From Methyloligella sp. (lineage in GTDB: Bacteria; Pseudomonadota; Alphaproteobacteria; Rhizobiales; HXMU1428-3): a DNA stretch of 64,000 nt. The stretch covers positions 1 through 64,000 of the forward strand of contig BQJJ01000010.1 in assembly GCA_021604645.1 (NCBI GenBank), in the 5' to 3' direction. The stretch's first letter is position 1; the number at the start of each line of letters is the position of its first letter. Below are positions 1-64,000 of this stretch, piece by piece. The translations under genes and the position numbers were made by a program. The notes under the pieces are model-generated. The model had not been told where the DNA came from, did no database searches, and saw nothing but the letters and a program-made list of their open reading frames with translations.

Positions 1-10
1 TAAAACGCGA

Positions 11-45
11 CGGTTGCTGGTGGGCAACCGAAGGAGCACTAAAAA
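11..45 (+). repeat. Small palindromic repeat, copy 1 (GGTTGC type)
   Basis: A 7-bp stem, CGGTTGC (11-17) with GCAACCG (24-30), encloses a TGGTGG loop and is followed by the family tail GAAGGAGCACTAAAA. The tail contains the sequence GAAGGAG upstream of the ATG at 55, and a second purine run AGAGGA lies between them. The first ten bases of the window (TAAAACGCGA) resemble the end of another copy at 34071-34080, so this copy may sit in a small cluster that starts outside the window. Confidence 0.7.
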
Positions 46-54
46 GAGGATAAA

Positions 55-837
55 ATGGAACCAACCGGATTTTTTCAATCAGATGGCTTTAAACTCGCCT
101 ATTTTCAACAATCTGCTAAGCCAGAGACTGAAAAAAAAGAAACAATCTTGCTTGTGCATGGCTTTGCCTCAAACAGCCACATGAACTGGATTGATAGGGG
201 CTGGTTCACCTGCCTAACCGAAGCTGGCTATGATGTGGTATCATTTGATAATCGCGGACACGGTATGAGCGAAAAACCACATGACATGGAAAGTTATGGC
301 TCTCATTTAATGGCTGGTGATGTCAATGAGCTATGCAAACATTTGAATTTAGAAAAAGTCCACCTCATGGGCTATTCAATGGGAGCTCGAATTTCAGCGT
401 TTGTTACGATGAAATACCCTTCGATTTTACGTTCTGTAACCTTTGCAGGTATGGGCTATAACATGGTGCGAGGCATCGGTAACCCAGAACCGATCGCCAG
501 AGCGCTAGAAGCTGAAAAAGCGTCTGATGTGAAAAACCCGGCTGCTAAAAACTTTCGCGATTTTGCAGAACAAACCAAAAGTGATTTAAAAGCTCTTGCA
601 GCCTGTATTCGCTCGACAAGAGTACCAGTAACAGCCGAAAGTCTAGCTGAAATTAAAGTTCCGGCACTTGTGGCAGTTGGCACAACAGATGTTATTGCAG
701 GCAAGGGAGACAAATTAGCTGAGCTGATCCCAGACGGAAAACATCTCCCTATACCTGATAGAGATCATATGCGAGCAGTTGGAGACCCTGTTTACAAAGA
801 CGGTGTGATCGAATTTTTGAAATCACTATCTCTTTGA
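55..837 (+). CDS. Alpha/beta-fold hydrolase
   Basis: A 260-residue single-domain hydrolase with no signal peptide, so presumably cytosolic. It shows the family's HG motif (residues 35-36, LLVHGF), the DNRGHG strand-turn (65-70) and a nucleophile elbow GYSMG with Ser108. A late Asp (VGTTDVIAG) and a His (DRDHMRAV) complete a plausible catalytic triad. The length is normal for the superfamily. The substrate cannot be told from the sequence; relatives include esterases and epoxide- or haloalkane-hydrolase-like enzymes. Translation is probably driven by purine runs in and just after the palindromic repeat at 11-45. The next gene is convergent, about 30 bases away. Confidence 0.85.
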   Translation: MEPTGFFQSDGFKLAYFQQSAKPETEKKETILLVHGFASNSHMNWIDRGWFTCLTEAGYDVVSFDNRGHGMSEKPHDMESYGSHLMAGDVNELCKHLNLEKVHLMGYSMGARISAFVTMKYPSILRSVTFAGMGYNMVRGIGNPEPIARALEAEKASDVKNPAAKNFRDFAEQTKSDLKALAACIRSTRVPVTAESLAEIKVPALVAVGTTDVIAGKGDKLAELIPDGKHLPIPDRDHMRAVGDPVYKDGVIEFLKSLSL

Positions 838-867
838 TTGGTCGTGTTTTGAAGGTTGGGATAGCCC

Positions 868-1668
868 CTATTCACCTTTAAAATGAGGAGCGCGGCGTTC
901 GGCAAAAGCTAAACGCCCCTCTTCGTAATCTTTACTGTTGTAACAAACTTGAGCAAGAGCATCCTCGGCTTCAAAATCAATATGATGATCATTGGCCGCC
1001 AAAGCATTGATCGCAGATTTAACATTCTTCAGAGTAAGCGGAGCATTGGAGCCAATTGTTTTAGCTAATGTTTTCGTAGCTTCCTCTAAGTCTTGAGGAG
1101 TATGGATAGAATTAAGCAATCCCTTAGACATGCACTGTTCAGCACTAAAGCGATCAGCTGTAAACAGCAGCTCTTTTGCAATATGTGGCGGGACTATTTG
1201 TAAAAGAGGACTAAGCCAACGCACATCAAAACCAAGGCCAAGTTTTGCTGGAGGTATGGAAAATTGAGCGTCTTTAGACGCAAGTCGCAAGTCTGCTGAA
1301 AGCGCCAATAAAAATCCTCCCCCCAAACAAAAGCCATGGATCATAGCGATCGTTGGTGTCTGGCAATCTTGCAGGGCTTTAAAAGTTGCTGTGTTCAGTT
1401 GATTGTAATTTTGAGCTGCATCCCCCTCACGAACACGGTCAAACTCAGAAATATCAGCGCCAGCCGAAAAGGCTTTTTCCCCTACACCCCGAATGAGGAT
1501 AGCTCTCACATCTTTGTCTTGATCAAGTTTCTGAATAATTTGCGGGAAAGCTTGCCACATTTCTTCATTGAGAGAATTCAGTTTTTTTGGTGAATTGATG
1601 ATAACCCAACCAATTTGTCCTTCAATACGGGTTGTTAGAGATGGTGTATCTAAATCTAAATAGGTCAT
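868..1668 (-). CDS. Enoyl-CoA hydratase/isomerase (crotonase) family protein
   Basis: A 266-residue protein with the full crotonase core: first oxyanion-hole segment AFSAGADISEF, second segment GFCLGGGF, then a helical C-terminal trimerisation part. Known family members act on acyl-CoA thioesters. The two catalytic glutamates of classical hydratases are absent: the residue after GGGF is Leu where GGGCE is usual, and the usual GQPE appears as SIPP. Normal hydratase chemistry is therefore doubtful, and a different acyl-CoA reaction (isomerase, decarboxylase, hydrolase) is possible. The start ATG at 1668 is preceded (reading the minus strand) by the purine run CCAGAGAG. It is convergent with the hydrolase gene. 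Confidence 0.8.
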   Translation of the reverse strand: MTYLDLDTPSLTTRIEGQIGWVIINSPKKLNSLNEEMWQAFPQIIQKLDQDKDVRAILIRGVGEKAFSAGADISEFDRVREGDAAQNYNQLNTATFKALQDCQTPTIAMIHGFCLGGGFLLALSADLRLASKDAQFSIPPAKLGLGFDVRWLSPLLQIVPPHIAKELLFTADRFSAEQCMSKGLLNSIHTPQDLEEATKTLAKTIGSNAPLTLKNVKSAINALAANDHHIDFEAEDALAQVCYNSKDYEEGRLAFAERRAPHFKGE

Positions 1669-2566
1669 ATTGAAATCTCTCTGGAGTTTGGGAGGTAGTA
1701 TGTTCTACCTAAAAATGGAATGATCTAGCCTTTGGTATTATAAAAACAAAGGCAGATGAAAATAAATGAGAAAACCTGCAGTCTTAACTTTATGAATGGA
1801 TAAGCTAAAAAAGACAAGAATGAGAAAACACACATTCGTTTGAGTAAAACCCACAAGGACAGAGTTAAGGTGCTGTTATTTAAATGAAATTCATAGAAAT
1901 TCGGCAGGATTTGCAAAGAGTTAAAATTGATCGCTTAAATAGGCCGCTTATTCTATTGGGGTTAGAAAAGAAACATCAATGAATTCAAGGGTTAATAAAG
2001 TATTAACGACCTGTTGCGTGCGAACTACAATTAACAAATTAGGAAGATTCACTAAATGCCACGAATCAGCTATCTATTGTGTCATGTAGTGGGGGTAAAT
2101 CCTGCCCGAGATAATTGTTAAGTTTAGATTTTTATCTAATTTTGCATTTAAATCGGTCGGTTATTCTTCATCAATTTTTGATCTTTTCCGTGGCGGTAAA
2201 AGCCAAAAATTGTATGGAGCATCTTTCAATCAATCTCATTCACGAGATCTAGTCGTCTTCTTATTGGTCGATGTAAGTACGTTTCAAGTTTGTAGTAATC
2301 CAGTCTTTGATCAATTTCTGTTCGCGTAAATCCTATAAAGCTAGTTTCAGCTCCTTTATGAATTGTAAGGGGTATATGAACGTTTTATTTTTTAGAGTCT
2401 TAAAATCATTAAGAGCTAACTGGTAAAACATTCAGAAAAAACTATGTGGTTTTGGATTGCGAATTTGAAAAGACAAGCAGGTCCCGTATCTGAGAAGAAA
2501 GATGAAAACTCTCACAAAGTTAAATCATTACTGGCAATTTGTCGGTACACTTTAAGGAGGTCGTCC
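1669..2566. other. A+T-rich intergenic region without a recognisable gene
   Basis: About 900 bases with no ORF that has convincing composition, start signal or family resemblance. It should hold the promoters of the divergent genes at 1668 (minus) and 2567 (plus). No clear operator or structured RNA was recognised. Confidence 0.5.
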
Positions 2567-3892
2567 ATGAGACATATTCTTGGACTTTTAGGGCTTGTTG
2601 CCGCGTCGGCATTGGTGGTTGTTTCAGCCGCTATGAATTGGCGTTTTGGCTTCAGTCTTGGCAATACTGAATTTGATGGTCACGTATATGGTATGGCAAG
2701 TGTTGCCGCCGATTGTTTAAAAGCAATTGTACCATTCCTAATAATTTACGCCCTTAAGACAAAAAAATGGGCACAAGCCTTTGCCGGCATTGCACTCGGA
2801 ATTATTTGCACCGGCTACTCATTGACCTCTAGCCTTGGCTTTGCTGCCTTGAACCGTGCTGACAATAATGGCGCACGATTGATCAAGGTAACAAACTACA
2901 ATGACACCCGTGTCGAACTAAAGCGTCTGCAAGATAAACTATCCTGGATGCCAAAACATCGTCCAGTCTCTGCTGTGCAAGCTGAGTTGCAACGTGCAAA
3001 TGCCTTACAAGTAAAGATGAAAGGCCGAAAACGCCAAACGGTTGAAGCCGCAACAAAGGGTTGTAGCTCAACAAACTGGGTATCTCGTAAATATTGCGCG
3101 AATATCTTTGACCTGAAAAAGGAACTGGCAATCTCTCAAGAAGCCGCCAAAATCGATGCGCGCTTGGTTGAGTTGCGCAGTAAAATGTCTGACGCAGGTT
3201 CAGTAGCAGCGGCTGGTAAAACAGATCCGCAAGCTGATTTCCTGGCCAGCCTTTTTGGTCTTAAGCTTGAAGCTATTCAAACCGGGCTGATATTACTTGT
3301 CTCGCTTCTCGTCGAAGCTGGCTCAGCACTTGGTTTATTTGTCGTATTCAGCATGTGGAGAATGGACGAAAGTCAAATGGCACGTCCTGCAAAACCTGAA
3401 TTAGAAGATAAAATCCGCGAGGAGCTGCAAGAAATTGCTCCAGCTGGTCTACAAGTTGCCTTACCAGGCACGCCTCAGGCGCAACAACAAATTGAAACTG
3501 TTGGCGCAAAAGATACAAACTTAAAAACAGAAGAAGAAATTTTACAAAGTGATAATGATAATGACCATGAAACTAACAAAACAACATCAAGTGAAGAACA
3601 AAGAGATCCGGTAAAATTACCGAAAAACGAAATGGATCGTTATTACGAAGAACGTATTGAAAAAGCAGAAGGACAATCAACAACAGCAACACAGCTTTAT
3701 GATGACTATTGTGAGTGGTGCGAAGAGCAAAACTCTAGCCCAATGTCACAAATACCATTTGGAAAACAATTAAGTAAAATGGAAATCAAAAAAGCAAAAA
3801 TAGCTGGTCGAATACGTTATAAAGGCATCAAGCTTAAATATAAAAAGGCGAAAGAAGGACGCAACAAGGTAGGTGCAGTCCGAGTGGCCTAA
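2567..3892 (+). CDS. Membrane protein with C-terminal primase-type winged-helix-like domain
   Basis: The ATG at 2567 is preferred over an upstream in-frame ATG at 2444 because TAAGGAGG (2553-2560) stands six bases before it; the product is 441 residues. Three hydrophobic segments (about residues 3-24, 40-63, 68-94) are followed by a charged, probably coiled section with two Cys (166, 177), a fourth membrane segment (about 236-263), and a long acidic linker. Residues 371-423 (LYDDYCEWCEE...IPFGKQL...GRIRYKGI) resemble the winged-helix end of P4/D5-type phage and plasmid primases. I do not recognise a named family for the whole protein. The N-terminal part resembles hypothetical membrane proteins of rhizobia-like bacteria. 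A nucleic-acid-binding tail on a membrane anchor is inferred, not shown. Confidence 0.7.
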   Translation: MRHILGLLGLVAASALVVVSAAMNWRFGFSLGNTEFDGHVYGMASVAADCLKAIVPFLIIYALKTKKWAQAFAGIALGIICTGYSLTSSLGFAALNRADNNGARLIKVTNYNDTRVELKRLQDKLSWMPKHRPVSAVQAELQRANALQVKMKGRKRQTVEAATKGCSSTNWVSRKYCANIFDLKKELAISQEAAKIDARLVELRSKMSDAGSVAAAGKTDPQADFLASLFGLKLEAIQTGLILLVSLLVEAGSALGLFVVFSMWRMDESQMARPAKPELEDKIREELQEIAPAGLQVALPGTPQAQQQIETVGAKDTNLKTEEEILQSDNDNDHETNKTTSSEEQRDPVKLPKNEMDRYYEERIEKAEGQSTTATQLYDDYCEWCEEQNSSPMSQIPFGKQLSKMEIKKAKIAGRIRYKGIKLKYKKAKEGRNKVGAVRVA

Positions 3893-3932
3893 GGTGCTTA
3901 AATAAAGCACCCAAACAAAAATTAGATATTAT

Positions 3933-3963
3933 AAAACGGCTCTCAAGTGGGGGCCGTTTTTTT
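3933..3963 (+). terminator. Rho-independent terminator after the membrane/winged-helix gene
   Basis: AAAACGGC (3933-3940) pairs with GGCCGTTTT (3952-3960) across an 11-base loop and runs into seven T residues, 40 bases after the stop codon. Confidence 0.85.
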
Positions 3964-4041
3964 ATGTCTAAAAACTAAAAATGATAAAGCTGGAGGGTGT
4001 CACACATAAGGGGGCACTAGCGCTTAGGGTTTTGTAAAGTT

Positions 4042-4100
4042 GCGGATGCTCTGTGGGCATCTGAAGCACAAAAAAGAGCAACCGAAGGGGCACTAAAAGA
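4042..4100 (+). repeat. Small palindromic repeat, nested pair (GATGC type inside GCAACC type)
   Basis: An inner hairpin GGATGC (4044-4049)/GCATCT (4057-4062) with a GTGG-containing loop and the tail CTGAAGCACAAAAAA is followed at once by GCAACCGAAGGGGCACTAAA (4078-4097). That is exactly the 3' half of a GGTTGC/GCAACC copy. A partial 5' arm (GGGTT, about 4028-4032) lies before the inner element. The simplest reading is that one element sits in the loop of another. The rest of the 3964-4342 gap shows no gene. Confidence 0.65.
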
Positions 4101-4342
4101 TTGAACCGATGGTACATGAAATGCGTCAAATAAAGAGACATCAAAAAAATATTACTTTTAAAATGCAAGTTTGGTCTGGTAGAGCTTTAAATGTTAAAGT
4201 AGAGTAGAACCTTATGGCGTGATAATAATATTAGAATTGTGCGTTTAAATGAAAGTAGCTAGTTGTAAGTTTAGCTATGATGATTATGTAGTTAAGATTA
4301 TATTTTAGCGGCAAAAGAAATAATAAGAACGGCAGGGTGGAT

Positions 4343-5182
4343 ATGCCACATCAAGCAGAAGTTAAATCATTCGGATCAGTTGATCCTGTCTGGCAAAAAG
4401 TAAAAACAGAAGCAGAACAAGCTGTCGAGGCAGATAAGGTCATCGCTGGCCTTATTTATAATGCGATCCTTAACCATCAGACATTAGAGGAAGCCTTAGC
4501 TTACCATCTGTCTCAAAGATTAGATCATTCTGATGTTGATGCCAGTGTTCTGAACCGTACATTCAATGAAATCATCAATAATGATGAAGAATTCAGGCGC
4601 ACATTGCGCATAGATATGGCCGCTGTTTTTGAACGTGATCCAGCCTGTAATCGCCTACTTGAGCCACTATTATACTTTAAAGGCTTCCACGCCCTGCAAA
4701 CACACAGATTTGCTCATCATTTGTGGCAAAAAGGCTCGCTCGATTTTTCTCTCTACCTTCAGAGCCAGTCATCAAGAATTTTTGGTGTAGACATCCATCC
4801 AAAAGCCAAAATTGGAAGCGGGATTATGTTTGATCACGCCACAGCTTTGGTCATTGGTGAAACAGCCGAGGTCGGGGACTATACCTCAATTCTTCACAAT
4901 GTAACCTTAGGCGGTAGCGGTAAGAATATAGGCGATAGACACCCTAAAATTGGCAACAATGTAATGATTGGCGCTGGGTCTAAGATTTTGGGTAATATCA
5001 CAGTTGGAAATTGTGCTCGTATTGCAGCTGGATCTGTTGTCCTCGAAGACGTGCCAAAAGAAACAACAGTTGCTGGTGTTCCTGCAAAAGTGATTGGTGC
5101 AGCTGGCTGTAATGAGCCTGCAAGAACAATGAACCAATTACTGAATGTTGTCTCTGATAAAGAAGCAGGCGATAACGAATAG
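4343..5182 (+). CDS. cysE: Serine O-acetyltransferase
   Basis: Transfers acetyl from acetyl-CoA to L-serine to give O-acetylserine, the first step of cysteine synthesis in the cytosol. About 279 residues: an alpha-helical N-terminal domain, then left-handed beta-helix hexapeptide repeats from about residue 150. These contain DIHPKAKIG, the catalytic-region DHATALVIGETA, the acetyl-CoA loop GDRHPKIG and the closing AGVPAKVIG. An in-frame GTG at 4337 would add two residues, but AGGG at 4334-4337 fits the ATG at 4343 better. A DUF3126 gene follows in the same direction, a common alphaproteobacterial arrangement. Confidence 0.95.
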   Translation: MPHQAEVKSFGSVDPVWQKVKTEAEQAVEADKVIAGLIYNAILNHQTLEEALAYHLSQRLDHSDVDASVLNRTFNEIINNDEEFRRTLRIDMAAVFERDPACNRLLEPLLYFKGFHALQTHRFAHHLWQKGSLDFSLYLQSQSSRIFGVDIHPKAKIGSGIMFDHATALVIGETAEVGDYTSILHNVTLGGSGKNIGDRHPKIGNNVMIGAGSKILGNITVGNCARIAAGSVVLEDVPKETTVAGVPAKVIGAAGCNEPARTMNQLLNVVSDKEAGDNE

Positions 5183-5354
5183 AGCAAACTCTTCCCCAAA
5201 AAAGCCTAAGTACTGACTAAAAAACAATCTTTTCAATTGATTAAATGATCAGCCTCTTATACATCTGTTTTAAGTTGGATAAGGGGCTGAAACATGCCGT
5301 CATAAAGATCCGAAAAAGTAGACATAAAACACTTATCCTGAAAGGGGAAAGCTC

Positions 5355-5564
5355 GTGAACGCTGAAGAAATCAAAAAGCTGGAAACTTACCTGAAAAAAC
5401 TATTTAATTCAGAGGCTATTGAACTTCGCCGAGCTCCAAAAGTTCAGGATATGGTAGAGCTACACAAGGGCGATGAATTCCTCGGAACTGTCTATAGAGA
5501 CGCAGAAGACGGTGATGTGTCTTACCAGGTGAATTTCGCTGTTCTGGATATTGATCTAGACTAA
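5355..5564 (+). CDS. DUF3126 family protein
   Basis: A 69-residue acidic cytosolic protein of unknown function. The pattern EEIKKLETYLKKLF...IELRRAPK...VELHKGDEFLGTVYRDAEDGDVSY is the one I know from DUF3126, a small alphaproteobacterial family often found after cysE. It starts with GTG, preceded by the purine-rich AAAGGGGAAAG. It lies 170 bases after cysE, so co-transcription is possible but not certain. Confidence 0.85.
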   Translation: MNAEEIKKLETYLKKLFNSEAIELRRAPKVQDMVELHKGDEFLGTVYRDAEDGDVSYQVNFAVLDIDLD

Positions 5565-5591
5565 ATCATTGACACACCGTAATCAGGCCAC

Positions 5592-5632
5592 AGTGTTAAC
5601 CAATTTTCAAACAAAAGGTTAACACTTTATTA
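5592..5632 (+). terminator. Hairpin terminator after the DUF3126 gene
   Basis: AGTGTTAACC (5592-5601) pairs perfectly with GGTTAACACT (5617-5626) over a 15-base A-rich loop and is followed by TTATT. The T tract is weak, so termination may be partial. Confidence 0.6.
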
Positions 5633-5719
5633 AAGCTGTGAAATACTCTCTGAAAGGTCCAATTTCAGAAGTTCCAAACAAGTTTATCCTTAATTTGTTT
5701 GGAGAGAAAGTGTTCAGGC

Positions 5720-6058
5720 GTGGCGGCTCTAGACTTAAATATCATTTTAAACATATACACACTGGCAGTCGGCTTTACCGTGGGCGGTGTTTTTGCATCG
5801 TCCTTTGCGTTAATCACAGGCCAGGCTCTAAGATTTGAAATGGCATCAAATCAAGGCCAGCTATCAATGGCATTAGGGTTCATAACCCGCATCATTGCCG
5901 GGCCCTTTATGATTATTAGAAACACATTCAGGGCCGTTCTCATTTCAGGCAGCGAACCCTATTGGATCATGGTAGCTATTGTCTTTGCGAGCCTGTGGAG
6001 TTATTGCCAAGGTGTACTCATCTTAGAGACCATATGTAAACTCGGCGCTTGTTCATAA
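5720..6058 (+). CDS. Small conserved membrane protein (possibly DUF6949)
   Basis: About 112 residues with three hydrophobic stretches: ILNIYTLAVGFTVGGVFASSFALITG, MALGFITRIIAGPFMIIRNTF and IMVAIVFASLWSYCQGVLILE. It is predicted to lie in the inner membrane. The pattern recalls a small alphaproteobacterial family that I believe is DUF6949, but I am not certain. The start is a choice: GTG at 5720 has GGAGAG at 5701-5706, rather far upstream, while the TTG at 5699 has no ribosome-binding sequence. Function unknown. Confidence 0.6.
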   Translation: MAALDLNIILNIYTLAVGFTVGGVFASSFALITGQALRFEMASNQGQLSMALGFITRIIAGPFMIIRNTFRAVLISGSEPYWIMVAIVFASLWSYCQGVLILETICKLGACS

Positions 6059-6172
6059 ACAAAGACCAAGTTTTCTCTATTTTTAAGAGACAAACTAAGC
6101 TTAAATCAGTTATCTGTTTCACATCAAAGAATGATTAAGAAAAGGCGCTTTAAATAACGCTTGAGATAACAT

Positions 6173-6700
6173 ATGCCACTTTATAAATTTGAAGATAAAT
6201 TCCCCCTAATTACCCATCCAGATGAAAGTTGGATTGCACCAACAGCAGCACTCGTCGGTGATGTCCGCTTAGAACAAGAAACAAGCATTTGGTTTGGAGC
6301 TGTTTTACGCGGTGACAATGAGCCCATTTCAATTAACGCTGGATCGAATGTGCAAGAAGGTGTGGTAATGCACACAGATCCAGGGTTTCCTTTAATTATT
6401 GAAAAGGGCTGTACCATTGGCCATCAAGCAATGCTTCATGGATGCACGATAAAAGAAAACTCACTTGTAGGTATGGGGGCAACAATCTTAAATGGCGCTG
6501 TTATTGGCAAAAATTCTCTAGTGGGTGCTCATGCGCTTGTCCCTGAAAACAAAACATATCCAGAGGGGGTGCTCATTATTGGTACACCCGCAAAAGTCGT
6601 AAGAGAACTCACAACTGAAGAAATTGAAGGTTTGAGAAAGTCAGCAAAAGGCTATGTTTCAAAAATAAGCCGCTATCAATCAGGCTTGGAAGAAATGTAA
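6173..6700 (+). CDS. Gamma-carbonic-anhydrase-like hexapeptide protein (YrdA/PaaY type)
   Basis: A 175-residue left-handed beta-helix protein. It carries the three zinc-ligand histidines expected of gamma-class carbonic anhydrase relatives, in VVMHTD, TIGHQA and MLHGC. It also has the typical SIWFGAVLRGDNEPISI and GTPAKVVREL segments. Family members are cytosolic zinc (or iron) trimers; some hydrate CO2, others act as thioesterases in aromatic catabolism or have no known reaction. The neighbours do not decide between these. Confidence 0.88.
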   Translation: MPLYKFEDKFPLITHPDESWIAPTAALVGDVRLEQETSIWFGAVLRGDNEPISINAGSNVQEGVVMHTDPGFPLIIEKGCTIGHQAMLHGCTIKENSLVGMGATILNGAVIGKNSLVGAHALVPENKTYPEGVLIIGTPAKVVRELTTEEIEGLRKSAKGYVSKISRYQSGLEEM

Positions 6701-6741
6701 ATAATAGAAAGCACTGTCTATACACACCCTTGGTGTCGTGC

Positions 6742-8196
6742 CTACTTATTTAAGAGGTGAATAAGCAAGGCCCTTAGTTCAGCTGGTGCAACGGGCTTTG
6801 TTAATAGTTCACATTTTTCATGAGCTGCATGATCCAAAACAGCTGGGTATGGTGTTGCGGTTACAATCACTGCGGGTAACTCTGGTGCATTATAACGATT
6901 ACGAATATGGGCAACAACTTCAGGCCCCACAACTTCATCTTTCAAATGATAATCAGCAACTATAACATCAGGCGTCCGCTCAACTTGGTTAAGTTGTTCT
7001 TGAATTGTTGTATGACTATCAGCAGCCAGACATTGAGCTCCCCAACGAGAAAACAATGTTTTCATCGCAACCCGAACATTTGGATTATCTTCAATGAGGA
7101 CAATAAAAGAATCTTCTAACTTTATCTGAACAGGTTTTTTATCTGGAACCATAGTTGAGGGTTCATCAGGAATTTCATATTGCTGTGAACTGATAGGAAC
7201 GGTCACGCTAAACACAGAGCCTTTACCAGGCACGGATCTAAAATTGATTTCATGTCCTGCGGCATCAGCCATTCGTTTCACAATAGCCAACCCAAGTCCT
7301 AGACCATCTTGATGAACATCATTCTTACAACGATGAAATTCATCAAAAATTTTATCATGTTCAGAAAGAGGGATCCCTGAGCCAGTATCCCAAACTTCAA
7401 ATCTCAAATTTTTACCACGGCGCCGGCACCCAATTAAAATTCCTCCCTTATGAGTGTAACGCAAAGCGTTCGATACAAGGTTTTGCAGAATACGTCTTAG
7501 AAAGATAGGGTCAGTGCTTACAATTAGTGGTAATGAAAAAACCTTAATCTTAAGGTTTTTTTGATTGGCAACAGAACTAAAGTCAGCATGAAGTCCGCGT
7601 ATAATTCGATCCGCAGAAAAACGACAAATATCCGGCACGCTAACACGGGCATCAAGCTTGGAAATGTCAAATAAGGTGCGAAGTAATTCCTCAATAGTCT
7701 GTAAAGAACGATCAACTTGAGAAATTAGACGTCCAGCTTGTGGGGAAACATCCTCTCCCTTGAGCGTTGACATATTAAGTCGGGCAGCACTTAAAGGTTG
7801 GAGAAGGTCATGACTGGCAGCAGCTAAAAATTTTGTTTTACTGCTATTCGAATTTTCAGCTTGTTCTTTAGCCTTCGAAAGGTCAAGATTAGAAACTTCA
7901 AGCTCATCAAGGGCAGAGCGAAGTTCAATTGTTCGCGCTTTAACTTGTTCTTCAAGTAAAATTGCAGATTGAAATAACGAATAACTATTGGCCCGTTGAT
8001 CCATACTTCTCTCAACCCGGCGAATGAGAGCTCTATTGATCTTTTCTAACTTTTCAACTCTCTCAGCAAGTTCAACTTCACGGCTAGAAGGCTCCCCTGA
8101 TACGTCATAACGTTTCTTGTTTACATCCTTTAAGAATAAAACAGGTTTTTCATCATTGGGTTTAGGGGAAGAAAAAGGTTCGTTATCTCTTGTCAT
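6742..8196 (-). CDS. Hybrid sensor histidine kinase/response regulator (NahK-like)
   Basis: A 484-residue cytosolic kinase without membrane segments. Residues 38-120 are a coiled coil. The HisKA helix carries the phosphorylatable His129 (AAASHDLLQPL), and the HATPase domain shows N243 (NLVSNALRYT), the G1 box DTGSG (270-274) and GLGLGLAIV. A C-terminal receiver domain has the phospho-acceptor Asp415 (VIVADYHL) and Lys467. The gene overlaps the FIST gene by ATGA, so the two are co-translated and presumably work together. Soluble hybrid kinases beside FIST proteins are known as NahK/NosP in Pseudomonas and Shewanella, and the ErcS' group controls alcohol oxidation. The partner here is not shown by sequence. 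Confidence 0.88.
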   Translation of the reverse strand: MTRDNEPFSSPKPNDEKPVLFLKDVNKKRYDVSGEPSSREVELAERVEKLEKINRALIRRVERSMDQRANSYSLFQSAILLEEQVKARTIELRSALDELEVSNLDLSKAKEQAENSNSSKTKFLAAASHDLLQPLSAARLNMSTLKGEDVSPQAGRLISQVDRSLQTIEELLRTLFDISKLDARVSVPDICRFSADRIIRGLHADFSSVANQKNLKIKVFSLPLIVSTDPIFLRRILQNLVSNALRYTHKGGILIGCRRRGKNLRFEVWDTGSGIPLSEHDKIFDEFHRCKNDVHQDGLGLGLAIVKRMADAAGHEINFRSVPGKGSVFSVTVPISSQQYEIPDEPSTMVPDKKPVQIKLEDSFIVLIEDNPNVRVAMKTLFSRWGAQCLAADSHTTIQEQLNQVERTPDVIVADYHLKDEVVGPEVVAHIRNRYNAPELPAVIVTATPYPAVLDHAAHEKCELLTKPVAPAELRALLIHLLNK

Positions 8197-9344
8197 TTTC
8201 CAATAGCAATTCCTGAAAAGGTTTGATTTAGATGCATGGCATGGATTTGCTCACCATAAGTATTAAAACCGATAACACGATTTTCTCGGTAAATCTGACT
8301 TATTTGCTCCTTACTCTGATTGATCTCAGACATCATACGTCTTAAAACGCAATCAAATCCAAGGATTAGTTGCGGTTGACCAAATTGGGATTTGATTGAA
8401 TCAAATGTGGAATTTATGCCCTTCACCATGTCATCAATGTCTGAAAGTGTAAAAACTATCCCTTCGTCAATCGCACAATAAAAACTGAAAGATCCATCCT
8501 CATTTACATCCTTAATAGATCGCGTATAGCATTGGCCACCAAAACAAACGCACAAAGGGTGTGAAGCAAAACAAAGAAGGTCCAATTCACTTTCTTCTAT
8601 ACCTAAAGCTTGTGCGTAAGCAGTTGCAGCCGGCATAGCATTCAATTCATGAACAATCCTGTTTTCTGGGTCAGCTTTAGTAACAACAAACTTTATAGGT
8701 GTTGGTATAAAACTATCACTCTTAAATATGTGCAGAGAAGGGCGGCTTTCAATAAGCAATAAAGTCGCGGCATCTTTCTCAATCCTACCATCATTAATGA
8801 TGCAGGTTTCTTTGAAATTCAAACCATCAGCTGCAGAACCACCTATCAAGGGAATATCTTTTAAGCCCGAATTTATAGCAGAAACCAATTGTTCTTCTCT
8901 ATAACTCAAGCCATCCACAAGCATCAGAGCAATAGAATGAGGTTTGTCACTATGGCGCATGTCTTGAAATTCTTGAACAGCCTGACTAACCATAGGTTGC
9001 CCTTGGCCGATAGAAAATTCATGTAAATTAGGAATGAAGGTTGCGTTGACCCCAAATTCATGGGCGCAGAAGCCTATCGCGACAATTACACCCTCTGAAA
9101 CACCATTAGGTGTGATTTCACCGGCAGTACTACATCCATATATAGGAGTATCTGTATAATGCTTTTTCAATTCATTTAAAAAAGGGATAGATGCATACTG
9201 AGACGAGAAAAACATTAAAATGAACGCAAAATCATTATTATCGAGTTGCTGCATAATATCATTAGATATGTCTGAAGCGTTATTTTTACTCGATACAGCA
9301 ATTTTGAGGCTATCGACTTGATTCTCAAAAAATGATGATGTCAT
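8193..9344 (-). CDS. FIST domain sensor protein (NosP-like)
   Basis: A 383-residue cytosolic protein with an N-terminal FIST domain (IYGCSTAGEI, GVSEGVIVAIGF, IPLIGGSAADGL) and a C-terminal FIST_C domain (HELNAMPAATAYAQALG, SHPLCVCFGG, ILGFDCVLRR, VIGFNTYGEQ). FIST proteins are signal-binding modules; those paired with soluble hybrid kinases (NosP) bind haem and respond to nitric oxide. It is first in a two-gene operon with the kinase, with a 4-base overlap. Haem or NO binding here is inferred from the pairing, because I cannot assign the haem ligand from sequence alone. Confidence 0.85.
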   Translation of the reverse strand: MTSSFFENQVDSLKIAVSSKNNASDISNDIMQQLDNNDFAFILMFFSSQYASIPFLNELKKHYTDTPIYGCSTAGEITPNGVSEGVIVAIGFCAHEFGVNATFIPNLHEFSIGQGQPMVSQAVQEFQDMRHSDKPHSIALMLVDGLSYREEQLVSAINSGLKDIPLIGGSAADGLNFKETCIINDGRIEKDAATLLLIESRPSLHIFKSDSFIPTPIKFVVTKADPENRIVHELNAMPAATAYAQALGIEESELDLLCFASHPLCVCFGGQCYTRSIKDVNEDGSFSFYCAIDEGIVFTLSDIDDMVKGINSTFDSIKSQFGQPQLILGFDCVLRRMMSEINQSKEQISQIYRENRVIGFNTYGEQIHAMHLNQTFSGIAIGK

Positions 9345-9656
9345 TGAGTGTCTCTATTCAACGGTATTTGGGGCTTGTAGCGCCTAAGACGAAAATTATT
9401 TTTTGTTTTATTTGATAAGTCTGCACAGGATTGAACATAAAGTCCAGTTTTCCCATCTTAGCAAACTGACGTGAAATGAACGAGCCATCCAGAAAAATTG
9501 GGTTAAATCCTACAAATCAAGTCATAAGGATAAAATAATATCAATTACCTCCTTGTCTCTGCTAGAGATTAAGGAGATGTTTCTAAGACGTCCGCTATTT
9601 CAAATTTAATGTAAATTCAGAGCAATTAATGAAGGCTTCTGGATGTGTAGCGTTTA

Positions 9657-9674
9657 TGTGACGAAAGAGTCACA
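9657..9674. promoter_or_regulatory. Perfect inverted repeat, candidate operator
   Basis: TGTGAC (9657-9662) and GTCACA (9669-9674) flank GAAAGA. The half-sites resemble CRP/FNR half-sites, but TGTGA and TCACA are eight bases apart instead of six. It lies about 310 bases upstream of the FIST gene and 600 upstream of the porin. Confidence 0.35.
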
Positions 9675-10182
9675 GCCTCCGATTCTGCAGCTAAAATCAC
9701 CCTAAAAACAAAGACATTTCGAGGTTGTAAACTACCTACCAACTGATAGAAAAGCGCTGCTCTAATAATAATGGTGTAAAAATTATACTAAAGACCAAAG
9801 ATTATCCGGGTACCGCGAAATAAAAATACAAAGGAATCGTTTTTGAAACTTATTCTTAACGGGGAATAGTATCTAAGTCATTGTTTTAAATGTAAAATAT
9901 AGAGATTCGGCTTTATCAACTCACGATTAATAATCACTTAACAAGATGAGTGTAGAATCTATTAACTATATTAAATGGGGATTAAACCCAGGAAGATATT
10001 GCCCTCACAACCTAAAGTAAGTGAGGATAAAGCAGTCTGTAATGATTTTGAGTAGAACTCGCCCGTGTCGAAAATGACACACGAGTGTAATTATTAGCTC
10101 ACAATGTCACAGTTTATGTTTACGAACAGGTCTTGAATGGTTTAAAGATTCTGAACGTGAGGATTTCCGAGGGACGGGGGTC

Positions 10183-10212
10183 GAACGGTTTTTTGTAACC
10201 GAGGGGCCGTTC
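10183..10212 (+). promoter_or_regulatory. Porin leader with two competing hairpins
   Basis: GAACGG (10183-10188) can pair with CCGTTC (10207-10212). Alternatively CGGTT (10186-10190) can pair with AACCG (10197-10201). Both use the same bases, 65-95 bases before the porin ATG. A role in mRNA stability or regulation is possible but unproved. Confidence 0.35.
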
Positions 10213-10277
10213 ATTAGAGTTCACGACTTATATGCATCATAATTATTTGATGCCCGAACAAGAATAGGAGAATAGGA

Positions 10278-11645
10278 ATGATTGGGGGATTAATTAAATC
10301 CAATCGCGTTGCAGCTCTAGCTGGTGCAGGCTTTATCGCCGGCGCTCTTGCTGTAAGCCCTGCACAAGCGGCTGACCTAGGTGGTGACTGCTGTGCAGAT
10401 TTGGAAGAGCGTGTAGCAACTCTTGAAGCTACTACAGCTCGTAAAGGCAATCGTAAAGTTTCTCTAACCATTTCAGGTTGGGTTAACACAGGCCTTTACA
10501 TCTGGGACGATGGCGTTGATTCAGACGCATACGTTGTAACAGATAACGGTAACACATTAGGTACTCGTATCACATTCGCTGGTTCTGCTAAAATTAATAG
10601 CGATTGGTCAGCTGGTTACGCAATCACAATCGAGCCTCAAGACGCTGAAGCTCTTATCGGTGTAACACAACTTAATGACGATGGCGAAGCAGTACCTGGT
10701 ATTGGTGTGCTTGAAAGCTATATGTATGTTAAAAGCGAACAACTTGGTAAACTAAGCTGGGGCCTTCAATCACAAGCAACAGATAACGTGGGTATCGTTG
10801 ACCTTTCTGGTTCAATCTTCTCATCTATCCCAGTTGTCTTCCGTGGTAATGCTTTCCAACTACGTAGCTCAACTGGCGGCTCATTCTCTGCTGCAGGCGC
10901 AAACGCTGCTGGTCTATCAGGTGGTCTTGCTTTCGGTAGTTTGATCAACTGTACAGGTATTGGCTTGGGTATCGGTAACGACTGTAATGGTCTTCTTACA
11001 AACTCAATCAAATATGAATCACCTACAATTTCAGGCTTCACACTTTCTACTTCTTGGGGCGAAGATGATTTTTATGACGTAGCATTGAAATATGCTGGTC
11101 AATTTGGTGACTTTAAAGTTGCTGGTGCAGTTGGTTATACAAATACACAAAGTGATAATGCTAATGGTGTTGGCGCTGCACTTGCAGCTGGAACAGATGT
11201 AGAAATCTATTCATTCGCTGGTTCTATTATGCACGTACCAACAGGTATCTTTGTTAACGTAACTTACGCTTTCGAAGACATCGATTCAATCGGTGGTGTT
11301 AGAGTTGGAACAGGTGCTCTTGCTGGAATGGAAGATTCACCAGACTCAATCTACATCAAAGCTGGTATCAAGCAAAAGTGGAACTCACTTGGCGCGACAG
11401 CTATCTACGGTGAATGGGGTCAATATAACGACCAGTACACTTCAGCTCTGTTTACATCAGGTGTAACAGGTTCAGAAGTTACTCGTTATGGCGCAGCTAT
11501 CCACCAGTGGATTGATGCAGCTTCAATGCAAATGTATGCTAAATGGAATACATTCGAATTTGAAGTTGATGGAACTAACGATCTTGCAACTAGCGGCATC
11601 GAAGATTTCACAGAATTCACAGTTGGTGGCGTAATCTTCTTCTAA
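10278..11645 (+). CDS. Porin_2 family outer-membrane porin (Omp2-like)
   Basis: A 455-residue precursor with a signal peptide ending SPAQA|ADLGG. A short coiled segment (CCADLEERVATLEA) follows, then a glycine- and aromatic-rich beta-barrel that ends in Phe (VGGVIFF), as outer-membrane barrels do. The order of signal, ADLGG start, ERVATLE helix and KVSLTISGWVN strand matches alphaproteobacterial Porin_2 (Omp2a/b) proteins, which form trimeric diffusion channels for small hydrophilic solutes. AGGAG stands nine bases before the ATG. Codons are strongly biased to GGT, CGT, AAC and TTC, unlike most neighbours, which suggests very high expression. A strong terminator follows. Confidence 0.92.
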   Translation: MIGGLIKSNRVAALAGAGFIAGALAVSPAQAADLGGDCCADLEERVATLEATTARKGNRKVSLTISGWVNTGLYIWDDGVDSDAYVVTDNGNTLGTRITFAGSAKINSDWSAGYAITIEPQDAEALIGVTQLNDDGEAVPGIGVLESYMYVKSEQLGKLSWGLQSQATDNVGIVDLSGSIFSSIPVVFRGNAFQLRSSTGGSFSAAGANAAGLSGGLAFGSLINCTGIGLGIGNDCNGLLTNSIKYESPTISGFTLSTSWGEDDFYDVALKYAGQFGDFKVAGAVGYTNTQSDNANGVGAALAAGTDVEIYSFAGSIMHVPTGIFVNVTYAFEDIDSIGGVRVGTGALAGMEDSPDSIYIKAGIKQKWNSLGATAIYGEWGQYNDQYTSALFTSGVTGSEVTRYGAAIHQWIDAASMQMYAKWNTFEFEVDGTNDLATSGIEDFTEFTVGGVIFF

Positions 11646-11678
11646 TCCTAACGGATAGAAATTACGACTAACAAATTG

Positions 11679-11708
11679 AAAGCCACTCCTTCGGGGGTGG
11701 CTTTTTTT
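11679..11708 (+). terminator. Rho-independent terminator of the porin gene
   Basis: AAAGCCAC (11679-11686) pairs with GTGGCTTT (11697-11704) around a CTTCGG-containing loop and runs into seven T residues, about 35 bases after the porin stop. Confidence 0.92.
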
Positions 11709-11912
11709 GTTGTTAGAAGGTTTTCCTCTAAATGAGTGTGGGGGGAATTCTATCTTTTTGATAGTCTCAACAATAAGTAGCATAAGGCTTTCATAGGAAT
11801 TAAAAGATTGTATAGTCCTCGTCATATAAATGAATGCAACAAAAGAGTGTGCTTAATTGACAAGCACTCAACCAACTACAATTATTAATAATGTCTTGGG
11901 GATGCTGAATTG

Positions 11913-12281
11913 ATGACAAGAGTGTTTTTGGTTTTATGGGCTGTAGTTTTATTTAACATTTCACCAGTTTTGGCGAAATCAAAACATAGTTCCAAAGAAA
12001 TTTTATTTGAAAATGATAAAGTGTTGATGCTTCGGAAAGTTTATCCGGCAGGTTCTGAGTCAGGAATGCACACACATATATATCCCTTCAGAACGGTTTA
12101 TTTTATCAAAGGCGGAAAGTTGGAATTAGTTCCAGCAGATAAAACTAAAAAATCAAAAAAACTAGTGGCCGAAGATGGAAGAACATTGTTCTTACCAGCA
12201 ACAACTCACAATGTAAAAAACATAGGTGATACTGAGATAATCGTCATCGAAACAGAGTTAAAATCAAACTGTTCTGATTAG
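11913..12281 (+). CDS. Secreted cupin-domain protein
   Basis: About 122 residues: an N-terminal hydrophobic signal peptide (VFLVLWAVVLFNISPVLA) and one small cupin fold. Cupin motif 1 is seen as GMHTHIYPFRTVYFIKGG and motif 2 as LPATTHNVKNIG. The two His of motif 1 and the His of motif 2 could hold a metal. The ATG at 11913 is preferred to the TTG at 11910. The product is probably periplasmic; its ligand or reaction is unknown. It is convergent with uvrB. Confidence 0.75.
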   Translation: MTRVFLVLWAVVLFNISPVLAKSKHSSKEILFENDKVLMLRKVYPAGSESGMHTHIYPFRTVYFIKGGKLELVPADKTKKSKKLVAEDGRTLFLPATTHNVKNIGDTEIIVIETELKSNCSD

Positions 12282-12311
12282 CAGTTGTACGAAATCCTCT
12301 ATCTAAAGAAG

Positions 12312-14852
12312 TCAAAGACCACTTCTGTGACTTTTACCCTTTTTCGTCCGCGTCCCAGGCTTTCCACCTGAAGAACGCGGCCGTGCTTTCTTGGATAATG
12401 TAGTCTTCTTTTTAGATTTAGATGTTTGCTTAGCATCTGAAATCTCATGATTAGCGTTGGATGCCTCGCCGGTTTCTGGTGAGAAATCTGAAGGCGCACT
12501 AACAAAGCCATCTGAAGCGCGCTTTTTTGCGGATGCTTTGTGGGCATCTAAAGCACCACTACGTGCGGATGTTTCACCCTTAGTAAGAGGTCGTTCAGTA
12601 GTAGAAGGACCCATTTCATCAAGGTTATTCTTTTTTAAGCGAGATTTTCGTTTCTTATCAATAGAAGGAACGGAAAGATCACTGCCAGTAAAACGTTTGG
12701 AAAGAGGATCATTCGCAACCAATAGTTCATGATCTTTCAATCGCTTAATCTCATCTCTAAGACGGGCCGCTTCTTCAAATTCAAGATCTTCTGCAGCCTT
12801 CATCATTTTCTGTTCTAGATCTTGCAGCACAGCCTCAAAATTGTGCCCAACCGTTGCAACATCAGCGAGTGGATCATTGGTATCAGAGGTGACATCTTCA
12901 TCATCGTAAAGGCTATCAAGAATATCGCCTACATTCTTTGCAACTGTTTTAGGTACGATCCCATGTTCAATATTATAAGCAATCTGTTTTTCCCGCCGGC
13001 GATCTGTTTCATCAATGGCTCGTTGCATAGAGCCTGTTACCCGGTCAGCATAAAGAATGACCCGGCCTTCAACATTTCTAGCTGCCCGCCCAATTGTTTG
13101 AACAAGTGATGTCTCAGATCGCAAGAACCCTTCTTTATCAGCATCAAGAATGGCAACAAGTGCACATTCAGGAATATCCAAGCCTTCCCGAAGCAAGTTA
13201 ATACCAATAAGAACATCAAAAGCCCCGAGACGAAGGTCGCGGATAATCTCTATGCGCTCTAAAGTGTCTATATCAGAATGCATATATCGCACGCGAACAC
13301 CCTGATCATGGGCATATTCAGTTAGGTCTTCAGCCATACGTTTGGTTAGGGTCGTGACAAGGCTTCTAAACCCCTTAGCAGCAACGGCTTTGCATTCATC
13401 AATCAGGTCATCAACTTGAGTGCCAGCAGGACGAATAATAATATCAGGATCTGTAAGTCCCGTTGGGCGAATGACTTGCTCAGCGAAAACTCCGTCTGTT
13501 TGCTCAAGCTCCCAATCACCAGGTGTAGCCGAGACAAAAGTGGTCGGTGGGCGCATAGAATCCCATTCAGCAAACCTCATCGGTCGGTTATCAAGACAAG
13601 AGGGCAATCGAAATCCAAAATCTGCAAGTGTGTGTTTTCGTTTAAAGTCACCGCGGAACATAGCATTCAGTTGGCCAACGGTAACGTGACTTTCATCAAC
13701 AAAAACAAGGGCATCATCAGGGAGATATTCAAACAATGTCGGCGGCGGGTCGCCGGGGTTACGACCAGTGAGATAGCGAGAATAATTCTCAATGCCAGCG
13801 CATGACCCTGTTGCTCCCATCATCTCCAGATCAAATGAAACACGTTGTTCTAGGCGCTGTGCTTCAAGTAGCTTGTTGACCTTTTTAAGCTCAGCAAGCC
13901 GCTCTTGGAGTTCTTGTTTAATACCAATCATAGCTTGGTCAAGTGTTGGTTTCGGCGTCACATAGTGCGAGTTCGCATAGAGTTTCACACTCTCAAAACT
14001 ATTAGATTTATGCCCGGTTAAAGGGTCAAATTCTGTCAGCTCTTCAATCTCATCACCAAATAAAGAAATCCGCCAAGCTCTGTCTTCAAGGTGAGCCGGC
14101 CAAATTTCAATCGTATCACCCCGAACACGAAACGTACCTCTGCCAAAAGCCTGATCATTGCGTTTGTAATGGAGAGCGACAATATCTGCGATAAGCTGTT
14201 TGTGTTCAATTCTCTCATTAATAGCAAGCGGCAAAGTCATAGCTGTGTAGGTTTCAACTGAACCGATACCGTAAATACAAGAAACGGACGCAACAATAAT
14301 CACATCATCTCGCTCTAGAAGAGCACGTGTTGCAGCGTGGCGCATCCGGTCAATCTGTTCGTTTACACTTGCTTCTTTTTCAATAAATGTATCAGAGCGA
14401 GGAACATAAGCTTCAGGTTGGTAATAATCATAATAAGAAACAAAATATTCAACCGCATTATCAGGAAAGAAGTTTTTAAATTCTCCGTAAAGTTGGGCCG
14501 CTAAAATTTTATTCGGCGCCAAAATAAGGGCAGGGCGCCCGGTTTGCTCAATCACGTTAGCAATAGAAAACGTCTTACCCGTTCCCGTTGCCCCAAGCAA
14601 AACCTGGCTTTGCTCACCATCAGCTAAACCTTCGACAAGCGTTTTAATCGCTGTAGGCTGGTCACCCTTAGGGGTAAAATCAGACTTAATTTTAAAAGGA
14701 ACGCCGCCTTCAGATTTAACTGGCCGCTCTGGCCTGTGCGGCACATAAGGAGCCAATCGCTCTTCATGACAAAGAGGATGTGTGTCAAGCAGTGGTTGAG
14801 ATACAGTCGCAATCTCTGAAGGTTTGGTCTTTATAGTACGTGATTTAGCCAT
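12312..14852 (-). CDS. uvrB: UvrABC excision nuclease subunit B
   Basis: DNA damage-verification helicase of nucleotide excision repair. It shows Walker A GATGTGKT, the beta-hairpin [12 protein letters not shown], the helicase box VFVDESHVT, motif VI region GRAARN, and the C-terminal UVR motif ([24 protein letters not shown]) that contacts UvrC. The ATG at 14852 (846 residues) is preferred over a TTG at 14888. Classical UvrB is about 670 residues; here roughly 120 extra residues follow the UVR motif, ending in a lysine-rich tail. The DNA for residues about 757-811 contains degenerate copies of the small palindromic repeat found between genes elsewhere, so part of the tail may derive from repeat insertion. 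Confidence 0.96.
12420..12590 (+). repeat. Degenerate small palindromic repeats inside the uvrB coding tail
   Basis: On the plus strand (antisense to uvrB) the family landmarks recur. GCGGATGCTTTGTGGGCATC (12529-12548) is a near-perfect GATGC/GCATC hairpin followed by TAAAGCACCACTA. TCTGAAGGCGCACTAAC and TCTGAAGCGCGCTTTTTT, at about 12487-12526, are two tails. GATGTTTGCTTAGCATCTGA (12421-12440) is a looser hairpin. The reading frame of uvrB stays open through all of them. Confidence 0.6.
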
Positions 14853-15079
14853 GTATAAGAATATGGTATGACAGTGGGCTTGAAACAAGAGAAAAATAAT
14901 AAAAATTGAGTGATTAAACGTGCCAATTTTTCTGTTGTTATAAATTAATAAACTGGATCAGATTTTATAAAACAAGGGCTGTCATTGGACGTCAAATCAT
15001 TTAAAATGCAGCTCATGTCTTAAAGCATATCCCCCAAATTTAGGGCCTGTAATAGAGAACAACATATAGGGTAGGAATA

Positions 15080-16141
15080 ATGAGAACAGTTAAGCCAAAC
15101 AAACTGAAGAATATATTCAAATTTTTATCTCTACTTACTCTTTTCGCTCTTGCCCTTACTCAACAAACATCAAACGCCCTTGCAGGGAACCCATCATATA
15201 ATTGCGGAGGACGACTTACCGCAAATGAAAGGTTGATTTGTTCAAGAAATGATCTCTCTGAATTAGATAGAGAAGTGTCAGATGCCTTTTATGAGCTCAC
15301 GGCACTCCTCAATAGAGCAGCAGCAAATTTGGTTAGAAAAGACCAATCTAGATGGCTTAAACAACGACAGAAATGCAAACGAAACATCGCTTGCACAAGA
15401 AATCTCTATTTGCTCCGCCTTGATGAGTTGGCAAATAGTTTAAGTGAACAACGCGCCTACAGAAATCCTCCTAAAAAGGAAGAGAGAGATCGCCAAAATA
15501 ATGATAAAGTGAATTGTGCGTTGTCTGGTCAATACCATTTCCAGGGCGGTTGCGTAAATGAATGCCCACCTGATTGGGTTGCCGAACCTCGTGGTAAATT
15601 TTGTCGCAGAATGTCAGATGAAGAACGTGATGGCAGTTTATGCAGCCCTGGCTTCACCAATGTTCGAGGTAAATGCATACACAATTCTGACCTTCATAAA
15701 AAAAAGAAGCCGCAAAATACCAAACATAGAGGGCCAATACCAAATGGCATATACGGTATTTACGTTCTCTCTCATGGTGATAGCTTGAGAGTTGATCATA
15801 CAGCAGACAAGCTTCTCTATACCCAACACAAATCAGGCAACCCAAATGATCCAAAACAACCATTTCGTCTAACTTATCATAAAGGCTCCTATATCATCAC
15901 TGATATCAAAAGTGGTCTAAGGTTACATGCCGACGGAAATGGAGATTGGAAAGTCTCATTAAGATACCAACCAAAAGATGACTTTACCAAATTCAATATA
16001 ACTCCGGCCAACGAAGGATGTTTTTTCATTCAAACTGAAGCCTCTGCCAATTATTGGATATGGGAACCTAATTCACAGGTCATCCAGGTGCGCCCACAAA
16101 GCGCGGGCGAGGAAAGCATGTTTTGCTTCTTAAAGCAGTAA
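15080..16141 (+). CDS. Secreted protein with LprI/DUF1311-like domain and C-terminal beta-rich domain
   Basis: A 353-residue precursor with a hydrophobic signal peptide (about residues 14-35). Residues 42-120 resemble the LprI N-terminal/DUF1311 fold (YNCGGRLTANERLICSR, DLSELDREVSDAFYEL, DQSRWLKQRQKCKRN), known from lysozyme-inhibitor-like periplasmic proteins. A cysteine-rich middle part (CALSGQY, GGCVNECPPDW, LCSPGFTNVRGKC) follows. The last 130 residues are beta-rich with repeated units (GIYGIYVLSHGDSLRV, GSYIITDIKSGLRL, CFFIQTEASANYWIW) suggestive of a ricin-type trefoil. I infer an envelope role. It ends seven bases before chrA. Confidence 0.65.
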   Translation: MRTVKPNKLKNIFKFLSLLTLFALALTQQTSNALAGNPSYNCGGRLTANERLICSRNDLSELDREVSDAFYELTALLNRAAANLVRKDQSRWLKQRQKCKRNIACTRNLYLLRLDELANSLSEQRAYRNPPKKEERDRQNNDKVNCALSGQYHFQGGCVNECPPDWVAEPRGKFCRRMSDEERDGSLCSPGFTNVRGKCIHNSDLHKKKKPQNTKHRGPIPNGIYGIYVLSHGDSLRVDHTADKLLYTQHKSGNPNDPKQPFRLTYHKGSYIITDIKSGLRLHADGNGDWKVSLRYQPKDDFTKFNITPANEGCFFIQTEASANYWIWEPNSQVIQVRPQSAGEESMFCFLKQ

Positions 16142-16148
16142 TCAAAAA

Positions 16149-17441
16149 ATGGAAAAGTCGCTGAACAACTCCCAATTTGCGCCAGAAACTTTCAGAGAAT
16201 TCTTCCAAATCTTCCTGAAGGTTGGTCTACTCTCTTTTGGTGGACCAGCTGCGCAGATCTCTATGATGCACCGCATTTTAGTTGATGAAACCAAATGGCT
16301 AAAGGAACAACAATTTTTAAATGCCCTTAGTTTTTGTATGTTCCTTCCCGGCCCTGAAGCCATGCAATTGGCTACCTATGCAGGTTGGCGTTTAAAAGGC
16401 GTCATTGGCGGCCTAGTCGCGGGGTTGTTGTTCGTAATGCCAGGCGCACTCGTTATGCTCGCGCTCGCCATCATCTATGCTCACTTTGGCAACCTCAGCA
16501 TCATAAATACGCTTTTCCTCGGCATTAAAGCGGCCGTTTTGATCATCGTGATTGAAGCGCTCATGCGCGTATCAAATAAAGCGCTAAAAAATAAAGCCAG
16601 TTGGGTGCTGGCAGCTGCAGCTTTCATCGGTATCTTTTTCTTAAAACTACCATATCCGCTGATTGTCTTATTAGCTGCCGCCTACGGATTTTTCTTTATG
16701 GCGAAAGAGACAGAAGAGGCGACAGAGGTAAATCAGAAACCTGTGGCTCATCTAAAAACTATAATGACCATAGCAGCAGGGCTGTCCATCTGGGCACTTC
16801 CATTCATCATCCTGTCGATGACTTCCTCAGCTTCAATTCTAACTGACATAGGCACTTTCTTTTCAAAATTAGCCATTGTCACCTTTGGCGGGGCCTATGC
16901 TGTCTTGGCTTATATGGGGCAAGATGTCGTCAGCCAATATGGTTGGTTAAGCCCAGGACAAATGATGGACGGTCTCGGCCTAGCTGAGACAACACCAGGT
17001 CCGTTAATCTTAGTTACAGAATTCGTAGGCTTTCTAGCTGGTTTTAAAGAAGGCGGTTTATGGCTGGGTATAAGCGGCGCTTTGATGACCCTTTGGGTCA
17101 CCTTTGTCCCTTGTTTCTTATGGATTTTCGCGGGCGCCCCTTATATCGAATGGATCTCGGCCCAGCCAAGATTAAGCGGAGCACTAAACGCAATTACAGC
17201 CGCTGTCGTTGGCGTCATTCTTAACCTCTCCATTTGGTTCGGGCTTCACGTGTTCTTTGTAAAAGTCATCCCCACGAGCTATGGGCCAGTTACCCTCTGG
17301 CAACCAGACTTGTCATCATTAAACTGGCAAGTGGTCGCCCTCTCATGTTTGTGCGGGCTGCTCCTCTTAAAATTCCACTGGGGCATTACCCGTGTACTGC
17401 TCACCTCAGCTACGGTGGCTTTTGGCTTGTCTCTCTTGTAG
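16149..17441 (+). CDS. chrA: ChrA family chromate transporter
   Basis: A 430-residue inner-membrane protein of the CHR family, full-length with two homologous halves. The N-terminal half has FLKVGLLSFGGPAAQI and FLPGPEAMQLATYAG. The C-terminal half has VTFGGAYAVLAYMGQ and LAETTPGPLILVTEFVGFLAG. Characterised members export chromate, sometimes with sulfate exchange. It follows the LprI-like gene by seven bases and precedes an RDD protein gene. Substrate specificity is not proven by sequence. Confidence 0.92.
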   Translation: MEKSLNNSQFAPETFREFFQIFLKVGLLSFGGPAAQISMMHRILVDETKWLKEQQFLNALSFCMFLPGPEAMQLATYAGWRLKGVIGGLVAGLLFVMPGALVMLALAIIYAHFGNLSIINTLFLGIKAAVLIIVIEALMRVSNKALKNKASWVLAAAAFIGIFFLKLPYPLIVLLAAAYGFFFMAKETEEATEVNQKPVAHLKTIMTIAAGLSIWALPFIILSMTSSASILTDIGTFFSKLAIVTFGGAYAVLAYMGQDVVSQYGWLSPGQMMDGLGLAETTPGPLILVTEFVGFLAGFKEGGLWLGISGALMTLWVTFVPCFLWIFAGAPYIEWISAQPRLSGALNAITAAVVGVILNLSIWFGLHVFFVKVIPTSYGPVTLWQPDLSSLNWQVVALSCLCGLLLLKFHWGITRVLLTSATVAFGLSLL

Positions 17442-17482
17442 AAAAATTGTTTGATGTAATTTCTAATATCACGGAAAAAACG

Positions 17483-18211
17483 ATGAATAATAATGAACCG
17501 TCACCTGGAAAAACATACTTTGCAAACTACTCAAGAAGAATTCAGGCTGCGCTCCTTGATGGCATAATTTTAGTAATCTTTTTCGTGGGTTTAATAGTCC
17601 TGGCGTCAAATGTTGAGTTAAGCCAATGGATGAAAATTAGTTTATTCATGTTAGTAGGATTGTTATTCGAACCCTTACTGGTATCAATGACAGGTGCCAG
17701 TCTTGGTCACCATTACAAAGGACTAAGGGTTGAAAAAGATGGTGACGGGAGAAACCTAAACATTTTTGAGGCTCTGTTCCGGTTTCTCATTAAAAGTGTT
17801 TTAGGTACTTTTTCACTCGTGTTTTTTTTAATAACCAAACGACATAAAGCATTGCATGATATGGTTGTTAATTCAGTCGTTGTGATGAATAAAGTATCTA
17901 TCAAAAAAGGTTTTAAGGGCACATCAGAGCGGGTCATCGAGGAAAGCGGATTTAAAAATGCTTCAAAATTAAGAAGAGGGATGATGATTTGTCTCTATAC
18001 TTTCTTACTGTTAATTCTTACGGGCCTGCTAAGTTATAGCTTAACGTCTATGGACTGTTTTAATTATAACCGTTGTTCAGCACTAGATAATGGAATAGAG
18101 AGTTTAATTGGTTTGGTTTTCACAGGACTATTTCTCATAATCGTTTATTACGGTTGGCACAGTCGATTACTCGGTTGTCGTCGGACAAAAATTGAGAATG
18201 AACACACGTGA
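17483..18211 (+). CDS. RDD family membrane protein
   Basis: About 242 residues, starting at the ATG at 17483; the longer open frame overlaps chrA and its extra part looks non-coding. The RDD pattern is seen as NYSRRIQAALLDGIIL, GASLGHHYKGLRV and KRHKALHDMVVNSVVV, with about three membrane segments. Two further segments follow (MMICLYTFLLLILTGLLSY and LVFTGLFLIIVYYG). RDD proteins are inner-membrane proteins of mostly unknown role, some with Na+/H+ antiport activity. The stop codon touches that of the convergent MarR gene. Confidence 0.8.
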   Translation: MNNNEPSPGKTYFANYSRRIQAALLDGIILVIFFVGLIVLASNVELSQWMKISLFMLVGLLFEPLLVSMTGASLGHHYKGLRVEKDGDGRNLNIFEALFRFLIKSVLGTFSLVFFLITKRHKALHDMVVNSVVVMNKVSIKKGFKGTSERVIEESGFKNASKLRRGMMICLYTFLLLILTGLLSYSLTSMDCFNYNRCSALDNGIESLIGLVFTGLFLIIVYYGWHSRLLGCRRTKIENEHT

Positions 18212-18691
18212 TCACTCAGGCGGTGAAAATTCCAAAAACCGATGAAACAGCTCCACTTCATCTGCGCTAAATTCCGATAACAAAGCAGCATCCAGCTTGG
18301 CAAAATGCTGCCGTGCACAAGACATCATCCGCTCACCTTCGGTGGTGAAAAGAATAACGCGTTGGTTACCAAGCTCAGTGTCACTAACGGTTTGTAACCA
18401 CCCCAAACTTTCTAGCTCTTTAATTTTCTTATGCACCGCTTGCCGCGAAATGCCCAGGCCCCTGGCCAATTCAGCGGCATGGTTCGGGCCGCAATCAAGT
18501 GCCCCTAAAAATGTCAGATGGCCAGCTGATAAATCCGTAAACCCCTGATCAATCAAGCGGGCCAGTAGCCAGTCAATCATACGTTTCTGAAAGTCATCCA
18601 TGGCCATCGTGAGAGAAAGCGAGTGACTATTCGGCAGGTCAAATTGAGCCTGTGGTGATTTTCTAGTTTTAGTTGTTAACTTGGTTGACAA
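18212..18691 (-). CDS. MarR family transcriptional regulator
   Basis: A 159-residue DNA-binding protein with a winged helix-turn-helix: AAELARGLGISRQAVHKKIKELESLGWL is the recognition region, followed by the wing RVILFTTEGERMM. It probably acts as a dimer that senses a small molecule. It starts with TTG at 18691, preceded by GAGAGG; an ATG at 18607 is an alternative. It is divergent from a small membrane-protein gene, and the inverted repeat at 18725-18739 between them is a likely operator. Confidence 0.85.
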   Translation of the reverse strand: MSTKLTTKTRKSPQAQFDLPNSHSLSLTMAMDDFQKRMIDWLLARLIDQGFTDLSAGHLTFLGALDCGPNHAAELARGLGISRQAVHKKIKELESLGWLQTVSDTELGNQRVILFTTEGERMMSCARQHFAKLDAALLSEFSADEVELFHRFLEFSPPE

Positions 18692-18724
18692 GGCGTGACC
18701 TCTCTGATAGTTGTCAATAAGGTT

Positions 18725-18739
18725 TACAAGATGTTTGTA
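18725..18739. promoter_or_regulatory. Candidate MarR operator
   Basis: TACAA (18725-18729) and TTGTA (18735-18739) form a perfect inverted repeat with a five-base spacer, in the 70-base gap between the MarR gene and the divergent membrane gene. MarR proteins typically bind short palindromes in such gaps. Confidence 0.45.
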
Positions 18740-18761
18740 TCATATGTGAAAGAGGTTGAAA

Positions 18762-19151
18762 ATGTTAAAAGCAGTTCTCATTCTAAATGCACTCTCATGC
18801 GCCATATTCGGCGCTCTGTTTTTTCTCAAAAGCGAGGAAGTTGCAAACTTCATCGGCACGCCTCCTGCTTTATTCGTCCAAGTCTTAGGGGCAGGGCTTT
18901 TTATAAATGCGATTTTACTGATCTTCACAGGACTCCAATCCTCGCCTAAAAGAAAAGATGTCCTGTTCTTTTCACTCGGCGATGCGGCCTGGGTAGCATT
19001 CACTGCCATTCTCCTAATTGGAAATATCTGGATTATAAACAGTGAAGCTATCTATTGGAGCGTAGCAGTTGCTCTCTTTGTTGGCTTGTGCGGGGTTCTT
19101 CAATGGATTTTTGCTCCAAAAGCGGAACAGCCAAGCCTAGAATTGACATGA
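18762..19151 (+). CDS. Small four-helix membrane protein, probable MarR target
   Basis: About 129 residues with four predicted membrane helices (AVLILNALSCAIFGALFFL, LFVQVLGAGLFINAILLIF, VLFFSLGDAAWVAFTAILLIG, AIYWSVAVALFVGLCGVLQWIF). The ATG at 18762 is chosen because AGAGG stands six bases before it; a TTG at 18756 lies too close. I do not recognise a named family. Divergent placement from the MarR gene suggests that this regulator controls it. Confidence 0.7.
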   Translation: MLKAVLILNALSCAIFGALFFLKSEEVANFIGTPPALFVQVLGAGLFINAILLIFTGLQSSPKRKDVLFFSLGDAAWVAFTAILLIGNIWIINSEAIYWSVAVALFVGLCGVLQWIFAPKAEQPSLELT

Positions 19152-19152
19152 T

Positions 19153-19191
19153 TAAAAAAAAGACCCTCAACTAATAATTAGCTGAGGGTCT
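19153..19191 (-). terminator. Terminator of phaC
   Basis: AGACCCTCA (19161-19169) pairs with TGAGGGTCT (19183-19191). On the minus strand the stem is followed by eight T residues, placing it just after the phaC stop. It may also stop plus-strand transcripts from the small membrane gene. Confidence 0.85.
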
Positions 19192-19210
19192 GTTAAGTCT
19201 GATAGCTCAC

Positions 19211-21013
19211 TTAATCAGCGCGGATGTGAACATACTCTCCAGGGGCATCACCAAGATTTTTTGTCTCTTTCGGATGACGGGCAGGAACTAGTCCACCACT
19301 TTTCTTAGCAATCCATTGTTCCCAATCAGTCCACCAAGAGCCCTCATGTTTTTCAGCGCCCTCAAACCATTCATCTGGATCCTTAAACAGCTTTCTCGAT
19401 TTGTTGGTCCAGTGACAATATTTTTTCTTCACTGGTGGGTTAACAATACCGGCAATATGACCAGAAGCCCCCAATACAAATCGCTTCGGTCCTGTAAATG
19501 AATTCACACCAGCATAACAAGCTCTCCACGGCGCAATATGATCGTCTTTGGTAGCAAGCATATAAGTTGGTGTTTTAATTTTATTCACATCAATGGCATG
19601 CCCATCAACCGTAATTCGCCCCGGATCCATAAACGCATTGTCCCGGTAAAAACCAGTGAGATATTCAACAATCATTTTAGCTGGCATTCGTGTGGCATCT
19701 GCATTCCAATAGAGCAGGTCAAACGGCACTGGGTCTTTGCCCATCAGATAGTTATTCACAACAAATGACCAGACCAAGTCATTTTCTCGCATCATGTTAA
19801 ACATGCCAGCCATTTCATTGCCTTCTAGATAACCGGTCTTACCGACTTTTTCTCCAAGCGTTCGAAGTTGGTCATCATCAAAGAAAACAGACATCTCACC
19901 AACATCACTCATGTCGACCATAGAGGCCAGAAGAGTAGCTGAGTTGATGCGTTTATCACCTGTTGCTGCCATATAGGCAAGTGTGGTTGTAAGGAGAATA
20001 CCCCCAATACAAAACCCTAATGCGTTCGCCTTTTTCTCACCTGTTATTTTTAAAACATTATCTAAAGCAACAAGCACACCATCTTTCATATAATCGGTAA
20101 AAGCGGTTTGTGCCTCAGCTGGCCCTGGGTTAACCCAGGAAATAACAAATAATGTATACCCCTGATCAACAACCCATTTGATATAGCTGTTCTCAGGTTT
20201 CAGATCGAAAACATAAAATTTGTTAATCCACGGCGGGACAAACAAAATCGGTGTTTTATGTGTTTTCTCTGTGCTGGGTGAATATTGAATAAGTTCAAAA
20301 AGATAATTTTTGTAAATCACTTTACCAGGCGAGTTGGCAATATTTTCTCCAACTTTAAAGGCATCATGGTCCGTCATGCTCACCTTTAGTTGGCCATGCC
20401 CGCGTTCCATGTCAGTCAATAAATTTTTAAATCCATCAAGCAAATTGTGACCACCAGAATCGATGGTTTTCTTCATAACTTCAGGATTAGTGAGAAGAAA
20501 GTTACTTGGAGAAATAGCACTGGCAAATTGACGTGTTACAAATTGGACTTTCTTCTTATCCTTCTTTGACATCCCTTTAGCATCTTCAGAAAGGCTTTGC
20601 GCCCAATCAGAAACCAGAAGGTAAGTTTCTTTTATGTAATCAAACGCTGCATTTTTCTCCCAAGCTTCATCTTTAAATCGACGATCCTTATGTTTGGAAG
20701 GTTCTGCAGTGGGCTCTAGTCCCATAGAGCGATTAGCCGCATTAATCCAGATGTCAGACAAGCCGTTCCATAAATTAATCTGAGCGGTTACCAAACTAGC
20801 AGGGTCACTAGCAAAACGCATGGCCATATCCTGAAAGGCTTTGATCGCATTTTCATCTATGTTGATGGGAATACCAGTTGCATCTTGTTGTCGTTGTATA
20901 AACTCAGATACCATCTTTGCACTTTGTTTAGAGGTCTCTAACCACTGTTCAGCAAAGAGATTATCTTCGAAACTGGTTTCTGAAAATTGTTTGCTCTTAG
21001 AGTTCTCACTCAT
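19211..21013 (-). CDS. phaC: Class I poly(3-hydroxyalkanoate) synthase
   Basis: Polymerises hydroxyacyl-CoA (typically 3-hydroxybutyryl-CoA) into PHA granules in the cytosol. The ATG at 21013 gives 600 residues and has GGGAGGG just upstream, better than the longer frame from 21046. The N-terminal synthase region is followed by an alpha/beta-hydrolase core. The lipase-like box has Cys as nucleophile (ALGFCIGG, Cys about 335), with the Asp in TKDDHIAPW and the His in GASGHIAG. Length and box fit class I synthases that need no PhaE or PhaR. No depolymerase, phasin or phaAB lies in the window. Confidence 0.95.
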   Translation of the reverse strand: MSENSKSKQFSETSFEDNLFAEQWLETSKQSAKMVSEFIQRQQDATGIPINIDENAIKAFQDMAMRFASDPASLVTAQINLWNGLSDIWINAANRSMGLEPTAEPSKHKDRRFKDEAWEKNAAFDYIKETYLLVSDWAQSLSEDAKGMSKKDKKKVQFVTRQFASAISPSNFLLTNPEVMKKTIDSGGHNLLDGFKNLLTDMERGHGQLKVSMTDHDAFKVGENIANSPGKVIYKNYLFELIQYSPSTEKTHKTPILFVPPWINKFYVFDLKPENSYIKWVVDQGYTLFVISWVNPGPAEAQTAFTDYMKDGVLVALDNVLKITGEKKANALGFCIGGILLTTTLAYMAATGDKRINSATLLASMVDMSDVGEMSVFFDDDQLRTLGEKVGKTGYLEGNEMAGMFNMMRENDLVWSFVVNNYLMGKDPVPFDLLYWNADATRMPAKMIVEYLTGFYRDNAFMDPGRITVDGHAIDVNKIKTPTYMLATKDDHIAPWRACYAGVNSFTGPKRFVLGASGHIAGIVNPPVKKKYCHWTNKSRKLFKDPDEWFEGAEKHEGSWWTDWEQWIAKKSGGLVPARHPKETKNLGDAPGEYVHIRAD

Positions 21014-21046
21014 TTTTGTATCCCTCCCTAAGTATAACAAAACCAT

Positions 21047-21400
21047 TATTTAAGCTGGCGATGAGCGGCCATTTGCAATGGCTCTTTATTATCAGCTGTC
21101 ATGGTTCATTATAGAAATCACGCATCTGTAGAGGTAGCTTCGCGTCTGAAGCTAGCTTGTATGATGTCTCAATACATCCCTCTTGATACTGGCACACATT
21201 CACAGCCAAACTCTGAGCTTTGAGATACTTGGCATAGCGGAACTCTGGCATAAAAAGCCCTCAGGCTTAAAGGCACCATCACAATAGAGATGATGTCGAT
21301 AAACTTAAGTCTAGCAGAATTTTTTCGGTAAAAGATAGAAATATTATTCAACAATAGAATTAAACTTTAGGTCATAAAAGAAAACAAGCCACATGCCAGC
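21047..21400. other. Intergenic region upstream of phaC
   Basis: No gene seen. A perfect 7-bp hairpin, TAGCTTC (21135-21141)/GAAGCTA (21148-21154) around GCGTCT, lies about 120 bases upstream of phaC. Its loop and 3' arm read GCGTCTGAAGC, similar to the GCATCTGAAGC tail of the small palindromic repeats. Confidence 0.4.
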
Positions 21401-21435
21401 ATAAAAAAGAAAACCCGGCTCAATGAACCGGGTTT
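21401..21435 (-). terminator. Terminator of bioB
   Basis: AAACCCGG (21411-21418) pairs with CCGGGTTT (21428-21435). Reading the minus strand, the stem is followed by TTTTC and a T-rich run, about 45 bases after the bioB stop. Confidence 0.85.
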
Positions 21436-21477
21436 AAATAATCAATCATTCAGATTTAAAAAGCGCTTTGAATTCCG

Positions 21478-22560
21478 CTATTTCTGAGTTTTTAGACCAG
21501 CACGCTCAATGAGAGAGACATCACCCTCAGCGTCGTTATTACCAGTTGTCAGAAGCTTCTCACCATAAAAGATAGAGTTTGCACCCGCCATAAAGCACAG
21601 CAGTTGAGCTTCATCATTCAGGTTAGAGCGGCCAGCAGATAAACGAACACGTGCCTTTGGCATCAAAATACGAGCTGTTGCCACCATACGAACAAGCTCG
21701 ATGGAATCAACATGCTTGCGTCCTTCAAGGGGTGTTCCACCAACAGGGACCAGAGCATTGATCGGAACAGACCCAGGGTGAGGCGTTAATGTTGCTAAAA
21801 CCTCAAGCATGCGCGCCCGGTCAACAATGGTCTCACCCATGCCGATGATCCCACCAGAACAAAGTGAAATACCAGCCTTTTGCACATGAGAGATTGTATC
21901 TAACCGATCTTCAAAAGTTCTGGTTGTAATGATTTTGTCGTAAAACTCGGGAGACGTGTCAATATTGTGGTTATAAGAATTAAGCCCAGCTTCTTTTAAA
22001 CGAGTAGCTTGTTCTTCATTAAGCATGCCGAGGGTTACACAAGCTTCCATGCCCATGTCAGAAACACCCTTGACCATATCAACAACCTGGTCAAATTCTT
22101 TGCCATCTTTTACATTCCGCCATGCGGCACCCATGCAAAAACGAGTGGCTCCAGCATCTTTTGCAATTTGAGCTTTTTCCATCACGGCTTGTGTTGCAAG
22201 AAGAGATTCTTTTTCTAACCCTGTTTCTTTGCCATAGTGGGCAGACTGCGGGCAGTATTTACAATCTTCTGGGCATGAGCCGGTTTTAATGCTCAATAGA
22301 CTAGCAAGTTGAACCGTGCCATCTTCATGAAATTGACGGTGAATGGTTTGCGCTTTATAGAGAAGCTCCATTAACGGGCTTTCAAGCAATTCAACGATTT
22401 CATCTGTTTCCCAATCATGACGTATTAATGCGTCTGAAGCAGGGACGTTAGTCAATGAACTATTTTCGTGGGTTTGCACATTGGCGTCTAATTGAGACGC
22501 TGCGTCTTCATTTGCCAGTTGAGGCGATGCCTCTTGATTTGAAAGTGTATAGTCATCCAT
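21478..22560 (-). CDS. bioB: Biotin synthase
   Basis: Radical-SAM enzyme that inserts sulfur into dethiobiotin. The CxxxCxxC cluster motif is SCPEDCKYC (Cys96, 100, 103), and the core segments [20 protein letters not shown] and GGIIGMGE are present. It is 360 residues. The usual protein begins near [14 protein letters not shown], so about 46 extra, acidic residues precede it here, and their DNA contains short palindromes (see findings). The gene is divergent from bioF; together with bioF, bioH-like, bioA and bioD nearby this makes an almost complete late biotin pathway. Confidence 0.96.
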
Positions 22561-22673
22561 GGTACAGCAAGGGGTCCTGTTTAAAGAGTGTTCCTGTAAT
22601 AATTGTCATCTATGATTTGATCTTGCGTCAATCTTTAAGCCAAAAGGTCTAAAAACTCAACTAAAGAGCCATA

Positions 22674-23843
22674 ATGAAAGAATTTGAAAGCGTTTATAAA
22701 ACATTTTTGCAAGATTGCCATGATAAAAATCTCAGGCGGCATTTGCTCACCATTGAGCCGGAAAGTGCCGGTAAAATCAAGGTAGATGGCAAAATATACC
22801 TAAATTTCGCTTCAAACGACTATTTAGGCCTGAAACACCACCCAAAATTGATCGAAGAAAGTGCCGTTTGGGCACAAAAATATGGAGCTGGTTCTGGCGC
22901 ATCACGCCTTGTCACAGGGAATTTTCCCTTATTTGCTGAAGTTGAGCAAAAAATAGCCATGTTAAAAGGTACAGAATCCGCGTTAATTCTGGCCTCTGGT
23001 TACCAGGCGAATGGTGCTGCCTTACAGGCTTTATTTGACAAAACAGTCTTGAAACAAGCCCCTGTTGTCGTCTCAGATAAGTTAAATCACGCCAGCATGC
23101 ATTTTGGGTGTGCCGCGGCCAATGTGCGCCAAAAACGTTATCGTCATCTAGACGCAAACCATGCAGATGAGCTGCTTAAGGAAGCAGATGGTAACGCGCC
23201 TAAATTTTTACTCACAGAAACTGTGTTCAGCATGGATGGGGACGTAGCCCCGATGAGCAGCCTATTGGCAAGCGCTAATGAAACACAAGCCATGCTAATC
23301 GCAGATGATGCGCACGGCTTTGGAGTTTTAGGCGATGGGGGCAAAGGCCTGGCAACGGGCGCTGATATAACAATCGGTACATTCTCAAAAGCGCTGGGCA
23401 GTTTCGGAGCCTATATCGCAGCAAGCCAAAACATGATCGATTTTTTAACGCAGCGTTGCGGTGGTCTCATTTACTCAACAGGGTTACCTCCAGCCACGTT
23501 AGGGGCCATTAATGCCGGGTTGGATTTGCTACCAGAATTAGAAGACGAACGCGAGAGAGTGGCCAATCATGCTAAACGCTTCAGAGAAGAAGTTGGAAAG
23601 TTGAGCGATGCTAGAGGCTGGAGCACTGGTCGCTCAGAAACACAAATCGTGCCCCTAATTATCGGAGACGCTAAAGATGCGTTGGATTTATCGACCTACC
23701 TGAAAGAGCAAGGCCTCTGGGTCACCGCCATTCGCCCGCCAACAGTGCCGGAAGGAACCGCACGCTTGCGCTTTGCTTTCACCGCATCTCATGATGAAAA
23801 AGATATAGATCAACTCATCGACGTTCTGAAAGGTTACAAATGA
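22674..23843 (+). CDS. bioF: 8-amino-7-oxononanoate synthase
   Basis: PLP-dependent condensation of pimeloyl-thioester with L-alanine, the first ring-forming step of biotin synthesis. It is 389 residues with the alpha-oxoamine synthase pattern NDYLGLKHHP, GSGASRLVTGN, the PLP-contact region DDAHGFGVLG and the Schiff-base lysine in TIGTFSKALGSFG. Its stop overlaps the start of the next hydrolase gene (ATGA), so both are co-translated. No BioR-type operator was recognised in the 113-base gap to bioB. Confidence 0.95.
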   Translation: MKEFESVYKTFLQDCHDKNLRRHLLTIEPESAGKIKVDGKIYLNFASNDYLGLKHHPKLIEESAVWAQKYGAGSGASRLVTGNFPLFAEVEQKIAMLKGTESALILASGYQANGAALQALFDKTVLKQAPVVVSDKLNHASMHFGCAAANVRQKRYRHLDANHADELLKEADGNAPKFLLTETVFSMDGDVAPMSSLLASANETQAMLIADDAHGFGVLGDGGKGLATGADITIGTFSKALGSFGAYIAASQNMIDFLTQRCGGLIYSTGLPPATLGAINAGLDLLPELEDERERVANHAKRFREEVGKLSDARGWSTGRSETQIVPLIIGDAKDALDLSTYLKEQGLWVTAIRPPTVPEGTARLRFAFTASHDEKDIDQLIDVLKGYK

Positions 23844-24499
23844 GTGAGGCAAAAGAAGACATGCAATTGGTCTTCATCCATGGTTGGGGCATGAACAGCG
23901 GCATTTGGCAAAGCACAATAAAAGCCTTGCAAAGCTATGAATGTAAATCCATTGATCTCGGTTTTGTTAAAGGAGGGGAAACACATGCCTTTGACAGAAC
24001 GCGTCCCTCCATTGTTATCGCCCATTCACTCGGCACAGCTTGGTTTTTAAAAAACTACAAAACTGAAACCTTGGGAGAGCTGAACCTAAAAGCATTAATT
24101 TCTGTATGTGGTTTTACAAATTTTAGCAGCTTCACACCTGAGGAGACCCTGAATAAAATGAAAGAGGGTGTCTTGGCAAATCCGGCCACCCAAATGGCGT
24201 TCTTCTGGCGAAGAGCAGGTTGTAAAAACTTCACAAGCCCAGAAAACTTAAACCCTAAAAAATTACATGAGGGACTTGAGTGGTTGGCAAACTGGCAAGC
24301 AGCAGCAGAAGCCAAGGCTCTCAAATGCCCCAAATTCATCCTCGCTTCTAAAGCAGACAAAATAGTTCCCGCCAGTGCAATAGAAGAGCAATGGCAAGGT
24401 GAAAAAATCATCTGGCATCATCAGGCACCCCATTGCCTGCAATTAGCAGAGCCAGAATGGGTTGCCGAGAATATCCTTAAACAAGCTCAAGCCCTTTAA
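23840..24499 (+). CDS. BioH-like alpha/beta hydrolase (probable pimeloyl-ACP methyl-ester esterase)
   Basis: A 219-residue hydrolase with FIHGWGMNSGIW near the N-terminus, a nucleophile motif IAHSLG and late catalytic candidates ASKADKIVP (Asp) and APHCLQLAEP (His). HGWGMN and the bioF overlap strongly suggest the BioH job: freeing pimeloyl-ACP from its methyl ester. BioH and its functional replacements (BioG, BioJ, BioK, BioV) differ in sequence, so the exact class is left open. Its 3' end overlaps the convergent bioA by 23 bases. Confidence 0.75.
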   Translation: MSEAKEDMQLVFIHGWGMNSGIWQSTIKALQSYECKSIDLGFVKGGETHAFDRTRPSIVIAHSLGTAWFLKNYKTETLGELNLKALISVCGFTNFSSFTPEETLNKMKEGVLANPATQMAFFWRRAGCKNFTSPENLNPKKLHEGLEWLANWQAAAEAKALKCPKFILASKADKIVPASAIEEQWQGEKIIWHHQAPHCLQLAEPEWVAENILKQAQAL

Positions 24500-25793
24500 G
24501 CAAACCTTCATAGCCCTGCTTTAATTGATCCTTCGTTATAGAATAGGGCGGCATGAGATAAACAACAGGGCCAAGCGGTCGAATGTTCAAGCCTTCTGCC
24601 AAAAAGAAATCGCGCAATTTCAAACTGGTCTCGGATTTATAAGTCCCTTCAGCTGCCGCATCACTTTCATCAATATCAAACGCAAGAAGAGAGCCGCAAA
24701 CACGAACATGTTTCACTTTCGAATGAGAAAGCAGTTCTTGTGCAAACTCCTGGTGACTGGCTTCAATCGCCTTTATGCGCTCTAAAGTTTGCTCTTCTTC
24801 AAAAAGAGCTAGAGACCTGTTAGCAATCGAGCAAGCAAGTGGGTTGCCAGTAAAAGAATGCCCATGGGCAAGTGCTTTGGAAAAATCATCTCCTAAAAAC
24901 GCATCAAAAATATGTGCATCAATCACTGTAACAGAAAGCGGCAAAGTACCAGCTGTTAATCCCTTGGAGAGGCAAATCATATCAGGCTTCACATCACATT
25001 GCTGATGCGCAAATAAACTACCCGTCCGGCCAAAGCCAGTAGCAATCTCATCAAAGATCACCAAGATACCAGCAGCACGCGCAGTCTCAACCACTCGTTT
25101 CACAAATTCAGGGCGACAAAATTTCATGCCACCAGCCCCTTGAAATAAAGGCTCCATGATAATAGCAGCTATGGTGTTGCCATGTTGGTCAATCGTTTTT
25201 TGCAAAGCCGTAATCGCTGTATCTTCACGCGATTGCACCTCATTGTCACCCAGCCACGTTTCTCCATAAGGCACAGTATGTACCTGGCATAGCAACTCAT
25301 CGAAAGAAGTAAAAAATCCCGAGCCTTTGCCAACAGCCATAGCTCCAAACGTATCACCATGATAAGCGCCATCAAATGCTATGAAATTCGTTCGCTGTGC
25401 CTCACCTTTGTTCTGCCAGTATTGGTAAGCAACTTTGAGGGCAACCTCAACAGAAGTCGAACCATTATCAGAAAAGAAAACCTTGGAAAGATTACCACCA
25501 AGATGATGGCTCAAACTCTCTGCAATTTGAACAGCGGGTTCATGGGTAAAGCCTGAAAACATCACGTGAGACATTTTATTAGCCTGCGCCATCATTGCGT
25601 CATTAATAGCCGGGTGTGAATGACCGTGAGTAATGGTCCACCAGGAAGAGATCAGGTCAATAATTTCATTGCCATCAACATCAAAAAGCGAGGCATCTTT
25701 TGCATGAGAAAGGGCAATGGGCTCACACTCAGTTTTATGCTGTGTAAAGGGATGCCAAATAAATTCTTTATCGCGAGAGATTAAATCAGTCAT
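24477..25793 (-). CDS. bioA: Adenosylmethionine-8-amino-7-oxononanoate aminotransferase
   Basis: Class III PLP aminotransferase that converts 8-amino-7-oxononanoate to 7,8-diaminopelargonate using SAM as amino donor. Motifs include WHPFTQHK near the start, SSWWTITHGHSHP, GAYHGDTFGAMAVG, IFDEIATGFGRTG and the Schiff-base lysine in CLSKGLTAG. The ATG at 25793 (438 residues) overlaps the bioD stop as ATGA, and is preferred over an ATG five codons upstream. It forms a bioD-bioA pair facing the bioF-bioH-like pair. Confidence 0.95.
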   Translation of the reverse strand: MTDLISRDKEFIWHPFTQHKTECEPIALSHAKDASLFDVDGNEIIDLISSWWTITHGHSHPAINDAMMAQANKMSHVMFSGFTHEPAVQIAESLSHHLGGNLSKVFFSDNGSTSVEVALKVAYQYWQNKGEAQRTNFIAFDGAYHGDTFGAMAVGKGSGFFTSFDELLCQVHTVPYGETWLGDNEVQSREDTAITALQKTIDQHGNTIAAIIMEPLFQGAGGMKFCRPEFVKRVVETARAAGILVIFDEIATGFGRTGSLFAHQQCDVKPDMICLSKGLTAGTLPLSVTVIDAHIFDAFLGDDFSKALAHGHSFTGNPLACSIANRSLALFEEEQTLERIKAIEASHQEFAQELLSHSKVKHVRVCGSLLAFDIDESDAAAEGTYKSETSLKLRDFFLAEGLNIRPLGPVVYLMPPYSITKDQLKQGYEGLLKGLELV

Positions 25794-26422
25794 GCTGAAG
25801 GCCACCATTCACTTACTGGATGATTAGGGGAGAGAGACAAAAGGTGATCCTTAGATAAATCAGAAAGGTGAGGGATCTCAGCTAAAATTTTAACATTACC
25901 ATATTGCATAATTGCTTCTTTGTTACCTTCATTGGGTTCACCATTCAAAATAACACCCGCAATAGAAAGTCCAGCAAGGCGCATAACTGATATCGTCAAC
26001 AAGGTATGGTTAATTGTGCCGAGCGCTGTTCGTGCAACAATAATTGTTGGCAGCTTTAGAGTGGCCATGAGATCAATCATAAAACTTCGATCATTAAGCG
26101 GAACCATAACACCCCCAGCACCTTCAACAATAAGAGGTTGAGTGCAACTGGGAAGAGAAAAGTCACTAAGCTCAATCCTAACCCCATCAAGCTTCGCCGC
26201 AGCATGAGGTGAGAGCGGGGCGTTTAATTCAAATCGAGACGGGAGAAACCTTCCATCATCAAAGGAAGTTAAACGTTTGACAAATTGAGTATCTGTTCCA
26301 TCTTCCAAACCGGATTGTATGGGTTTCCAATAATTGCCATCTAAGTGCAATTGTGCATAGGCACTTGCAACGCTTTTACCAACATCAGTGTCGGTGCCAG
26401 TGATAAAAAATCCTTCAGCCAA
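25790..26422 (-). CDS. bioD: Dethiobiotin synthetase
   Basis: ATP-dependent closure of the ureido ring from diaminopelargonate and CO2. It is 210 residues with the P-loop GTDTDVGKS, the substrate-binding YWKPIQSG and the conserved VEGAGGVMVPL. The P-loop has Asp where GTDTGVGKT is usual. It is translationally coupled to bioA. Confidence 0.94.
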   Translation of the reverse strand: MAEGFFITGTDTDVGKSVASAYAQLHLDGNYWKPIQSGLEDGTDTQFVKRLTSFDDGRFLPSRFELNAPLSPHAAAKLDGVRIELSDFSLPSCTQPLIVEGAGGVMVPLNDRSFMIDLMATLKLPTIIVARTALGTINHTLLTISVMRLAGLSIAGVILNGEPNEGNKEAIMQYGNVKILAEIPHLSDLSKDHLLSLSPNHPVSEWWPSA

Positions 26423-26480
26423 GATAAATTGCTTTCTGTAAATTTATTGAATGCGAGACGAGTTAATGCCTTAATGCCAT

Positions 26481-28238
26481 TTATTTAATACCATGCGCGA
26501 GTTTTTTAAGAGCAAAGCTTAAGAAAAATAGCAAGATACCAATGCCAATAGCATAAAGACCAATATCTTGAAACACTTTCACATAAGTGGCGAGTGATGC
26601 GGCAGGGTCAAGCACCTGGCCAGCAATGGTTTTAGTTGCCGTAAGTTTCGCAATGATAGATCCAAGCCACTGTGCCCAGGCCGATGCTAAGAACCAAACT
26701 GCCATCAGCGTTGAAATCAAAGACGCAGTTGCTAATTTTGTCATCTGGCTAAGACCAACTGGCGAAATAAAGAGCTCGCCAGTTGTATGAAACAAATAAG
26801 CCAACATCAAAAAGATGAGCGGAACTTTATGGTCATCACCAGCAAATTGTGCCCCGTAAACCAAAACTAAAAATCCAAGCCCAACCTGCACAAGTGCAAA
26901 AGAAAATTTCATCGGCGCGGAAAAATCACGATCCCGCCTGCCTAGAAACGCCCAGAGCGCACTGAATATGGGTGCCAAAATCAAAATAAAACCAGTGTTA
27001 AATGATTGTGTTTGTGAGGCTTGAAGCGAAATACCTGCAAGTGAGAGCTCAGTATTTCTATTTGCAAATTGGTTAAGCGAAGAACCAGCTTGTTCAAAAA
27101 GAGTAAAAAATACAGTGGCTGCAAAAATTAAAATGATCGCTAAAATAATCCGATGACTTTCAATTTTAGTGAGAGACGTCATCATCAAATAGGCAAGATA
27201 GGAGAGGATCAGAATGGAGCCAGCCATTAAGAGATAACCAACCACCTCATGGCGCTGCACCAATAACCAAAGCAAGCCAAGTCCGAGGATGGAGAGGAGG
27301 TAAATTCCCCATTCCTTATTAAGAGGACCAATAAAAGATTGTTTCAATATGGCTGGCTCGTTTGGCTCTCCTCGCCCTTCAAGCATGGGCGCTCCCCAAA
27401 CAAACACCACCCACCCAGCAAGCATACCAATCCCGGCAAGCCCAAACCCGGCCCACCAGCCAACGGTTTGCCCTAGCAAACCACAAAGAATAGAGGCCCA
27501 AAAAGCACCGAGATTAATGCCATAATAATAGAGCGTGAAACCAGGATCGCGCCGTGGATCATTTTTTTCATAAAGTTGTCCAACGAGAGATGAAATATTT
27601 GGCTTTAAAAAACTGACCCCTAAAATGATAAATGATAGGGCAAGAAATAATACATTTTGCGCTGTTTGATCGCGGCCAGTTACAGAAAGGGAGTAACTAT
27701 CTTTTTCTAGTCTTGTAGGAAGTTGTTCACTACCTTCATACCCATTGATGAGAAGAGCGCCGTCTTTATCTGGTGAAAAACCATAGAGTTTATCAGAAAT
27801 CTTGATTTGAACAGCGCGGCTGCTACCGCGCCCAGTAACAACAAAATCATAAGATTGATTATTGTATGTCAAAATTTGCTGAGCAGGTTTCCCCTCATAG
27901 GCCATTAAAAAATGACCTGCAACCAGAAGAAGCGCTCCAAAGGCAACGGCCTTGCGCGTTCCTAAATACCGATCAGCTAAAATACCACCAATTAAGGGAG
28001 TGAGATAAACAAGCGATGTATAGGAGCCATAAAACCCTTGTGCGGTTTCATCGTCGAAGAGAAAATGTTGTGTGAGATAAAAAATCAAAAGCGCACGCAT
28101 GCCATAATAAGAAAAGCGCTCCCACATTTCAGCAAAAAATAAAACCAAAAGCCCACGCGGATGAGATTTAAATTGTCGCCACACCGGAATAAGTGTGAGG
28201 AATGTAATCACTAACCCAATTAAAATAATACTATTCAT
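26481..28238 (-). CDS. POT/PTR family proton-coupled peptide transporter
   Basis: A 585-residue inner-membrane transporter of the major facilitator type. The proton-coupling motif ExxERFxYYG is seen as EMWERFSYYGMR, followed by LVYLTPLIGGILADRYLGTRKAVAFGA. The later PTR signature FYYGINLGAFWAS appears as LYYYGINLGAFWAS. A polar insert (about residues 125-195) between the third and following helices gives a length above typical bacterial DtpA-like proteins (about 500). It likely imports di- and tripeptides with protons. Confidence 0.9.
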   Translation of the reverse strand: MNSIILIGLVITFLTLIPVWRQFKSHPRGLLVLFFAEMWERFSYYGMRALLIFYLTQHFLFDDETAQGFYGSYTSLVYLTPLIGGILADRYLGTRKAVAFGALLLVAGHFLMAYEGKPAQQILTYNNQSYDFVVTGRGSSRAVQIKISDKLYGFSPDKDGALLINGYEGSEQLPTRLEKDSYSLSVTGRDQTAQNVLFLALSFIILGVSFLKPNISSLVGQLYEKNDPRRDPGFTLYYYGINLGAFWASILCGLLGQTVGWWAGFGLAGIGMLAGWVVFVWGAPMLEGRGEPNEPAILKQSFIGPLNKEWGIYLLSILGLGLLWLLVQRHEVVGYLLMAGSILILSYLAYLMMTSLTKIESHRIILAIILIFAATVFFTLFEQAGSSLNQFANRNTELSLAGISLQASQTQSFNTGFILILAPIFSALWAFLGRRDRDFSAPMKFSFALVQVGLGFLVLVYGAQFAGDDHKVPLIFLMLAYLFHTTGELFISPVGLSQMTKLATASLISTLMAVWFLASAWAQWLGSIIAKLTATKTIAGQVLDPAASLATYVKVFQDIGLYAIGIGILLFFLSFALKKLAHGIK

Positions 28239-28352
28239 GAAACTCAGCCCCCATCAGCGAGTGTGCGCATATTTATGAGCACGGAAATACGTAAAAAACC
28301 TTTTTATAAGCTCAGCACAGTTTTGAAAAGCGCACAAGTTCACATTCATGCG

Positions 28353-28380
28353 AGGCGAACAAAATAGCGTTGAGAGAAAA
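28353..28380 (+). repeat. Left flank resembling the end of the multi-hairpin element
   Basis: AATAGCG-TTGAGAGAAAA-ATTGAAC here is nearly the same as AATAGCC-GTGAGAGAAAA-ATTGAAC at 28587-28612, the 3' flank of the multi-hairpin element. The element is thus bracketed by direct repeats of about 26 bases, or follows the remnant of an earlier copy. Confidence 0.5.
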
Positions 28381-28402
28381 AAAATTGAACTCCCTTCCAG
28401 AA

Positions 28403-28612
28403 GAAGGAGTGTCGCCATTTCGGCGACAGGACATGACGCCAGAGGCGTCCGGCGCAAAAAATCAGTCCGAACGGAGCGAAGCGAGTACGGATAAGCTGAT
28501 CGTAAAAAATGAACCGCCCCTCGGAGGCCCAAGCGCTTAAGCACGGTTGCTAGTGGGCAACTGAAGTGCCACAAAAAAGCGCTTGGAATAGCCGTGAGAG
28601 AAAAAATTGAAC
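28403..28612 (+). repeat. Multi-hairpin repeat element, copy A (with inserts)
   Basis: Three hairpins in series: TGTCGCC (28410-28416)/GGCGACA (28422-28428) with loop ATTTC; GACGCC (28435-28440)/GGCGTC (28444-28449); and CCAAGCGC (28529-28536)/GCGCTTGG (28579-28586), then GAATAGCCGT. Compared with copy B it has two extra parts: about 55 bases after GGCGTCCGG, themselves able to fold, and a small palindromic repeat in the loop of the third hairpin. A 137-codon open frame read through this on the minus strand is spurious. The segment 28239-28402 holds no gene. Confidence 0.75.
28541..28577 (+). repeat. Small palindromic repeat inside a hairpin loop of copy A
   Basis: CGGTTGC-TAGTGG-GCAACTG with the tail AAGTGCCACAAAAAA lies between the CCAAGCGC and GCGCTTGG arms of the third hairpin of the multi-hairpin element. 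Copy B has only six bases (GATTAA) there. Confidence 0.75.
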
Positions 28613-28669
28613 CAATTCCCCTCACAAGAAGACCAATAGATATCAGCAAATATTTATTGGGAGACAATC

Positions 28670-29041
28670 ATGACATTCATTAAAGAACATAAAGTGCTCT
28701 GCGCTGTATGCGCACTTACATTGAGCTCATTTCTTCTGGTCAGTTCACACACGCCTTCTGAAGCTTATGGAGCAAAGATTGCCGCGAAAAATTGTATGGC
28801 AACTTATAAGTTAGGCAAAGGCAAACATAAGCATAAAAATTATGCAGGAAAGAAAGCCATCAAAAACTGGAGTGCTCATGTCGCATCTAGTTTAGGTCCC
28901 AAATGGGCGTCTTGGAAGCATGCATCTACAAAATCAATTCCTTGTACCTATTCAAAACACTCAAAACTGTGGGGATGCAGAGCAATTGCAAAACCTTGCG
29001 CTTACAAATCAAGGAATAAAATTCGTTCGCTCAAACAATAA
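28670..29041 (+). CDS. Small secreted cationic W/C-rich protein, paralogue 1
   Basis: A 123-residue precursor: N-terminal signal (VLCAVCALTLSSFLLVSSHTPSEA) and a very basic mature part. The pattern KAIKNWSAHVASSLGPKWASW, KSIPC, LWGCRAIAKPC recurs in the next gene. Similar W..V....G..W..W..A...C...W.C.A..PC proteins occur, as I recall, in many Hyphomicrobiales as uncharacterised exported proteins. Three to four Cys suggest disulfides in the periplasm or outside the cell. GGGAG stands before the ATG. Function unknown. Confidence 0.75.
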   Translation: MTFIKEHKVLCAVCALTLSSFLLVSSHTPSEAYGAKIAAKNCMATYKLGKGKHKHKNYAGKKAIKNWSAHVASSLGPKWASWKHASTKSIPCTYSKHSKLWGCRAIAKPCAYKSRNKIRSLKQ

Positions 29042-29137
29042 AAGTTAAAAAAGATTGAACCAAATCAAAACCCAGTACGACCAATAAGCAGCAAACAAAT
29101 TGATCGAAAATTATGAATACGGAAAAGGAATAAACTA

Positions 29138-29464
29138 ATGAAACTTCTTTCTACAACTCTTACAGCAGCAATTTTAACATCTGTATTAGGCCTAGGCTTA
29201 GTGTCACAATCAAATGAAGCATATGCATATGCATGCAAATCTTACCCAACTCAAGCTGTTGGCGTTAGAAAAGGAAAATTCAAAGCAAGAAATGTCGCCA
29301 GAAAAGGCTGGTCAATAAATGTAAAATCTCAGTTTGGTGTGCCATGGTCCGTTTGGTCAATTGCAAAGAATAAATCGATTACCTGTAGCAAGATTAATAC
29401 GAACCAAGGGAAAAAATGGCGCTGTCTATCCTCAGCTAAACCATGTCTATATGTTGTGAAATAG
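29138..29464 (+). CDS. Small secreted cationic W/C-rich protein, paralogue 2
   Basis: A 108-residue precursor with signal peptide (LLSTTLTAAILTSVLGLGLVSQSNEAYA) and a basic mature domain. NVARKGWSINVKSQFGVPWSVW, KSITC and KWRCLSSAKPC align with the upstream paralogue. The upstream regions also match (ATTGAACCAA ... GACCAATA), so the duplication seems to include the leader. Function unknown; the pair may be co-expressed but each has its own leader. Confidence 0.75.
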   Translation: MKLLSTTLTAAILTSVLGLGLVSQSNEAYAYACKSYPTQAVGVRKGKFKARNVARKGWSINVKSQFGVPWSVWSIAKNKSITCSKINTNQGKKWRCLSSAKPCLYVVK

Positions 29465-29487
29465 CAATAACTCTACCCCCAATAGAG

Positions 29488-29540
29488 TTTAGCGCTCAAC
29501 AGGTCCTGTACCCAGTCCCTTACCCTAGTCGAGCGCTAAA
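29488..29540 (+). ncRNA. Candidate structured 3' UTR or small RNA, first hairpin
   Basis: TTTAGCGCTC (29488-29497) pairs perfectly with GAGCGCTAAA (29531-29540) over a 33-base C/T-rich loop (GTCCTGTACCCAGTCCC...). It lies between the paralogue-2 stop and the strong terminator, giving the layout of a 3'-UTR-derived small RNA. Expression is not shown. Confidence 0.35.
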
Positions 29541-29558
29541 TTTTATAGACATGTCACT

Positions 29559-29602
29559 CTCCGCAACTCTCTCCCGATTAAGAGTTGCGGAGTTTTTTGT
29601 TT
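29559..29602 (+). terminator. Strong rho-independent terminator
   Basis: CTCCGCAACTCT (29559-29570) and AGAGTTGCGGAG (29581-29592) form a perfect 12-bp stem followed by TTTTTTG. It closes the plus-strand secreted-protein unit and sits just before the convergent GNAT gene. Confidence 0.93.
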
Positions 29603-29611
29603 AAGTGGTTT

Positions 29612-30118
29612 TTATTTCAGGCGCTTGCGCATTAAAAAATCATTGAAATTTTCGGCATACAAGCTGTCAATCGTACAGGTCTTCTGATAACCCATGGCGA
29701 GATAAAATTCATAAGCTGCCAAATTAAAATCCGAGCAGAGCAGCCAAAGACTTCGAGTGGCCTCAGGAGCTTGCACGTCAAACCAAGTCATCAGCTCTGA
29801 GCCAAGCCCAAGTCTTTGGACCGAAGGCAAGAGGCCAAGTAATTCCAAATAAGGCCCCTTTAACCATGGCTCTCGAACTGAAATTGCGCCAACGAGATCA
29901 TCTCCATAATGTATAGAAAAACGAAAGAGGGAAGGGTCAGTGCGAGTGAAATGGTCAAGCAAACTTTCTTCACCAAGTGCTATCTCACTCCAGGGGAGTA
30001 TGTGAGAAAGTTTTTTGGATAAACATTGAGCACGATCAGAGGTAATGCTCTCTAATGTGAGGGTTTCTCCTTTGATTTCGCCAAGGTAATAGCGAGAATT
30101 TTTGTAACCATTCGTCAT
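29612..30118 (-). CDS. GNAT family N-acetyltransferase
   Basis: A 168-residue acetyltransferase. Acetyl-CoA binding motif A is seen as LLPSVQRLGLGSELMTWF (Q-x-x-G-x-G), followed by SLWLLCSDFNLAAYEFYLAMGYQKT, the usual last strand-helix. Acceptor unknown; the fold is shared by protein, antibiotic and small-molecule acetylases. It stands alone on the minus strand. Confidence 0.85.
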   Translation of the reverse strand: MTNGYKNSRYYLGEIKGETLTLESITSDRAQCLSKKLSHILPWSEIALGEESLLDHFTRTDPSLFRFSIHYGDDLVGAISVREPWLKGPYLELLGLLPSVQRLGLGSELMTWFDVQAPEATRSLWLLCSDFNLAAYEFYLAMGYQKTCTIDSLYAENFNDFLMRKRLK

Positions 30119-30246
30119 GATAGAGCTCTTTACCCTAAAGTGTGCGAGTGCCAGAGGAAAAGTGCAAGTGCGTATGAATACGTATGAGAAAATTCTTATT
30201 TTTCATAGCAGTAGTTCTACGCGACCATAGATCATGTCTCTAAGTG

Positions 30247-31341
30247 TTAGTAATGAGAATTATCCCCAGGGCTGTTTTCATAACAAGTACTAGAAATTTG
30301 CGGCACTCCAGCCGCTAATAATTCACTAACCGTAACAAATTCATATCCCTGTTTTTTCAAATCAGGAATAAAAAGAGGAAGAGCTCTTGCAGTATTCCTA
30401 CCCCGCCCATTCGCATGAGCAATGATAATAGCCCCTGGTTTCGCACGTTGTTTAACAATAGAGGCAATTCGCCTGGCAGATTGCCCAAATGCGGGGTCTC
30501 CAGTTACGATATTCCACTGAATTGGCAATTGACCATGTTTATAAACCTCTTCAAGGGCTTGTTTATGGCATGTACCAAATGGAAAGCGAAAAAGGGATAG
30601 TTTTTTAGGGACAGACGAAAGAGGGGCTGCTAAATAAGAAGCTGTTTGTGAAGAAAGCGGTGTAGACAAAAAGCTATTTACCAAAGAAGGCGCAAAACAA
30701 AACCGTTTTGAAAGAGAGGTATAAGCTCTTTCATAGGCTCCTTGAACAGAAGAGATCTCACGCACCAAAGCTTTTCCATAGAGTTTACGTAAATTCTTAT
30801 GTGACCAACCATGACTGCCAATTTCAAAAAGCGGGTCTGCAATCAATTGCTGAGCACGTTCACTATGATGGTCAAGCCACTTGCCTCCTACAAACAACGT
30901 CGCTTTTATTTTGTGCGCGCGCAAATAATCAATAACACCTCCATCATACCCAGAGATTTCATAAGCTGCCTCACAAAGATCCAGAGTGAGGGCAATAAGT
31001 TTCTTACCCTTTGGTAATTTTACCCATCTAACCGTCCCTTTTTTATTAGCTTTGCCTTTGAGGGATCTGTGTTTGAAAGGTAACCGAGCTTTAAGTGAAA
31101 ATGGGGACTTATAAGTAGGAGGGAAAACTCCATGCCGAGAACGCCGTGCTCTGATTTCTTTAGGCGCCCCCTTCAACTGTTCAGCAGTCCAGCAGCGTTT
31201 TAAGAGTTGTTCATTTCCCTGAGCATAGAGAGAAGAAGAAGAAAAGACCAAATAGGTAAATGAGCATAGGAAAAAAAAGAGGGTAAAGTTACGCCTCAAT
31301 GAGTGTAGATAATAGACGAAAATACAAAAGGAAATTCTCAT
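30247..31341 (-). CDS. Polysaccharide deacetylase (NodB homology) family protein
   Basis: A 364-residue exported protein with an N-terminal hydrophobic signal or anchor (about residues 18-40). The NodB domain shows LTLDLCEAAYEISGYDGGVIDYL in place of TFDDG, the metal-binding His pair SHGWSHKNL, the RFPFGTCHK strand and a late IIAHANGRGRNT. Members remove N- or O-acetyl groups from sugars of peptidoglycan or chitin-like polymers. The Asp-Leu-Cys variant of the first motif is common in an alphaproteobacterial subgroup, as I recall, but its activity is not known to me. Confidence 0.82.
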   Translation of the reverse strand: MRISFCIFVYYLHSLRRNFTLFFFLCSFTYLVFSSSSLYAQGNEQLLKRCWTAEQLKGAPKEIRARRSRHGVFPPTYKSPFSLKARLPFKHRSLKGKANKKGTVRWVKLPKGKKLIALTLDLCEAAYEISGYDGGVIDYLRAHKIKATLFVGGKWLDHHSERAQQLIADPLFEIGSHGWSHKNLRKLYGKALVREISSVQGAYERAYTSLSKRFCFAPSLVNSFLSTPLSSQTASYLAAPLSSVPKKLSLFRFPFGTCHKQALEEVYKHGQLPIQWNIVTGDPAFGQSARRIASIVKQRAKPGAIIIAHANGRGRNTARALPLFIPDLKKQGYEFVTVSELLAAGVPQISSTCYENSPGDNSHY

Positions 31342-31517
31342 TTTTCACACTCCGCACCTACAGCATAAGGAAGCAAAAAATCACCTAATTTCAATCCTAT
31401 ACTAAATATTAGAAAAACACGAACTATTCTAGGATTGGGAGAATCAACAGGTTAATGTATAATGGTGATTCGTAGGCGGGTATTATTAATTGTAACTCTA
31501 ATTGTGTGGGGAGTTTG

Positions 31518-31982
31518 ATGCGGCAAAGACTTGCACCAGAATCAAATCGTATAGCAGACAAACTATGGGCAGCTATGCGCGACAACGAAAAATGGTGGTC
31601 AGTGAACGACATTTCAACAGAAACAGGAGCGAGCGGTCGATATACAAGACGCTATGTAAGAGCTCTAAAAGAGGCCGGTTATGTTGAAGCTTCAGATGAA
31701 GCAAAACGGTTTCACTCGACTTATTATAAACTTATCAAAGACACCGGTGAAACAGCGCCAATTTTACGGGGACGTGATGGCAGTCTTGCTGTTTACGATC
31801 CAAATTTATCTGATATGACAGGCGAAGAGCTTGAGCAAATTCGTAGTCAGTTAAATTTAACATTACGTGAGTTTGCAGACATCATAGGTGTTCGCGATCC
31901 AAGAACGGTACGCCGTTATGAAACGATGGATCATGTACCTCCTCAGGTTGCAGATACAGCGCGCAAAGCTCATTTGCGTTAA
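31518..31982 (+). CDS. Two-domain helix-turn-helix DNA-binding protein
   Basis: About 154 residues. The ATG at 31518 has GGGGAG five bases upstream and is preferred to the GTG at 31506. The N-terminal 70 residues look like a winged helix (WSVNDISTETGASGRYTRRYVRALKEAGYVE). The C-terminal part is an XRE/MerR-like HTH (LNLTLREFADIIGVRDPRTVRRYETMDHVPPQV). The second motif is found in small Hyphomicrobiales and phage-related regulators. Its target is unknown. A strong terminator follows. Confidence 0.75.
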   Translation: MRQRLAPESNRIADKLWAAMRDNEKWWSVNDISTETGASGRYTRRYVRALKEAGYVEASDEAKRFHSTYYKLIKDTGETAPILRGRDGSLAVYDPNLSDMTGEELEQIRSQLNLTLREFADIIGVRDPRTVRRYETMDHVPPQVADTARKAHLR

Positions 31983-32051
31983 AACTTAGGTTTAAATTTC
32001 TAACTTAAGAACTCATCAAAATATTGAAAAAATTCATATTAAGACAAATTT

Positions 32052-32114
32052 CCAAAAGCCTCTTAACTCCTTTAGACATTTAAAACTGAAGGATGAAGAG
32101 GCTTTTGGTGTTTT
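32052..32114 (+). terminator. Terminator after the HTH gene
   Basis: CCAAAAGCCTCTT (32052-32064) and AAGAGGCTTTTGG (32096-32108) form a perfect 13-bp stem with a 31-base loop, followed by TGTTTT. Confidence 0.8.
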
Positions 32115-32160
32115 AAAAATATGAAGCCGCTATATTTAGCTCATAAATATAGCCTTGCAG

Positions 32161-32183
32161 GTAATAGCCTCTCGCGCTATTAC
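32161..32183 (+). promoter_or_regulatory. Hairpin in the gatC leader
   Basis: GTAATAGC (32161-32168) pairs with GCTATTAC (32176-32183) 46 bases before gatC. No T tract follows, so it is not a typical terminator; a role is unknown. Confidence 0.35.
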
Positions 32184-32229
32184 AAACCATCAAATATTTA
32201 AGATCCACAACGTCTAAAGGTTCATAAAG

Positions 32230-32517
32230 ATGCAAATCAATGAGGCCACGGTGAAAAAAATCGCCAAACTGGCACGCATTAAAGTCACAGATCAGGAAAC
32301 AAAGTCATTGGAAGGTGAGTTGAGCTCAATTCTTTCATGGGTCGAACAACTAAACGAAGTCGACACCGATGATGTGGAACCTTTAACAAGTGTTGTCGAA
32401 ACAACAATGAAAAAACGTGAAGATGTTGTGACAGATGGTGGCTACGCACAGCGAGTGACCAAAAACGCGCCGCTTTCTGAAGATAATTTCTTTGTTGTTC
32501 CAAAAGTGGTGGAGTAA
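32230..32517 (+). CDS. gatC: Asp-tRNA(Asn)/Glu-tRNA(Gln) amidotransferase subunit C
   Basis: A 95-residue stabilising subunit of the GatCAB transamidase, which makes Gln-tRNA(Gln) or Asn-tRNA(Asn) from mischarged tRNA. Typical pattern: [38 protein letters not shown], and the C-terminal [14 protein letters not shown]. It is three bases ahead of gatA, clearly one operon. Confidence 0.95.
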
Positions 32518-32520
32518 AAA

Positions 32521-33999
32521 ATGCCAGATTTATTAGATTTATCAATCGCTGAAGCTCGCGAAGGGCTGGATAATGGTGATTTTTCGGCTAAAGAATATAC
32601 TGAAAGCCACCTAAAAGAAATTGAAAGCGCCAACAAAGCGTTAAATGCCTTCATATTAGAAACACCGGAAAAAGCGCTAGAAATGGCAGCTAAATCTGAT
32701 GATCGTATGGCCAAAGGCGAAACCGGATTACTTGAAGGCATTCCGCTTGGCATCAAAGATTTGTTCTGTACAGATGGTGTACGCACAACAGCTTGTTCTC
32801 ATATTCTAGATGGCTTTGAGCCACCGTATGAGTCAACAGTGACGGAAAATCTATGGAATGCCGGTGCTGTTATGCTTGGCAAACTCAATTTGGATGAATT
32901 TGCTATGGGCTCCTCTAACGAGACCAGCCATTATGGTGAAGTTGTAAATCCATGGCGCCGTGATGGTGATGAAGCAAAACTAGTCCCGGGCGGGTCATCT
33001 GGTGGGTCAGCGTCAGCAGTTGCAGCTCATCTTTGTGCAGCTGCAACTGCAACAGATACAGGCGGGTCAATTCGCCAACCGGCAGCATTTACTGGTACAG
33101 TTGGCTTAAAACCAACCTATGGCCGCGTATCGCGCTGGGGAACGATTGCATTCGCCTCAAGTCTTGATCAAGCCGGGCCAATTACCCGAACAGTTGAAGA
33201 TGCTGCGCTTATGTTGCAAGTGATGGCAAGTCACGATCCGAAAGATACAACTTCAGTTGATGTAGCAGTACCTGATTACCGAAAAGAGATGGAAGGTAAA
33301 GTCAAAGGCATGACTCTTGGTATTCCAAAGGAATATCGGGTCGATGGCTTGAGCGAAGAAATTGAAGCCCTTTGGCAGCAAGGCATCGAATGGTATAAAG
33401 ATGCGGGCGCCAAAATTGTTGAAGTGAGCTTGCCTCATACAAAATATGCATTGCCTGCTTACTATATCGTAGCACCAGCTGAAGCTTCTTCTAATCTTGC
33501 TCGTTATGATGGTGTTAAATATGGCCTCAGAGTTGAAGGTGATAGCATTGACGGCATGTATGAAAACACCAGAGCTGAAGGCTTTGGAGCTGAAGTTAAA
33601 CGCCGGATTTTAATGGGAACCTATGTGCTCTCAGCTGGCTATTACGATGCGTACTATCTCAAGGCACAAAAAGTGAGAACACGCATCAAGCAAGACTTCG
33701 ATGAAGCTTTTAAGAATGTAGACGTAATGCTCACCCCGACAACACCAAGCCCGGCATTTGCAATGGGCGAAAAATCAGGGGACCCTCTAGAGATGTACCT
33801 AAATGACATATTCACAGTGACAGTGAACATGGCAGGGCTCCCGGGAATTTCAGTGCCAGCTGGCATGTCGAAATCTGGTTTACCATTAGGCTTACAACTT
33901 ATCGGCAAACCATTTGATGAAGGCACGCTACTAAAAGCAGGCCAAGTAATCGAGCAAGCCGCCGGCGAACTACCAAAACCAACAAAATGGTGGGCATAG
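32521..33999 (+). CDS. gatA: Asp-tRNA(Asn)/Glu-tRNA(Gln) amidotransferase subunit A
   Basis: A 492-residue amidase-signature enzyme, the glutaminase part of GatCAB. The catalytic Ser-cisSer-Lys triad is marked by IKDLFC (Lys), [13 protein letters not shown] and [12 protein letters not shown]. Length is normal. It is directly followed by nested palindromic repeats, and gatB lies 2.4 kb further on, behind a chorismate mutase gene and an opposing hydrolase gene. Confidence 0.96.
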
Positions 34000-34000
34000 C

Positions 34001-34075
34001 GCGGTTGCTGTGCCGGTTGCTTTGTGGGCAACTGAAGGCACGCTAAAAGATAAGGCAACTGAAGCGCAACTAAAA
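34001..34075 (+). repeat. Small palindromic repeat nested in the loop of another copy
   Basis: Outer arms GTTGC (34004-34008) and GCAAC (34055-34059), with the tail TGAAGCGCAACTAAAA, enclose a full inner copy: GTTGC (34016-34020)/GCAAC (34028-34032), loop TTTGTGG, tail TGAAGGCACGCTAAAAGAT. It begins directly after the gatA stop codon. Confidence 0.8.
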
Positions 34076-34121
34076 ACGCGATTGCCGGTAGGTAGCCGTT
34101 ATAAAGATAATACTAACGACC

Positions 34122-34235
34122 GAAGAGGGAGTGATGCCATTTCGGCATCAGGACATGACGCCTTTGGCGTCCGGTGCCTAGACCGCCCCTCGGAAGCCCA
34201 AGCGCGATTAAGCGCTTGGAATAGCCGTAAGAGAG
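34122..34235 (+). repeat. Multi-hairpin repeat element, copy B
   Basis: Hairpins TGATGCC (34132-34138)/GGCATCA (34144-34150) with loop ATTTC, GACGCC (34157-34162)/GGCGTC (34166-34171), and CCAAGCGC (34198-34205)/GCGCTTGG (34212-34219), then GAATAGCCGTAAGAGA. It aligns with copy A, and the first stem differs in both arms so that pairing is kept. A minus-strand open frame through it is spurious. Confidence 0.75.
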
Positions 34236-34240
34236 AACAA

Positions 34241-34276
34241 CGACGGTTGCTAGTGGGCAACTGAAGGAGCATAAAA
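34241..34276 (+). repeat. Small palindromic repeat supplying a ribosome-binding site
   Basis: GTTGC (34246-34250)/GCAAC (34257-34261) around TAGTGG, followed by TGAAGGAGCATAAAAA. The GAAGGAG of the tail stands nine bases before the chorismate mutase ATG at 34278. Confidence 0.75.
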
Positions 34277-34277
34277 A

Positions 34278-34589
34278 ATGACAAATAAAGCACCAAAAGA
34301 CTGCACATCAATGGAAGACGTTCGCAAAGAAATTGATCGGCTGGATGAACAGTTGGTGACTTTAATTGGAGAGCGTTTTTCATATGTGGATCGAGCCTGG
34401 CAATTAAAAGATAATCCGGCAGATGCAACAGTACCGTGGCGAATTCAGCAAGTAATTGAAAAAGTGAGAGCTCACGCAGAGGAAAAAGATGTCCCACCAA
34501 GGCTCGTTGAGGCACTTTGGAGGCAGATGATTGGCTGGTTCATTCAGTATGAAGAAGAAAAATTGGATGAAAAGCAGTCAAACGAATAA
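34278..34589 (+). CDS. Chorismate mutase (AroQ/PchB type)
   Basis: A 103-residue all-helical chorismate mutase type II protein. DCTSMEDVRKEIDRLDEQLVTLIGERFSYVDRAWQLK gives the first long helix with the Arg and Lys expected around the active site, and VEALWRQMIGWFIQYEE the last helix. The opening CTS..DVR..IDR.D resembles PchB-type isochorismate pyruvate lyases more than the prephenate pathway enzyme, but mutase activity is common in both. Its ribosome-binding site comes from the adjacent palindromic repeat. Confidence 0.85.
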   Translation: MTNKAPKDCTSMEDVRKEIDRLDEQLVTLIGERFSYVDRAWQLKDNPADATVPWRIQQVIEKVRAHAEEKDVPPRLVEALWRQMIGWFIQYEEEKLDEKQSNE

Positions 34590-34677
34590 TTTCTCTTGAT
34601 ATTGAATCAAATTTAGACTTAAGTATCACCAACAGATTCAAATATACGAGTTTTATGAACCTCTGGGGAGGGGTCAT

Positions 34678-34734
34678 GAAAGAGGAGCAAAGCAAAGTGA
34701 GGCAAAAAATTGCCCCTTGTTTTGTTCCTCTTTT
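34678..34734 (+). ncRNA. Long imperfect hairpin after the chorismate mutase gene
   Basis: The 5' arm starts GAAAGAGGAGCAAAGCAA (34678) and pairs through about 18 positions with TTGTTTTGTTCCTCTTTT (to 34734). An inner GGCAA/TTGCC stem and an AAAA loop cap it. Several pairs are G-T, which are G:U in a plus-strand RNA but C:A mismatches on the other strand, so the plus-strand transcript is the structured one. It may be a processing or termination structure; no long T tract follows. Confidence 0.4.
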
Positions 34735-34807
34735 GCTTTCAAGAGACTTTTTACTTTCAAGAGAGCTTTCTTAAAGATCCCATTTTCCTAAAAAACAACA
34801 GCCCTTT

Positions 34808-36037
34808 TTAAGAAGCAGATTTTTCAGTCTGTATAATCCGCCAGAGATAATAAACTGTTGAGTGAAGCAATGTATGTTTGCGTCCAAATCGGACAATCAC
34901 CAAATCATGCTCAGGCAATAAATAGACAAGCTGCCCCCCGTGCCCAACAAAATAGGTAAAAGCCCCTTGTATAGCTTCTCCGGGACGATCAAGAATATCA
35001 TGGCGCACATGTAATCCATAAATACCTTCGCGCAAATCTTCCTTTTTAAAGCGCTCTGGCATCATGTATTTAATAACACTAGAAGATTGTAGAAACGGTA
35101 CAAGGTCTTGAGCTTCCTCAGTTTTGTTTGTTTGATCGATAGTCATGCCATTCTTTGAGAGAAAGTAAGCAATTTTCGCCCAATCTTCTACGGTCGCAAA
35201 CAAGCAGCAATATGGAGTGACACTGCCTTCATTCGTGTAAGTCCGCCAATGCGCGTGAGAGGCTCCAGCTGGTTTCCAGATTTTTGTCGATAAAAGAACA
35301 TTCAAGGGTTGTTTATAAATGCGGGTCAGCATCAGGCCAAGAAGTGCCGTGTTAACATTCTGATAGTGATAGTCAGAAGAGGGCTCCTTGGGCATTTTTA
35401 ATTGGTCAACAATCCCGGGAAGTCCCTCAATATGCATCTTCGCAAGGAGGGTAAACGGATTAGAAGCATCTTTATCGGGGCCCCGTTTGGCGTCTTTAGC
35501 CAAAGGTTTGGGCGGTCCTTTCTTTTCAATTTTAAGGCCGCTTCGCATCGTTAAAAACCGTTCAATTGTTTGGTTTTTCAACCCTTCATCTTTTAAATCC
35601 AGCAAATACGTACCAATGGGGCTATCAAGACCATCAATCTCCCCGTCATCAATGGCTTTTAAGACCAAATAACCAATCAGGCTTTTTGCCATAGAATATG
35701 AATTGAACTGGGTTTTTTCATTAAACCCCGGGCGGAAATAAGCATATTTCAGGCGGCCCTTATGATAAGCCACCAAAGCATCAGTTTCATTGTCCAGGTT
35801 TAGTTGCTGCAATTTCTGGCCAAACTCATTATCAAGAGCGGCATCAGCTTTAAAACTATGGGGCCATTGTTGCGCTTTTCCGACGACATCCACATAAATG
35901 CCCTTGGCAGGCCAGGTTTTAGCCGGAAAGCCTTCTTCAGCAATTGCAATCACATGAGGGTAGCGATACGTAACAGCGCCTGTCCCTAAAGCCAAAAGCA
36001 CAAGGACAAGCAAAAGGTAAATCAGAATTTTTTTCAT
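34808..36037 (-). CDS. Class C beta-lactamase-like serine hydrolase
   Basis: A 409-residue envelope protein with an N-terminal signal anchor (ILIYLLLVLVLLALGTGAV). The penicillin-binding fold motifs are seen as SMAK (S-x-x-K, in NSYSMAKSLIGY), YQNVN (Y-x-N type, after SSDYHY) and HGGQ (KTG-equivalent, in YFVGHGGQLVYLLP). Members include beta-lactamases, DD-peptidases and esterases; the substrate cannot be told. It lies opposite to the gat genes. Confidence 0.85.
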   Translation of the reverse strand: MKKILIYLLLVLVLLALGTGAVTYRYPHVIAIAEEGFPAKTWPAKGIYVDVVGKAQQWPHSFKADAALDNEFGQKLQQLNLDNETDALVAYHKGRLKYAYFRPGFNEKTQFNSYSMAKSLIGYLVLKAIDDGEIDGLDSPIGTYLLDLKDEGLKNQTIERFLTMRSGLKIEKKGPPKPLAKDAKRGPDKDASNPFTLLAKMHIEGLPGIVDQLKMPKEPSSDYHYQNVNTALLGLMLTRIYKQPLNVLLSTKIWKPAGASHAHWRTYTNEGSVTPYCCLFATVEDWAKIAYFLSKNGMTIDQTNKTEEAQDLVPFLQSSSVIKYMMPERFKKEDLREGIYGLHVRHDILDRPGEAIQGAFTYFVGHGGQLVYLLPEHDLVIVRFGRKHTLLHSTVYYLWRIIQTEKSAS

Positions 36038-36268
36038 TCATCTTCCTCAGAAAATAACCCTCAGATAAAACAATTTTCGCCAAAATTGAAAATTAAATGG
36101 CCACAAGACAACCAATTTGTAAAACAGGACATCAAGATGCACGAAAAGCGCATAGATTATATTGCCCTCAATCAAACATTACGGTAAACAGTTCCCTTCA
36201 AGCAAGTTATGCATCGGGGATAAGAGAATATTTCATGCCGGTGTGCCAGATTTGCGGCAATTTCTAAA

Positions 36269-36289
36269 CAGATGCGAAGTGGGCATCTG
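36269..36289 (+). repeat. Small palindromic repeat (GATGC type)
   Basis: CAGATGC (36269-36275) and GCATCTG (36283-36289) form a perfect 7-bp stem around GAAGTGG. The tail TAGAGTGTTAAATG is a divergent form of the family tail. Confidence 0.65.
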
Positions 36290-36310
36290 TAGAGTGTTAA
36301 ATGTGTCAGG

Positions 36311-36380
36311 GCGGATGCTTTATGCGGTTGCTTGGTAGGCAACCTGAAGAATAGAGAAGTTATCTGAAGTGCATAAAAAG
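36311..36380 (+). repeat. GGTTGC-type repeat nested in a GGATGC-type copy, upstream of gatB
   Basis: GCGGATGCTTTAT (36311-36323) is the 5' half of a GATGC copy and TATCTGAAGTGCATAAAAAG (36361-36380) its 3' half, with the right stem arm partly decayed. Between them lies GGTTGC (36326-36331)/GCAACC (36339-36344) with loop TTGGTAG and tail TGAAGAATAG. It ends 24 bases before the gatB ATG; a separate AAGAGGT provides the gatB ribosome-binding site. No gene lies in the whole 36038-36404 gap. Confidence 0.7.
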
Positions 36381-36404
36381 TTACATATCTTTTAAGAGGT
36401 CAAA

Positions 36405-37868
36405 ATGTCATCTGATAAATCACATCTAGTAAAGGGCGCCACCGGAGATTGGGAGGTCGTCATCGGCCTTGAAGTGCACGCCCAGGTGACATCAAATTCA
36501 AAGCTATTTTCAGGCGCATCAACAGAGTTTGGTGGCGCCGCTAATGATCATGTCTCGTTAGTTGATGCAGCCATGCCAGGCATGCTCCCGGTGATCAATG
36601 AAGAATGCGTGAAACAAGCCGTTCGCACAGGCTTGGGCTTAAAATCAGAGATCAATCTCTTCTCTCGTTTTGACCGGAAAAACTACTTCTACCCAGATTT
36701 ACCTCAAGGCTACCAAATCTCGCAATTCCAATACCCCATCGTCGGTGAAGGTGTTGTGATCCTGGATATGAAAGATGGCTCTACCTTTGAAGTGGGTATT
36801 GAACGCCTCCATCTTGAGCAAGATGCTGGTAAATCAATGCATGACCAACACCCAAGTTACTCTTATGTTGATTTTAACCGCACAGGCGTCGCGCTAATGG
36901 AAATTGTCTCCAAGCCAGACATACGCTCATCAGAACACGCAAAAGCTTACGTCACGAAGTTGCGCACAATCTTGCGCTATCTTGGTACATGTGACGGGAA
37001 TATGGACCAAGGCTCAATGCGCGCTGATGTGAACGTCTCTGTGCGCCGTCCTGGTGAAGAATTGGGAACAAGAACAGAGACCAAAAACGTGAACTCAATT
37101 CGCTTCATTGGCCAGGCTATTGATCACGAAGTCATGCGCCAAATTGACGTTCTTGAAGATGGTGGCACCATCGATCAGGAAACATTATTATTCGACCCCA
37201 AAACAGGCAAAACCAGATCCATGCGCTCGAAAGAAGAAGCTCATGATTATCGTTACTTCCCATGCCCGGATCTACTGCCATTAGAGTTTGATCAAGCTTT
37301 TGTTGATGAGTTGAAAAAAGACCTTCCTGAACTACCAGACGAGAAGAAAGAACGGCTGATGAAGGATTATGGGCTAAACAGTTACGATGCTGGCATTTTG
37401 GTGGCAGATAAAACATCATCTGATTTCTTTGAACAAGTTGCCAAAGGCAGAGATGCTAAATTGGCTTCAAACTGGGTAACAAACGAATTTTTTGGCCGGC
37501 TGAATAAAGAAGGCAAGACAATTGAGACAAGCCCTGTAAATGCAGAGCAACTTGGCGGTATCATCGAGCTTATTTCCAAAGGTGACATCTCAGGTAAGAT
37601 CGCAAAAGAGCTCTTTGAAATCGTATGGGAAGAGGGCGGCGACCCGGCTCAAATCGTTGAAGAGCGCGACATGAAAGCTGTGACAGACACCGGTGCCATT
37701 GAAGCAATCCTGGATGAAATCATCGCCAATAACCCAAAACAAGTTGAAGGCGTAAAAGAGAAGCCTCAACTCATCGGATGGTTCGTCGGCCAGGTCATGA
37801 AACAAACCCAAGGCAAAGCCGACCCTAAAGTGGTCAATGGCATTCTGAAAGAGAAGCTTGGGCTTTAA
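36405..37868 (+). CDS. gatB: Asp-tRNA(Asn)/Glu-tRNA(Gln) amidotransferase subunit B
   Basis: A 487-residue tRNA-binding and kinase-like subunit of GatCAB. Typical segments: [11 protein letters not shown], the [24 protein letters not shown] block, [23 protein letters not shown], and a C-terminal YqeY-like tail ([26 protein letters not shown]). It is separated from gatCA by repeats, a chorismate mutase gene and an opposing hydrolase, so it probably has its own promoter. Confidence 0.97.
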
Positions 37869-37902
37869 CTGAGCGCATGTGTTTTAAATTCTAAGCTAAA
37901 AA

Positions 37903-37944
37903 AAGCCCCGCATGATCCCATAAGATAGTGCGGGGCTTCTTTTT
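37903..37944. terminator. Bidirectional terminator between gatB and the methyltransferase gene
   Basis: AAGCCCCGCA (37903-37912) pairs with TGCGGGGCTT (37929-37938); CTTTTTATTT follows on the plus strand and TTTTTT-AGC on the minus strand. Confidence 0.92.
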
Positions 37945-38773
37945 ATTTCTTATCAACCAGCACCTCTAAATAATCTGCTGCAATAATAGAACTACCATCA
38001 TCAGCAATATTAAAGCACTCAATCAATGCGAGCATATCCTGCGTCAGCTCTTCTTGCCCTGCTGGTTCAAGAGCCAAAAAGGCTTTGTGAACCGGACCAT
38101 AATAAGTGCGGAACAAATCAATGAACGCCATCGGGCTTTCAAAGCGGAGCTTAAAAGTCTTTGGAGTGATAGAGATGTTTGAAGCTTCGTTTCCAAAGTT
38201 CTCTTCAAGCCATTCCCGTGTTCCCCAACGTGCAGGTGACTGAACACCAGCTGGTGGCGGCACAAGGCGGCCAAGGGTTTTGAAAAGCTGGCCGATAAAT
38301 CCATCCGGTGTCCAGTTAGCAAGACCGATCCGGCCACCTGATTTACAAACACGCAAAAGTTCAGAAGCCGATTGTTCCTGGTTTGGTGTAAACATCACAC
38401 CAAAGGTCGAAACAACACCTGTGAACGAACCATCATCGAAAGGTAAGTTTTCAGCATCTGCCACCTTGAAGTTAATATCAAAGCCTTCAGCTTCAGCGCG
38501 GCCGCGGCCCATGTCCAAGAGCTCACCAACATAGTCACTTGATGTAACATCATAGCCGCGGCGTGCCATAGCAAGGGTTATATTGCCATTTCCAGCTGCC
38601 ACATCAAGAACGGGAGCGCCGTAAGGAAGCTCCATAGCTTCAGCTAATGTTTCACCAACCAGTTGCAGCATAACGCCAACCTTGGCATAATCACCTGAAC
38701 CCCAGGCAGCATTTTGTTTTGTCTTAATCGCTTCATAATCAGGGGAAGCTTGTCCTGTCATTTCATTCGTCAT
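37943..38773 (-). CDS. Class I SAM-dependent methyltransferase
   Basis: A 276-residue cytosolic methyltransferase. Motif I is VLDVAAGNGNIT, the acidic end of strand 2 is TSSDYVGELL, and motifs II/III are VADAENLPFDDGSFTGVVSTFGVMF and LLRVCKSGGRIGLANWTPDG. The layout is that of the UbiE/Methyltransf_11 superfamily. The C-terminal 100 residues are not recognised and carry the substrate specificity. Acceptor unknown. Confidence 0.85.
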   Translation of the reverse strand: MTNEMTGQASPDYEAIKTKQNAAWGSGDYAKVGVMLQLVGETLAEAMELPYGAPVLDVAAGNGNITLAMARRGYDVTSSDYVGELLDMGRGRAEAEGFDINFKVADAENLPFDDGSFTGVVSTFGVMFTPNQEQSASELLRVCKSGGRIGLANWTPDGFIGQLFKTLGRLVPPPAGVQSPARWGTREWLEENFGNEASNISITPKTFKLRFESPMAFIDLFRTYYGPVHKAFLALEPAGQEELTQDMLALIECFNIADDGSSIIAADYLEVLVDKK

Positions 38774-38897
38774 GATATCTCCTATCAGTTTGTTAATTCG
38801 CAGAATATAAAGTCTGCCGTTGTATGAAGAGGTGATACAAAATTAACAAACTCTTAGATGTGTAAAATATCACACATTAGAGAAAGTCAGAAATCCA

Positions 38898-40202
38898 TTA
38901 AGAGATAACCTTTTCAGCTTGCAACTCCAAACGTTCACGAACAAGACTAATCGCCCCTCTTAAATGATAGAACTGATCAGAAAAATCTTTCGGCACAGGG
39001 ATGAGTTGAACGGTGGTTTCTATCCGTTCAAGCTCAGTCATGTTCTCAGCAAAATGTTCGTGGCTTACATCCTTGTTAATGTTGTGTTCTAAAGTTTTGA
39101 GTTGTTGATACCAATGAAGCAACCTGTTTCGAATGCGCCAATTATATAAAAGCGGTCCTAATTTGATTATAGGAAACAAGACAGTGGCAATGGGCAACAG
39201 TAGGATAAATGAGCGCTGTAGAAACGAAGCCAGCCAAAAAGGCAGGTAGCGCTGCAAAAAAGGAACGCCATCTTTATAAGAGCGCTTCGTATCCTTGGTG
39301 ACCAAATATTCAGGGTCATTCACTTTCGGAAATTCAGCCGTTTTTTGAAAAATATCCCCCTTGCTGTGCACATCCCTTAAAGCCTGAACAAGCAATCCAG
39401 CAAGTGCAGGGTGCAAATTTTCTTTGGCAACGAGGGCTGCAGAAGGGGCAATTAGAGACACATCTTGTGATGGGATGTTGTTTACAAAATCTATCGTACC
39501 TTCAGGCAGAGTGATCATCGATAGATACGGTAAAATTCGAGTATAGGCTTCAGCACGTTTGAAGTTCATCAGCTTGATGCTTTTCTTGCGCAAAAGCCCT
39601 TGAATAAAAGGTGAGCTCGGTGCAACGACTAGAAAGACAGCGTCGACGCGGCCATCTTCAAGAGCATTAATGGCAGATGACCCGCTAAGGGTGAATAATT
39701 GTGCTGTTTTATCGGTTACCCCATTAGTTGAGAGAAGCGCGGTGGCCAACTGACGCGTACCGCTATTTTGAGAGCCAATAGCTATCCGCATGTTTTTTAA
39801 ATCAGTTAACCGGGAAATCTCTAAAGTGGGGCGATAAAAGACCCAAAGGGGTTCAAGAAAAACGCGTCCCAAAGACATAAGGCCATCTCGTTGACCTGTC
39901 TTTGAAACACCACCCTGCATGAGTGCAAGGTCAACTTTACTCTCATCTGAGCGCAGTTTTTGTAAATTATCAAGAGAGCCAGCAGAGGAGAGAACTTTGA
40001 GTTCAATACCAGATTCTTTTAGAAGTTCAGCATACTGATTACCAAAACCATAATAGGCGCCTTTAGCACCACCAGTTGAAATCGCAATAGTTGTAGGAGG
40101 GGCAGGCTCAATAAACTGATAGGTTGCCCAAAATGCACCGCCCACAACCAATAGCGCAGGCACGACCACAAAGAACATATCTTTAATTCTGGATAAAGCC
40201 AT
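38898..40202 (-). CDS. TAXI family solute-binding-like protein
   Basis: A 434-residue membrane-anchored protein. After an N-terminal hydrophobic segment (about 10-28), the TAXI pattern begins as TTIAISTGGAKGAYYGFGNQYAELLKE, followed by VDLALMQGG, MRIAIGSQNSGTRQLA and GRVDAVFLVVAP. A second membrane segment (about 330-355) and a cytosolic helical tail follow. TAXI proteins bind small acids for TRAP transporters; a version with its own C-terminal membrane segment and no TRAP permease nearby may be a sensor or a partner of a remote permease (inference). Confidence 0.82.
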   Translation of the reverse strand: MALSRIKDMFFVVVPALLVVGGAFWATYQFIEPAPPTTIAISTGGAKGAYYGFGNQYAELLKESGIELKVLSSAGSLDNLQKLRSDESKVDLALMQGGVSKTGQRDGLMSLGRVFLEPLWVFYRPTLEISRLTDLKNMRIAIGSQNSGTRQLATALLSTNGVTDKTAQLFTLSGSSAINALEDGRVDAVFLVVAPSSPFIQGLLRKKSIKLMNFKRAEAYTRILPYLSMITLPEGTIDFVNNIPSQDVSLIAPSAALVAKENLHPALAGLLVQALRDVHSKGDIFQKTAEFPKVNDPEYLVTKDTKRSYKDGVPFLQRYLPFWLASFLQRSFILLLPIATVLFPIIKLGPLLYNWRIRNRLLHWYQQLKTLEHNINKDVSHEHFAENMTELERIETTVQLIPVPKDFSDQFYHLRGAISLVRERLELQAEKVIS

Positions 40203-40484
40203 ACATACTCTCCCAATTACCCTTAGATTATATCAAAGACAATTTTTAAGAGGTCCGTCAACACATCTTACACAAACTTATAATCTTCCAAGTGAATAAA
40301 ACAAAAGAGACTAGCTTTATCCCACTGAATTAAATAAAGAAAATAAGAACCTTGGAAAAATGTTATTTTAAACCAAGCTCCCTAGGGAATAAAAGCACGC
40401 CTCCGAACGTTAAATTAGCAATGCATGAAAAAATGCAGTGACCATGTAACGTGCAGCGACATAGTCGTGGGAGGAGAACAACGT

Positions 40485-41780
40485 ATGACGATTTCCAAAG
40501 AGCCTGAAAAAGGGCTTTATGAATTTTTTGAAAGCAACCCTAAAGAAGCCGATAAAGAGTTTTTCGGCCGAGAAACAAATGCAGATAGAAGAGGTTTTTT
40601 AAAAGGGGCTGGCTTAGCCACAATGGGAGCTATGGTAGGTTCAACCATACCCTTTCATCAAAACATGCCAGCCGGCTTTATCCCAGCCGCTTTTGCAAGT
40701 GAAGATGTTTTGGTTGGGAAAGATGGCCTGACATTACTTAATGATCGGCCTGTAAATGCAGAAACACCGGCCCATTTATTAAATGACCTAATAACCCCAA
40801 CAAGCCGCCATTTTATTCGAAATAATGGCATACCACCAGAGAATGTGAACCCAGAGACTTGGGAGTTGACGATTGACGGATTGGTGAAAACTCCGCTGAA
40901 ATTATCAATCGCAGATTTAAAGAAAAATTTTAAAACCCATACTTTAGCTCTGGCCATTGAGTGCGGTGGTAATGGTCGCTCAAGTTTTGACCCTCCAGCC
41001 AAAGGCAACCAATGGACATTGGGAGCCGTTGCCTGCTCAGAATGGACCGGTGTAAAATTAAAAGATGTGTTGGAAAAAGCTGGTGTAAAATCAAACGCTA
41101 TTTATACAGCTCACGAAGGAGCAGATGCGCATCTATCTGGCAAACCAGGTAAATTACCGATTTCGCGTGGCATGCCGATTGAAAAAGCAATGACTGACAA
41201 TATCCTCATTGCTTGGGCGCAAAATGGCGCGCCAATTCACCCTAATAATGGAGCACCACTTCGCCTTGTTGTCCCTGGTTGGCCAGGCTCGCTTTCTCAT
41301 AAGTGGCTAAATAGGATTTATCTGCGTGATGTAGAACATGACGGCCCTAAAATGACAGGTACAGCTTACCGCGTCCCTAAATATCCAGTCGCACCTGGGA
41401 CAAAAGTGGATAAAAAAGATTTCGAAATTATCGAGCGCATGCCAGTGAAGTCCCTCATTACCTCACATAAAACAGGTAGTAAAATTGGTAAAGAAATTGA
41501 AGTAAAAGGCCACGCCTGGTCAGGTGATAGAAAAATCAAAACAGTAGAGATCTCAATTGACTTCGGTACCACCTGGCAGAAAGTCAAACTCAACGATCCT
41601 ATCAATGATGGAGCCTGGCAAAACTGGAGCGGAAAAGTAAAATTCCCACAAGCAGGATATTATGAAGTTTGGGCAAGAGCAACTGATGACGCTGGCGACC
41701 AGCAGCCATTTGCTTTGGCATGGAACCCAAAAGGCTATCTGAATAATACATTACATCGAGTTGCTTTAACTGTGGCTTAA
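40485..41780 (+). CDS. soxC: SoxC/sulfite-oxidase family molybdoenzyme
   Basis: About 431 residues from the ATG at 40485, which has GGAGGAG upstream. A Tat signal (DRRGFLKGAGLATMG) exports it folded. The molybdenum cofactor Cys lies in ALAIECGGNGRSSFDPP, followed by WTGVKLKDVLEKAG and KWLNRIYLRDVEHDGP; the C-terminal dimerisation domain has VKGHAWSGDRKI and VWARATDDAGDQQP. Family members oxidise sulfite (SorA) or, as SoxC with SoxD, the sulfane sulfur bound to SoxY. The next gene encodes a matching cytochrome. The rest of a sox operon is not in the window, so the substrate stays open. Confidence 0.85.
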   Translation: MTISKEPEKGLYEFFESNPKEADKEFFGRETNADRRGFLKGAGLATMGAMVGSTIPFHQNMPAGFIPAAFASEDVLVGKDGLTLLNDRPVNAETPAHLLNDLITPTSRHFIRNNGIPPENVNPETWELTIDGLVKTPLKLSIADLKKNFKTHTLALAIECGGNGRSSFDPPAKGNQWTLGAVACSEWTGVKLKDVLEKAGVKSNAIYTAHEGADAHLSGKPGKLPISRGMPIEKAMTDNILIAWAQNGAPIHPNNGAPLRLVVPGWPGSLSHKWLNRIYLRDVEHDGPKMTGTAYRVPKYPVAPGTKVDKKDFEIIERMPVKSLITSHKTGSKIGKEIEVKGHAWSGDRKIKTVEISIDFGTTWQKVKLNDPINDGAWQNWSGKVKFPQAGYYEVWARATDDAGDQQPFALAWNPKGYLNNTLHRVALTVA

Positions 41781-41798
41781 GCAGTTGAAACATATCGA

Positions 41799-41847
41799 AG
41801 CCTACTTCTTAAATGTAATCCCCCTTTTGAGGAGTAGGTTCTTTTTC
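41799..41847 (+). terminator. Terminator or attenuator between the Mo enzyme and its cytochrome
   Basis: AGCCTACT (41799-41806) pairs with AGTAGGTT (41833-41840), one G:U included, extended by two inner pairs, and is followed by CTTTTTC. Its position between the two partner genes could lower cytochrome expression relative to the enzyme. Confidence 0.6.
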
Positions 41848-41868
41848 AAAAAATATTGGAGTAAATGA

Positions 41869-42585
41869 ATGATGCGTTTACGCAAAGAAACCGTGTTAAT
41901 TGGTTTCTCATTAATACTGCTGACAACAACAGGCTCTTTTGCTGGAGATATCAGAAAAGGCGCAAAAGTCTTTAAAAAATGTGCAGCTTGTCACACTGTG
42001 AATAAAAACTCAAAATCTACAAAACTTGGTCCCAATCTCTACGGCATAGTTGGAGCTAAAGTTGCGTCAAAAAAAGCTTATGAAAAAAAGTATTCAAAAG
42101 GGTTGATTAAATATGGAGGCATTTGGACGCCTGAGAGACTATCTGAATTTTTAGAAAAACCAAGAAAGGTCGTGAAAAAAACTAGAATGACCTATTCTGG
42201 ATTAAGAAAAGCAAAGCAGAGACAAAACCTGATTGCTTACCTAAATGCCCAAAGTGACAATCCGTTAGATTTATCAAAAGAGAAAGCGCAATTCGGCGAT
42301 AATAAAAAAGAAACAAAGCAAAAGGTTGCCGTAAAAGACGAGCCAGCTGAATTTGGTGTGCTTGTTCCAGGTAAAGGCGCTGAAGAAACATTTAATAATT
42401 GCACAGCTTGCCATTCAGAGAGAATTATTGCTCAACAAGGATTATCCCGCAAAGGATGGATTGAAATGTTTGAGTGGATGGTCGATGAACAAGAAATGGA
42501 AAAGATCGAAGAGCCAGATTATACCTTGGTGCTTGATTATCTATCTAAAAATTATGGCAAAGACCGACCTAATTTTCCAAAATAA
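41869..42585 (+). CDS. soxD: Dihaem c-type cytochrome, SoxD/SorB-like
   Basis: A 238-residue exported cytochrome with a signal peptide ending TTGSFAG. The N-terminal domain is a class I cytochrome c: CAACH haem site, GPNLYGIVGA, and Met ligand candidate in TRMTYSG. The C-terminal domain has a second haem site CTACH and resembles SorB (IIAQQGLSRKGWIEMFEWMVDEQ ... LDYLSKNYGKDRPNF). This two-domain layout is that of SoxD, electron acceptor of SoxC. It is 88 bases downstream of the Mo enzyme, with a likely partial terminator between. Confidence 0.8.
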   Translation: MMRLRKETVLIGFSLILLTTTGSFAGDIRKGAKVFKKCAACHTVNKNSKSTKLGPNLYGIVGAKVASKKAYEKKYSKGLIKYGGIWTPERLSEFLEKPRKVVKKTRMTYSGLRKAKQRQNLIAYLNAQSDNPLDLSKEKAQFGDNKKETKQKVAVKDEPAEFGVLVPGKGAEETFNNCTACHSERIIAQQGLSRKGWIEMFEWMVDEQEMEKIEEPDYTLVLDYLSKNYGKDRPNFPK

Positions 42586-42725
42586 TTATGGCCAAGAACA
42601 ATAATAAGAAATAGCTCTCAAACTTACCCTCCGTAAAACTTCCTGCCCTCTTTAAAATTTCAAAAGTAATATTTGATTTAATTTTAAAGAGGTCATTTTT
42701 TTATAAAGGAGCGAGAGAAACAAAA

Positions 42726-43541
42726 CTAGCCGCAGCTTCGTGCATTTTTATAAACTTCACTCATCGTATCTTCTAAATTTGAGAGATAGTTATGCTGAGA
42801 AGAGTTCATGTAATGTTGGATATAATCCGTAATTGAAGCAAATCTCGCCTTATCCATACCGCTGGCAAGCACCCAAATCTGGGTTTCGTTAACAATCCAA
42901 TTTTTAAAATTAGTCTTAAGCGAAGGCGTTTGTAAATTCTTATCTAAAGCCTGAAGGGGGCCAAGTTGCAAAGTTAAACGGCACCCTGAAGAGCCAACAT
43001 AATGCAGCAATTGGGTAGGGGCTGCTGAATTGTTTTGTAATACTTTTGTACTCACAAGAGCAAGGCCAGAAGATCTAAGGTCAGGCAGTTTAAGGTCTGT
43101 TTTAAGAAGGGCTAGTTTTTTGTTTGAAGGGGCTATGTTTGTAAAGTCATAATGAGTGCTAGAGAACTGAGAATGCCAATCAAAAGGTGTTTTATTGTTA
43201 TCCAATAGGTTTTGTTTCGCGAATTCAACGGGTGCTTCAGACCTCTGATTCAAAAAGAACAAAGCCATACCAGAAAGGGCAAAAACAAAGAGAAAGGAAG
43301 CCGCGATTTTCCATAGATGAGGTGATGAACTCGAATGCGAAACTCTCGTTTCTGGGATAGACTTGGGCTTAACGGTGTAATTCTTCAAATTCGCTTTAAG
43401 TGATAGAATACACTCATAAGCAGCCTTCGCATCCGCGTCTTCCTCAATACGCTTTAACCACAAGGTTTTATCAGCGCCTGAAAGTTCATCATCAGCCAAA
43501 GCATTAAGAAATATCATATCTTCATCGGGGAGGTGTTTCAT
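42726..43541 (-). CDS. Anti-sigma factor, membrane-anchored
   Basis: A 271-residue protein: a cytosolic N-terminal part (DEDMIFLNALADDELSGADKTLW) of the kind that binds ECF sigma factors, a single membrane helix (KIAASFLFVFALSGMALFFL), and a periplasmic domain with a pair of late Cys (SGCRL and the terminal SCG). It overlaps the sigma gene by ATGA, which ensures stoichiometric synthesis. The DELSG segment is typical for anti-sigmas of this class. The inducing signal is unknown. Confidence 0.82.
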   Translation of the reverse strand: MKHLPDEDMIFLNALADDELSGADKTLWLKRIEEDADAKAAYECILSLKANLKNYTVKPKSIPETRVSHSSSSPHLWKIAASFLFVFALSGMALFFLNQRSEAPVEFAKQNLLDNNKTPFDWHSQFSSTHYDFTNIAPSNKKLALLKTDLKLPDLRSSGLALVSTKVLQNNSAAPTQLLHYVGSSGCRLTLQLGPLQALDKNLQTPSLKTNFKNWIVNETQIWVLASGMDKARFASITDYIQHYMNSSQHNYLSNLEDTMSEVYKNARSCG

Positions 43542-44071
43542 TTTTTGTGTCCTGAATTAAGTGAGCAGGAAGAGTGAGGAGATACCTCAAGTTGTAAAAT
43601 CATTTCTTTCCGAGCACGACTAAGTCTACTCATCACCGTACCCTTCGCAATATCAAGAGTTTCAGCAGCTTCTGCATATTTAAACCCTAACATATCAATA
43701 AGAATTAAGATCTCTTGGTGCTCAGCAGTGAGATGGGCAAAAGCTTCTCGTATAATCAATTGGTCTTCAGCATCAAGTGAAGCAACCAACTCATCATGAG
43801 TTAAACGTTTGACATCATCTGAATATTCCCACCTGACCTTTTCTTTTCTCAAATTATCAATATGTAGATTCCGCAACATTCGAAATGCATAAGGTTTTAA
43901 GTTAAAGTCAGTCTGTTTTAAAAGCTCCGTTTTTTCATAAATTTTCAAAAGGGTATCTTGCACAAGATCTTCCGCAATATCCATGTCCCGAACCAATGCG
44001 AGAGCATATATATTGAGATCTTTTGCTAAGTCTAAAAATGGATCATGTTTCTTGCGAAACCTAAAGATCAT
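43538..44071 (-). CDS. ECF-type RNA polymerase sigma factor
   Basis: A 177-residue sigma factor with region 2 (LALVRDMDIAEDLVQDTLLKIYE, AFRMLRNLHIDNLR) and region 4 (HLTAEHQEILILIDMLGFKYAEAAETLDIAKGTVMSRLSRAR); regions 1.1 and 3 are lacking, as in ECF sigmas. It is first in a two-gene unit with its anti-sigma. It lies between the SoxCD-like genes and the sulfite exporter gene, and may control sulfur or oxidative envelope stress genes (inference). Confidence 0.9.
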   Translation of the reverse strand: MIFRFRKKHDPFLDLAKDLNIYALALVRDMDIAEDLVQDTLLKIYEKTELLKQTDFNLKPYAFRMLRNLHIDNLRKEKVRWEYSDDVKRLTHDELVASLDAEDQLIIREAFAHLTAEHQEILILIDMLGFKYAEAAETLDIAKGTVMSRLSRARKEMILQLEVSPHSSCSLNSGHKK

Positions 44072-44278
44072 CTAAAAAGCCTTATCTAGCTAAAGAGAGC
44101 AAAACATGAATAAGAATAGCTGATCATTTAGCAAAAGTCCATTCGGAGAAACTGAATAACTAATTGTTTTTATTGCAATTATGGGGATGGTCGTAAAATA
44201 AAAAATAATTATAAAGAAGGGAATAAAAGTCGGATTTGAAACGTTAATGTTCATAAAAAGAAAAATCCAAATTATGAA

Positions 44279-45043
44279 ATGGGGTTCAGAATTTTGAGTG
44301 TCGAGCTGGTAGGGTTTCTCGCAATTGCTTTGTTTGCAATAGCTATACTTTTTTCTTCAATAGGTCATGGGGGGGCATCTGGCTATATAGCTATTTTTGC
44401 AATTCTTGGCTTAGAACCAGAATTCATTCGTCCCATTGCTTTAATTTTAAATGTCGTTGTTGCAGGTTTTGGAACCTATAAATTCGCCAAAGCGGGATAT
44501 ATTAATTGGCGAGCAGCAGCCATACTAATTGGCGTCTCTGCTCCCCTATCATTTCTTGGTGGTACCATCCACCTCCCAGCGGAAATTTATCGGCCAATTC
44601 TAGGGGCATTGCTCCTGCTCTCAGCTTTATATCTAATTTGGAAAAATCTCTATGAGCCTCAAATTTTATCTAGCGAAACTCTAAGAGTACCGTTTATAGG
44701 TAGCCTCTCGGCTGGGGGCACAATAGGGTTTCTTTCTGGCTTAACAGGAATAGGGGGTGGCGTCTTATTAAGCCCTGTTCTAATTCTTTTCAAATGGGCA
44801 AATGTCAGACAGACAGCCGGGTTAGCCGTTTGCTTTGTCTTGGCAAATTCAATGGCCGGGTTGGCGGGCAATCTAGTGACAATGAATAAACTCCCCGCTT
44901 TTGCTGGAGTGTGGGCCGTTGCCGTTTTACTTGGGGCATTGGTTGGAACAAAGCTAGGATTAAAAATTGTACCAATTCCGATTTTGGTCTGGCTTCTGTC
45001 TCTGGTGATTTTGGTTGCAGCTTTCAAATTTTTAGTTCTGTAA
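44279..45043 (+). CDS. TauE/SafE family sulfite/sulfonate exporter
   Basis: A 254-residue inner-membrane protein with about seven to eight helices in two repeats. The family signature is seen twice: FSSIGHGGASGYIAI near the N-terminus and GLTGIGGGVLLSPVLILF in the middle. TauE/SafE/TSUP proteins export sulfite or sulfoacetate, or take up sulfur species. Being 1.7 kb from the SoxCD-like pair, export of sulfite made or handled there is a reasonable guess. Confidence 0.88.
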   Translation: MGFRILSVELVGFLAIALFAIAILFSSIGHGGASGYIAIFAILGLEPEFIRPIALILNVVVAGFGTYKFAKAGYINWRAAAILIGVSAPLSFLGGTIHLPAEIYRPILGALLLLSALYLIWKNLYEPQILSSETLRVPFIGSLSAGGTIGFLSGLTGIGGGVLLSPVLILFKWANVRQTAGLAVCFVLANSMAGLAGNLVTMNKLPAFAGVWAVAVLLGALVGTKLGLKIVPIPILVWLLSLVILVAAFKFLVL

Positions 45044-45103
45044 AAAACAATGGAAACGGGTTAGTCTTATCTTTTGATATCAGTCAAAAGGAAGTCTTAG
45101 TCC

Positions 45104-45757
45104 ATGACAAAATCTCAGCATAGCAAAGCGCACGGAAACAAAAGAGTGAAGTATGCATTTGGGGTTTTACTTATAAGTGTGTGTTCAATCATGGTCGGTG
45201 TAAACGTTGCCAACAGTCAAGCAAAACTACAGCCGGTAGATACACAGCCTAAGACGATTTATGACATAGTAAACCCGCCCATTTGTCTGAATTATAAAGA
45301 TGAAAAAGTACAATTCATAAACACCACAAAGGGCCGTCCAGGCGTTGCTGCAGGAATGGCAAACAAAGATAAAACCGGGGCACCGGTTATCTATAGATCA
45401 AACTATGGAGCAACCTCTAAAGAATTTCAAAGTTTCATTGATAGGCATGAATGCGCCCATCATCAAACCGGCGATGTGGACCGCCCACACCCACCTCGTA
45501 ACGGACCAGAGCACTTAATGAATGAAAGCATAGCAGACTGCATCGCTATCATGCGTCTGAGAGATGAAGAAAAATATGATAAGGTGGGCTTCGACAATGT
45601 AGCAAAAGCAATGCGGCATGATATGGAGAAAATTGGATTTCCTGAAATTAGCGTCTCTAGCAGAATTAGTAATATCACAAACTGTTATAAAAAATACGAT
45701 AGTGCAGAGAGCTTCATCAATAAAATTTTAAAGAGAAGAGGGCTTCTCAAACAATAA
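45104..45757 (+). CDS. Putative secreted zinc-metallopeptidase-like protein
   Basis: A 217-residue protein with an N-terminal signal (YAFGVLLISVCSIMVGVNVANS). An HExxH motif is present as RHECAHHQTGD, and a downstream NESIADCIAIMRL could give the third metal ligand (Glu or Asp), as in gluzincin-type peptidases. I do not recognise a specific family. Its start lies 60 bases after the exporter gene; it is convergent with the ABC-F gene, one base apart. Confidence 0.7.
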   Translation: MTKSQHSKAHGNKRVKYAFGVLLISVCSIMVGVNVANSQAKLQPVDTQPKTIYDIVNPPICLNYKDEKVQFINTTKGRPGVAAGMANKDKTGAPVIYRSNYGATSKEFQSFIDRHECAHHQTGDVDRPHPPRNGPEHLMNESIADCIAIMRLRDEEKYDKVGFDNVAKAMRHDMEKIGFPEISVSSRISNITNCYKKYDSAESFINKILKRRGLLKQ

Positions 45758-45758
45758 T

Positions 45759-47642
45759 TTATGCGTCTAGTTGTTCCGTTAACTCAAGCCAGTTCTCTTC
45801 CATTTCTTCAAGGTCGCGCTGGGTGAGGCCGCGCTCCATAGCAAGCTCTTTAACTAACTCAGGATCTTTTTCATAAAGAGTGACATCATCTAATTTTTCA
45901 TCAATGACTTTAAGTTCATCATTTAGCTTTGCCATCTTTTTTTCAAGCGCTTGAATTTCTTTACGAAGCGGCGCTTGAAGGGCGCGTTTTTCAGCAGCCA
46001 AACGGCGTTCTTCCTTGCGGCTAACTTTAGGTTTGTTCGGTCCATCACTTTTGTCTTGAGGCTTCGTTTTGCCACCTCGGCTTTGTAACAGCTCTTTCCG
46101 GTAACTTTCCATATCACCGTCATATGAAACGGTTGTGCCATTATCAACCAGCCAAAGGCGGTCAACCGTCGCCTCTAATAAATGTCGATCGTGAGAGATA
46201 ATAATAACAGCCCCCTCATACTCATTAATCGCATGAATAAGCGCTTCACAACTGTCCACGTCCAGGTGATTGGTTGGTTCGTCGAGAATGAGAATATGAG
46301 GCGCATGAAAACTGGCAAGAGCAAAAAGTAAGCGTGCCTTTTCCCCACCAGAAAGAAGCGCAGCTTTGGTATCTGCTTTTAAAGGGCCAAATCCAATCGC
46401 CGCGCATTTTGCTCGCTTTTGAGCCTCTGTTTTATCTTCCATAAGTTCAGCAATGTGATCATAAGGAGATGCCTGCGGGTTAAGTTCATCTAACTGATGC
46501 TGAGCAAAATAGCCTATAGAACATTTCTTGGAAGATTTGCGAAAACCATCCATAGGAGAAAGCTGGCCCATCAATAGCTTCGCCATGGTTGATTTGCCAT
46601 TACCGTTCGAGCCAAGCAATCCAATACGATCATCCACATCAACATTTAAATTTAAATTGCGAAGCACAGGCTTGTTTTCTTCATAGCCAACAGAAACATC
46701 ATCAAGACGGATAATTGGGTTACCAAGTTTCGTCTTTGAACTTGGGAATATAAAAGGGGCTACCTTGTCATCAATCTGGGCGGCAATAGGTTGCATCTTT
46801 GATAAAACTTTTAAACGAGATTGAGCTTGTTTGGCTTTCGACGCCTTGGCACGAAAACGATCAACAAAGGCTTCAAGGTGACGGCGAGCATCATCTTGTT
46901 TTTTCATCATCTTCAATTCAAGTCGTTGTTGTTCTCTGCGTGTATCTTCAAATTGGTCATAACCGCCCGTGTAAAGACTTAGCTTCTGCTTGTTCAGATG
47001 CAGAATATGAGTAACAGACTTATTTAAAAGTTCGCGATTGTGAGAAACCATCAAAACCGTATGTGGATAGTTCTTTAAAAAGTTCTCCAGCCAAAGCGTG
47101 CCCTCAAGGTCAAGATAGTTCGAAGGTTCATCGAGTAATAAAATATCAGGAGCAGCAAAAAGCGCAGCCGCCAAAGCCACCCGCATTCGCCAGCCGCCAG
47201 AAAACTCTGAAGCAAAGCGTTGTTGAGCTTCTTCATCAAAACCAAGGCCGGATAAAATGGTCGCTGCTCGCGCCGGTGCTGAATGCGCGTCAATATCAAG
47301 CAGCCTTAATTGAATTTCACTAATTCGTGTCGGATCAGTAGCCGTATCTGCCTCTTTTAATAAAGCATCTCGTTCAACATCAGCTTCTAAAACAATATCG
47401 AGCAAAGTCGTCTCACCTGAGGGGACTTCTTGTGCCACGTGGCCAATGCGCTGGGTTTTAGGCCAGCTAATACTACCATCATCTATGGCTAAATCACCGG
47501 TAATCAACTTCAAAAGAGTGGTCTTGCCTGTACCATTACGCCCAACAATACCAACCTTGTGGCCAGAGGGAATGGCAATACTTGCATCAGAAATTAAAAG
47601 ACGACCATCAATACGAAAGGTGAGGTTATTTATGTGCAACAT
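45759..47642 (-). CDS. ABC-F family ATPase (YheS/ABCF3-like)
   Basis: A 627-residue cytosolic protein with two ABC domains and no membrane part. Walker A motifs are GRNGTGKTT and GSNGNGKST, signatures SGGWRMR and SGGEKARL, and Walker B with dissociation loops LLDEPSNYLDL and ILDEPTNHLDV. The linker between the domains is the basic P-site interaction motif, and a C-terminal coiled coil (about 530-627) follows. ABC-F proteins act on the ribosome in translation or antibiotic tolerance; the C-terminal coil fits the YheS/Uup groups. Confidence 0.92.
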   Translation of the reverse strand: MLHINNLTFRIDGRLLISDASIAIPSGHKVGIVGRNGTGKTTLLKLITGDLAIDDGSISWPKTQRIGHVAQEVPSGETTLLDIVLEADVERDALLKEADTATDPTRISEIQLRLLDIDAHSAPARAATILSGLGFDEEAQQRFASEFSGGWRMRVALAAALFAAPDILLLDEPSNYLDLEGTLWLENFLKNYPHTVLMVSHNRELLNKSVTHILHLNKQKLSLYTGGYDQFEDTRREQQRLELKMMKKQDDARRHLEAFVDRFRAKASKAKQAQSRLKVLSKMQPIAAQIDDKVAPFIFPSSKTKLGNPIIRLDDVSVGYEENKPVLRNLNLNVDVDDRIGLLGSNGNGKSTMAKLLMGQLSPMDGFRKSSKKCSIGYFAQHQLDELNPQASPYDHIAELMEDKTEAQKRAKCAAIGFGPLKADTKAALLSGGEKARLLFALASFHAPHILILDEPTNHLDVDSCEALIHAINEYEGAVIIISHDRHLLEATVDRLWLVDNGTTVSYDGDMESYRKELLQSRGGKTKPQDKSDGPNKPKVSRKEERRLAAEKRALQAPLRKEIQALEKKMAKLNDELKVIDEKLDDVTLYEKDPELVKELAMERGLTQRDLEEMEENWLELTEQLDA

Positions 47643-48226
47643 TGGTTTGGAAGGGTCCTAATTTGTGAGCAAATCTCTATAGAAGCCTGTGATCAAGTCT
47701 CTAAACAAGTCCAAAGGCGTCTATAAGCTAAGTTTTAGTACGTTTGTTAGTAGGGCGTCTTGTAAAGATAGTAAGCACGCAATTGAGGGCCTCGGATCCA
47801 AATTGTCAAGCCATCAGGGACCTGGATTAGGCTCGAATTTCATTTGATCCATAAGTTTAGCGTTAAGAAAGTCAAAATCTCTAACTTTTTGAGGGGAATC
47901 TAGGAGTGAAATTCTACTAATACGTGAAAAAATAGCAAAAAATCATCAAAAATGTTCAAAAATTGATACCAAACGCCTAATTTAAACTTATAAATTTTAT
48001 GCTAGATTGTGAATCTACTAATTGGTAGAATTCGTATGCATGCATATAAAAAAAAACTCAAAAAGCATGAAAATTAGTACACGCTTGAATAAAACGCTTT
48101 AGACAAAAATAATCATAAACGAACAAAAAGACTTAAGAGAAGCGGGAAATTTAAATTTTGGGGATTATAAGCCTGTTTATATGCTAAAATAAGCAAATAA
48201 GCGGGGATTAGCTATAAGCGGGAAGA
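47643..48226. other. Very A+T-rich intergenic region upstream of the quinoprotein module
   Basis: No gene is seen in about 580 bases. TCTACTAAT occurs twice, at 47913-47921 and 48014-48022, the second within an imperfect palindrome (GAATCTAC ... GTAGAATTC). This stretch should carry the promoters of the ABC-F gene and of the quinoprotein relay genes. Confidence 0.45.
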
Positions 48227-49135
48227 ATGATGATAAAATTATACACAAAATCTAACGTTTCAAAAATCGCGCAATTGTCTTGTAAGCTGTCTTGTGCAGC
48301 TATTGTAGCAATTGCTTTTTCCGCAGCGACACTAAAGATAAATAGCTCTATCGCTGCAGAGACGGATATTAAATCTTCAAACCTGAGCTCGCTTCCTAAA
48401 GACAGCTTGAATTCTGTCATGTGGGATTTTGTAGCTACAGAATTTCTGCTTTCTGATAAGAGCAGTAAAAAAATCGTCATGAATAACCAGATTTTAGTTC
48501 ACGCTCCCAAAGTGGCCGAAGATCAGCTAAATCTTCCCATTCACGTTGATGCACGCAGTGTGAAAAATGTACAAAAAATCGTTGTCATAGCAGACTTAAA
48601 CCCAATCCCAAAAGTTTTAACTTATGAACCAAAGCAAGCTGAAGCCAGACTAAGTTTTCGCATCAAAGTCGGCCAGGCAACTCCAGTAAGAGCTGCCGTA
48701 TTAGATAAAGATGGCGTCTGGCATGTGGGTGGAACATTCGTAGATGCCTCAGGGGGCGGTTGTTCGCAGCCAGCTGTTGCCTATGGTAATGATGATTGGG
48801 TTAAAAGATTAGCTGAAATCAGAGGGAAAATCTGGAGAACACCTGGTCAAAAATCCGCAAAACTTAGATTTTCAGTGCGCCACCCTATGGATACTGGTCT
48901 AGCTGATGGCATTCCAGCCTTTTTTGTTGAGAAATTGGAATTTAAAGGTGCAAATGACAAACTGATTGGCAATTTAATTATCCATGAGCCCATTTCTGAA
49001 AATCCAACAGTAACGCTCTTTCCTATTTTGAAAGAAGCAACAACAGCCGTTCGAATTAAAGGACGGGATAATGAGGGCAACTTGATTGATGTGGCTGTTC
49101 CAGCACCAGTTCAATCATCTGCCTTACAAAATTAA
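48227..49135 (+). CDS. Quinoprotein dehydrogenase-associated SoxYZ-like carrier
   Basis: A 302-residue exported protein with a signal peptide (about residues 22-44). A SoxY-like domain has the end motif GGGCSQPA with Cys179 in place of the mobile-arm Cys, and a SoxZ-like domain follows (KLRFSVRHPMDTGLADGIPAFFVEKLEFK). Fused SoxYZ proteins of this type occur beside PQQ dehydrogenase genes together with a zinc metallohydrolase and are thought to form a 'quinoprotein relay'. Both partners follow here in the same direction, which supports the call; the biochemical job is not established. Confidence 0.85.
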   Translation: MMIKLYTKSNVSKIAQLSCKLSCAAIVAIAFSAATLKINSSIAAETDIKSSNLSSLPKDSLNSVMWDFVATEFLLSDKSSKKIVMNNQILVHAPKVAEDQLNLPIHVDARSVKNVQKIVVIADLNPIPKVLTYEPKQAEARLSFRIKVGQATPVRAAVLDKDGVWHVGGTFVDASGGGCSQPAVAYGNDDWVKRLAEIRGKIWRTPGQKSAKLRFSVRHPMDTGLADGIPAFFVEKLEFKGANDKLIGNLIIHEPISENPTVTLFPILKEATTAVRIKGRDNEGNLIDVAVPAPVQSSALQN

Positions 49136-49177
49136 ATTGAATTAAAAACAAAAATCGAAGACAAAAGAGGTGTCCTG

Positions 49178-50137
49178 ATGGATAAAGTTCGTCGCTCGCT
49201 ATTAATAGGGGGCGCCTCTAGTCTGGCAGCCCCAATTTTGCCAGCCTTTGCAGCCCCCCTAAAATACAATCTTAAAGCTCAAAGAATAGCAAACAATTCA
49301 TATGTCGTAATTGGCAAAACAGAAGACTACTCTCCAGATAATGGCGGGGACATTGTCAATGTTGCCTTCATTGACACATCTGATGGAGTTGTCCTTATCG
49401 ATACCGGTTCGTCAAGAAGGTATGGCGAAGCATTAAAGCAACTGATTTACGCAACTACTGGTAAAGATGTTATCCGTGTTTACAACACTCACTTTCATCC
49501 AGACCATTGTTTAGGTAATCAGCTTTTTGATAAGAAAAAAATCGCAGCATTACCGAAAACCATTTCGGGCTTGAAAGCTTCTGGTGAAGATTTCTCAAGC
49601 AATCTCTACCGTATTCTTGGGGATTGGATGAGAGGTACGGAGGTCATTGTCCCTGAGAAAGTAATTAATTACAGTTCGGAGAAATTTGGTAAGCACAGAT
49701 TTGAAATGTTGCCCTTCAAAGGCCACACAGATGCTGATCTAGCCATATTAGATCATGAAACAGGGGTGCTATATGCAGGTGACATTTGTTTCCTAGATCG
49801 AGCGGCAACAACACCGCATGCTGATCTTGAGAGCTGGCACAAATCTCTTAAAGAAATAAAGAAAATACCACATAAAATCATTTTCCCTGGTCACGGCCCA
49901 GCGGATACGACCAGTCGCTCTATTGAGCAAACTGACAGTTACCTGACATGGCTGGAAACGAATCTTACAAAGTCAGCACGAAGTGGTAAGGACATGTTGG
50001 AAGCTGCAAAAATGTCAATTCCAGAAAAATTTCAATCAATAGATGTCATTCAGTTGGAAATTGAACGCTCAGTCGCACATCTTTACCCTGGAATCGAAGA
50101 AAAAACACTTCCTTTTCTTGGCCAAGGGGATGGGTAA
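49178..50137 (+). CDS. Quinoprotein relay system zinc metallohydrolase (MBL fold)
   Basis: A 319-residue exported metallo-beta-lactamase-fold protein. It has an RR-containing signal peptide (KVRRSLLIGGASSLAAPILPAFA), metal site THFHPDH (104-110), GHTDADLAIL, AGDICFLDRA and the last ligand in FPGHGPA. It lies 42 bases after the SoxYZ-like carrier and ahead of the PQQ alcohol dehydrogenase, the known context of this subfamily. The substrate is unknown; glyoxalase-II-like thioester cleavage is a possibility. Confidence 0.85.
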   Translation: MDKVRRSLLIGGASSLAAPILPAFAAPLKYNLKAQRIANNSYVVIGKTEDYSPDNGGDIVNVAFIDTSDGVVLIDTGSSRRYGEALKQLIYATTGKDVIRVYNTHFHPDHCLGNQLFDKKKIAALPKTISGLKASGEDFSSNLYRILGDWMRGTEVIVPEKVINYSSEKFGKHRFEMLPFKGHTDADLAILDHETGVLYAGDICFLDRAATTPHADLESWHKSLKEIKKIPHKIIFPGHGPADTTSRSIEQTDSYLTWLETNLTKSARSGKDMLEAAKMSIPEKFQSIDVIQLEIERSVAHLYPGIEEKTLPFLGQGDG

Positions 50138-50513
50138 GAGATTGAAAAGTAATAAGAAAAATGCATCTCTCATTAAAAACTCAAAAAAGATGTACTTATT
50201 GCCAATAAACGTGAAGGACAAGCTCGGCTAACGTCTAAGATAGTCGTTAATTACATTGGAAATAAACGGTTAGTTTCATTCTGAATAAAGTAAAAAACAA
50301 TATGATTATTTTTGGAATAGACAGAGATCTTACTTGCTCTCAGTAAATTCTAGGATATGATTTGGTTGTTATCTTTTTTGCATTTTGAGCACATTAATAG
50401 ACGATCATTGAAGTGAGCAAAATTCTGAAATGGAAAACTCAAATTCGTAAAATCCAATTGTAAGAAGCGAATTTAAAAATTTTAACAAAGTCCTAGGGGA
50501 AGGGAACATAAGT
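50138..50513. other. Intergenic region upstream of the PQQ alcohol dehydrogenase
   Basis: About 375 A+T-rich bases without a gene. It should contain the promoter of the highly expressed dehydrogenase. No copy of the TACCA-TGGTA palindromes found before the regulator gene was seen here. Confidence 0.45.
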
Positions 50514-52274
50514 ATGCGCCTAAGAAGAGCAATCTTAGCGGCGGCAAGTATTCTTGCTATCGCAGCTAGTACTCCGGCTTCAGCCGAAGGTGTTAGCATT
50601 GACGACATCCTAAATGACCAGAAAACAGGCGGAGACATCGTAACGAACGGCCAAGATATCCGTGGCCAGCGTTTTAGTCCGCTTGACAAAATTAATACTT
50701 CAAACGTAGCAAACTTGGCACCAGCATGGGTATTCTCATTCGGTGGCGAAAAGCAACGTGGACAAGAAGCACAGCCAATCGTATCTGATGGCATCATCTA
50801 CGTAACTGGTTCATACAGCCGTATGTGGGCGATCGACGCGAAAACAGGTGAAGAAGTATGGCAATATGATGCCCGTCTTCCTGAAGGCATTCTTCCTTGC
50901 TGTGACGTTATTAACCGTGGTGCAGCTATCTATGGTGATAAAGTATACTTCGGTACACTTGATGCCCAAATCGTAGCGCTTGACAAGAAAACTGGTAAAG
51001 TTGCTTGGCGCAAGAAAATTGACGATTTTAAAGCTGGCTTCTCTTATTCAGCTGCTCCATTGATCGTTCCATCTAAGCATGGCCCACTAATCGTAACCGG
51101 CGTTTCTGGCGGTGAATTCGGTATCGTTGGTCGTGTTGATGCACGCAACGTAGAAACTGGCGAGCTAGTATGGTCGCGTCCAACCATTGAGGGTCACTAC
51201 GGTACTCTTAAAGGTAAAAAATCTACAATGACTGGCAAGAAAAACGAAACTTGGCCTGGTGATATGTGGAAATGGGGCGGTGGCGCTACTTGGCTTGGCG
51301 GTACATACGATCCAGACACAAAACAAATCTTTATCGGTACTGGTAACCCAGCTCCATGGAACTCACACTTGCGTCCTGGTGACAACAAGTGGTCATGTGG
51401 TCGTCTGGCTATCAACCCTGATACAGGTGAAATCAACTGGGGTTTCCAAACAACTCCTCATGATGGTTGGGACTATGACGGTGTGAATGAAGTTATCTCA
51501 TTCGACGCTGATGGTAAGAAATTGGCAGCAACAGCTGACCGTAACGGTTTCTTCTATGTTCTAGACCGTACAACAGGTAAATTCCACAATGGCTTCCCGT
51601 TCGTGAAACAAATTTCATGGGCAAAAGGCTTAGATAAAAATGGTCGTCCTGTTTTCAATAAAGACAACTACCCAGGTAACCCAAAAGCCTCTAAAGATGG
51701 CAAAAAAGGTAAAGCTATCTTTGCTGTACCAAGTTTCCTAGGTGGTAAAAACCAAATGCCAATGGCTTACAGCCAACAAACTGGTCTTTTCTACGTTCCT
51801 TCAAACGAATGGGGCATGGACATCTGGAATGAGCCTGTATCATACAAAAAAGGTGCAGCTTATCTTGGTGCTGGTTTTACAATCCGTCCAATCTTCAAAA
51901 GCCACATTGGTTCTTTGAAAGCTGTTGAGCCACTAACTGGTAAAGTTGTGTGGGAATATAAAAACAAAGCACCTCTATGGGGCGGCGTTCTTACAACAGC
52001 TGGTGGCCTTGTATTCACAGGAACACCTGAAGGTTACCTAAAAGCGTTTGACGCAAAAACAGGTAAAGTACTTTGGCAATTCCAAACTGGTTCAGGTATT
52101 GTTGCTCCTCCAGCAACTTGGGAACAAGATGGCCAACAAGTCATCGGCGTTTCAAGCGGTTGGGGCGGTGCTGTTCCACTATGGGGCGGTGAAGTAGCTA
52201 AGACTGTTAAGTACCTTAACCAAGGTGGTGCTTTCTGGTTGTTCAAACTTCCAAAGAAAATGGCTGCTAAATAA
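50514..52274 (+). CDS. PQQ-dependent alcohol dehydrogenase, lanthanide type (XoxF/ExaF-like)
   Basis: A 586-residue periplasmic quinoprotein with a Sec signal ending TPASA|EG. The eight-bladed propeller shows repeated AxDxxTGxxxW motifs, the vicinal disulfide pair Cys129-Cys130 ([10 protein letters not shown]), a metal-site Glu in SGGEFG and Asn in GTGNPAPWN, and the catalytic Asp320. Asp322 follows two residues later ([11 protein letters not shown]). That extra Asp marks lanthanide-dependent enzymes, where calcium MxaF has Ala. The segment [27 protein letters not shown] recalls ExaF/PedH as much as XoxF, so methanol versus ethanol preference is open. Codons are strongly biased to highly expressed types. 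A terminator follows. Confidence 0.92.
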
Positions 52275-52300
52275 GTAGTTATTCTCTACCGATCATAATT

Positions 52301-52335
52301 AGTCCTGGGCTTTTTCAAGTCCGGGACTTTTTTTT
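52301..52335 (+). terminator. Terminator of the PQQ alcohol dehydrogenase gene
   Basis: AGTCCTGG (52301-52308) pairs with CCGGGACT (52321-52328, one G:U), followed by eight T residues, about 26 bases after the stop codon. Confidence 0.9.
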
Positions 52336-52537
52336 AGCAATTTATCCTATAGACTATTAAATCATTACCTTTAAAAAATACGTGATTTTTGGTATACAAA
52401 AGCTCTGTACAAAGCTGAATTAAAAAATACATCGTAAAGCTTGGATATTAAGACCTGAATATATTTCTTCAGTAAGCGAATTAAAATTCATTTAGAATTA
52501 AGTCTAAGAGCACAATTTTTTAAAAGTCATTACTTAG

Positions 52538-52583
52538 TACCATATATGTGGTAATCTAAAATAAGCGCGTATACCATGTGGTA
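52538..52583 (+). promoter_or_regulatory. Two TACCA/TGGTA palindromes before the response regulator gene
   Basis: TACCA-TATATG-TGGTA (52538-52553) and TACCA-TG-TGGTA (52572-52583) share the same 5-base arms with different spacers. They lie 35-80 bases before the preferred ATG at 52618, in promoter position, and could be sites for autoregulation. Confidence 0.45.
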
Positions 52584-52617
52584 TGTGACACTAAGGTATG
52601 ATTTGGGGAATATTAAA

Positions 52618-53295
52618 ATGAAACGCATTCTCATAATTGATGATCATCCGCTCTTCCGCGAAGCATTACATAATGCAATTAAAAGCATAATGCAGCGCGT
52701 CGAGATCCATGAAGCGGAAACAATTGATGATTCAGTTCAAATCCTAAAAAATATCGGTCGCTTCAAGCTAGCCCTCTTGGACTTATTTATGCCAGATACC
52801 AACGGCTTTGATGGACTGCTAACCTTGCGTAAGCAATTTCCTAAATTGCCAGTGATGATTGTCACCGGGCAAGAAGATAGCCGCTTGGTGAAAGAGGCTG
52901 TAAATTACGGCGCAAGTGGTTTTATAGCAAAAACCGCAAGTGGAGAAGAAATTGCTCATGCAATTTCAGAAGTGTTGGCTGGAAATATTTATATTCCTGA
53001 TGATTTCAGCAATGAAAGTCTTGATGAAAGTGATCAAGAGCGTGAAGACCTAGCTCGGCGCTTATTCTCATTAACACGCCAGCAACTGATAGTTTTAAGA
53101 ATGCTCCGTGAAGGTAAGCTAAACAAACAAATTGCTTATGAATTAGGAGTTGGTGAAACAACAGTCAAAGCGCACGTTTCTGAAATTTTGCGCAAAATGA
53201 ATGTCGTTAGCCGCACACAAGCCGTGATTGAAGCCAGTAAAATTGATTTTGACATGATCCTAAATCAAGCAACAAACAGCTCACCAGCTGATTAA
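52618..53295 (+). CDS. LuxR/NarL-type response regulator (ErbR/AgmR-like)
   Basis: A 225-residue regulator. The receiver domain has the acidic pair DD (8-9), phospho-acceptor Asp55 (LALLDLFMPD), Thr (IVTG) and Lys105. The C-terminal LuxR HTH is FSLTRQQLIVLRMLREGKLNKQIAYELG...TTVKAHVSEILRKMNV. The ATG at 52618 has GGGG upstream; an ATG at 52576 lies inside a palindrome and is unlikely. In pseudomonads and methylotrophs, regulators of this kind next to PQQ alcohol dehydrogenases (AgmR, ErbR) activate them. No kinase gene lies next to it; the soluble hybrid kinase at 6.7-8.2 kb is a candidate partner. Confidence 0.88.
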   Translation: MKRILIIDDHPLFREALHNAIKSIMQRVEIHEAETIDDSVQILKNIGRFKLALLDLFMPDTNGFDGLLTLRKQFPKLPVMIVTGQEDSRLVKEAVNYGASGFIAKTASGEEIAHAISEVLAGNIYIPDDFSNESLDESDQEREDLARRLFSLTRQQLIVLRMLREGKLNKQIAYELGVGETTVKAHVSEILRKMNVVSRTQAVIEASKIDFDMILNQATNSSPAD

Positions 53296-53322
53296 AATTC
53301 ATAGTAATCTTCTGAAGTTTTC

Positions 53323-53374
53323 AAACCTCTAACCAATGGCAATCACATGCCATAAAACGGTTAGAGGTTTTTTT
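53323..53374 (+). terminator. Terminator of the response regulator gene
   Basis: AAACCTCTAACC (53323-53334) and GGTTAGAGGTTT (53359-53370) form a perfect 12-bp stem followed by TTTT. Confidence 0.9.
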
Positions 53375-53526
53375 ATATTGCGCCCGCACAAATTTCAAAG
53401 TCAGAGGTGAGCATTTAGTTAATGCGTTCCGCCAAAAAGAAAATCCATCAAAAGAAGAATGCACCTAGTGATCACATGGGATTAAATTCAATATCTAACA
53501 GTGATAAGTTCTTTGAGAGCTAATCA

Positions 53527-54480
53527 TTATTTCTTCTCAAGATTCAATTTTAGAATTTCTTTTGCAAAACTGATGTATTTCATTCCAACTGTCGTTGTTG
53601 TTGAAAAAAAAAGGTGAAAAATAGGAAATAAAACCAACCAATAAATAAGTATTGGCTTTAGCATGTAAAAACCAGGATCAATGTTTTTAGGTTCGATTTG
53701 ATAAAACTCAAAACTAACAATAATGAAAAACGGAAATAAACTTGAATAGATGAGAGGGCCAATAAAGTAAGGAATAAGGAAAATTAATCCATAGTTCCCA
53801 GCAGCTACATTGTATTTTAAAAACTCAGAAATTTTCGGGTGCCAATAGGTAAGAATGCTGAGTTGCGTGGCAAAGTCATAAGGCCAGTTATAAAACATCC
53901 ACCAAGCAGTAAGCACGGCAAGCAACCAGGCAACAATATCTCCAAGCAGCGGATTGAAGCCTGCAGTAAAGTTAATTGCTCCAACCACAATAATCAACAC
54001 GGTGGAATACAGAAATAATTTAAGCAAAACCTTGCTGAATTTCCGACTTTTTATTCCTAAAACAGCTTCTCTTTCATGAAAATTTTCATCATAAAAAAAA
54101 GCATAAAAATCTTGAACTGACAGTTTTTGATCAGGTGCTTTAGGGACAAAAATTCGATCTAACAAAATAGCAAAAATGATTGCTAGGAGTGCCATCACAC
54201 AGTAAAAAATTCGCCCTTCATTTGCGGAATGTTGAAGTGAAAAAATGGCAGGCCAGATGCAAGTAAGTGCGAAAATGGTCATACACCAACGACGAAACAA
54301 ATTAAAAAATTTAAACCGTGCGGTGTTCCAAGGTTGGCGCGTTTCAAAATCATCCAAAAATGCCTGATCAATTTTCGGTAAACCCGCCCTTTTTAAAAAT
54401 TCATCTGAGATCAAAAAATCGTTTTGAAACTTTATTTTCGAATTATTCTGTAGATCGTTGTTAATAAGTTTTGTCTTCAA
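53527..54480 (-). CDS. Polytopic membrane protein of unknown function
   Basis: A 317-residue protein with a hydrophilic N-terminus of about 65 residues and then roughly seven hydrophobic segments (for example WCMTIFALTCIWPAIFSL, IFYCVMALLAIIFAILL, VLIIVVGAINFTAGFNPLLG, YGLIFLIPYFIGPLIYSSLFPFFIIV, PILIYWLVLFPIFHLFF). No family is recognised. It is low in G+C even for this window. It has no obvious operon partner, as the next minus-strand gene begins about 100 bases away, upstream. Confidence 0.6.
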   Translation of the reverse strand: MKTKLINNDLQNNSKIKFQNDFLISDEFLKRAGLPKIDQAFLDDFETRQPWNTARFKFFNLFRRWCMTIFALTCIWPAIFSLQHSANEGRIFYCVMALLAIIFAILLDRIFVPKAPDQKLSVQDFYAFFYDENFHEREAVLGIKSRKFSKVLLKLFLYSTVLIIVVGAINFTAGFNPLLGDIVAWLLAVLTAWWMFYNWPYDFATQLSILTYWHPKISEFLKYNVAAGNYGLIFLIPYFIGPLIYSSLFPFFIIVSFEFYQIEPKNIDPGFYMLKPILIYWLVLFPIFHLFFSTTTTVGMKYISFAKEILKLNLEKK

Positions 54481-54575
54481 ATTTTAATCAACTTGATAGA
54501 GCATGCAAATTTTAAAACTTAATAAGAGGTCGTCATTTATATTTTTTAAAAAGCATAGCTGCGATTAAGGAAAAC

Positions 54576-55832
54576 TTACTCAAGCGGATGAACGCTAAGG
54601 CTTGTTATTTTGTTCTGATGTTTTCTAAGAACATGAAACCGATAGCCATGGAATGTAAACGCCTGTCCTGGTTCTGGAATTGTCTGTGCCTCATGAATAA
54701 CAAGGCCAGCAATTGTTGTAGCTTCATCATCAGGAAGCGACCAATCCATGTGCCGGTTAAGGTCACGAATAGGAACTGACCCTTCAACATTTACCGAACC
54801 ATCAGATTGCGGGTGAACACCGCTCACTTCCAAATCATGTTCGTCAGCGATCTCCCCTACAATTTCTTCCAAGATGTCTTCTAAGGTAACCAGCCCCATC
54901 ACTTCACCATATTCATCAACAACCAATGCAAAGTGAGCCTTGCGCCGCAGGAAGGCATTGAGTTGGTCTTGCAAGCGAGTGCTTTCTGGGACGAACCAGG
55001 GTTTTGAAGCAAATTGTTGAATATCTAGTTTAGAGATATCAAAATCAAGAGTAGATAGTTCACGAAGTAAATCTTTCGCATGAACTACGCCTACAATATT
55101 ATCACTGTCATCCTGCCAAAGAGGAAGTCGGGTAAAAGGACTAGTGAGAATTTGGTCAACGATTTCTTCTGCAGAGTCATCAGCATTTAATGAAACTATT
55201 TTTGTGCGATGGACCATAACATCAGAAACATCCAGTTCCTTCAGATCGAGAACACCACCAAGCATATCTTTGTCATTTTTAACAACTCCACCTTCTTTAT
55301 GATGGAGTTGAATGGCGCCTCGCAGTTCATCATGAGCTGAGATTAAGTTAGCTTTCTCTGCTAAATCACTACCAAACAAATGAAAGATTTTAATGATGAC
55401 CCAGTCTATAGCTCTGGTGAACGGCGTTAAGGTGACAACAATTGGACGTAAGACAGGTGCAAATATTAGTGCTGTTTCATCAGGCTTCGTAATCGCATAA
55501 GTTTTTGGTAAAACTTCAGCAAAAATAACAACAAGAATGGTCATCGCAATGGTCGCATATGCAACACCAGCTGAACCAAATTCAGAAAGGAAGAGACTTG
55601 TGGCAAGAGATGAGGCAAGGATATTGACCAGATTATTGCCAATAAGAATAGAGCTGATTAACTTTTTGCGATTAGATAAAAGCTTATTCACCAACTTAGC
55701 TTTATGGTCACCATCGGTCTCTAACGCTAGAATGCGGGCCTTTGAAGCTGCCGTGAGGGCAGTCTCAGAACTCGAGAAAAACGCTGAAATGAGCAGCAAT
55801 AACAAAATACAAAGTATAAGTAGCCAAATCAT
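54576..55832 (-). CDS. CNNM/CorC (HlyC/CorC) family transporter-associated protein
   Basis: A 418-residue membrane protein: DUF21/CNNM membrane domain with a small-residue-rich first helix (LLISAFFSSSETALTAASKARI), helices to about residue 150, a CBS pair (DVMVHRTKIVSL, FTRLPLWQDDSDNIVGVVHAKDLL, HFALVVDEYGEVMGLVTLEDILEEIVGEI), and a C-terminal CorC_HlyC domain. Members are linked to Mg2+ or Co2+ transport. It directly follows aroB with no gap, in the order usual for Hyphomicrobiales. Confidence 0.9.
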   Translation of the reverse strand: MIWLLILCILLLLLISAFFSSSETALTAASKARILALETDGDHKAKLVNKLLSNRKKLISSILIGNNLVNILASSLATSLFLSEFGSAGVAYATIAMTILVVIFAEVLPKTYAITKPDETALIFAPVLRPIVVTLTPFTRAIDWVIIKIFHLFGSDLAEKANLISAHDELRGAIQLHHKEGGVVKNDKDMLGGVLDLKELDVSDVMVHRTKIVSLNADDSAEEIVDQILTSPFTRLPLWQDDSDNIVGVVHAKDLLRELSTLDFDISKLDIQQFASKPWFVPESTRLQDQLNAFLRRKAHFALVVDEYGEVMGLVTLEDILEEIVGEIADEHDLEVSGVHPQSDGSVNVEGSVPIRDLNRHMDWSLPDDEATTIAGLVIHEAQTIPEPGQAFTFHGYRFHVLRKHQNKITSLSVHPLE

Positions 55833-57017
55833 CTAAAGGTGTCCTGACAGTTGTAAATTCAAAAATTCGCGCAATTGATCTTCAGTGACTTTACGATAGA
55901 CCAATGCATCGCCAATTGCGTTAGCAAGAATAAAAACAAGAGTTCCCCGTTCAACCTTCTTATCCTGGCGCATTTTATCAACCAGCGCGTCGACCGTGAA
56001 CTCTTGATAGTTCGGGATATCTTGTATGCGTGTGGGCAATCCGGCGGCTATAAAGTGCGCTTCAACTTGCTGAGATAAGCCTTTTTCACAAAGACCAAGT
56101 TGTTCAGAAAATTGAAATGCAAGGACCATCCCAATGGCGATCGCTTCACCATGTAATAATCTGTCACCATAGCCACAAAGTGCTTCAAACCCATGACCAA
56201 AAGTATGGCCAAGATTTAGAAGAGCACGTACTCCATGCTCCTTTTCATCCGCACTAACAACATGCGCCTTCATCGAGCAAGATGTTTGGATGGCATGCAC
56301 CAAAGCATCTGTCTCTAAATTATAAACCCGTTCGCGATTATCAGAGAGCCATTGAAAAAACTGAGCGTCTTTAATCAAGCCATATTTTACAACTTCAGCA
56401 TATCCAGCTTTAAACTGCCTCGGATCAAGCGTTTTCAATACATCTAGGTCACACAAAACCAGCAATGGTTGGTGAAAGGCCCCAATGAGATTTTTCCCAT
56501 ATGAGCTATTAATCCCTGTTTTGCCGCCAACAGAACTGTCAACTTGAGCCAAAAGGCTGGTTGGGATTTGTACAAAATCAACCCCGCGCCGTAAAACACT
56601 CGCAGCAAATCCGGCTAAGTCACCAATGACACCACCACCAAATGCAATCACTAAGTCACCGCGTTCAATTTCATGGGAAAGCAATTCATCTAATAAAAAG
56701 CTAAGTTTATCAATAGATTTAGTAGCCTCACCAGCTGGAAGTATGACAGTTTTATAATCTATCCCAGCAGAGTGAAGCGAAGCCTCTAAACTTTCCAAAT
56801 GAAATGAAGCCACAGTTTCATCTGTAACAATCGAACATTTAGCTTTAGGCCGCAGAGCCGAAATTTTGGTTCCAGCTTGTTCTAAAAGTCCAGAGCCAAT
56901 TAAAATATCGTAAGAGCGTTCACCAAGACCAACATTAATGAGAGTGTTAGAAGATGAACTACTGTCGTCGATAGGCTGTGGGGATGTCTCTGTAGGGTTA
57001 GAGATATGCGAGCTCAT
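55833..57017 (-). CDS. aroB: 3-dehydroquinate synthase
   Basis: Second enzyme of the shikimate pathway: cyclises DAHP using NAD+ and a divalent metal. It is 394 residues with the NAD and substrate motifs AFGGGVIGDLAGFAAS, TSLLAQVDSSVGGKTGIN, AGYAEVVKYGLI and metal-ligand region LNLGHTFGHGFEALCGYG. The first 24 residues form a Ser-rich extension. It stands 26 bases after aroK, an operon with aroK and the CNNM gene. Confidence 0.95.
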   Translation of the reverse strand: MSSHISNPTETSPQPIDDSSSSSNTLINVGLGERSYDILIGSGLLEQAGTKISALRPKAKCSIVTDETVASFHLESLEASLHSAGIDYKTVILPAGEATKSIDKLSFLLDELLSHEIERGDLVIAFGGGVIGDLAGFAASVLRRGVDFVQIPTSLLAQVDSSVGGKTGINSSYGKNLIGAFHQPLLVLCDLDVLKTLDPRQFKAGYAEVVKYGLIKDAQFFQWLSDNRERVYNLETDALVHAIQTSCSMKAHVVSADEKEHGVRALLNLGHTFGHGFEALCGYGDRLLHGEAIAIGMVLAFQFSEQLGLCEKGLSQQVEAHFIAAGLPTRIQDIPNYQEFTVDALVDKMRQDKKVERGTLVFILANAIGDALVYRKVTEDQLREFLNLQLSGHL

Positions 57018-57043
57018 AAAAGAATGAACCTTTCATAACTTGA

Positions 57044-57613
57044 TTAGTGTTGTGATTGATTTGCAATCGCTTTAAGAATTTCCTGCACGATGACTTCATG
57101 AGCAACATCGCGGCTTTCAACTGTAATGTCTGATTGTGAATAAATTGGGTAGCGTTCATCAATCAATTTTTGCATGACCGCTGTTGGGTTTGATGTTTGT
57201 AATAACGGCCGGTGATCACGCCGACCAACCCGCTCCATAAGAACATCAAGTTCAGCACGAAGCCAAACCGAAACCCCATGAGTTTTGATATTGTTTCGTG
57301 TTACAGAGCTCATAAACGCCCCGCCACCTGTTGCTAAAATAAGAGGGCCATCAATTAAGAGGCGCTCAATTATTTTCTCTTCCCGGTCACGAAAATAAGC
57401 TTCTCCATGGGTCGCAAATATATCTGAAATAGATTGCCCTGCAGCTGTTTCAATCTCGGTGTCAGCATCAAGAAACTTCATTTGTAACCGAGAGGCAATG
57501 CGCCGCCCGATCGCGGATTTCCCAGCCCCCATCAAACCAACGAGAACAAGTGACTTTTCAGACAATATCGCTTTGACTTTTTGATCGAGTTTTTTAGTTT
57601 GAATTTGCTGCAT
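57044..57613 (-). CDS. aroK: Shikimate kinase
   Basis: Phosphorylates shikimate at O3 with ATP. It is 189 residues with P-loop GLMGAGKSAIG, shikimate-binding DADTEIE, the RDREEKII loop and ATGGGAF, plus the lid RVGRRDHRPLL. First gene of the aroK-aroB-CNNM unit. The divergent unit at 57877 begins about 260 bases away. Confidence 0.95.
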   Translation of the reverse strand: MQQIQTKKLDQKVKAILSEKSLVLVGLMGAGKSAIGRRIASRLQMKFLDADTEIETAAGQSISDIFATHGEAYFRDREEKIIERLLIDGPLILATGGGAFMSSVTRNNIKTHGVSVWLRAELDVLMERVGRRDHRPLLQTSNPTAVMQKLIDERYPIYSQSDITVESRDVAHEVIVQEILKAIANQSQH

Positions 57614-57876
57614 AATGAAGTGTTTTCGTAAATTTAAATTTCAACCATTGCCAAAATAAAGAGCTGTTTAACAGCGTTGCTTGTTTTTTAAGCTCTATTG
57701 TTACCAAGCATGATGTCATGATACAATCAAGTGAGCGTATTTAGTTTAAATTCTTTTCGTTTATGACTGACAATGTTTAAAAAACAGGTGATATTAATCT
57801 TTCATCACTGTTGTTGCCTTGTTAATCTTAAAGCAAAACGTAATATAAGCTGAAACTTTATATTTTTGGGGGCCTT

Positions 57877-58023
57877 ATGCCAAGCCTGGTAGCGTTTTTG
57901 ACAAGAATAAGCATTATTTTATCGGTTACATTTGTCACCCTTTATGTTTTGGCAACAGTCTTCGAACCAGCGTCACGTGAATATAGCCACGAGGTTCTCG
58001 GACTAAAAATTGCGGATGAATAG
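57877..58023 (+). CDS. Small single-helix membrane protein (48 residues)
   Basis: ATG at 57877 to the stop TAG at 58021-58023, with the G-rich run GGGGG just upstream. The product has one membrane helix (FLTRISIILSVTFVTLYVLATVF) and then a short polar tail (EPASREYSHEV). A small one-helix protein with FEP-like residues after the helix is, as I recall, a common neighbour of aroK and xerD in Hyphomicrobiales. Function unknown. Confidence 0.6.
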   Translation: MPSLVAFLTRISIILSVTFVTLYVLATVFEPASREYSHEVLGLKIADE

Positions 58024-58092
58024 CTTTCGCTATTGTTCAGCCGCCAGCTATAATTTCTTTCGCAGAATAAAACAAAATTAAAGGGAGTATCT

Positions 58093-59091
58093 ATGCTCTC
58101 AAATTCAAAAAAATCGATTTCATCAACGAAATTAATAAGTGAGTTTCTAGCAATGCTAAGCGCTGAACGCGGTGCTAGTCAAAATACACTGGAAAGCTAC
58201 GAACGTGATCTAAGTCGGTTTAATGGTTTTATAGAGCAGAACATAGAAACAAAATCTACACCCCCTAACATTCAACACGTCACAACTTCAGATATTAAAG
58301 CATATCTAACAAATCTAAAAGCAAATGGTTTGGCCAGCTCATCGCGAGCACGTCAATTATCTTCATTGCGCCAGTTTTATCGTTTCTTATTATCAGAACG
58401 GTTAATTCAGGATGATCCTGCTGCCCATATCGACACACCTAAACAAAAACGCCCTCTACCCAAATTAATGAGTGCCAAGGATGTGGAAACCTTATTAGCG
58501 ACCGCAAAAACTGAGTGCGAAAACAAAACGGGCCACGCTAAACACCAGGCAGTACGTCTAAATTGTTTATTAGAGCTCTTATATGCCACAGGGATGAGGG
58601 TTACAGAGTTAGTCAGCTTGCCATATTCCGTTTTAAATGGTGATGAGAGATTATTCACCATTAAAGGTAAGGGCGGTAGAGAAAGGCTGGTGCCTTTAAA
58701 TAGCTCTGCCAGAACGGCATTAATTGATTATTTAGGTAGTATAGAGGGTGAAAAACCCCAATCGTCGAAACGACAGCCTAAATGGCTTTTTCCCTCAAAC
58801 AGCAAAGAAGGTCATTTAACGAGACAAAGATTCGGCCAGGAATTAAAAGAATTGGCATCAAAAGCCGAGTTAAGAGCCGAAAAAATATCTCCCCACGTAC
58901 TCAGACACGCTTTTGCGAGCCATTTATTAGAACGAGGTGCAGATTTACGGGCTGTGCAACAATTATTAGGCCATGCAGATATCTCAACTACCGAAATTTA
59001 TACCCATGTGCTTGAAGAACGGCTGAAGAAATTGGTCGAACAACATCATCCATTGGCAAACTACGAAAAAACCTTTAAAAAGCAAAATTAA
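58093..59091 (+). CDS. xerD: Site-specific tyrosine recombinase
   Basis: A 332-residue recombinase of the XerC/XerD family, which resolves chromosome dimers at dif with its partner. An N-terminal SAM-like DNA-binding domain (SAERGASQNTLESYERDLSRF, SSSRARQLSSLRQFYRFL) is followed by the catalytic domain: Arg in ATGMRVTELVSL, Lys in KGKGGRERLVP, His-x-x-Arg in SPHVLRHAFASHLLERGADLR, His in LLGHADISTTEIYTHV with the nucleophile Tyr. XerD is favoured over XerC from the aroK-accA context and from ISTTEIYTHV. No dif site was recognised. Confidence 0.9.
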   Translation: MLSNSKKSISSTKLISEFLAMLSAERGASQNTLESYERDLSRFNGFIEQNIETKSTPPNIQHVTTSDIKAYLTNLKANGLASSSRARQLSSLRQFYRFLLSERLIQDDPAAHIDTPKQKRPLPKLMSAKDVETLLATAKTECENKTGHAKHQAVRLNCLLELLYATGMRVTELVSLPYSVLNGDERLFTIKGKGGRERLVPLNSSARTALIDYLGSIEGEKPQSSKRQPKWLFPSNSKEGHLTRQRFGQELKELASKAELRAEKISPHVLRHAFASHLLERGADLRAVQQLLGHADISTTEIYTHVLEERLKKLVEQHHPLANYEKTFKKQN

Positions 59092-59308
59092 CCCATTAAA
59101 TATGCTAAGTGAAACATGCTTGACACATCTCTATGTGCAAGCAATTCTCTCAGCTGGGTTAGTCAGTGAATGAATAAAATATGACAAAGGTCATTTATTA
59201 AGTTATTTGATGAAAATCTTAAATCTAAGATCATCAAAAATACGGTTGAAATAGCCTCTCTGAGCTTTTAATTAAAGCCAATATTATGAGAGGTAAAAAG
59301 GGTTTTGA

Positions 59309-60283
59309 ATGCGCACATATTTGGATTTTGAAAAGAAGATAGCTGAGCTTGAAAGTAAAGTATCAGAATTAAAAAGCATCGCTGCTGATGATCAGAACGA
59401 AGAAGACGCAAGTTCGGTTTCCATTGATGATGAAATTCGCACATTAGAAGAAAAAGCAGGCAAAGCCTTAAGTGATACATATGATAGCTTAACGCCGTGG
59501 CAAAAATGTCAGGTTGCTCGCCATCCGGATCGACCTCATTGCATGGCCTATGTTGATGCAATGATTACAGATTTTGTACCCTTAGCAGGTGACCGTTATT
59601 ATTCTGATGATGACGCATTGGTTGGCGGTTTAGGCCGTTTCCGTGGGCGTTCAGTTGTTATATTAGGCCATGAAAAAGGCCATGATACAGAAAGCCGTAT
59701 TAAGCATAATTTCGGCATGGCACGCCCAGAAGGCTATAGAAAAGCTGTTCGTCTTATGGAATTGGCCGAGCGGTTTCAAATGCCAATTCTAACATTTGTA
59801 GATACGGCTGGTGCCTTCCCTGGTGTTGGCGCAGAAGAGCGCGGCCAAGCTGAAGCAATTGCGCGCTCAACAGATAAGTGTCTTTCCCTAACTGTTCCCA
59901 TTGTCACTCTCGTTATTGGTGAAGGTGGCTCGGGCGGTGCACTAGCCATCGCAACGGCCAACAAAGTGTTGATGCTAGAACATTCAATTTACACAGTTGC
60001 ATCTCCAGAAGCCGCTGCTTCAATTCTCTGGCATGATTCAACTAGAGCAAAAGATGCCGCCACAAATATGCGCATTACAGCTCAAGATTTGGACGAGCTT
60101 GGCGTTATTGATGGCATTATAAGCGAACCTATTGGCGGCGCACACAGAAATCCAGAAAAAATGATTGAAAGAGCCGCTAATGAGATGGAAAAACGTTTAG
60201 CAGCCTTAGAAGAGATGAAACCAGCAGAAATCCGTCATCAACGGCAACAAAAATTCTTGGATATCGGCAAATCTCTACAGTAA
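59309..60283 (+). CDS. accA: Acetyl-CoA carboxylase carboxyltransferase subunit alpha
   Basis: A 324-residue subunit that, with AccD, moves CO2 from carboxybiotin to acetyl-CoA in fatty-acid synthesis. It has an N-terminal helical ACCA region (YLDFEKKIAELESKVSELK, LTPWQKCQVARHPDRPH) and the crotonase-like core with FVDTAGAFPGVGAEERGQAEAIA and VIGEGGSGGALAIA. Length and order after xerD are as in other Hyphomicrobiales. A terminator follows. Confidence 0.96.
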   Translation: MRTYLDFEKKIAELESKVSELKSIAADDQNEEDASSVSIDDEIRTLEEKAGKALSDTYDSLTPWQKCQVARHPDRPHCMAYVDAMITDFVPLAGDRYYSDDDALVGGLGRFRGRSVVILGHEKGHDTESRIKHNFGMARPEGYRKAVRLMELAERFQMPILTFVDTAGAFPGVGAEERGQAEAIARSTDKCLSLTVPIVTLVIGEGGSGGALAIATANKVLMLEHSIYTVASPEAAASILWHDSTRAKDAATNMRITAQDLDELGVIDGIISEPIGGAHRNPEKMIERAANEMEKRLAALEEMKPAEIRHQRQQKFLDIGKSLQ

Positions 60284-60360
60284 ATTTCAAAACAAAGTCA
60301 ATTGTTTAGCTGGTTTTTCTAACTCAGTCTTGAAATTGCCTAAAAAATAAACTTTTCTAA

Positions 60361-60394
60361 AAGCCCTCAACTATTGCAGTTAGAGGGTTTTTCT
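60361..60394 (+). terminator. Terminator of accA
   Basis: CCCTC-AACT (from 60364) pairs with AGTTA-GAGGG (to 60387) with a one-base bulge and runs into TTTTTC, about 80 bases after the stop. The remaining gap to 60640 shows a possible promoter (TTGATT about 60601, TATTTT about 60625) and no gene. Confidence 0.75.
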
Positions 60395-60639
60395 TTGTGA
60401 AATATTGTTTTAGTTCAAAACATATTTCTATAATTAAGAACCTATAATGAGATAAATTCACTGTGATCAAAAGATGATTTCAATGCCGTTAAGGTTGAGA
60501 ATCTGTTTAACTGTATTGTTGATAGGGTAAAAGTTAGAAAAAAATCGCATTTTAAAGCATGAAATAACTCAACAATTTATTGTCTAGCTATTTGTTTGAG
60601 TTGATTATGAAAAGAATAATTCGCTATTTTTAGACTAAG

Positions 60640-61791
60640 GTGAGATCTCAGTTGGTCCAGGCCAGATTACCAAAAAAAAGTTCTACAGAACAAACTGATA
60701 GAACAAAAACATTTAAAGCAAATGACCACAGTAGAAATTCGGTGAAATCTGTTTTTAAACTGCTCTCAATTTGGGGCAGAACAAAAAACAAGAACACTAA
60801 GTTTAAGGTCAATAAGTTTGCTGACAGGTTAGCTGTGCTTAAAACGGTTATCTTATTATTGGGTGCAAGCGTCCTTCTAACCGCCTGTAGCCAAACTTTT
60901 GAACCAACTTCAAACGCTGCGCATAACCCAATATCGAAAGCAACTCAAGATTTATTGCTTAAAAAAGGCATGCGGGTCAGTGCTCCAATTTTCATTCGTA
61001 TTTATAAAAAAGAATCTGAATTGGAAATCTGGAAACAAAAAGATGATGGCTTATTCTATCCCTTCAAATCTTATCCGATTTGCAATTGGTCTGGAAAGTT
61101 AGGACCTAAATTAAAACAAGGTGATAAACAAGCTCCAGAAGGGTTTTACAGAGTCTCACGCGGACAAATGAATCCAAACAGTAAGTTTCATCTATCCTTT
61201 AATCTCGGATATCCCAATCAATATGACCGTTCATTAAATAGAACTGGTGCAAACCTCATGGTCCACGGCGATTGTAAATCAGCTGGTTGCTATGCAATGA
61301 CAGACGCTTTAGTTGAAGAGATTTATGCTCTTGCTAGAGAAGCTTTTGATGGGGGACAACAGCATTTTGATGTCCATGCTTACCCATTCCGCATGACAAC
61401 AAAAAATATGGAAAAGCATAAGCGTTCAAGATGGATTAAATTTTGGAGAGACTTAAAAGCAGGACATGATGAATTCGAGCAAACAAGAATTCCGCCTGTC
61501 ATCCGTGTTTGTGAGCGTCGCTATCATGCAAATCCTGCATTTGCGAATATCAATTTTCAAATCAACCCAGCCGGGCCATGTCCAGGAAAACCAGGCTTTA
61601 GACCAATGCGCCAAGCACCGAAGCTAACCATTGCAGGCCAGGACAAAAAGAGAGATCCTATCCAGGATGTTCTTAGAGACACAACTGATGACCCATCTCC
61701 AAGAGATAAAGGCTTTGATCAGTTGAGTTTACCGGATGATTTGTTTAGCGATGATTTGAGCGGAAGCAGCCTTAGAAATGGCGTTTATTAA
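60640..61791 (+). CDS. L,D-transpeptidase family lipoprotein (YafK-like)
   Basis: A 383-residue frame from GTG at 60640. The YkuD-type catalytic domain spans about residues 100-270, with GPKLKQGDKQAPEGFYRVSRGQMNP, FNLGYPNQYD and the active site MVHGDCKSAGCYAM, the second Cys being nucleophile. A lipobox LLTAC (Cys83) is preceded by a hydrophobic helix. An internal GTG at 60835 with AGG six bases upstream would begin a perfect lipoprotein signal, so the true start may be there. Such enzymes make or cut 3-3 peptidoglycan crosslinks or attach proteins to it. A paralogue follows. Confidence 0.85.
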   Translation: MRSQLVQARLPKKSSTEQTDRTKTFKANDHSRNSVKSVFKLLSIWGRTKNKNTKFKVNKFADRLAVLKTVILLLGASVLLTACSQTFEPTSNAAHNPISKATQDLLLKKGMRVSAPIFIRIYKKESELEIWKQKDDGLFYPFKSYPICNWSGKLGPKLKQGDKQAPEGFYRVSRGQMNPNSKFHLSFNLGYPNQYDRSLNRTGANLMVHGDCKSAGCYAMTDALVEEIYALAREAFDGGQQHFDVHAYPFRMTTKNMEKHKRSRWIKFWRDLKAGHDEFEQTRIPPVIRVCERRYHANPAFANINFQINPAGPCPGKPGFRPMRQAPKLTIAGQDKKRDPIQDVLRDTTDDPSPRDKGFDQLSLPDDLFSDDLSGSSLRNGVY

Positions 61792-61871
61792 AAATAGCAT
61801 TTTCTAATCTTGAATAAGAGCAAAAAACGATGCCACTCATTTTGCGCTATTTTTAAAGGGGAGATTTTTGA

Positions 61872-62753
61872 ATGTCTAGAAAGCCAAAGAAAAAGAACCA
61901 TAAAGGCTTGATATTCTTTATAACTTTCACAATTCTCTGCGCAGCTACTTTTGGTTACTTAACAAAAAATGGCCAACAATCTCTTGATGCGTGGCGAGAC
62001 AGAATGCAAACCAATCAAAATTGGTTGAGCTATAAATTAGGCAGGCCACTCCCAGGAACACCAGACCTTTCAAAACAAAAAGAACGCTTAACCACCCTCA
62101 ATTTAAAATTGGGCAATCCAATTTTCATGAGGGTATTTAAATTAGAAGGTGAGCTAGAATTATGGATGAAAGGCAAAGAAGGGTTTAAACTCTTTGCCAC
62201 ATATCCAATTTGCAGATGGTCCGGCCGCTTAGGCCCCAAGCTAAAAGAGGGTGATCGCCAAAGCCCTGAAGGCTTTTACTATGTCCATAAATATCAGCTC
62301 AATCCAAACAGTCGCTGGTATCGGTCCTTTAACTTAGGTTACCCAAATAGTTTCGACAAAAGCTTTAGTCGAACGGGTTCTTTTCTGATGGTGCACGGTG
62401 GCTGCTCATCAATTGGCTGCTATGCCATGACAAACCCAGTGATGAAAGAGATCTGGGAAATTGTAACTAACGCCTATAGGGGCGGACAAAAAAGATTTGC
62501 TGTGCATGCTTTTCCATTTCGAATGACAGATCGTAACATGCGCGTATACAGCAATAAAAACTGGGCCCCTTTTTGGCAAAATTTAAAAGCAGGTTATGAC
62601 CTATTCGAAAAAACAAGAATCCCACCGCAAGTTTTCGTCTGTAATAAAACTTACAAATTCAAACCTGGCCTATTGATTGAAAAAAACCATCAATACAACT
62701 TACAAAAAAATTGTCCGGCAGCAACGGTCAGTTCAGTGAATAAGAAATTGTGA
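61872..62753 (+). CDS. L,D-transpeptidase family protein, paralogue of the preceding gene
   Basis: A 293-residue protein with an N-terminal signal anchor (GLIFFITFTILCAATFGYL) instead of a lipobox. The catalytic domain aligns closely with the preceding gene: GPKLKEGDRQSPEGFYYVHKYQLNP, FNLGYPNSFD, and the active site MVHGGCSSIGCYAM. It lacks the lipoprotein's C-terminal 80-residue extension. The two genes are 80 bases apart and look like a tandem duplication whose products are held at different membranes. Confidence 0.88.
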   Translation: MSRKPKKKNHKGLIFFITFTILCAATFGYLTKNGQQSLDAWRDRMQTNQNWLSYKLGRPLPGTPDLSKQKERLTTLNLKLGNPIFMRVFKLEGELELWMKGKEGFKLFATYPICRWSGRLGPKLKEGDRQSPEGFYYVHKYQLNPNSRWYRSFNLGYPNSFDKSFSRTGSFLMVHGGCSSIGCYAMTNPVMKEIWEIVTNAYRGGQKRFAVHAFPFRMTDRNMRVYSNKNWAPFWQNLKAGYDLFEKTRIPPQVFVCNKTYKFKPGLLIEKNHQYNLQKNCPAATVSSVNKKL

Positions 62754-62781
62754 ACTTTATCTTTCTTAAGCGGACAAGTTT

Positions 62782-63249
62782 TTATAGCGGAACCTGGCTA
62801 AGAGATGTGAAAAAATCAATGATCGCTTGTGCTTCAAAAGTTTTGGATATGATCAGAATATGCAAACACCAAAAAATAATAGCAACGATATACATAGCCG
62901 TATATGCAAGTGAAAAAGCACCACCAGCATTCCTGCCAGGATAAGTGTTTTGGATCATTTGAAAATCAAGATCTCTCTCAATACGTTTTGCTTCTTTGAG
63001 AAAAATCTTTATTTGGCTCGTTGTTCTACGATCAAAAACCATTGCAAAAATTAATAAGACAACCACCATTACCGAAGCTATGACTTTGGTTGGCTGACTT
63101 TGCAACGTGTTGAGAATGATAGGATAGAGGATACTGTTAATCGCAATAATAAAACCAAAAAGCTTGGTTTTATGATCTAGAAAATAGCGAAAATTTACAA
63201 GCGCCTGCTCATACTCAACCGGACGCTCTAAAATTGTAATTTTATCCAT
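62782..63249 (-). CDS. Small membrane protein of unknown function
   Basis: A 155-residue protein with three hydrophobic segments: LFGFIIAINSILYPIILNTL, VIASVMVVVLLIFAMVF and FSLAYTAMYIVAIIFWCLHILIIS. A basic, helical cytosolic stretch (KIFLKEAKRIERDLDFQMIQN) lies between the last two. No family is recognised. It stands alone on the minus strand, with its 3' end 28 bases from the convergent transpeptidase gene. Confidence 0.65.
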   Translation of the reverse strand: MDKITILERPVEYEQALVNFRYFLDHKTKLFGFIIAINSILYPIILNTLQSQPTKVIASVMVVVLLIFAMVFDRRTTSQIKIFLKEAKRIERDLDFQMIQNTYPGRNAGGAFSLAYTAMYIVAIIFWCLHILIISKTFEAQAIIDFFTSLSQVPL

Positions 63250-63424
63250 AGCTACGCAACCCCCAAAACCTTATGAATAATACATTATAAAGCCATTTCA
63301 CCTCAAAAGAGCAAGCTTATCAACCAAAAGGAGATGAGAAAAAGTAAAGACTGTGTCCTCTTTGCCTTTTCCCTAAAGCAAGCAACAGTCTCTAATACCT
63401 CACTCTTGCAATCATATTCGTCTG

Positions 63425-64000
63425 TTAAAATTTCCAGAATACCAAGATTGCAGGTACAGCCACGCCGATTATCAATATCTCAAGCGGGAGCCCCATGCGC
63501 CAATAATCACCAAATTTATAGCCACCAGGCCCCATAATGAGGGTATTATTCTTATGACCAATCGGGGTGAGAAACGCACAGCTAGCAGCAATCGCCACAG
63601 CCATTAAAAACGGGTCAGCACTAACATTAAGCCGGTTTGCAAGGTCAACCGCAATCGGGGCCGCAATCACCGCAGTTGCTGTATTATTCAACACATCAGA
63701 AAGGGTCATGGTAACGACCATAAGCAAAGTCAGAACTACCCAGGGCTCATAACCAAGTGTTACATCAACAATCCAGTTTGCAATCAATCCCGTACCGCCT
63801 GAAGCCTCTAAAGCAGCGCCAATTGGTATGAGAGAACCTAGCAAAACAATCACTGGCCATTCAACACTGTCATAAATTTTCTGCACGGAAACAATGTTTA
63901 AAAGCACATAAGCAATCACTGTCAATCCAAGTGCGAAGGGTAGATATAATATCCCAACACTCGCAGCCAAAATAGCAGCAGCAAATAAGCCAACAGCAAG
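63425..64000 (-). CDS. SLC13/DASS family permease, C-terminal part (cut by window edge)
   Basis: The reading frame stays open to the right edge, so the gene starts outside the window; about 191 residues are visible. Features of the DASS/SLC13 family: helices rich in Ala/Gly (VEWPVIVLLGSLIPIGAALEASGGTGLIANW), the family-typical TLSDVLNNTATAVIAAPIA (SNT-like cation/substrate motif), and FLTPIGHKNNTLIMGPGGYKFGDYWRMGLPLEIL. Some relatives carry TrkA_C domains in the missing half. Likely transports dicarboxylates or sulfate with sodium. Confidence 0.88.
   Translation of the reverse strand, partial: LAVGLFAAAILAASVGILYLPFALGLTVIAYVLLNIVSVQKIYDSVEWPVIVLLGSLIPIGAALEASGGTGLIANWIVDVTLGYEPWVVLTLLMVVTMTLSDVLNNTATAVIAAPIAVDLANRLNVSADPFLMAVAIAASCAFLTPIGHKNNTLIMGPGGYKFGDYWRMGLPLEILIIGVAVPAILVFWKF

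Follow-up and report, generated by a model that had tools for sequence, protein, structure and literature searches.

A small palindromic repeat nested in hairpin loops and oriented with replication in one Hyphomicrobiales genus

Here we describe E1, a small, non-coding, high-copy palindromic element, new copies of which probably enter the loops of folded hairpins, both those of E1 itself and those of a second repeat, E2. Three sequence-unrelated repeats (E1, E2 and a third, E3) are oriented by replication at 97–100%, independently of gene direction, and this fixed polarity suggests that insertion is coupled to single-stranded DNA of the lagging strand. Our analysis centres on the first 64,000 nucleotides of a Methyloligella sp. 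contig (the window), and on the genome to which it belongs (G000) and seven relatives (G001 to G007); all eight genomes are draft assemblies, several of them metagenome-assembled genomes (MAGs), and G000 and G002 are 99% complete.

One hairpin unit within the loop of another after gatA

The gene gatA, whose product has a Pfam Amidase match, ends in a stop codon at 33997–33999. The 78 nt at 33999–34076 hold two complete copies of the E1 hairpin unit, one within the loop of the other, confirming what a preliminary description of this DNA had noticed directly after gatA:

33999–34008, plus strand: 5′ arms of the outer E1, A5 GCGC (33999–34002) and B5 GGTTGC (34003–34008)
34010–34053, plus strand: inner E1, in the outer loop, GTGCC-GGTTGC-TTTGTGG-GCAAC-TGAA-GGCAC-GCTAAAAGATAA
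34054–34076, plus strand: 3′ half of the outer E1, GGCAAC-TGAA-GCGC-AACTAAAAA

The first G of the outer arm A5 is also the last base of the gatA stop codon. After the insert, the outer unit continues with B3 GCAAC (34055–34059), TGAA (34060–34063), A3 GCGC (34064–34067) and a tail (34068–34076), and the conserved GTGG of its loop is not intact on this 3′ side. The inner unit, with a covariance-model match at 34010–34049 and a left boundary uncertain by about 3 nt, runs through A5 GTGCC (34010–34014), GGTTGC (34015–34020), the loop TTTGTGG (34021–34027), GCAAC (34028–34032), TGAA (34033–34036), A3 GGCAC (34037–34041) and a tail (34042–34053). The split had been placed exactly after ‘GCTGT’, an assignment that does not hold because GTG can be read equally well as part of the outer loop (TN-GTGG) or of the inner arm GTGCC. 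The 75-mer at 34001–34075 has 50 matching places across the genome. The next ORF after gatA encodes chorismate mutase (ATG at 34278) and gatB starts only at 36405; the gap proposed earlier for comparison between relatives as lying between gatA and gatB is thus one between gatA and chorismate mutase.

Form and distribution of E1

As read from 51 selected copies, E1 is a non-coding unit of about 38 nt, with a variable arm A of 3–5 nt, GG(T/A)TGC and a 6–7-nt loop ending in GTGG on its 5′ side. The 3′ side begins with GCAAC or GCATC; TGAA, which stays unpaired, comes next, and then the complement of arm A and an A-rich tail close to ACTAAAAA. Among units picked without regard to arm A, the first three pairs of this arm are formed in 73%, compared with 21% when partners are shuffled, and in 81% of the units outside the GGAG type described below; the covariation score is 0.469 versus 0.122. 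With pairing so far above the shuffled level, both stems of E1 are kept by covariation. Mean hairpin energies of the two DNA strands are −6.2 and −5.9 kcal/mol, and wobble mismatches amount to 25 G–T and 10 A–C in stem B and to 17 and 21, respectively, in stem A. The top strand folds well as RNA (z of −2.33), and the composite as bottom-strand DNA folds no better than its shuffles (z of −0.23).

In a CGAC/GGAG subtype (for example, 8–45 and 34240–34278 in the window and L134:47–121) the pairing of arm A is lost and GGAG lies just 5′ of start codons, where it has apparently been adopted as a ribosome-binding site. Units of this type stand before a start codon with an ORF in 11 of 48 cases, compared with 35 of 424 for other E1 units. 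E1 also forms direct tandem arrays (33–40 bp; L048:18710–18776, L049:7354–7524 and L038:85–165), some of which differ in copy number between G000 and G002.

Seven E1 units in the window reach a scanner score of at least 20, and six order-1 Markov shuffles of it yield none, so these units are not a product of chance. By covariance model there are at least 165 units in G000, at least 163 in each of G002 and G006, at least 153 in G003 and at least 137 in G007, with lower numbers in G004 (40), G005 (34) and G001 (3). Within the stretches that were examined, 150 units lie between ORFs and 26 inside them. Across 199 genomes sampled from the order, an E value of 1 × 10−5, a rough measure as it comes from our own covariance model, was reached only by the E1 genus and by one genome of another family. 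A pattern scan places the E1 genus, by named genomes, among the Hyphomicrobiales MAGs OFTM213, OFTM288, HXMU1428-3 and Rhodomicrobium sp. DHS20C08, and finds sparse, simple units in a few other MAGs of the Hyphomicrobiales and Alphaproteobacteria. E1 is a genus-level family of one Hyphomicrobiales genus, and has no match to any curated model of Rfam 15 at either the gathering or a relaxed E-value threshold.

Other repeat sites in the window are the following, with boundaries of E1, E2 and E3 that are uncertain by a few bases:

8–45, plus strand: E1 of the CGAC/GGAG type, just upstream of an ORF at 55
4039–4100, plus strand: nested E1 pair, GGATGC-type inner in GTTGC-type outer
12459–12560, plus strand: E1 units antisense in the 3′ end of uvrB (ORF 12312–14888, minus strand)
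28400–28600, plus strand: E2 copy whose hairpins 3 and 4 hold E3 and E1, respectively, in their loops
28456–28514, plus strand: the E3 element inside E2 hairpin 3
28540–28578, plus strand: the E1 inside E2 hairpin 4, whose arms lie at 28529–28538 and 28577–28586
34122–34236, plus strand: E2 copy, a structured repeat of about 110 nt, with hairpin 4 uninterrupted (CCAAGCGC/GCGCTTGG, 34198–34219)
34240–34278, plus strand: E1 of the CGAC/GGAG type, whose A3 arm is the GGAG ribosome-binding-site-like sequence for chorismate mutase (ATG at 34278)
36271–36292, plus strand: single degenerate E1 (GATGCGAAGTGGGCATCTGTAG)
36315–36377, plus strand: degenerate nested E1 pair upstream of gatB

Among the sites listed as nested in the preliminary description, 36311–36380 is borne out, though as a degenerate pair, and 4042–4100 is indeed nested, with an outer left arm that is truncated relative to G002. 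At 28541–28577, E1 lies in the loop of E2 hairpin 4 (CCAAGCGCTT/AAGCGCTTGG) rather than within another E1. The gene uvrB encodes 858 amino acids, and antisense units lie in its 3′ end in G000 as well as in G002; they resemble the palindromic repeats that PMC3733652 reports within DNA-repair genes.

Single and nested alleles in close relatives

Comparison of gatA orthologues gave the predicted empty site, as G006, with a GatA identity of 95%, has one uninterrupted hairpin after the gene. The nested form is present in G000, G002 and G003, whereas G005 has no hairpin there and chorismate mutase follows nearly immediately. By parsimony, the change at gatA probably ran from single to nested, an argument that stops short of proof.

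Comparison of collinear stretches of G000 and G002 reveals the same alternation elsewhere. At about 73.1 kb of C10 a single E1 in G000 is nested in G002, at about 175.7 kb of C2 a single E1 stands against a two-level composite, and at C2:363,051 single and nested alleles also differ on both sides of the outer stem (GGTTGC/GCAAC versus GGTTAC/GTAAC). Loops of E2 are filled in only one of the two genomes at 11.5, 30.8, 40.2 and 100.3 kb of C13 and at 198.8, 227.5, 297.2 and 355.0 kb of C2. At several of these loops the rest of E2 differs too, and gene conversion of E2 must therefore explain a part of them. Several loci also carry an identical E1 insert in the same loop of E2; some cases are thus due to gene conversion or block copying, and the counts exceed the number of independent events. 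Tandem growth does occur at other sites, and gene conversion or movement as a block has also spread composites and copies of E2.

Loops as the place of insertion

We removed 316 E1 units in silico and checked the rejoined flanks for another E1 unit. This yielded 35 cases of E1 interrupting E1, counted with a selection score that favours paired arms and with array copies that are not independent, in which the junction lies in the loop (34) or at the edge of loop and stem (1), and in none of the 35 elsewhere in the arms or in TGAA. A further 60 cases with the junction one base inside G|GTTGC of B5 are an artefact of tandem arrays and were set aside. The inner unit often differs in type from the outer one (GGATGC in GGTTGC, GGTTGC in GGATGC and GGTTTC in GGTTGC), and the nested pairs therefore do not all derive from one ancestral composite. 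Nesting reaches three levels at L037, and two units share one loop at L026 and L032.

An inverted-repeat search that made no reference to any repeat family gave a concordant picture, under the same unit selection: inverted repeats of 7 bp or more enclose 35 of 308 E1 units, compared with a permuted mean of 7.5 (maximum 15), and those of 8 bp or more enclose 17, where 2.6 are expected. Many of the enclosing repeats belong to hairpins of E2, a repeat of about 110 nt that is unrelated to E1 and has four hairpins, and E1 is found in the loops of hairpins 1, 2, 3 and 4, with many different arm sequences, as E3 is found in hairpin 3. Both the proposal of loop insertion over simple tandem duplication and that of loops as the preferred target are thus supported, as is the conclusion that tandem duplication alone is insufficient for the nested forms. 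No constant target-site duplication flanks E1 inserts, and some new insertions lie outside any recognisable hairpin (C13:44,639 and C2:263,823). Rare copies in E2 hairpin 1 (L124, L035 and L054) look like near-exact inversions of an insert that other loci, such as L149, carry in the opposite orientation, which would fit a flip of the loop between the arms of the hairpin.

Two ordinary MITE-like insertions, each with long terminal inverted repeats, are also present (G000:C10:77,346–77,631, with a CTAG duplication, and G002:C8:136,467–136,647). Two further sites resemble insertions of E1 into a host terminator. The first, G002:C1:124,064, has the look of an ordinary MITE flanked by a CTAG duplication and is left out of the counts. 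At the second, G002:C1:272,236, a MITE-like element that carries E1, termed E4 (TAGCGCTCC...GGAACGCTA), sits in the loop of a terminator-like hairpin of the host, and G000 has this hairpin without interruption (C2:332,383); since E1 is borne there by E4, the site counts as evidence of a host hairpin entered by E4 rather than by E1.

Orientation by replication and the search for an enzyme

Within contigs, E1 units agree in strand for 147 of 150 listed units in G000 and 145 of 150 in G002 (97–98%). A corrected GC3 skew, in which genes of the plus and minus strands are averaged to isolate the replication component at third codon positions, predicts by its sign the strand of E1 in 16 of 16 contigs, and contigs of G004 follow the same rule. 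E2 (44 of 45) and E3 (28 of 28) share the polarity of E1, and the 16S rRNA gene lies on the strand opposite E1 in G002:C1 and G000:C18. The leading strand is usually assumed to be G-rich, in which case the top strand of E1 is the lagging strand and its complement the lagging-strand template. Transcription does not set this orientation, as the genes flanking E1 are both on the plus strand in 47 cases, both on the minus strand in 42, convergent in 39 and divergent in 22, and unequal hairpin stability is an unlikely cause given the similar energies of the two strands.

Y1_Tnp (PF01797) was detected in only one of the eight genomes, G000, where two genes lie at C1:11,499–15,370; it was not detected in G002, G003, G006 and G007, which are about as rich in E1, and was rejected as a common mobiliser. 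The reverse transcriptase RVT_1 (PF00078) is present in neither G000 nor G002, and a reverse transcriptase or group II intron was rejected as well, although in draft genomes such an enzyme could sit in an assembly gap. These results leave another recombinase or lagging-strand template switching.

Comparison with known repeats

REP, BIME and REPIN sequences, which are associated with TnpA_REP/RAYT, are irregular palindromes of 20–40 nt in more than 100 copies per genome (PMC8266576, PMC2817692, PMC3116915), and E1 resembles them as a strand-specific, mostly intergenic short palindrome in more than 100 copies. It differs in an arm that varies freely with a matching partner, in the TGAA unpaired on one side, in direct repeats of a single polarity rather than alternating orientations, in nesting within its own loops and in the lack of a common RAYT; GTAG, GTGG or CGTC does not mark its 5′ foot, where the covarying arm lies, and GTGG occurs only in the loop. 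REP/BIME is the nearest known kind, and fails on tag, orientation and RAYT. In the part of PMC3733652 available to us, REP families are placed inside palindromes much as E1 is (GTAG-15 of A. variabilis, GTAG-23 of T. roseum and CGTC-1 of H. neapolitanus), but with one particular target palindrome per species and no replication polarity described, whereas E1 has repeatedly gone into the loops of its own copies and of several unrelated hairpins, level upon level. IS1397, ISPpu9/10 and ISPa11 likewise use hairpin repeats as specific targets, inserting into REPs (PMC1525189). These are full insertion sequences with their own transposases, some making short duplications, unlike the roughly 38-nt, non-coding E1.

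IS200/IS605 transposition, too, leaves no target-site duplication. E1 shares with these elements the dependence on hairpins and the coupling to the lagging-strand template (PMC6006769), its orientation being tied to the replication strand, but its top strand is on the C-rich strand and no matching transposase is common to E1-rich genomes. Rickettsia palindromic elements are also small alphaproteobacterial palindromic repeats found inside genes as well; they measure 105–146 bp, and the portions of PMC2229807 and PMC3733652 that we consulted do not describe nesting or replication polarity for them. MITEs have terminal inverted repeats and target-site duplications, whereas E1 is one hairpin. Our literature search returned no report of nested, single-polarity small repeats of the E1 kind.

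Discussion

Loop targets, the lack of a constant duplication and an orientation strictly tied to replication together suggest a reaction on single-stranded DNA at the fork. On the lagging-strand template, hairpins would fold and expose their loops, and a copy of E1 would then be joined into such a loop to give the nested structure, a joining step that we infer; at gatA, E1 would have entered the loop of an E1 already in the gap before chorismate mutase. The agent may be a single-strand recombinase of unrecognised kind or lagging-strand template switching between hairpins. We suggest only tentatively that one fork-coupled reaction, which inserts folded strands into loops with fixed polarity and uses no classical transposase or reverse transcriptase, spreads E1, E2 and E3 alike, and it is a possibility, if a doubtful one, that the spreading reaction itself is new.

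Nesting could instead result when repeats already present undergo replication slippage, template switching and gene conversion, with no dedicated insertion reaction, an account that we hold to be rather unlikely. It gains from arrays that grow and shrink between G000 and G002, from the same insert in the same E2 loop at different loci, from half-nested recombinants and from the absence of a conserved mobilising enzyme among those searched for, and lagging-strand template switching also predicts polarity; yet E1 units with many different arms sit in E2 loops that have no evident homology to E1, inner and outer units differ in type, and slippage alone predicts tandem rather than loop-only positions. 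The covariation, and a top strand that folds like an RNA, make selection for structure a serious rival. Here the repeats would be functional structures, whether RNA or a replication-polar signal like KOPS or Chi; insertion would occur anywhere, only loop insertions would survive and polarity would be selected. Compensatory change in the arms, the RNA fold, stem-B wobbles that favour the top strand and fit selection on RNA, and the ribosome-binding-site-like sequence supplied by some units all agree with this, but three unrelated repeats with one polarity and neighbours of all orientations do not suit one RNA function, many E1 copies are lone and degenerate, and G001 (3 copies) and G005 (34) live without most copies; we judge it unlikely.

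That a RAYT (TnpA_REP, a Y1 HUH enzyme) mobilises E1 as a REP, as in gammaproteobacteria, seems highly improbable: the small, irregular-stem hairpin, its high copy number, intergenic position and strand specificity, the two Y1_Tnp genes of G000 and the action of IS200/IS605 transposases on the lagging-strand template (PMC6006769) would fit, but relatives with similar copy numbers have no detected Y1_Tnp, the constant tag 5′ of the hairpin is missing, and one polarity with direct tandems is not the alternation of BIMEs. Insertion of new copies into folded loops remains the reading we favour.

The way in which REP-like repeats multiply has long been an open question. The E1 genus combines hundreds of copies, empty and filled sites in close relatives, a loop target and a near-absolute polarity of three repeats, and these features together make single-strand, fork-coupled insertion directly testable. 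Nesting also gives the relative time order of insertion events, because an inner copy is younger than the outer copy that it interrupted.
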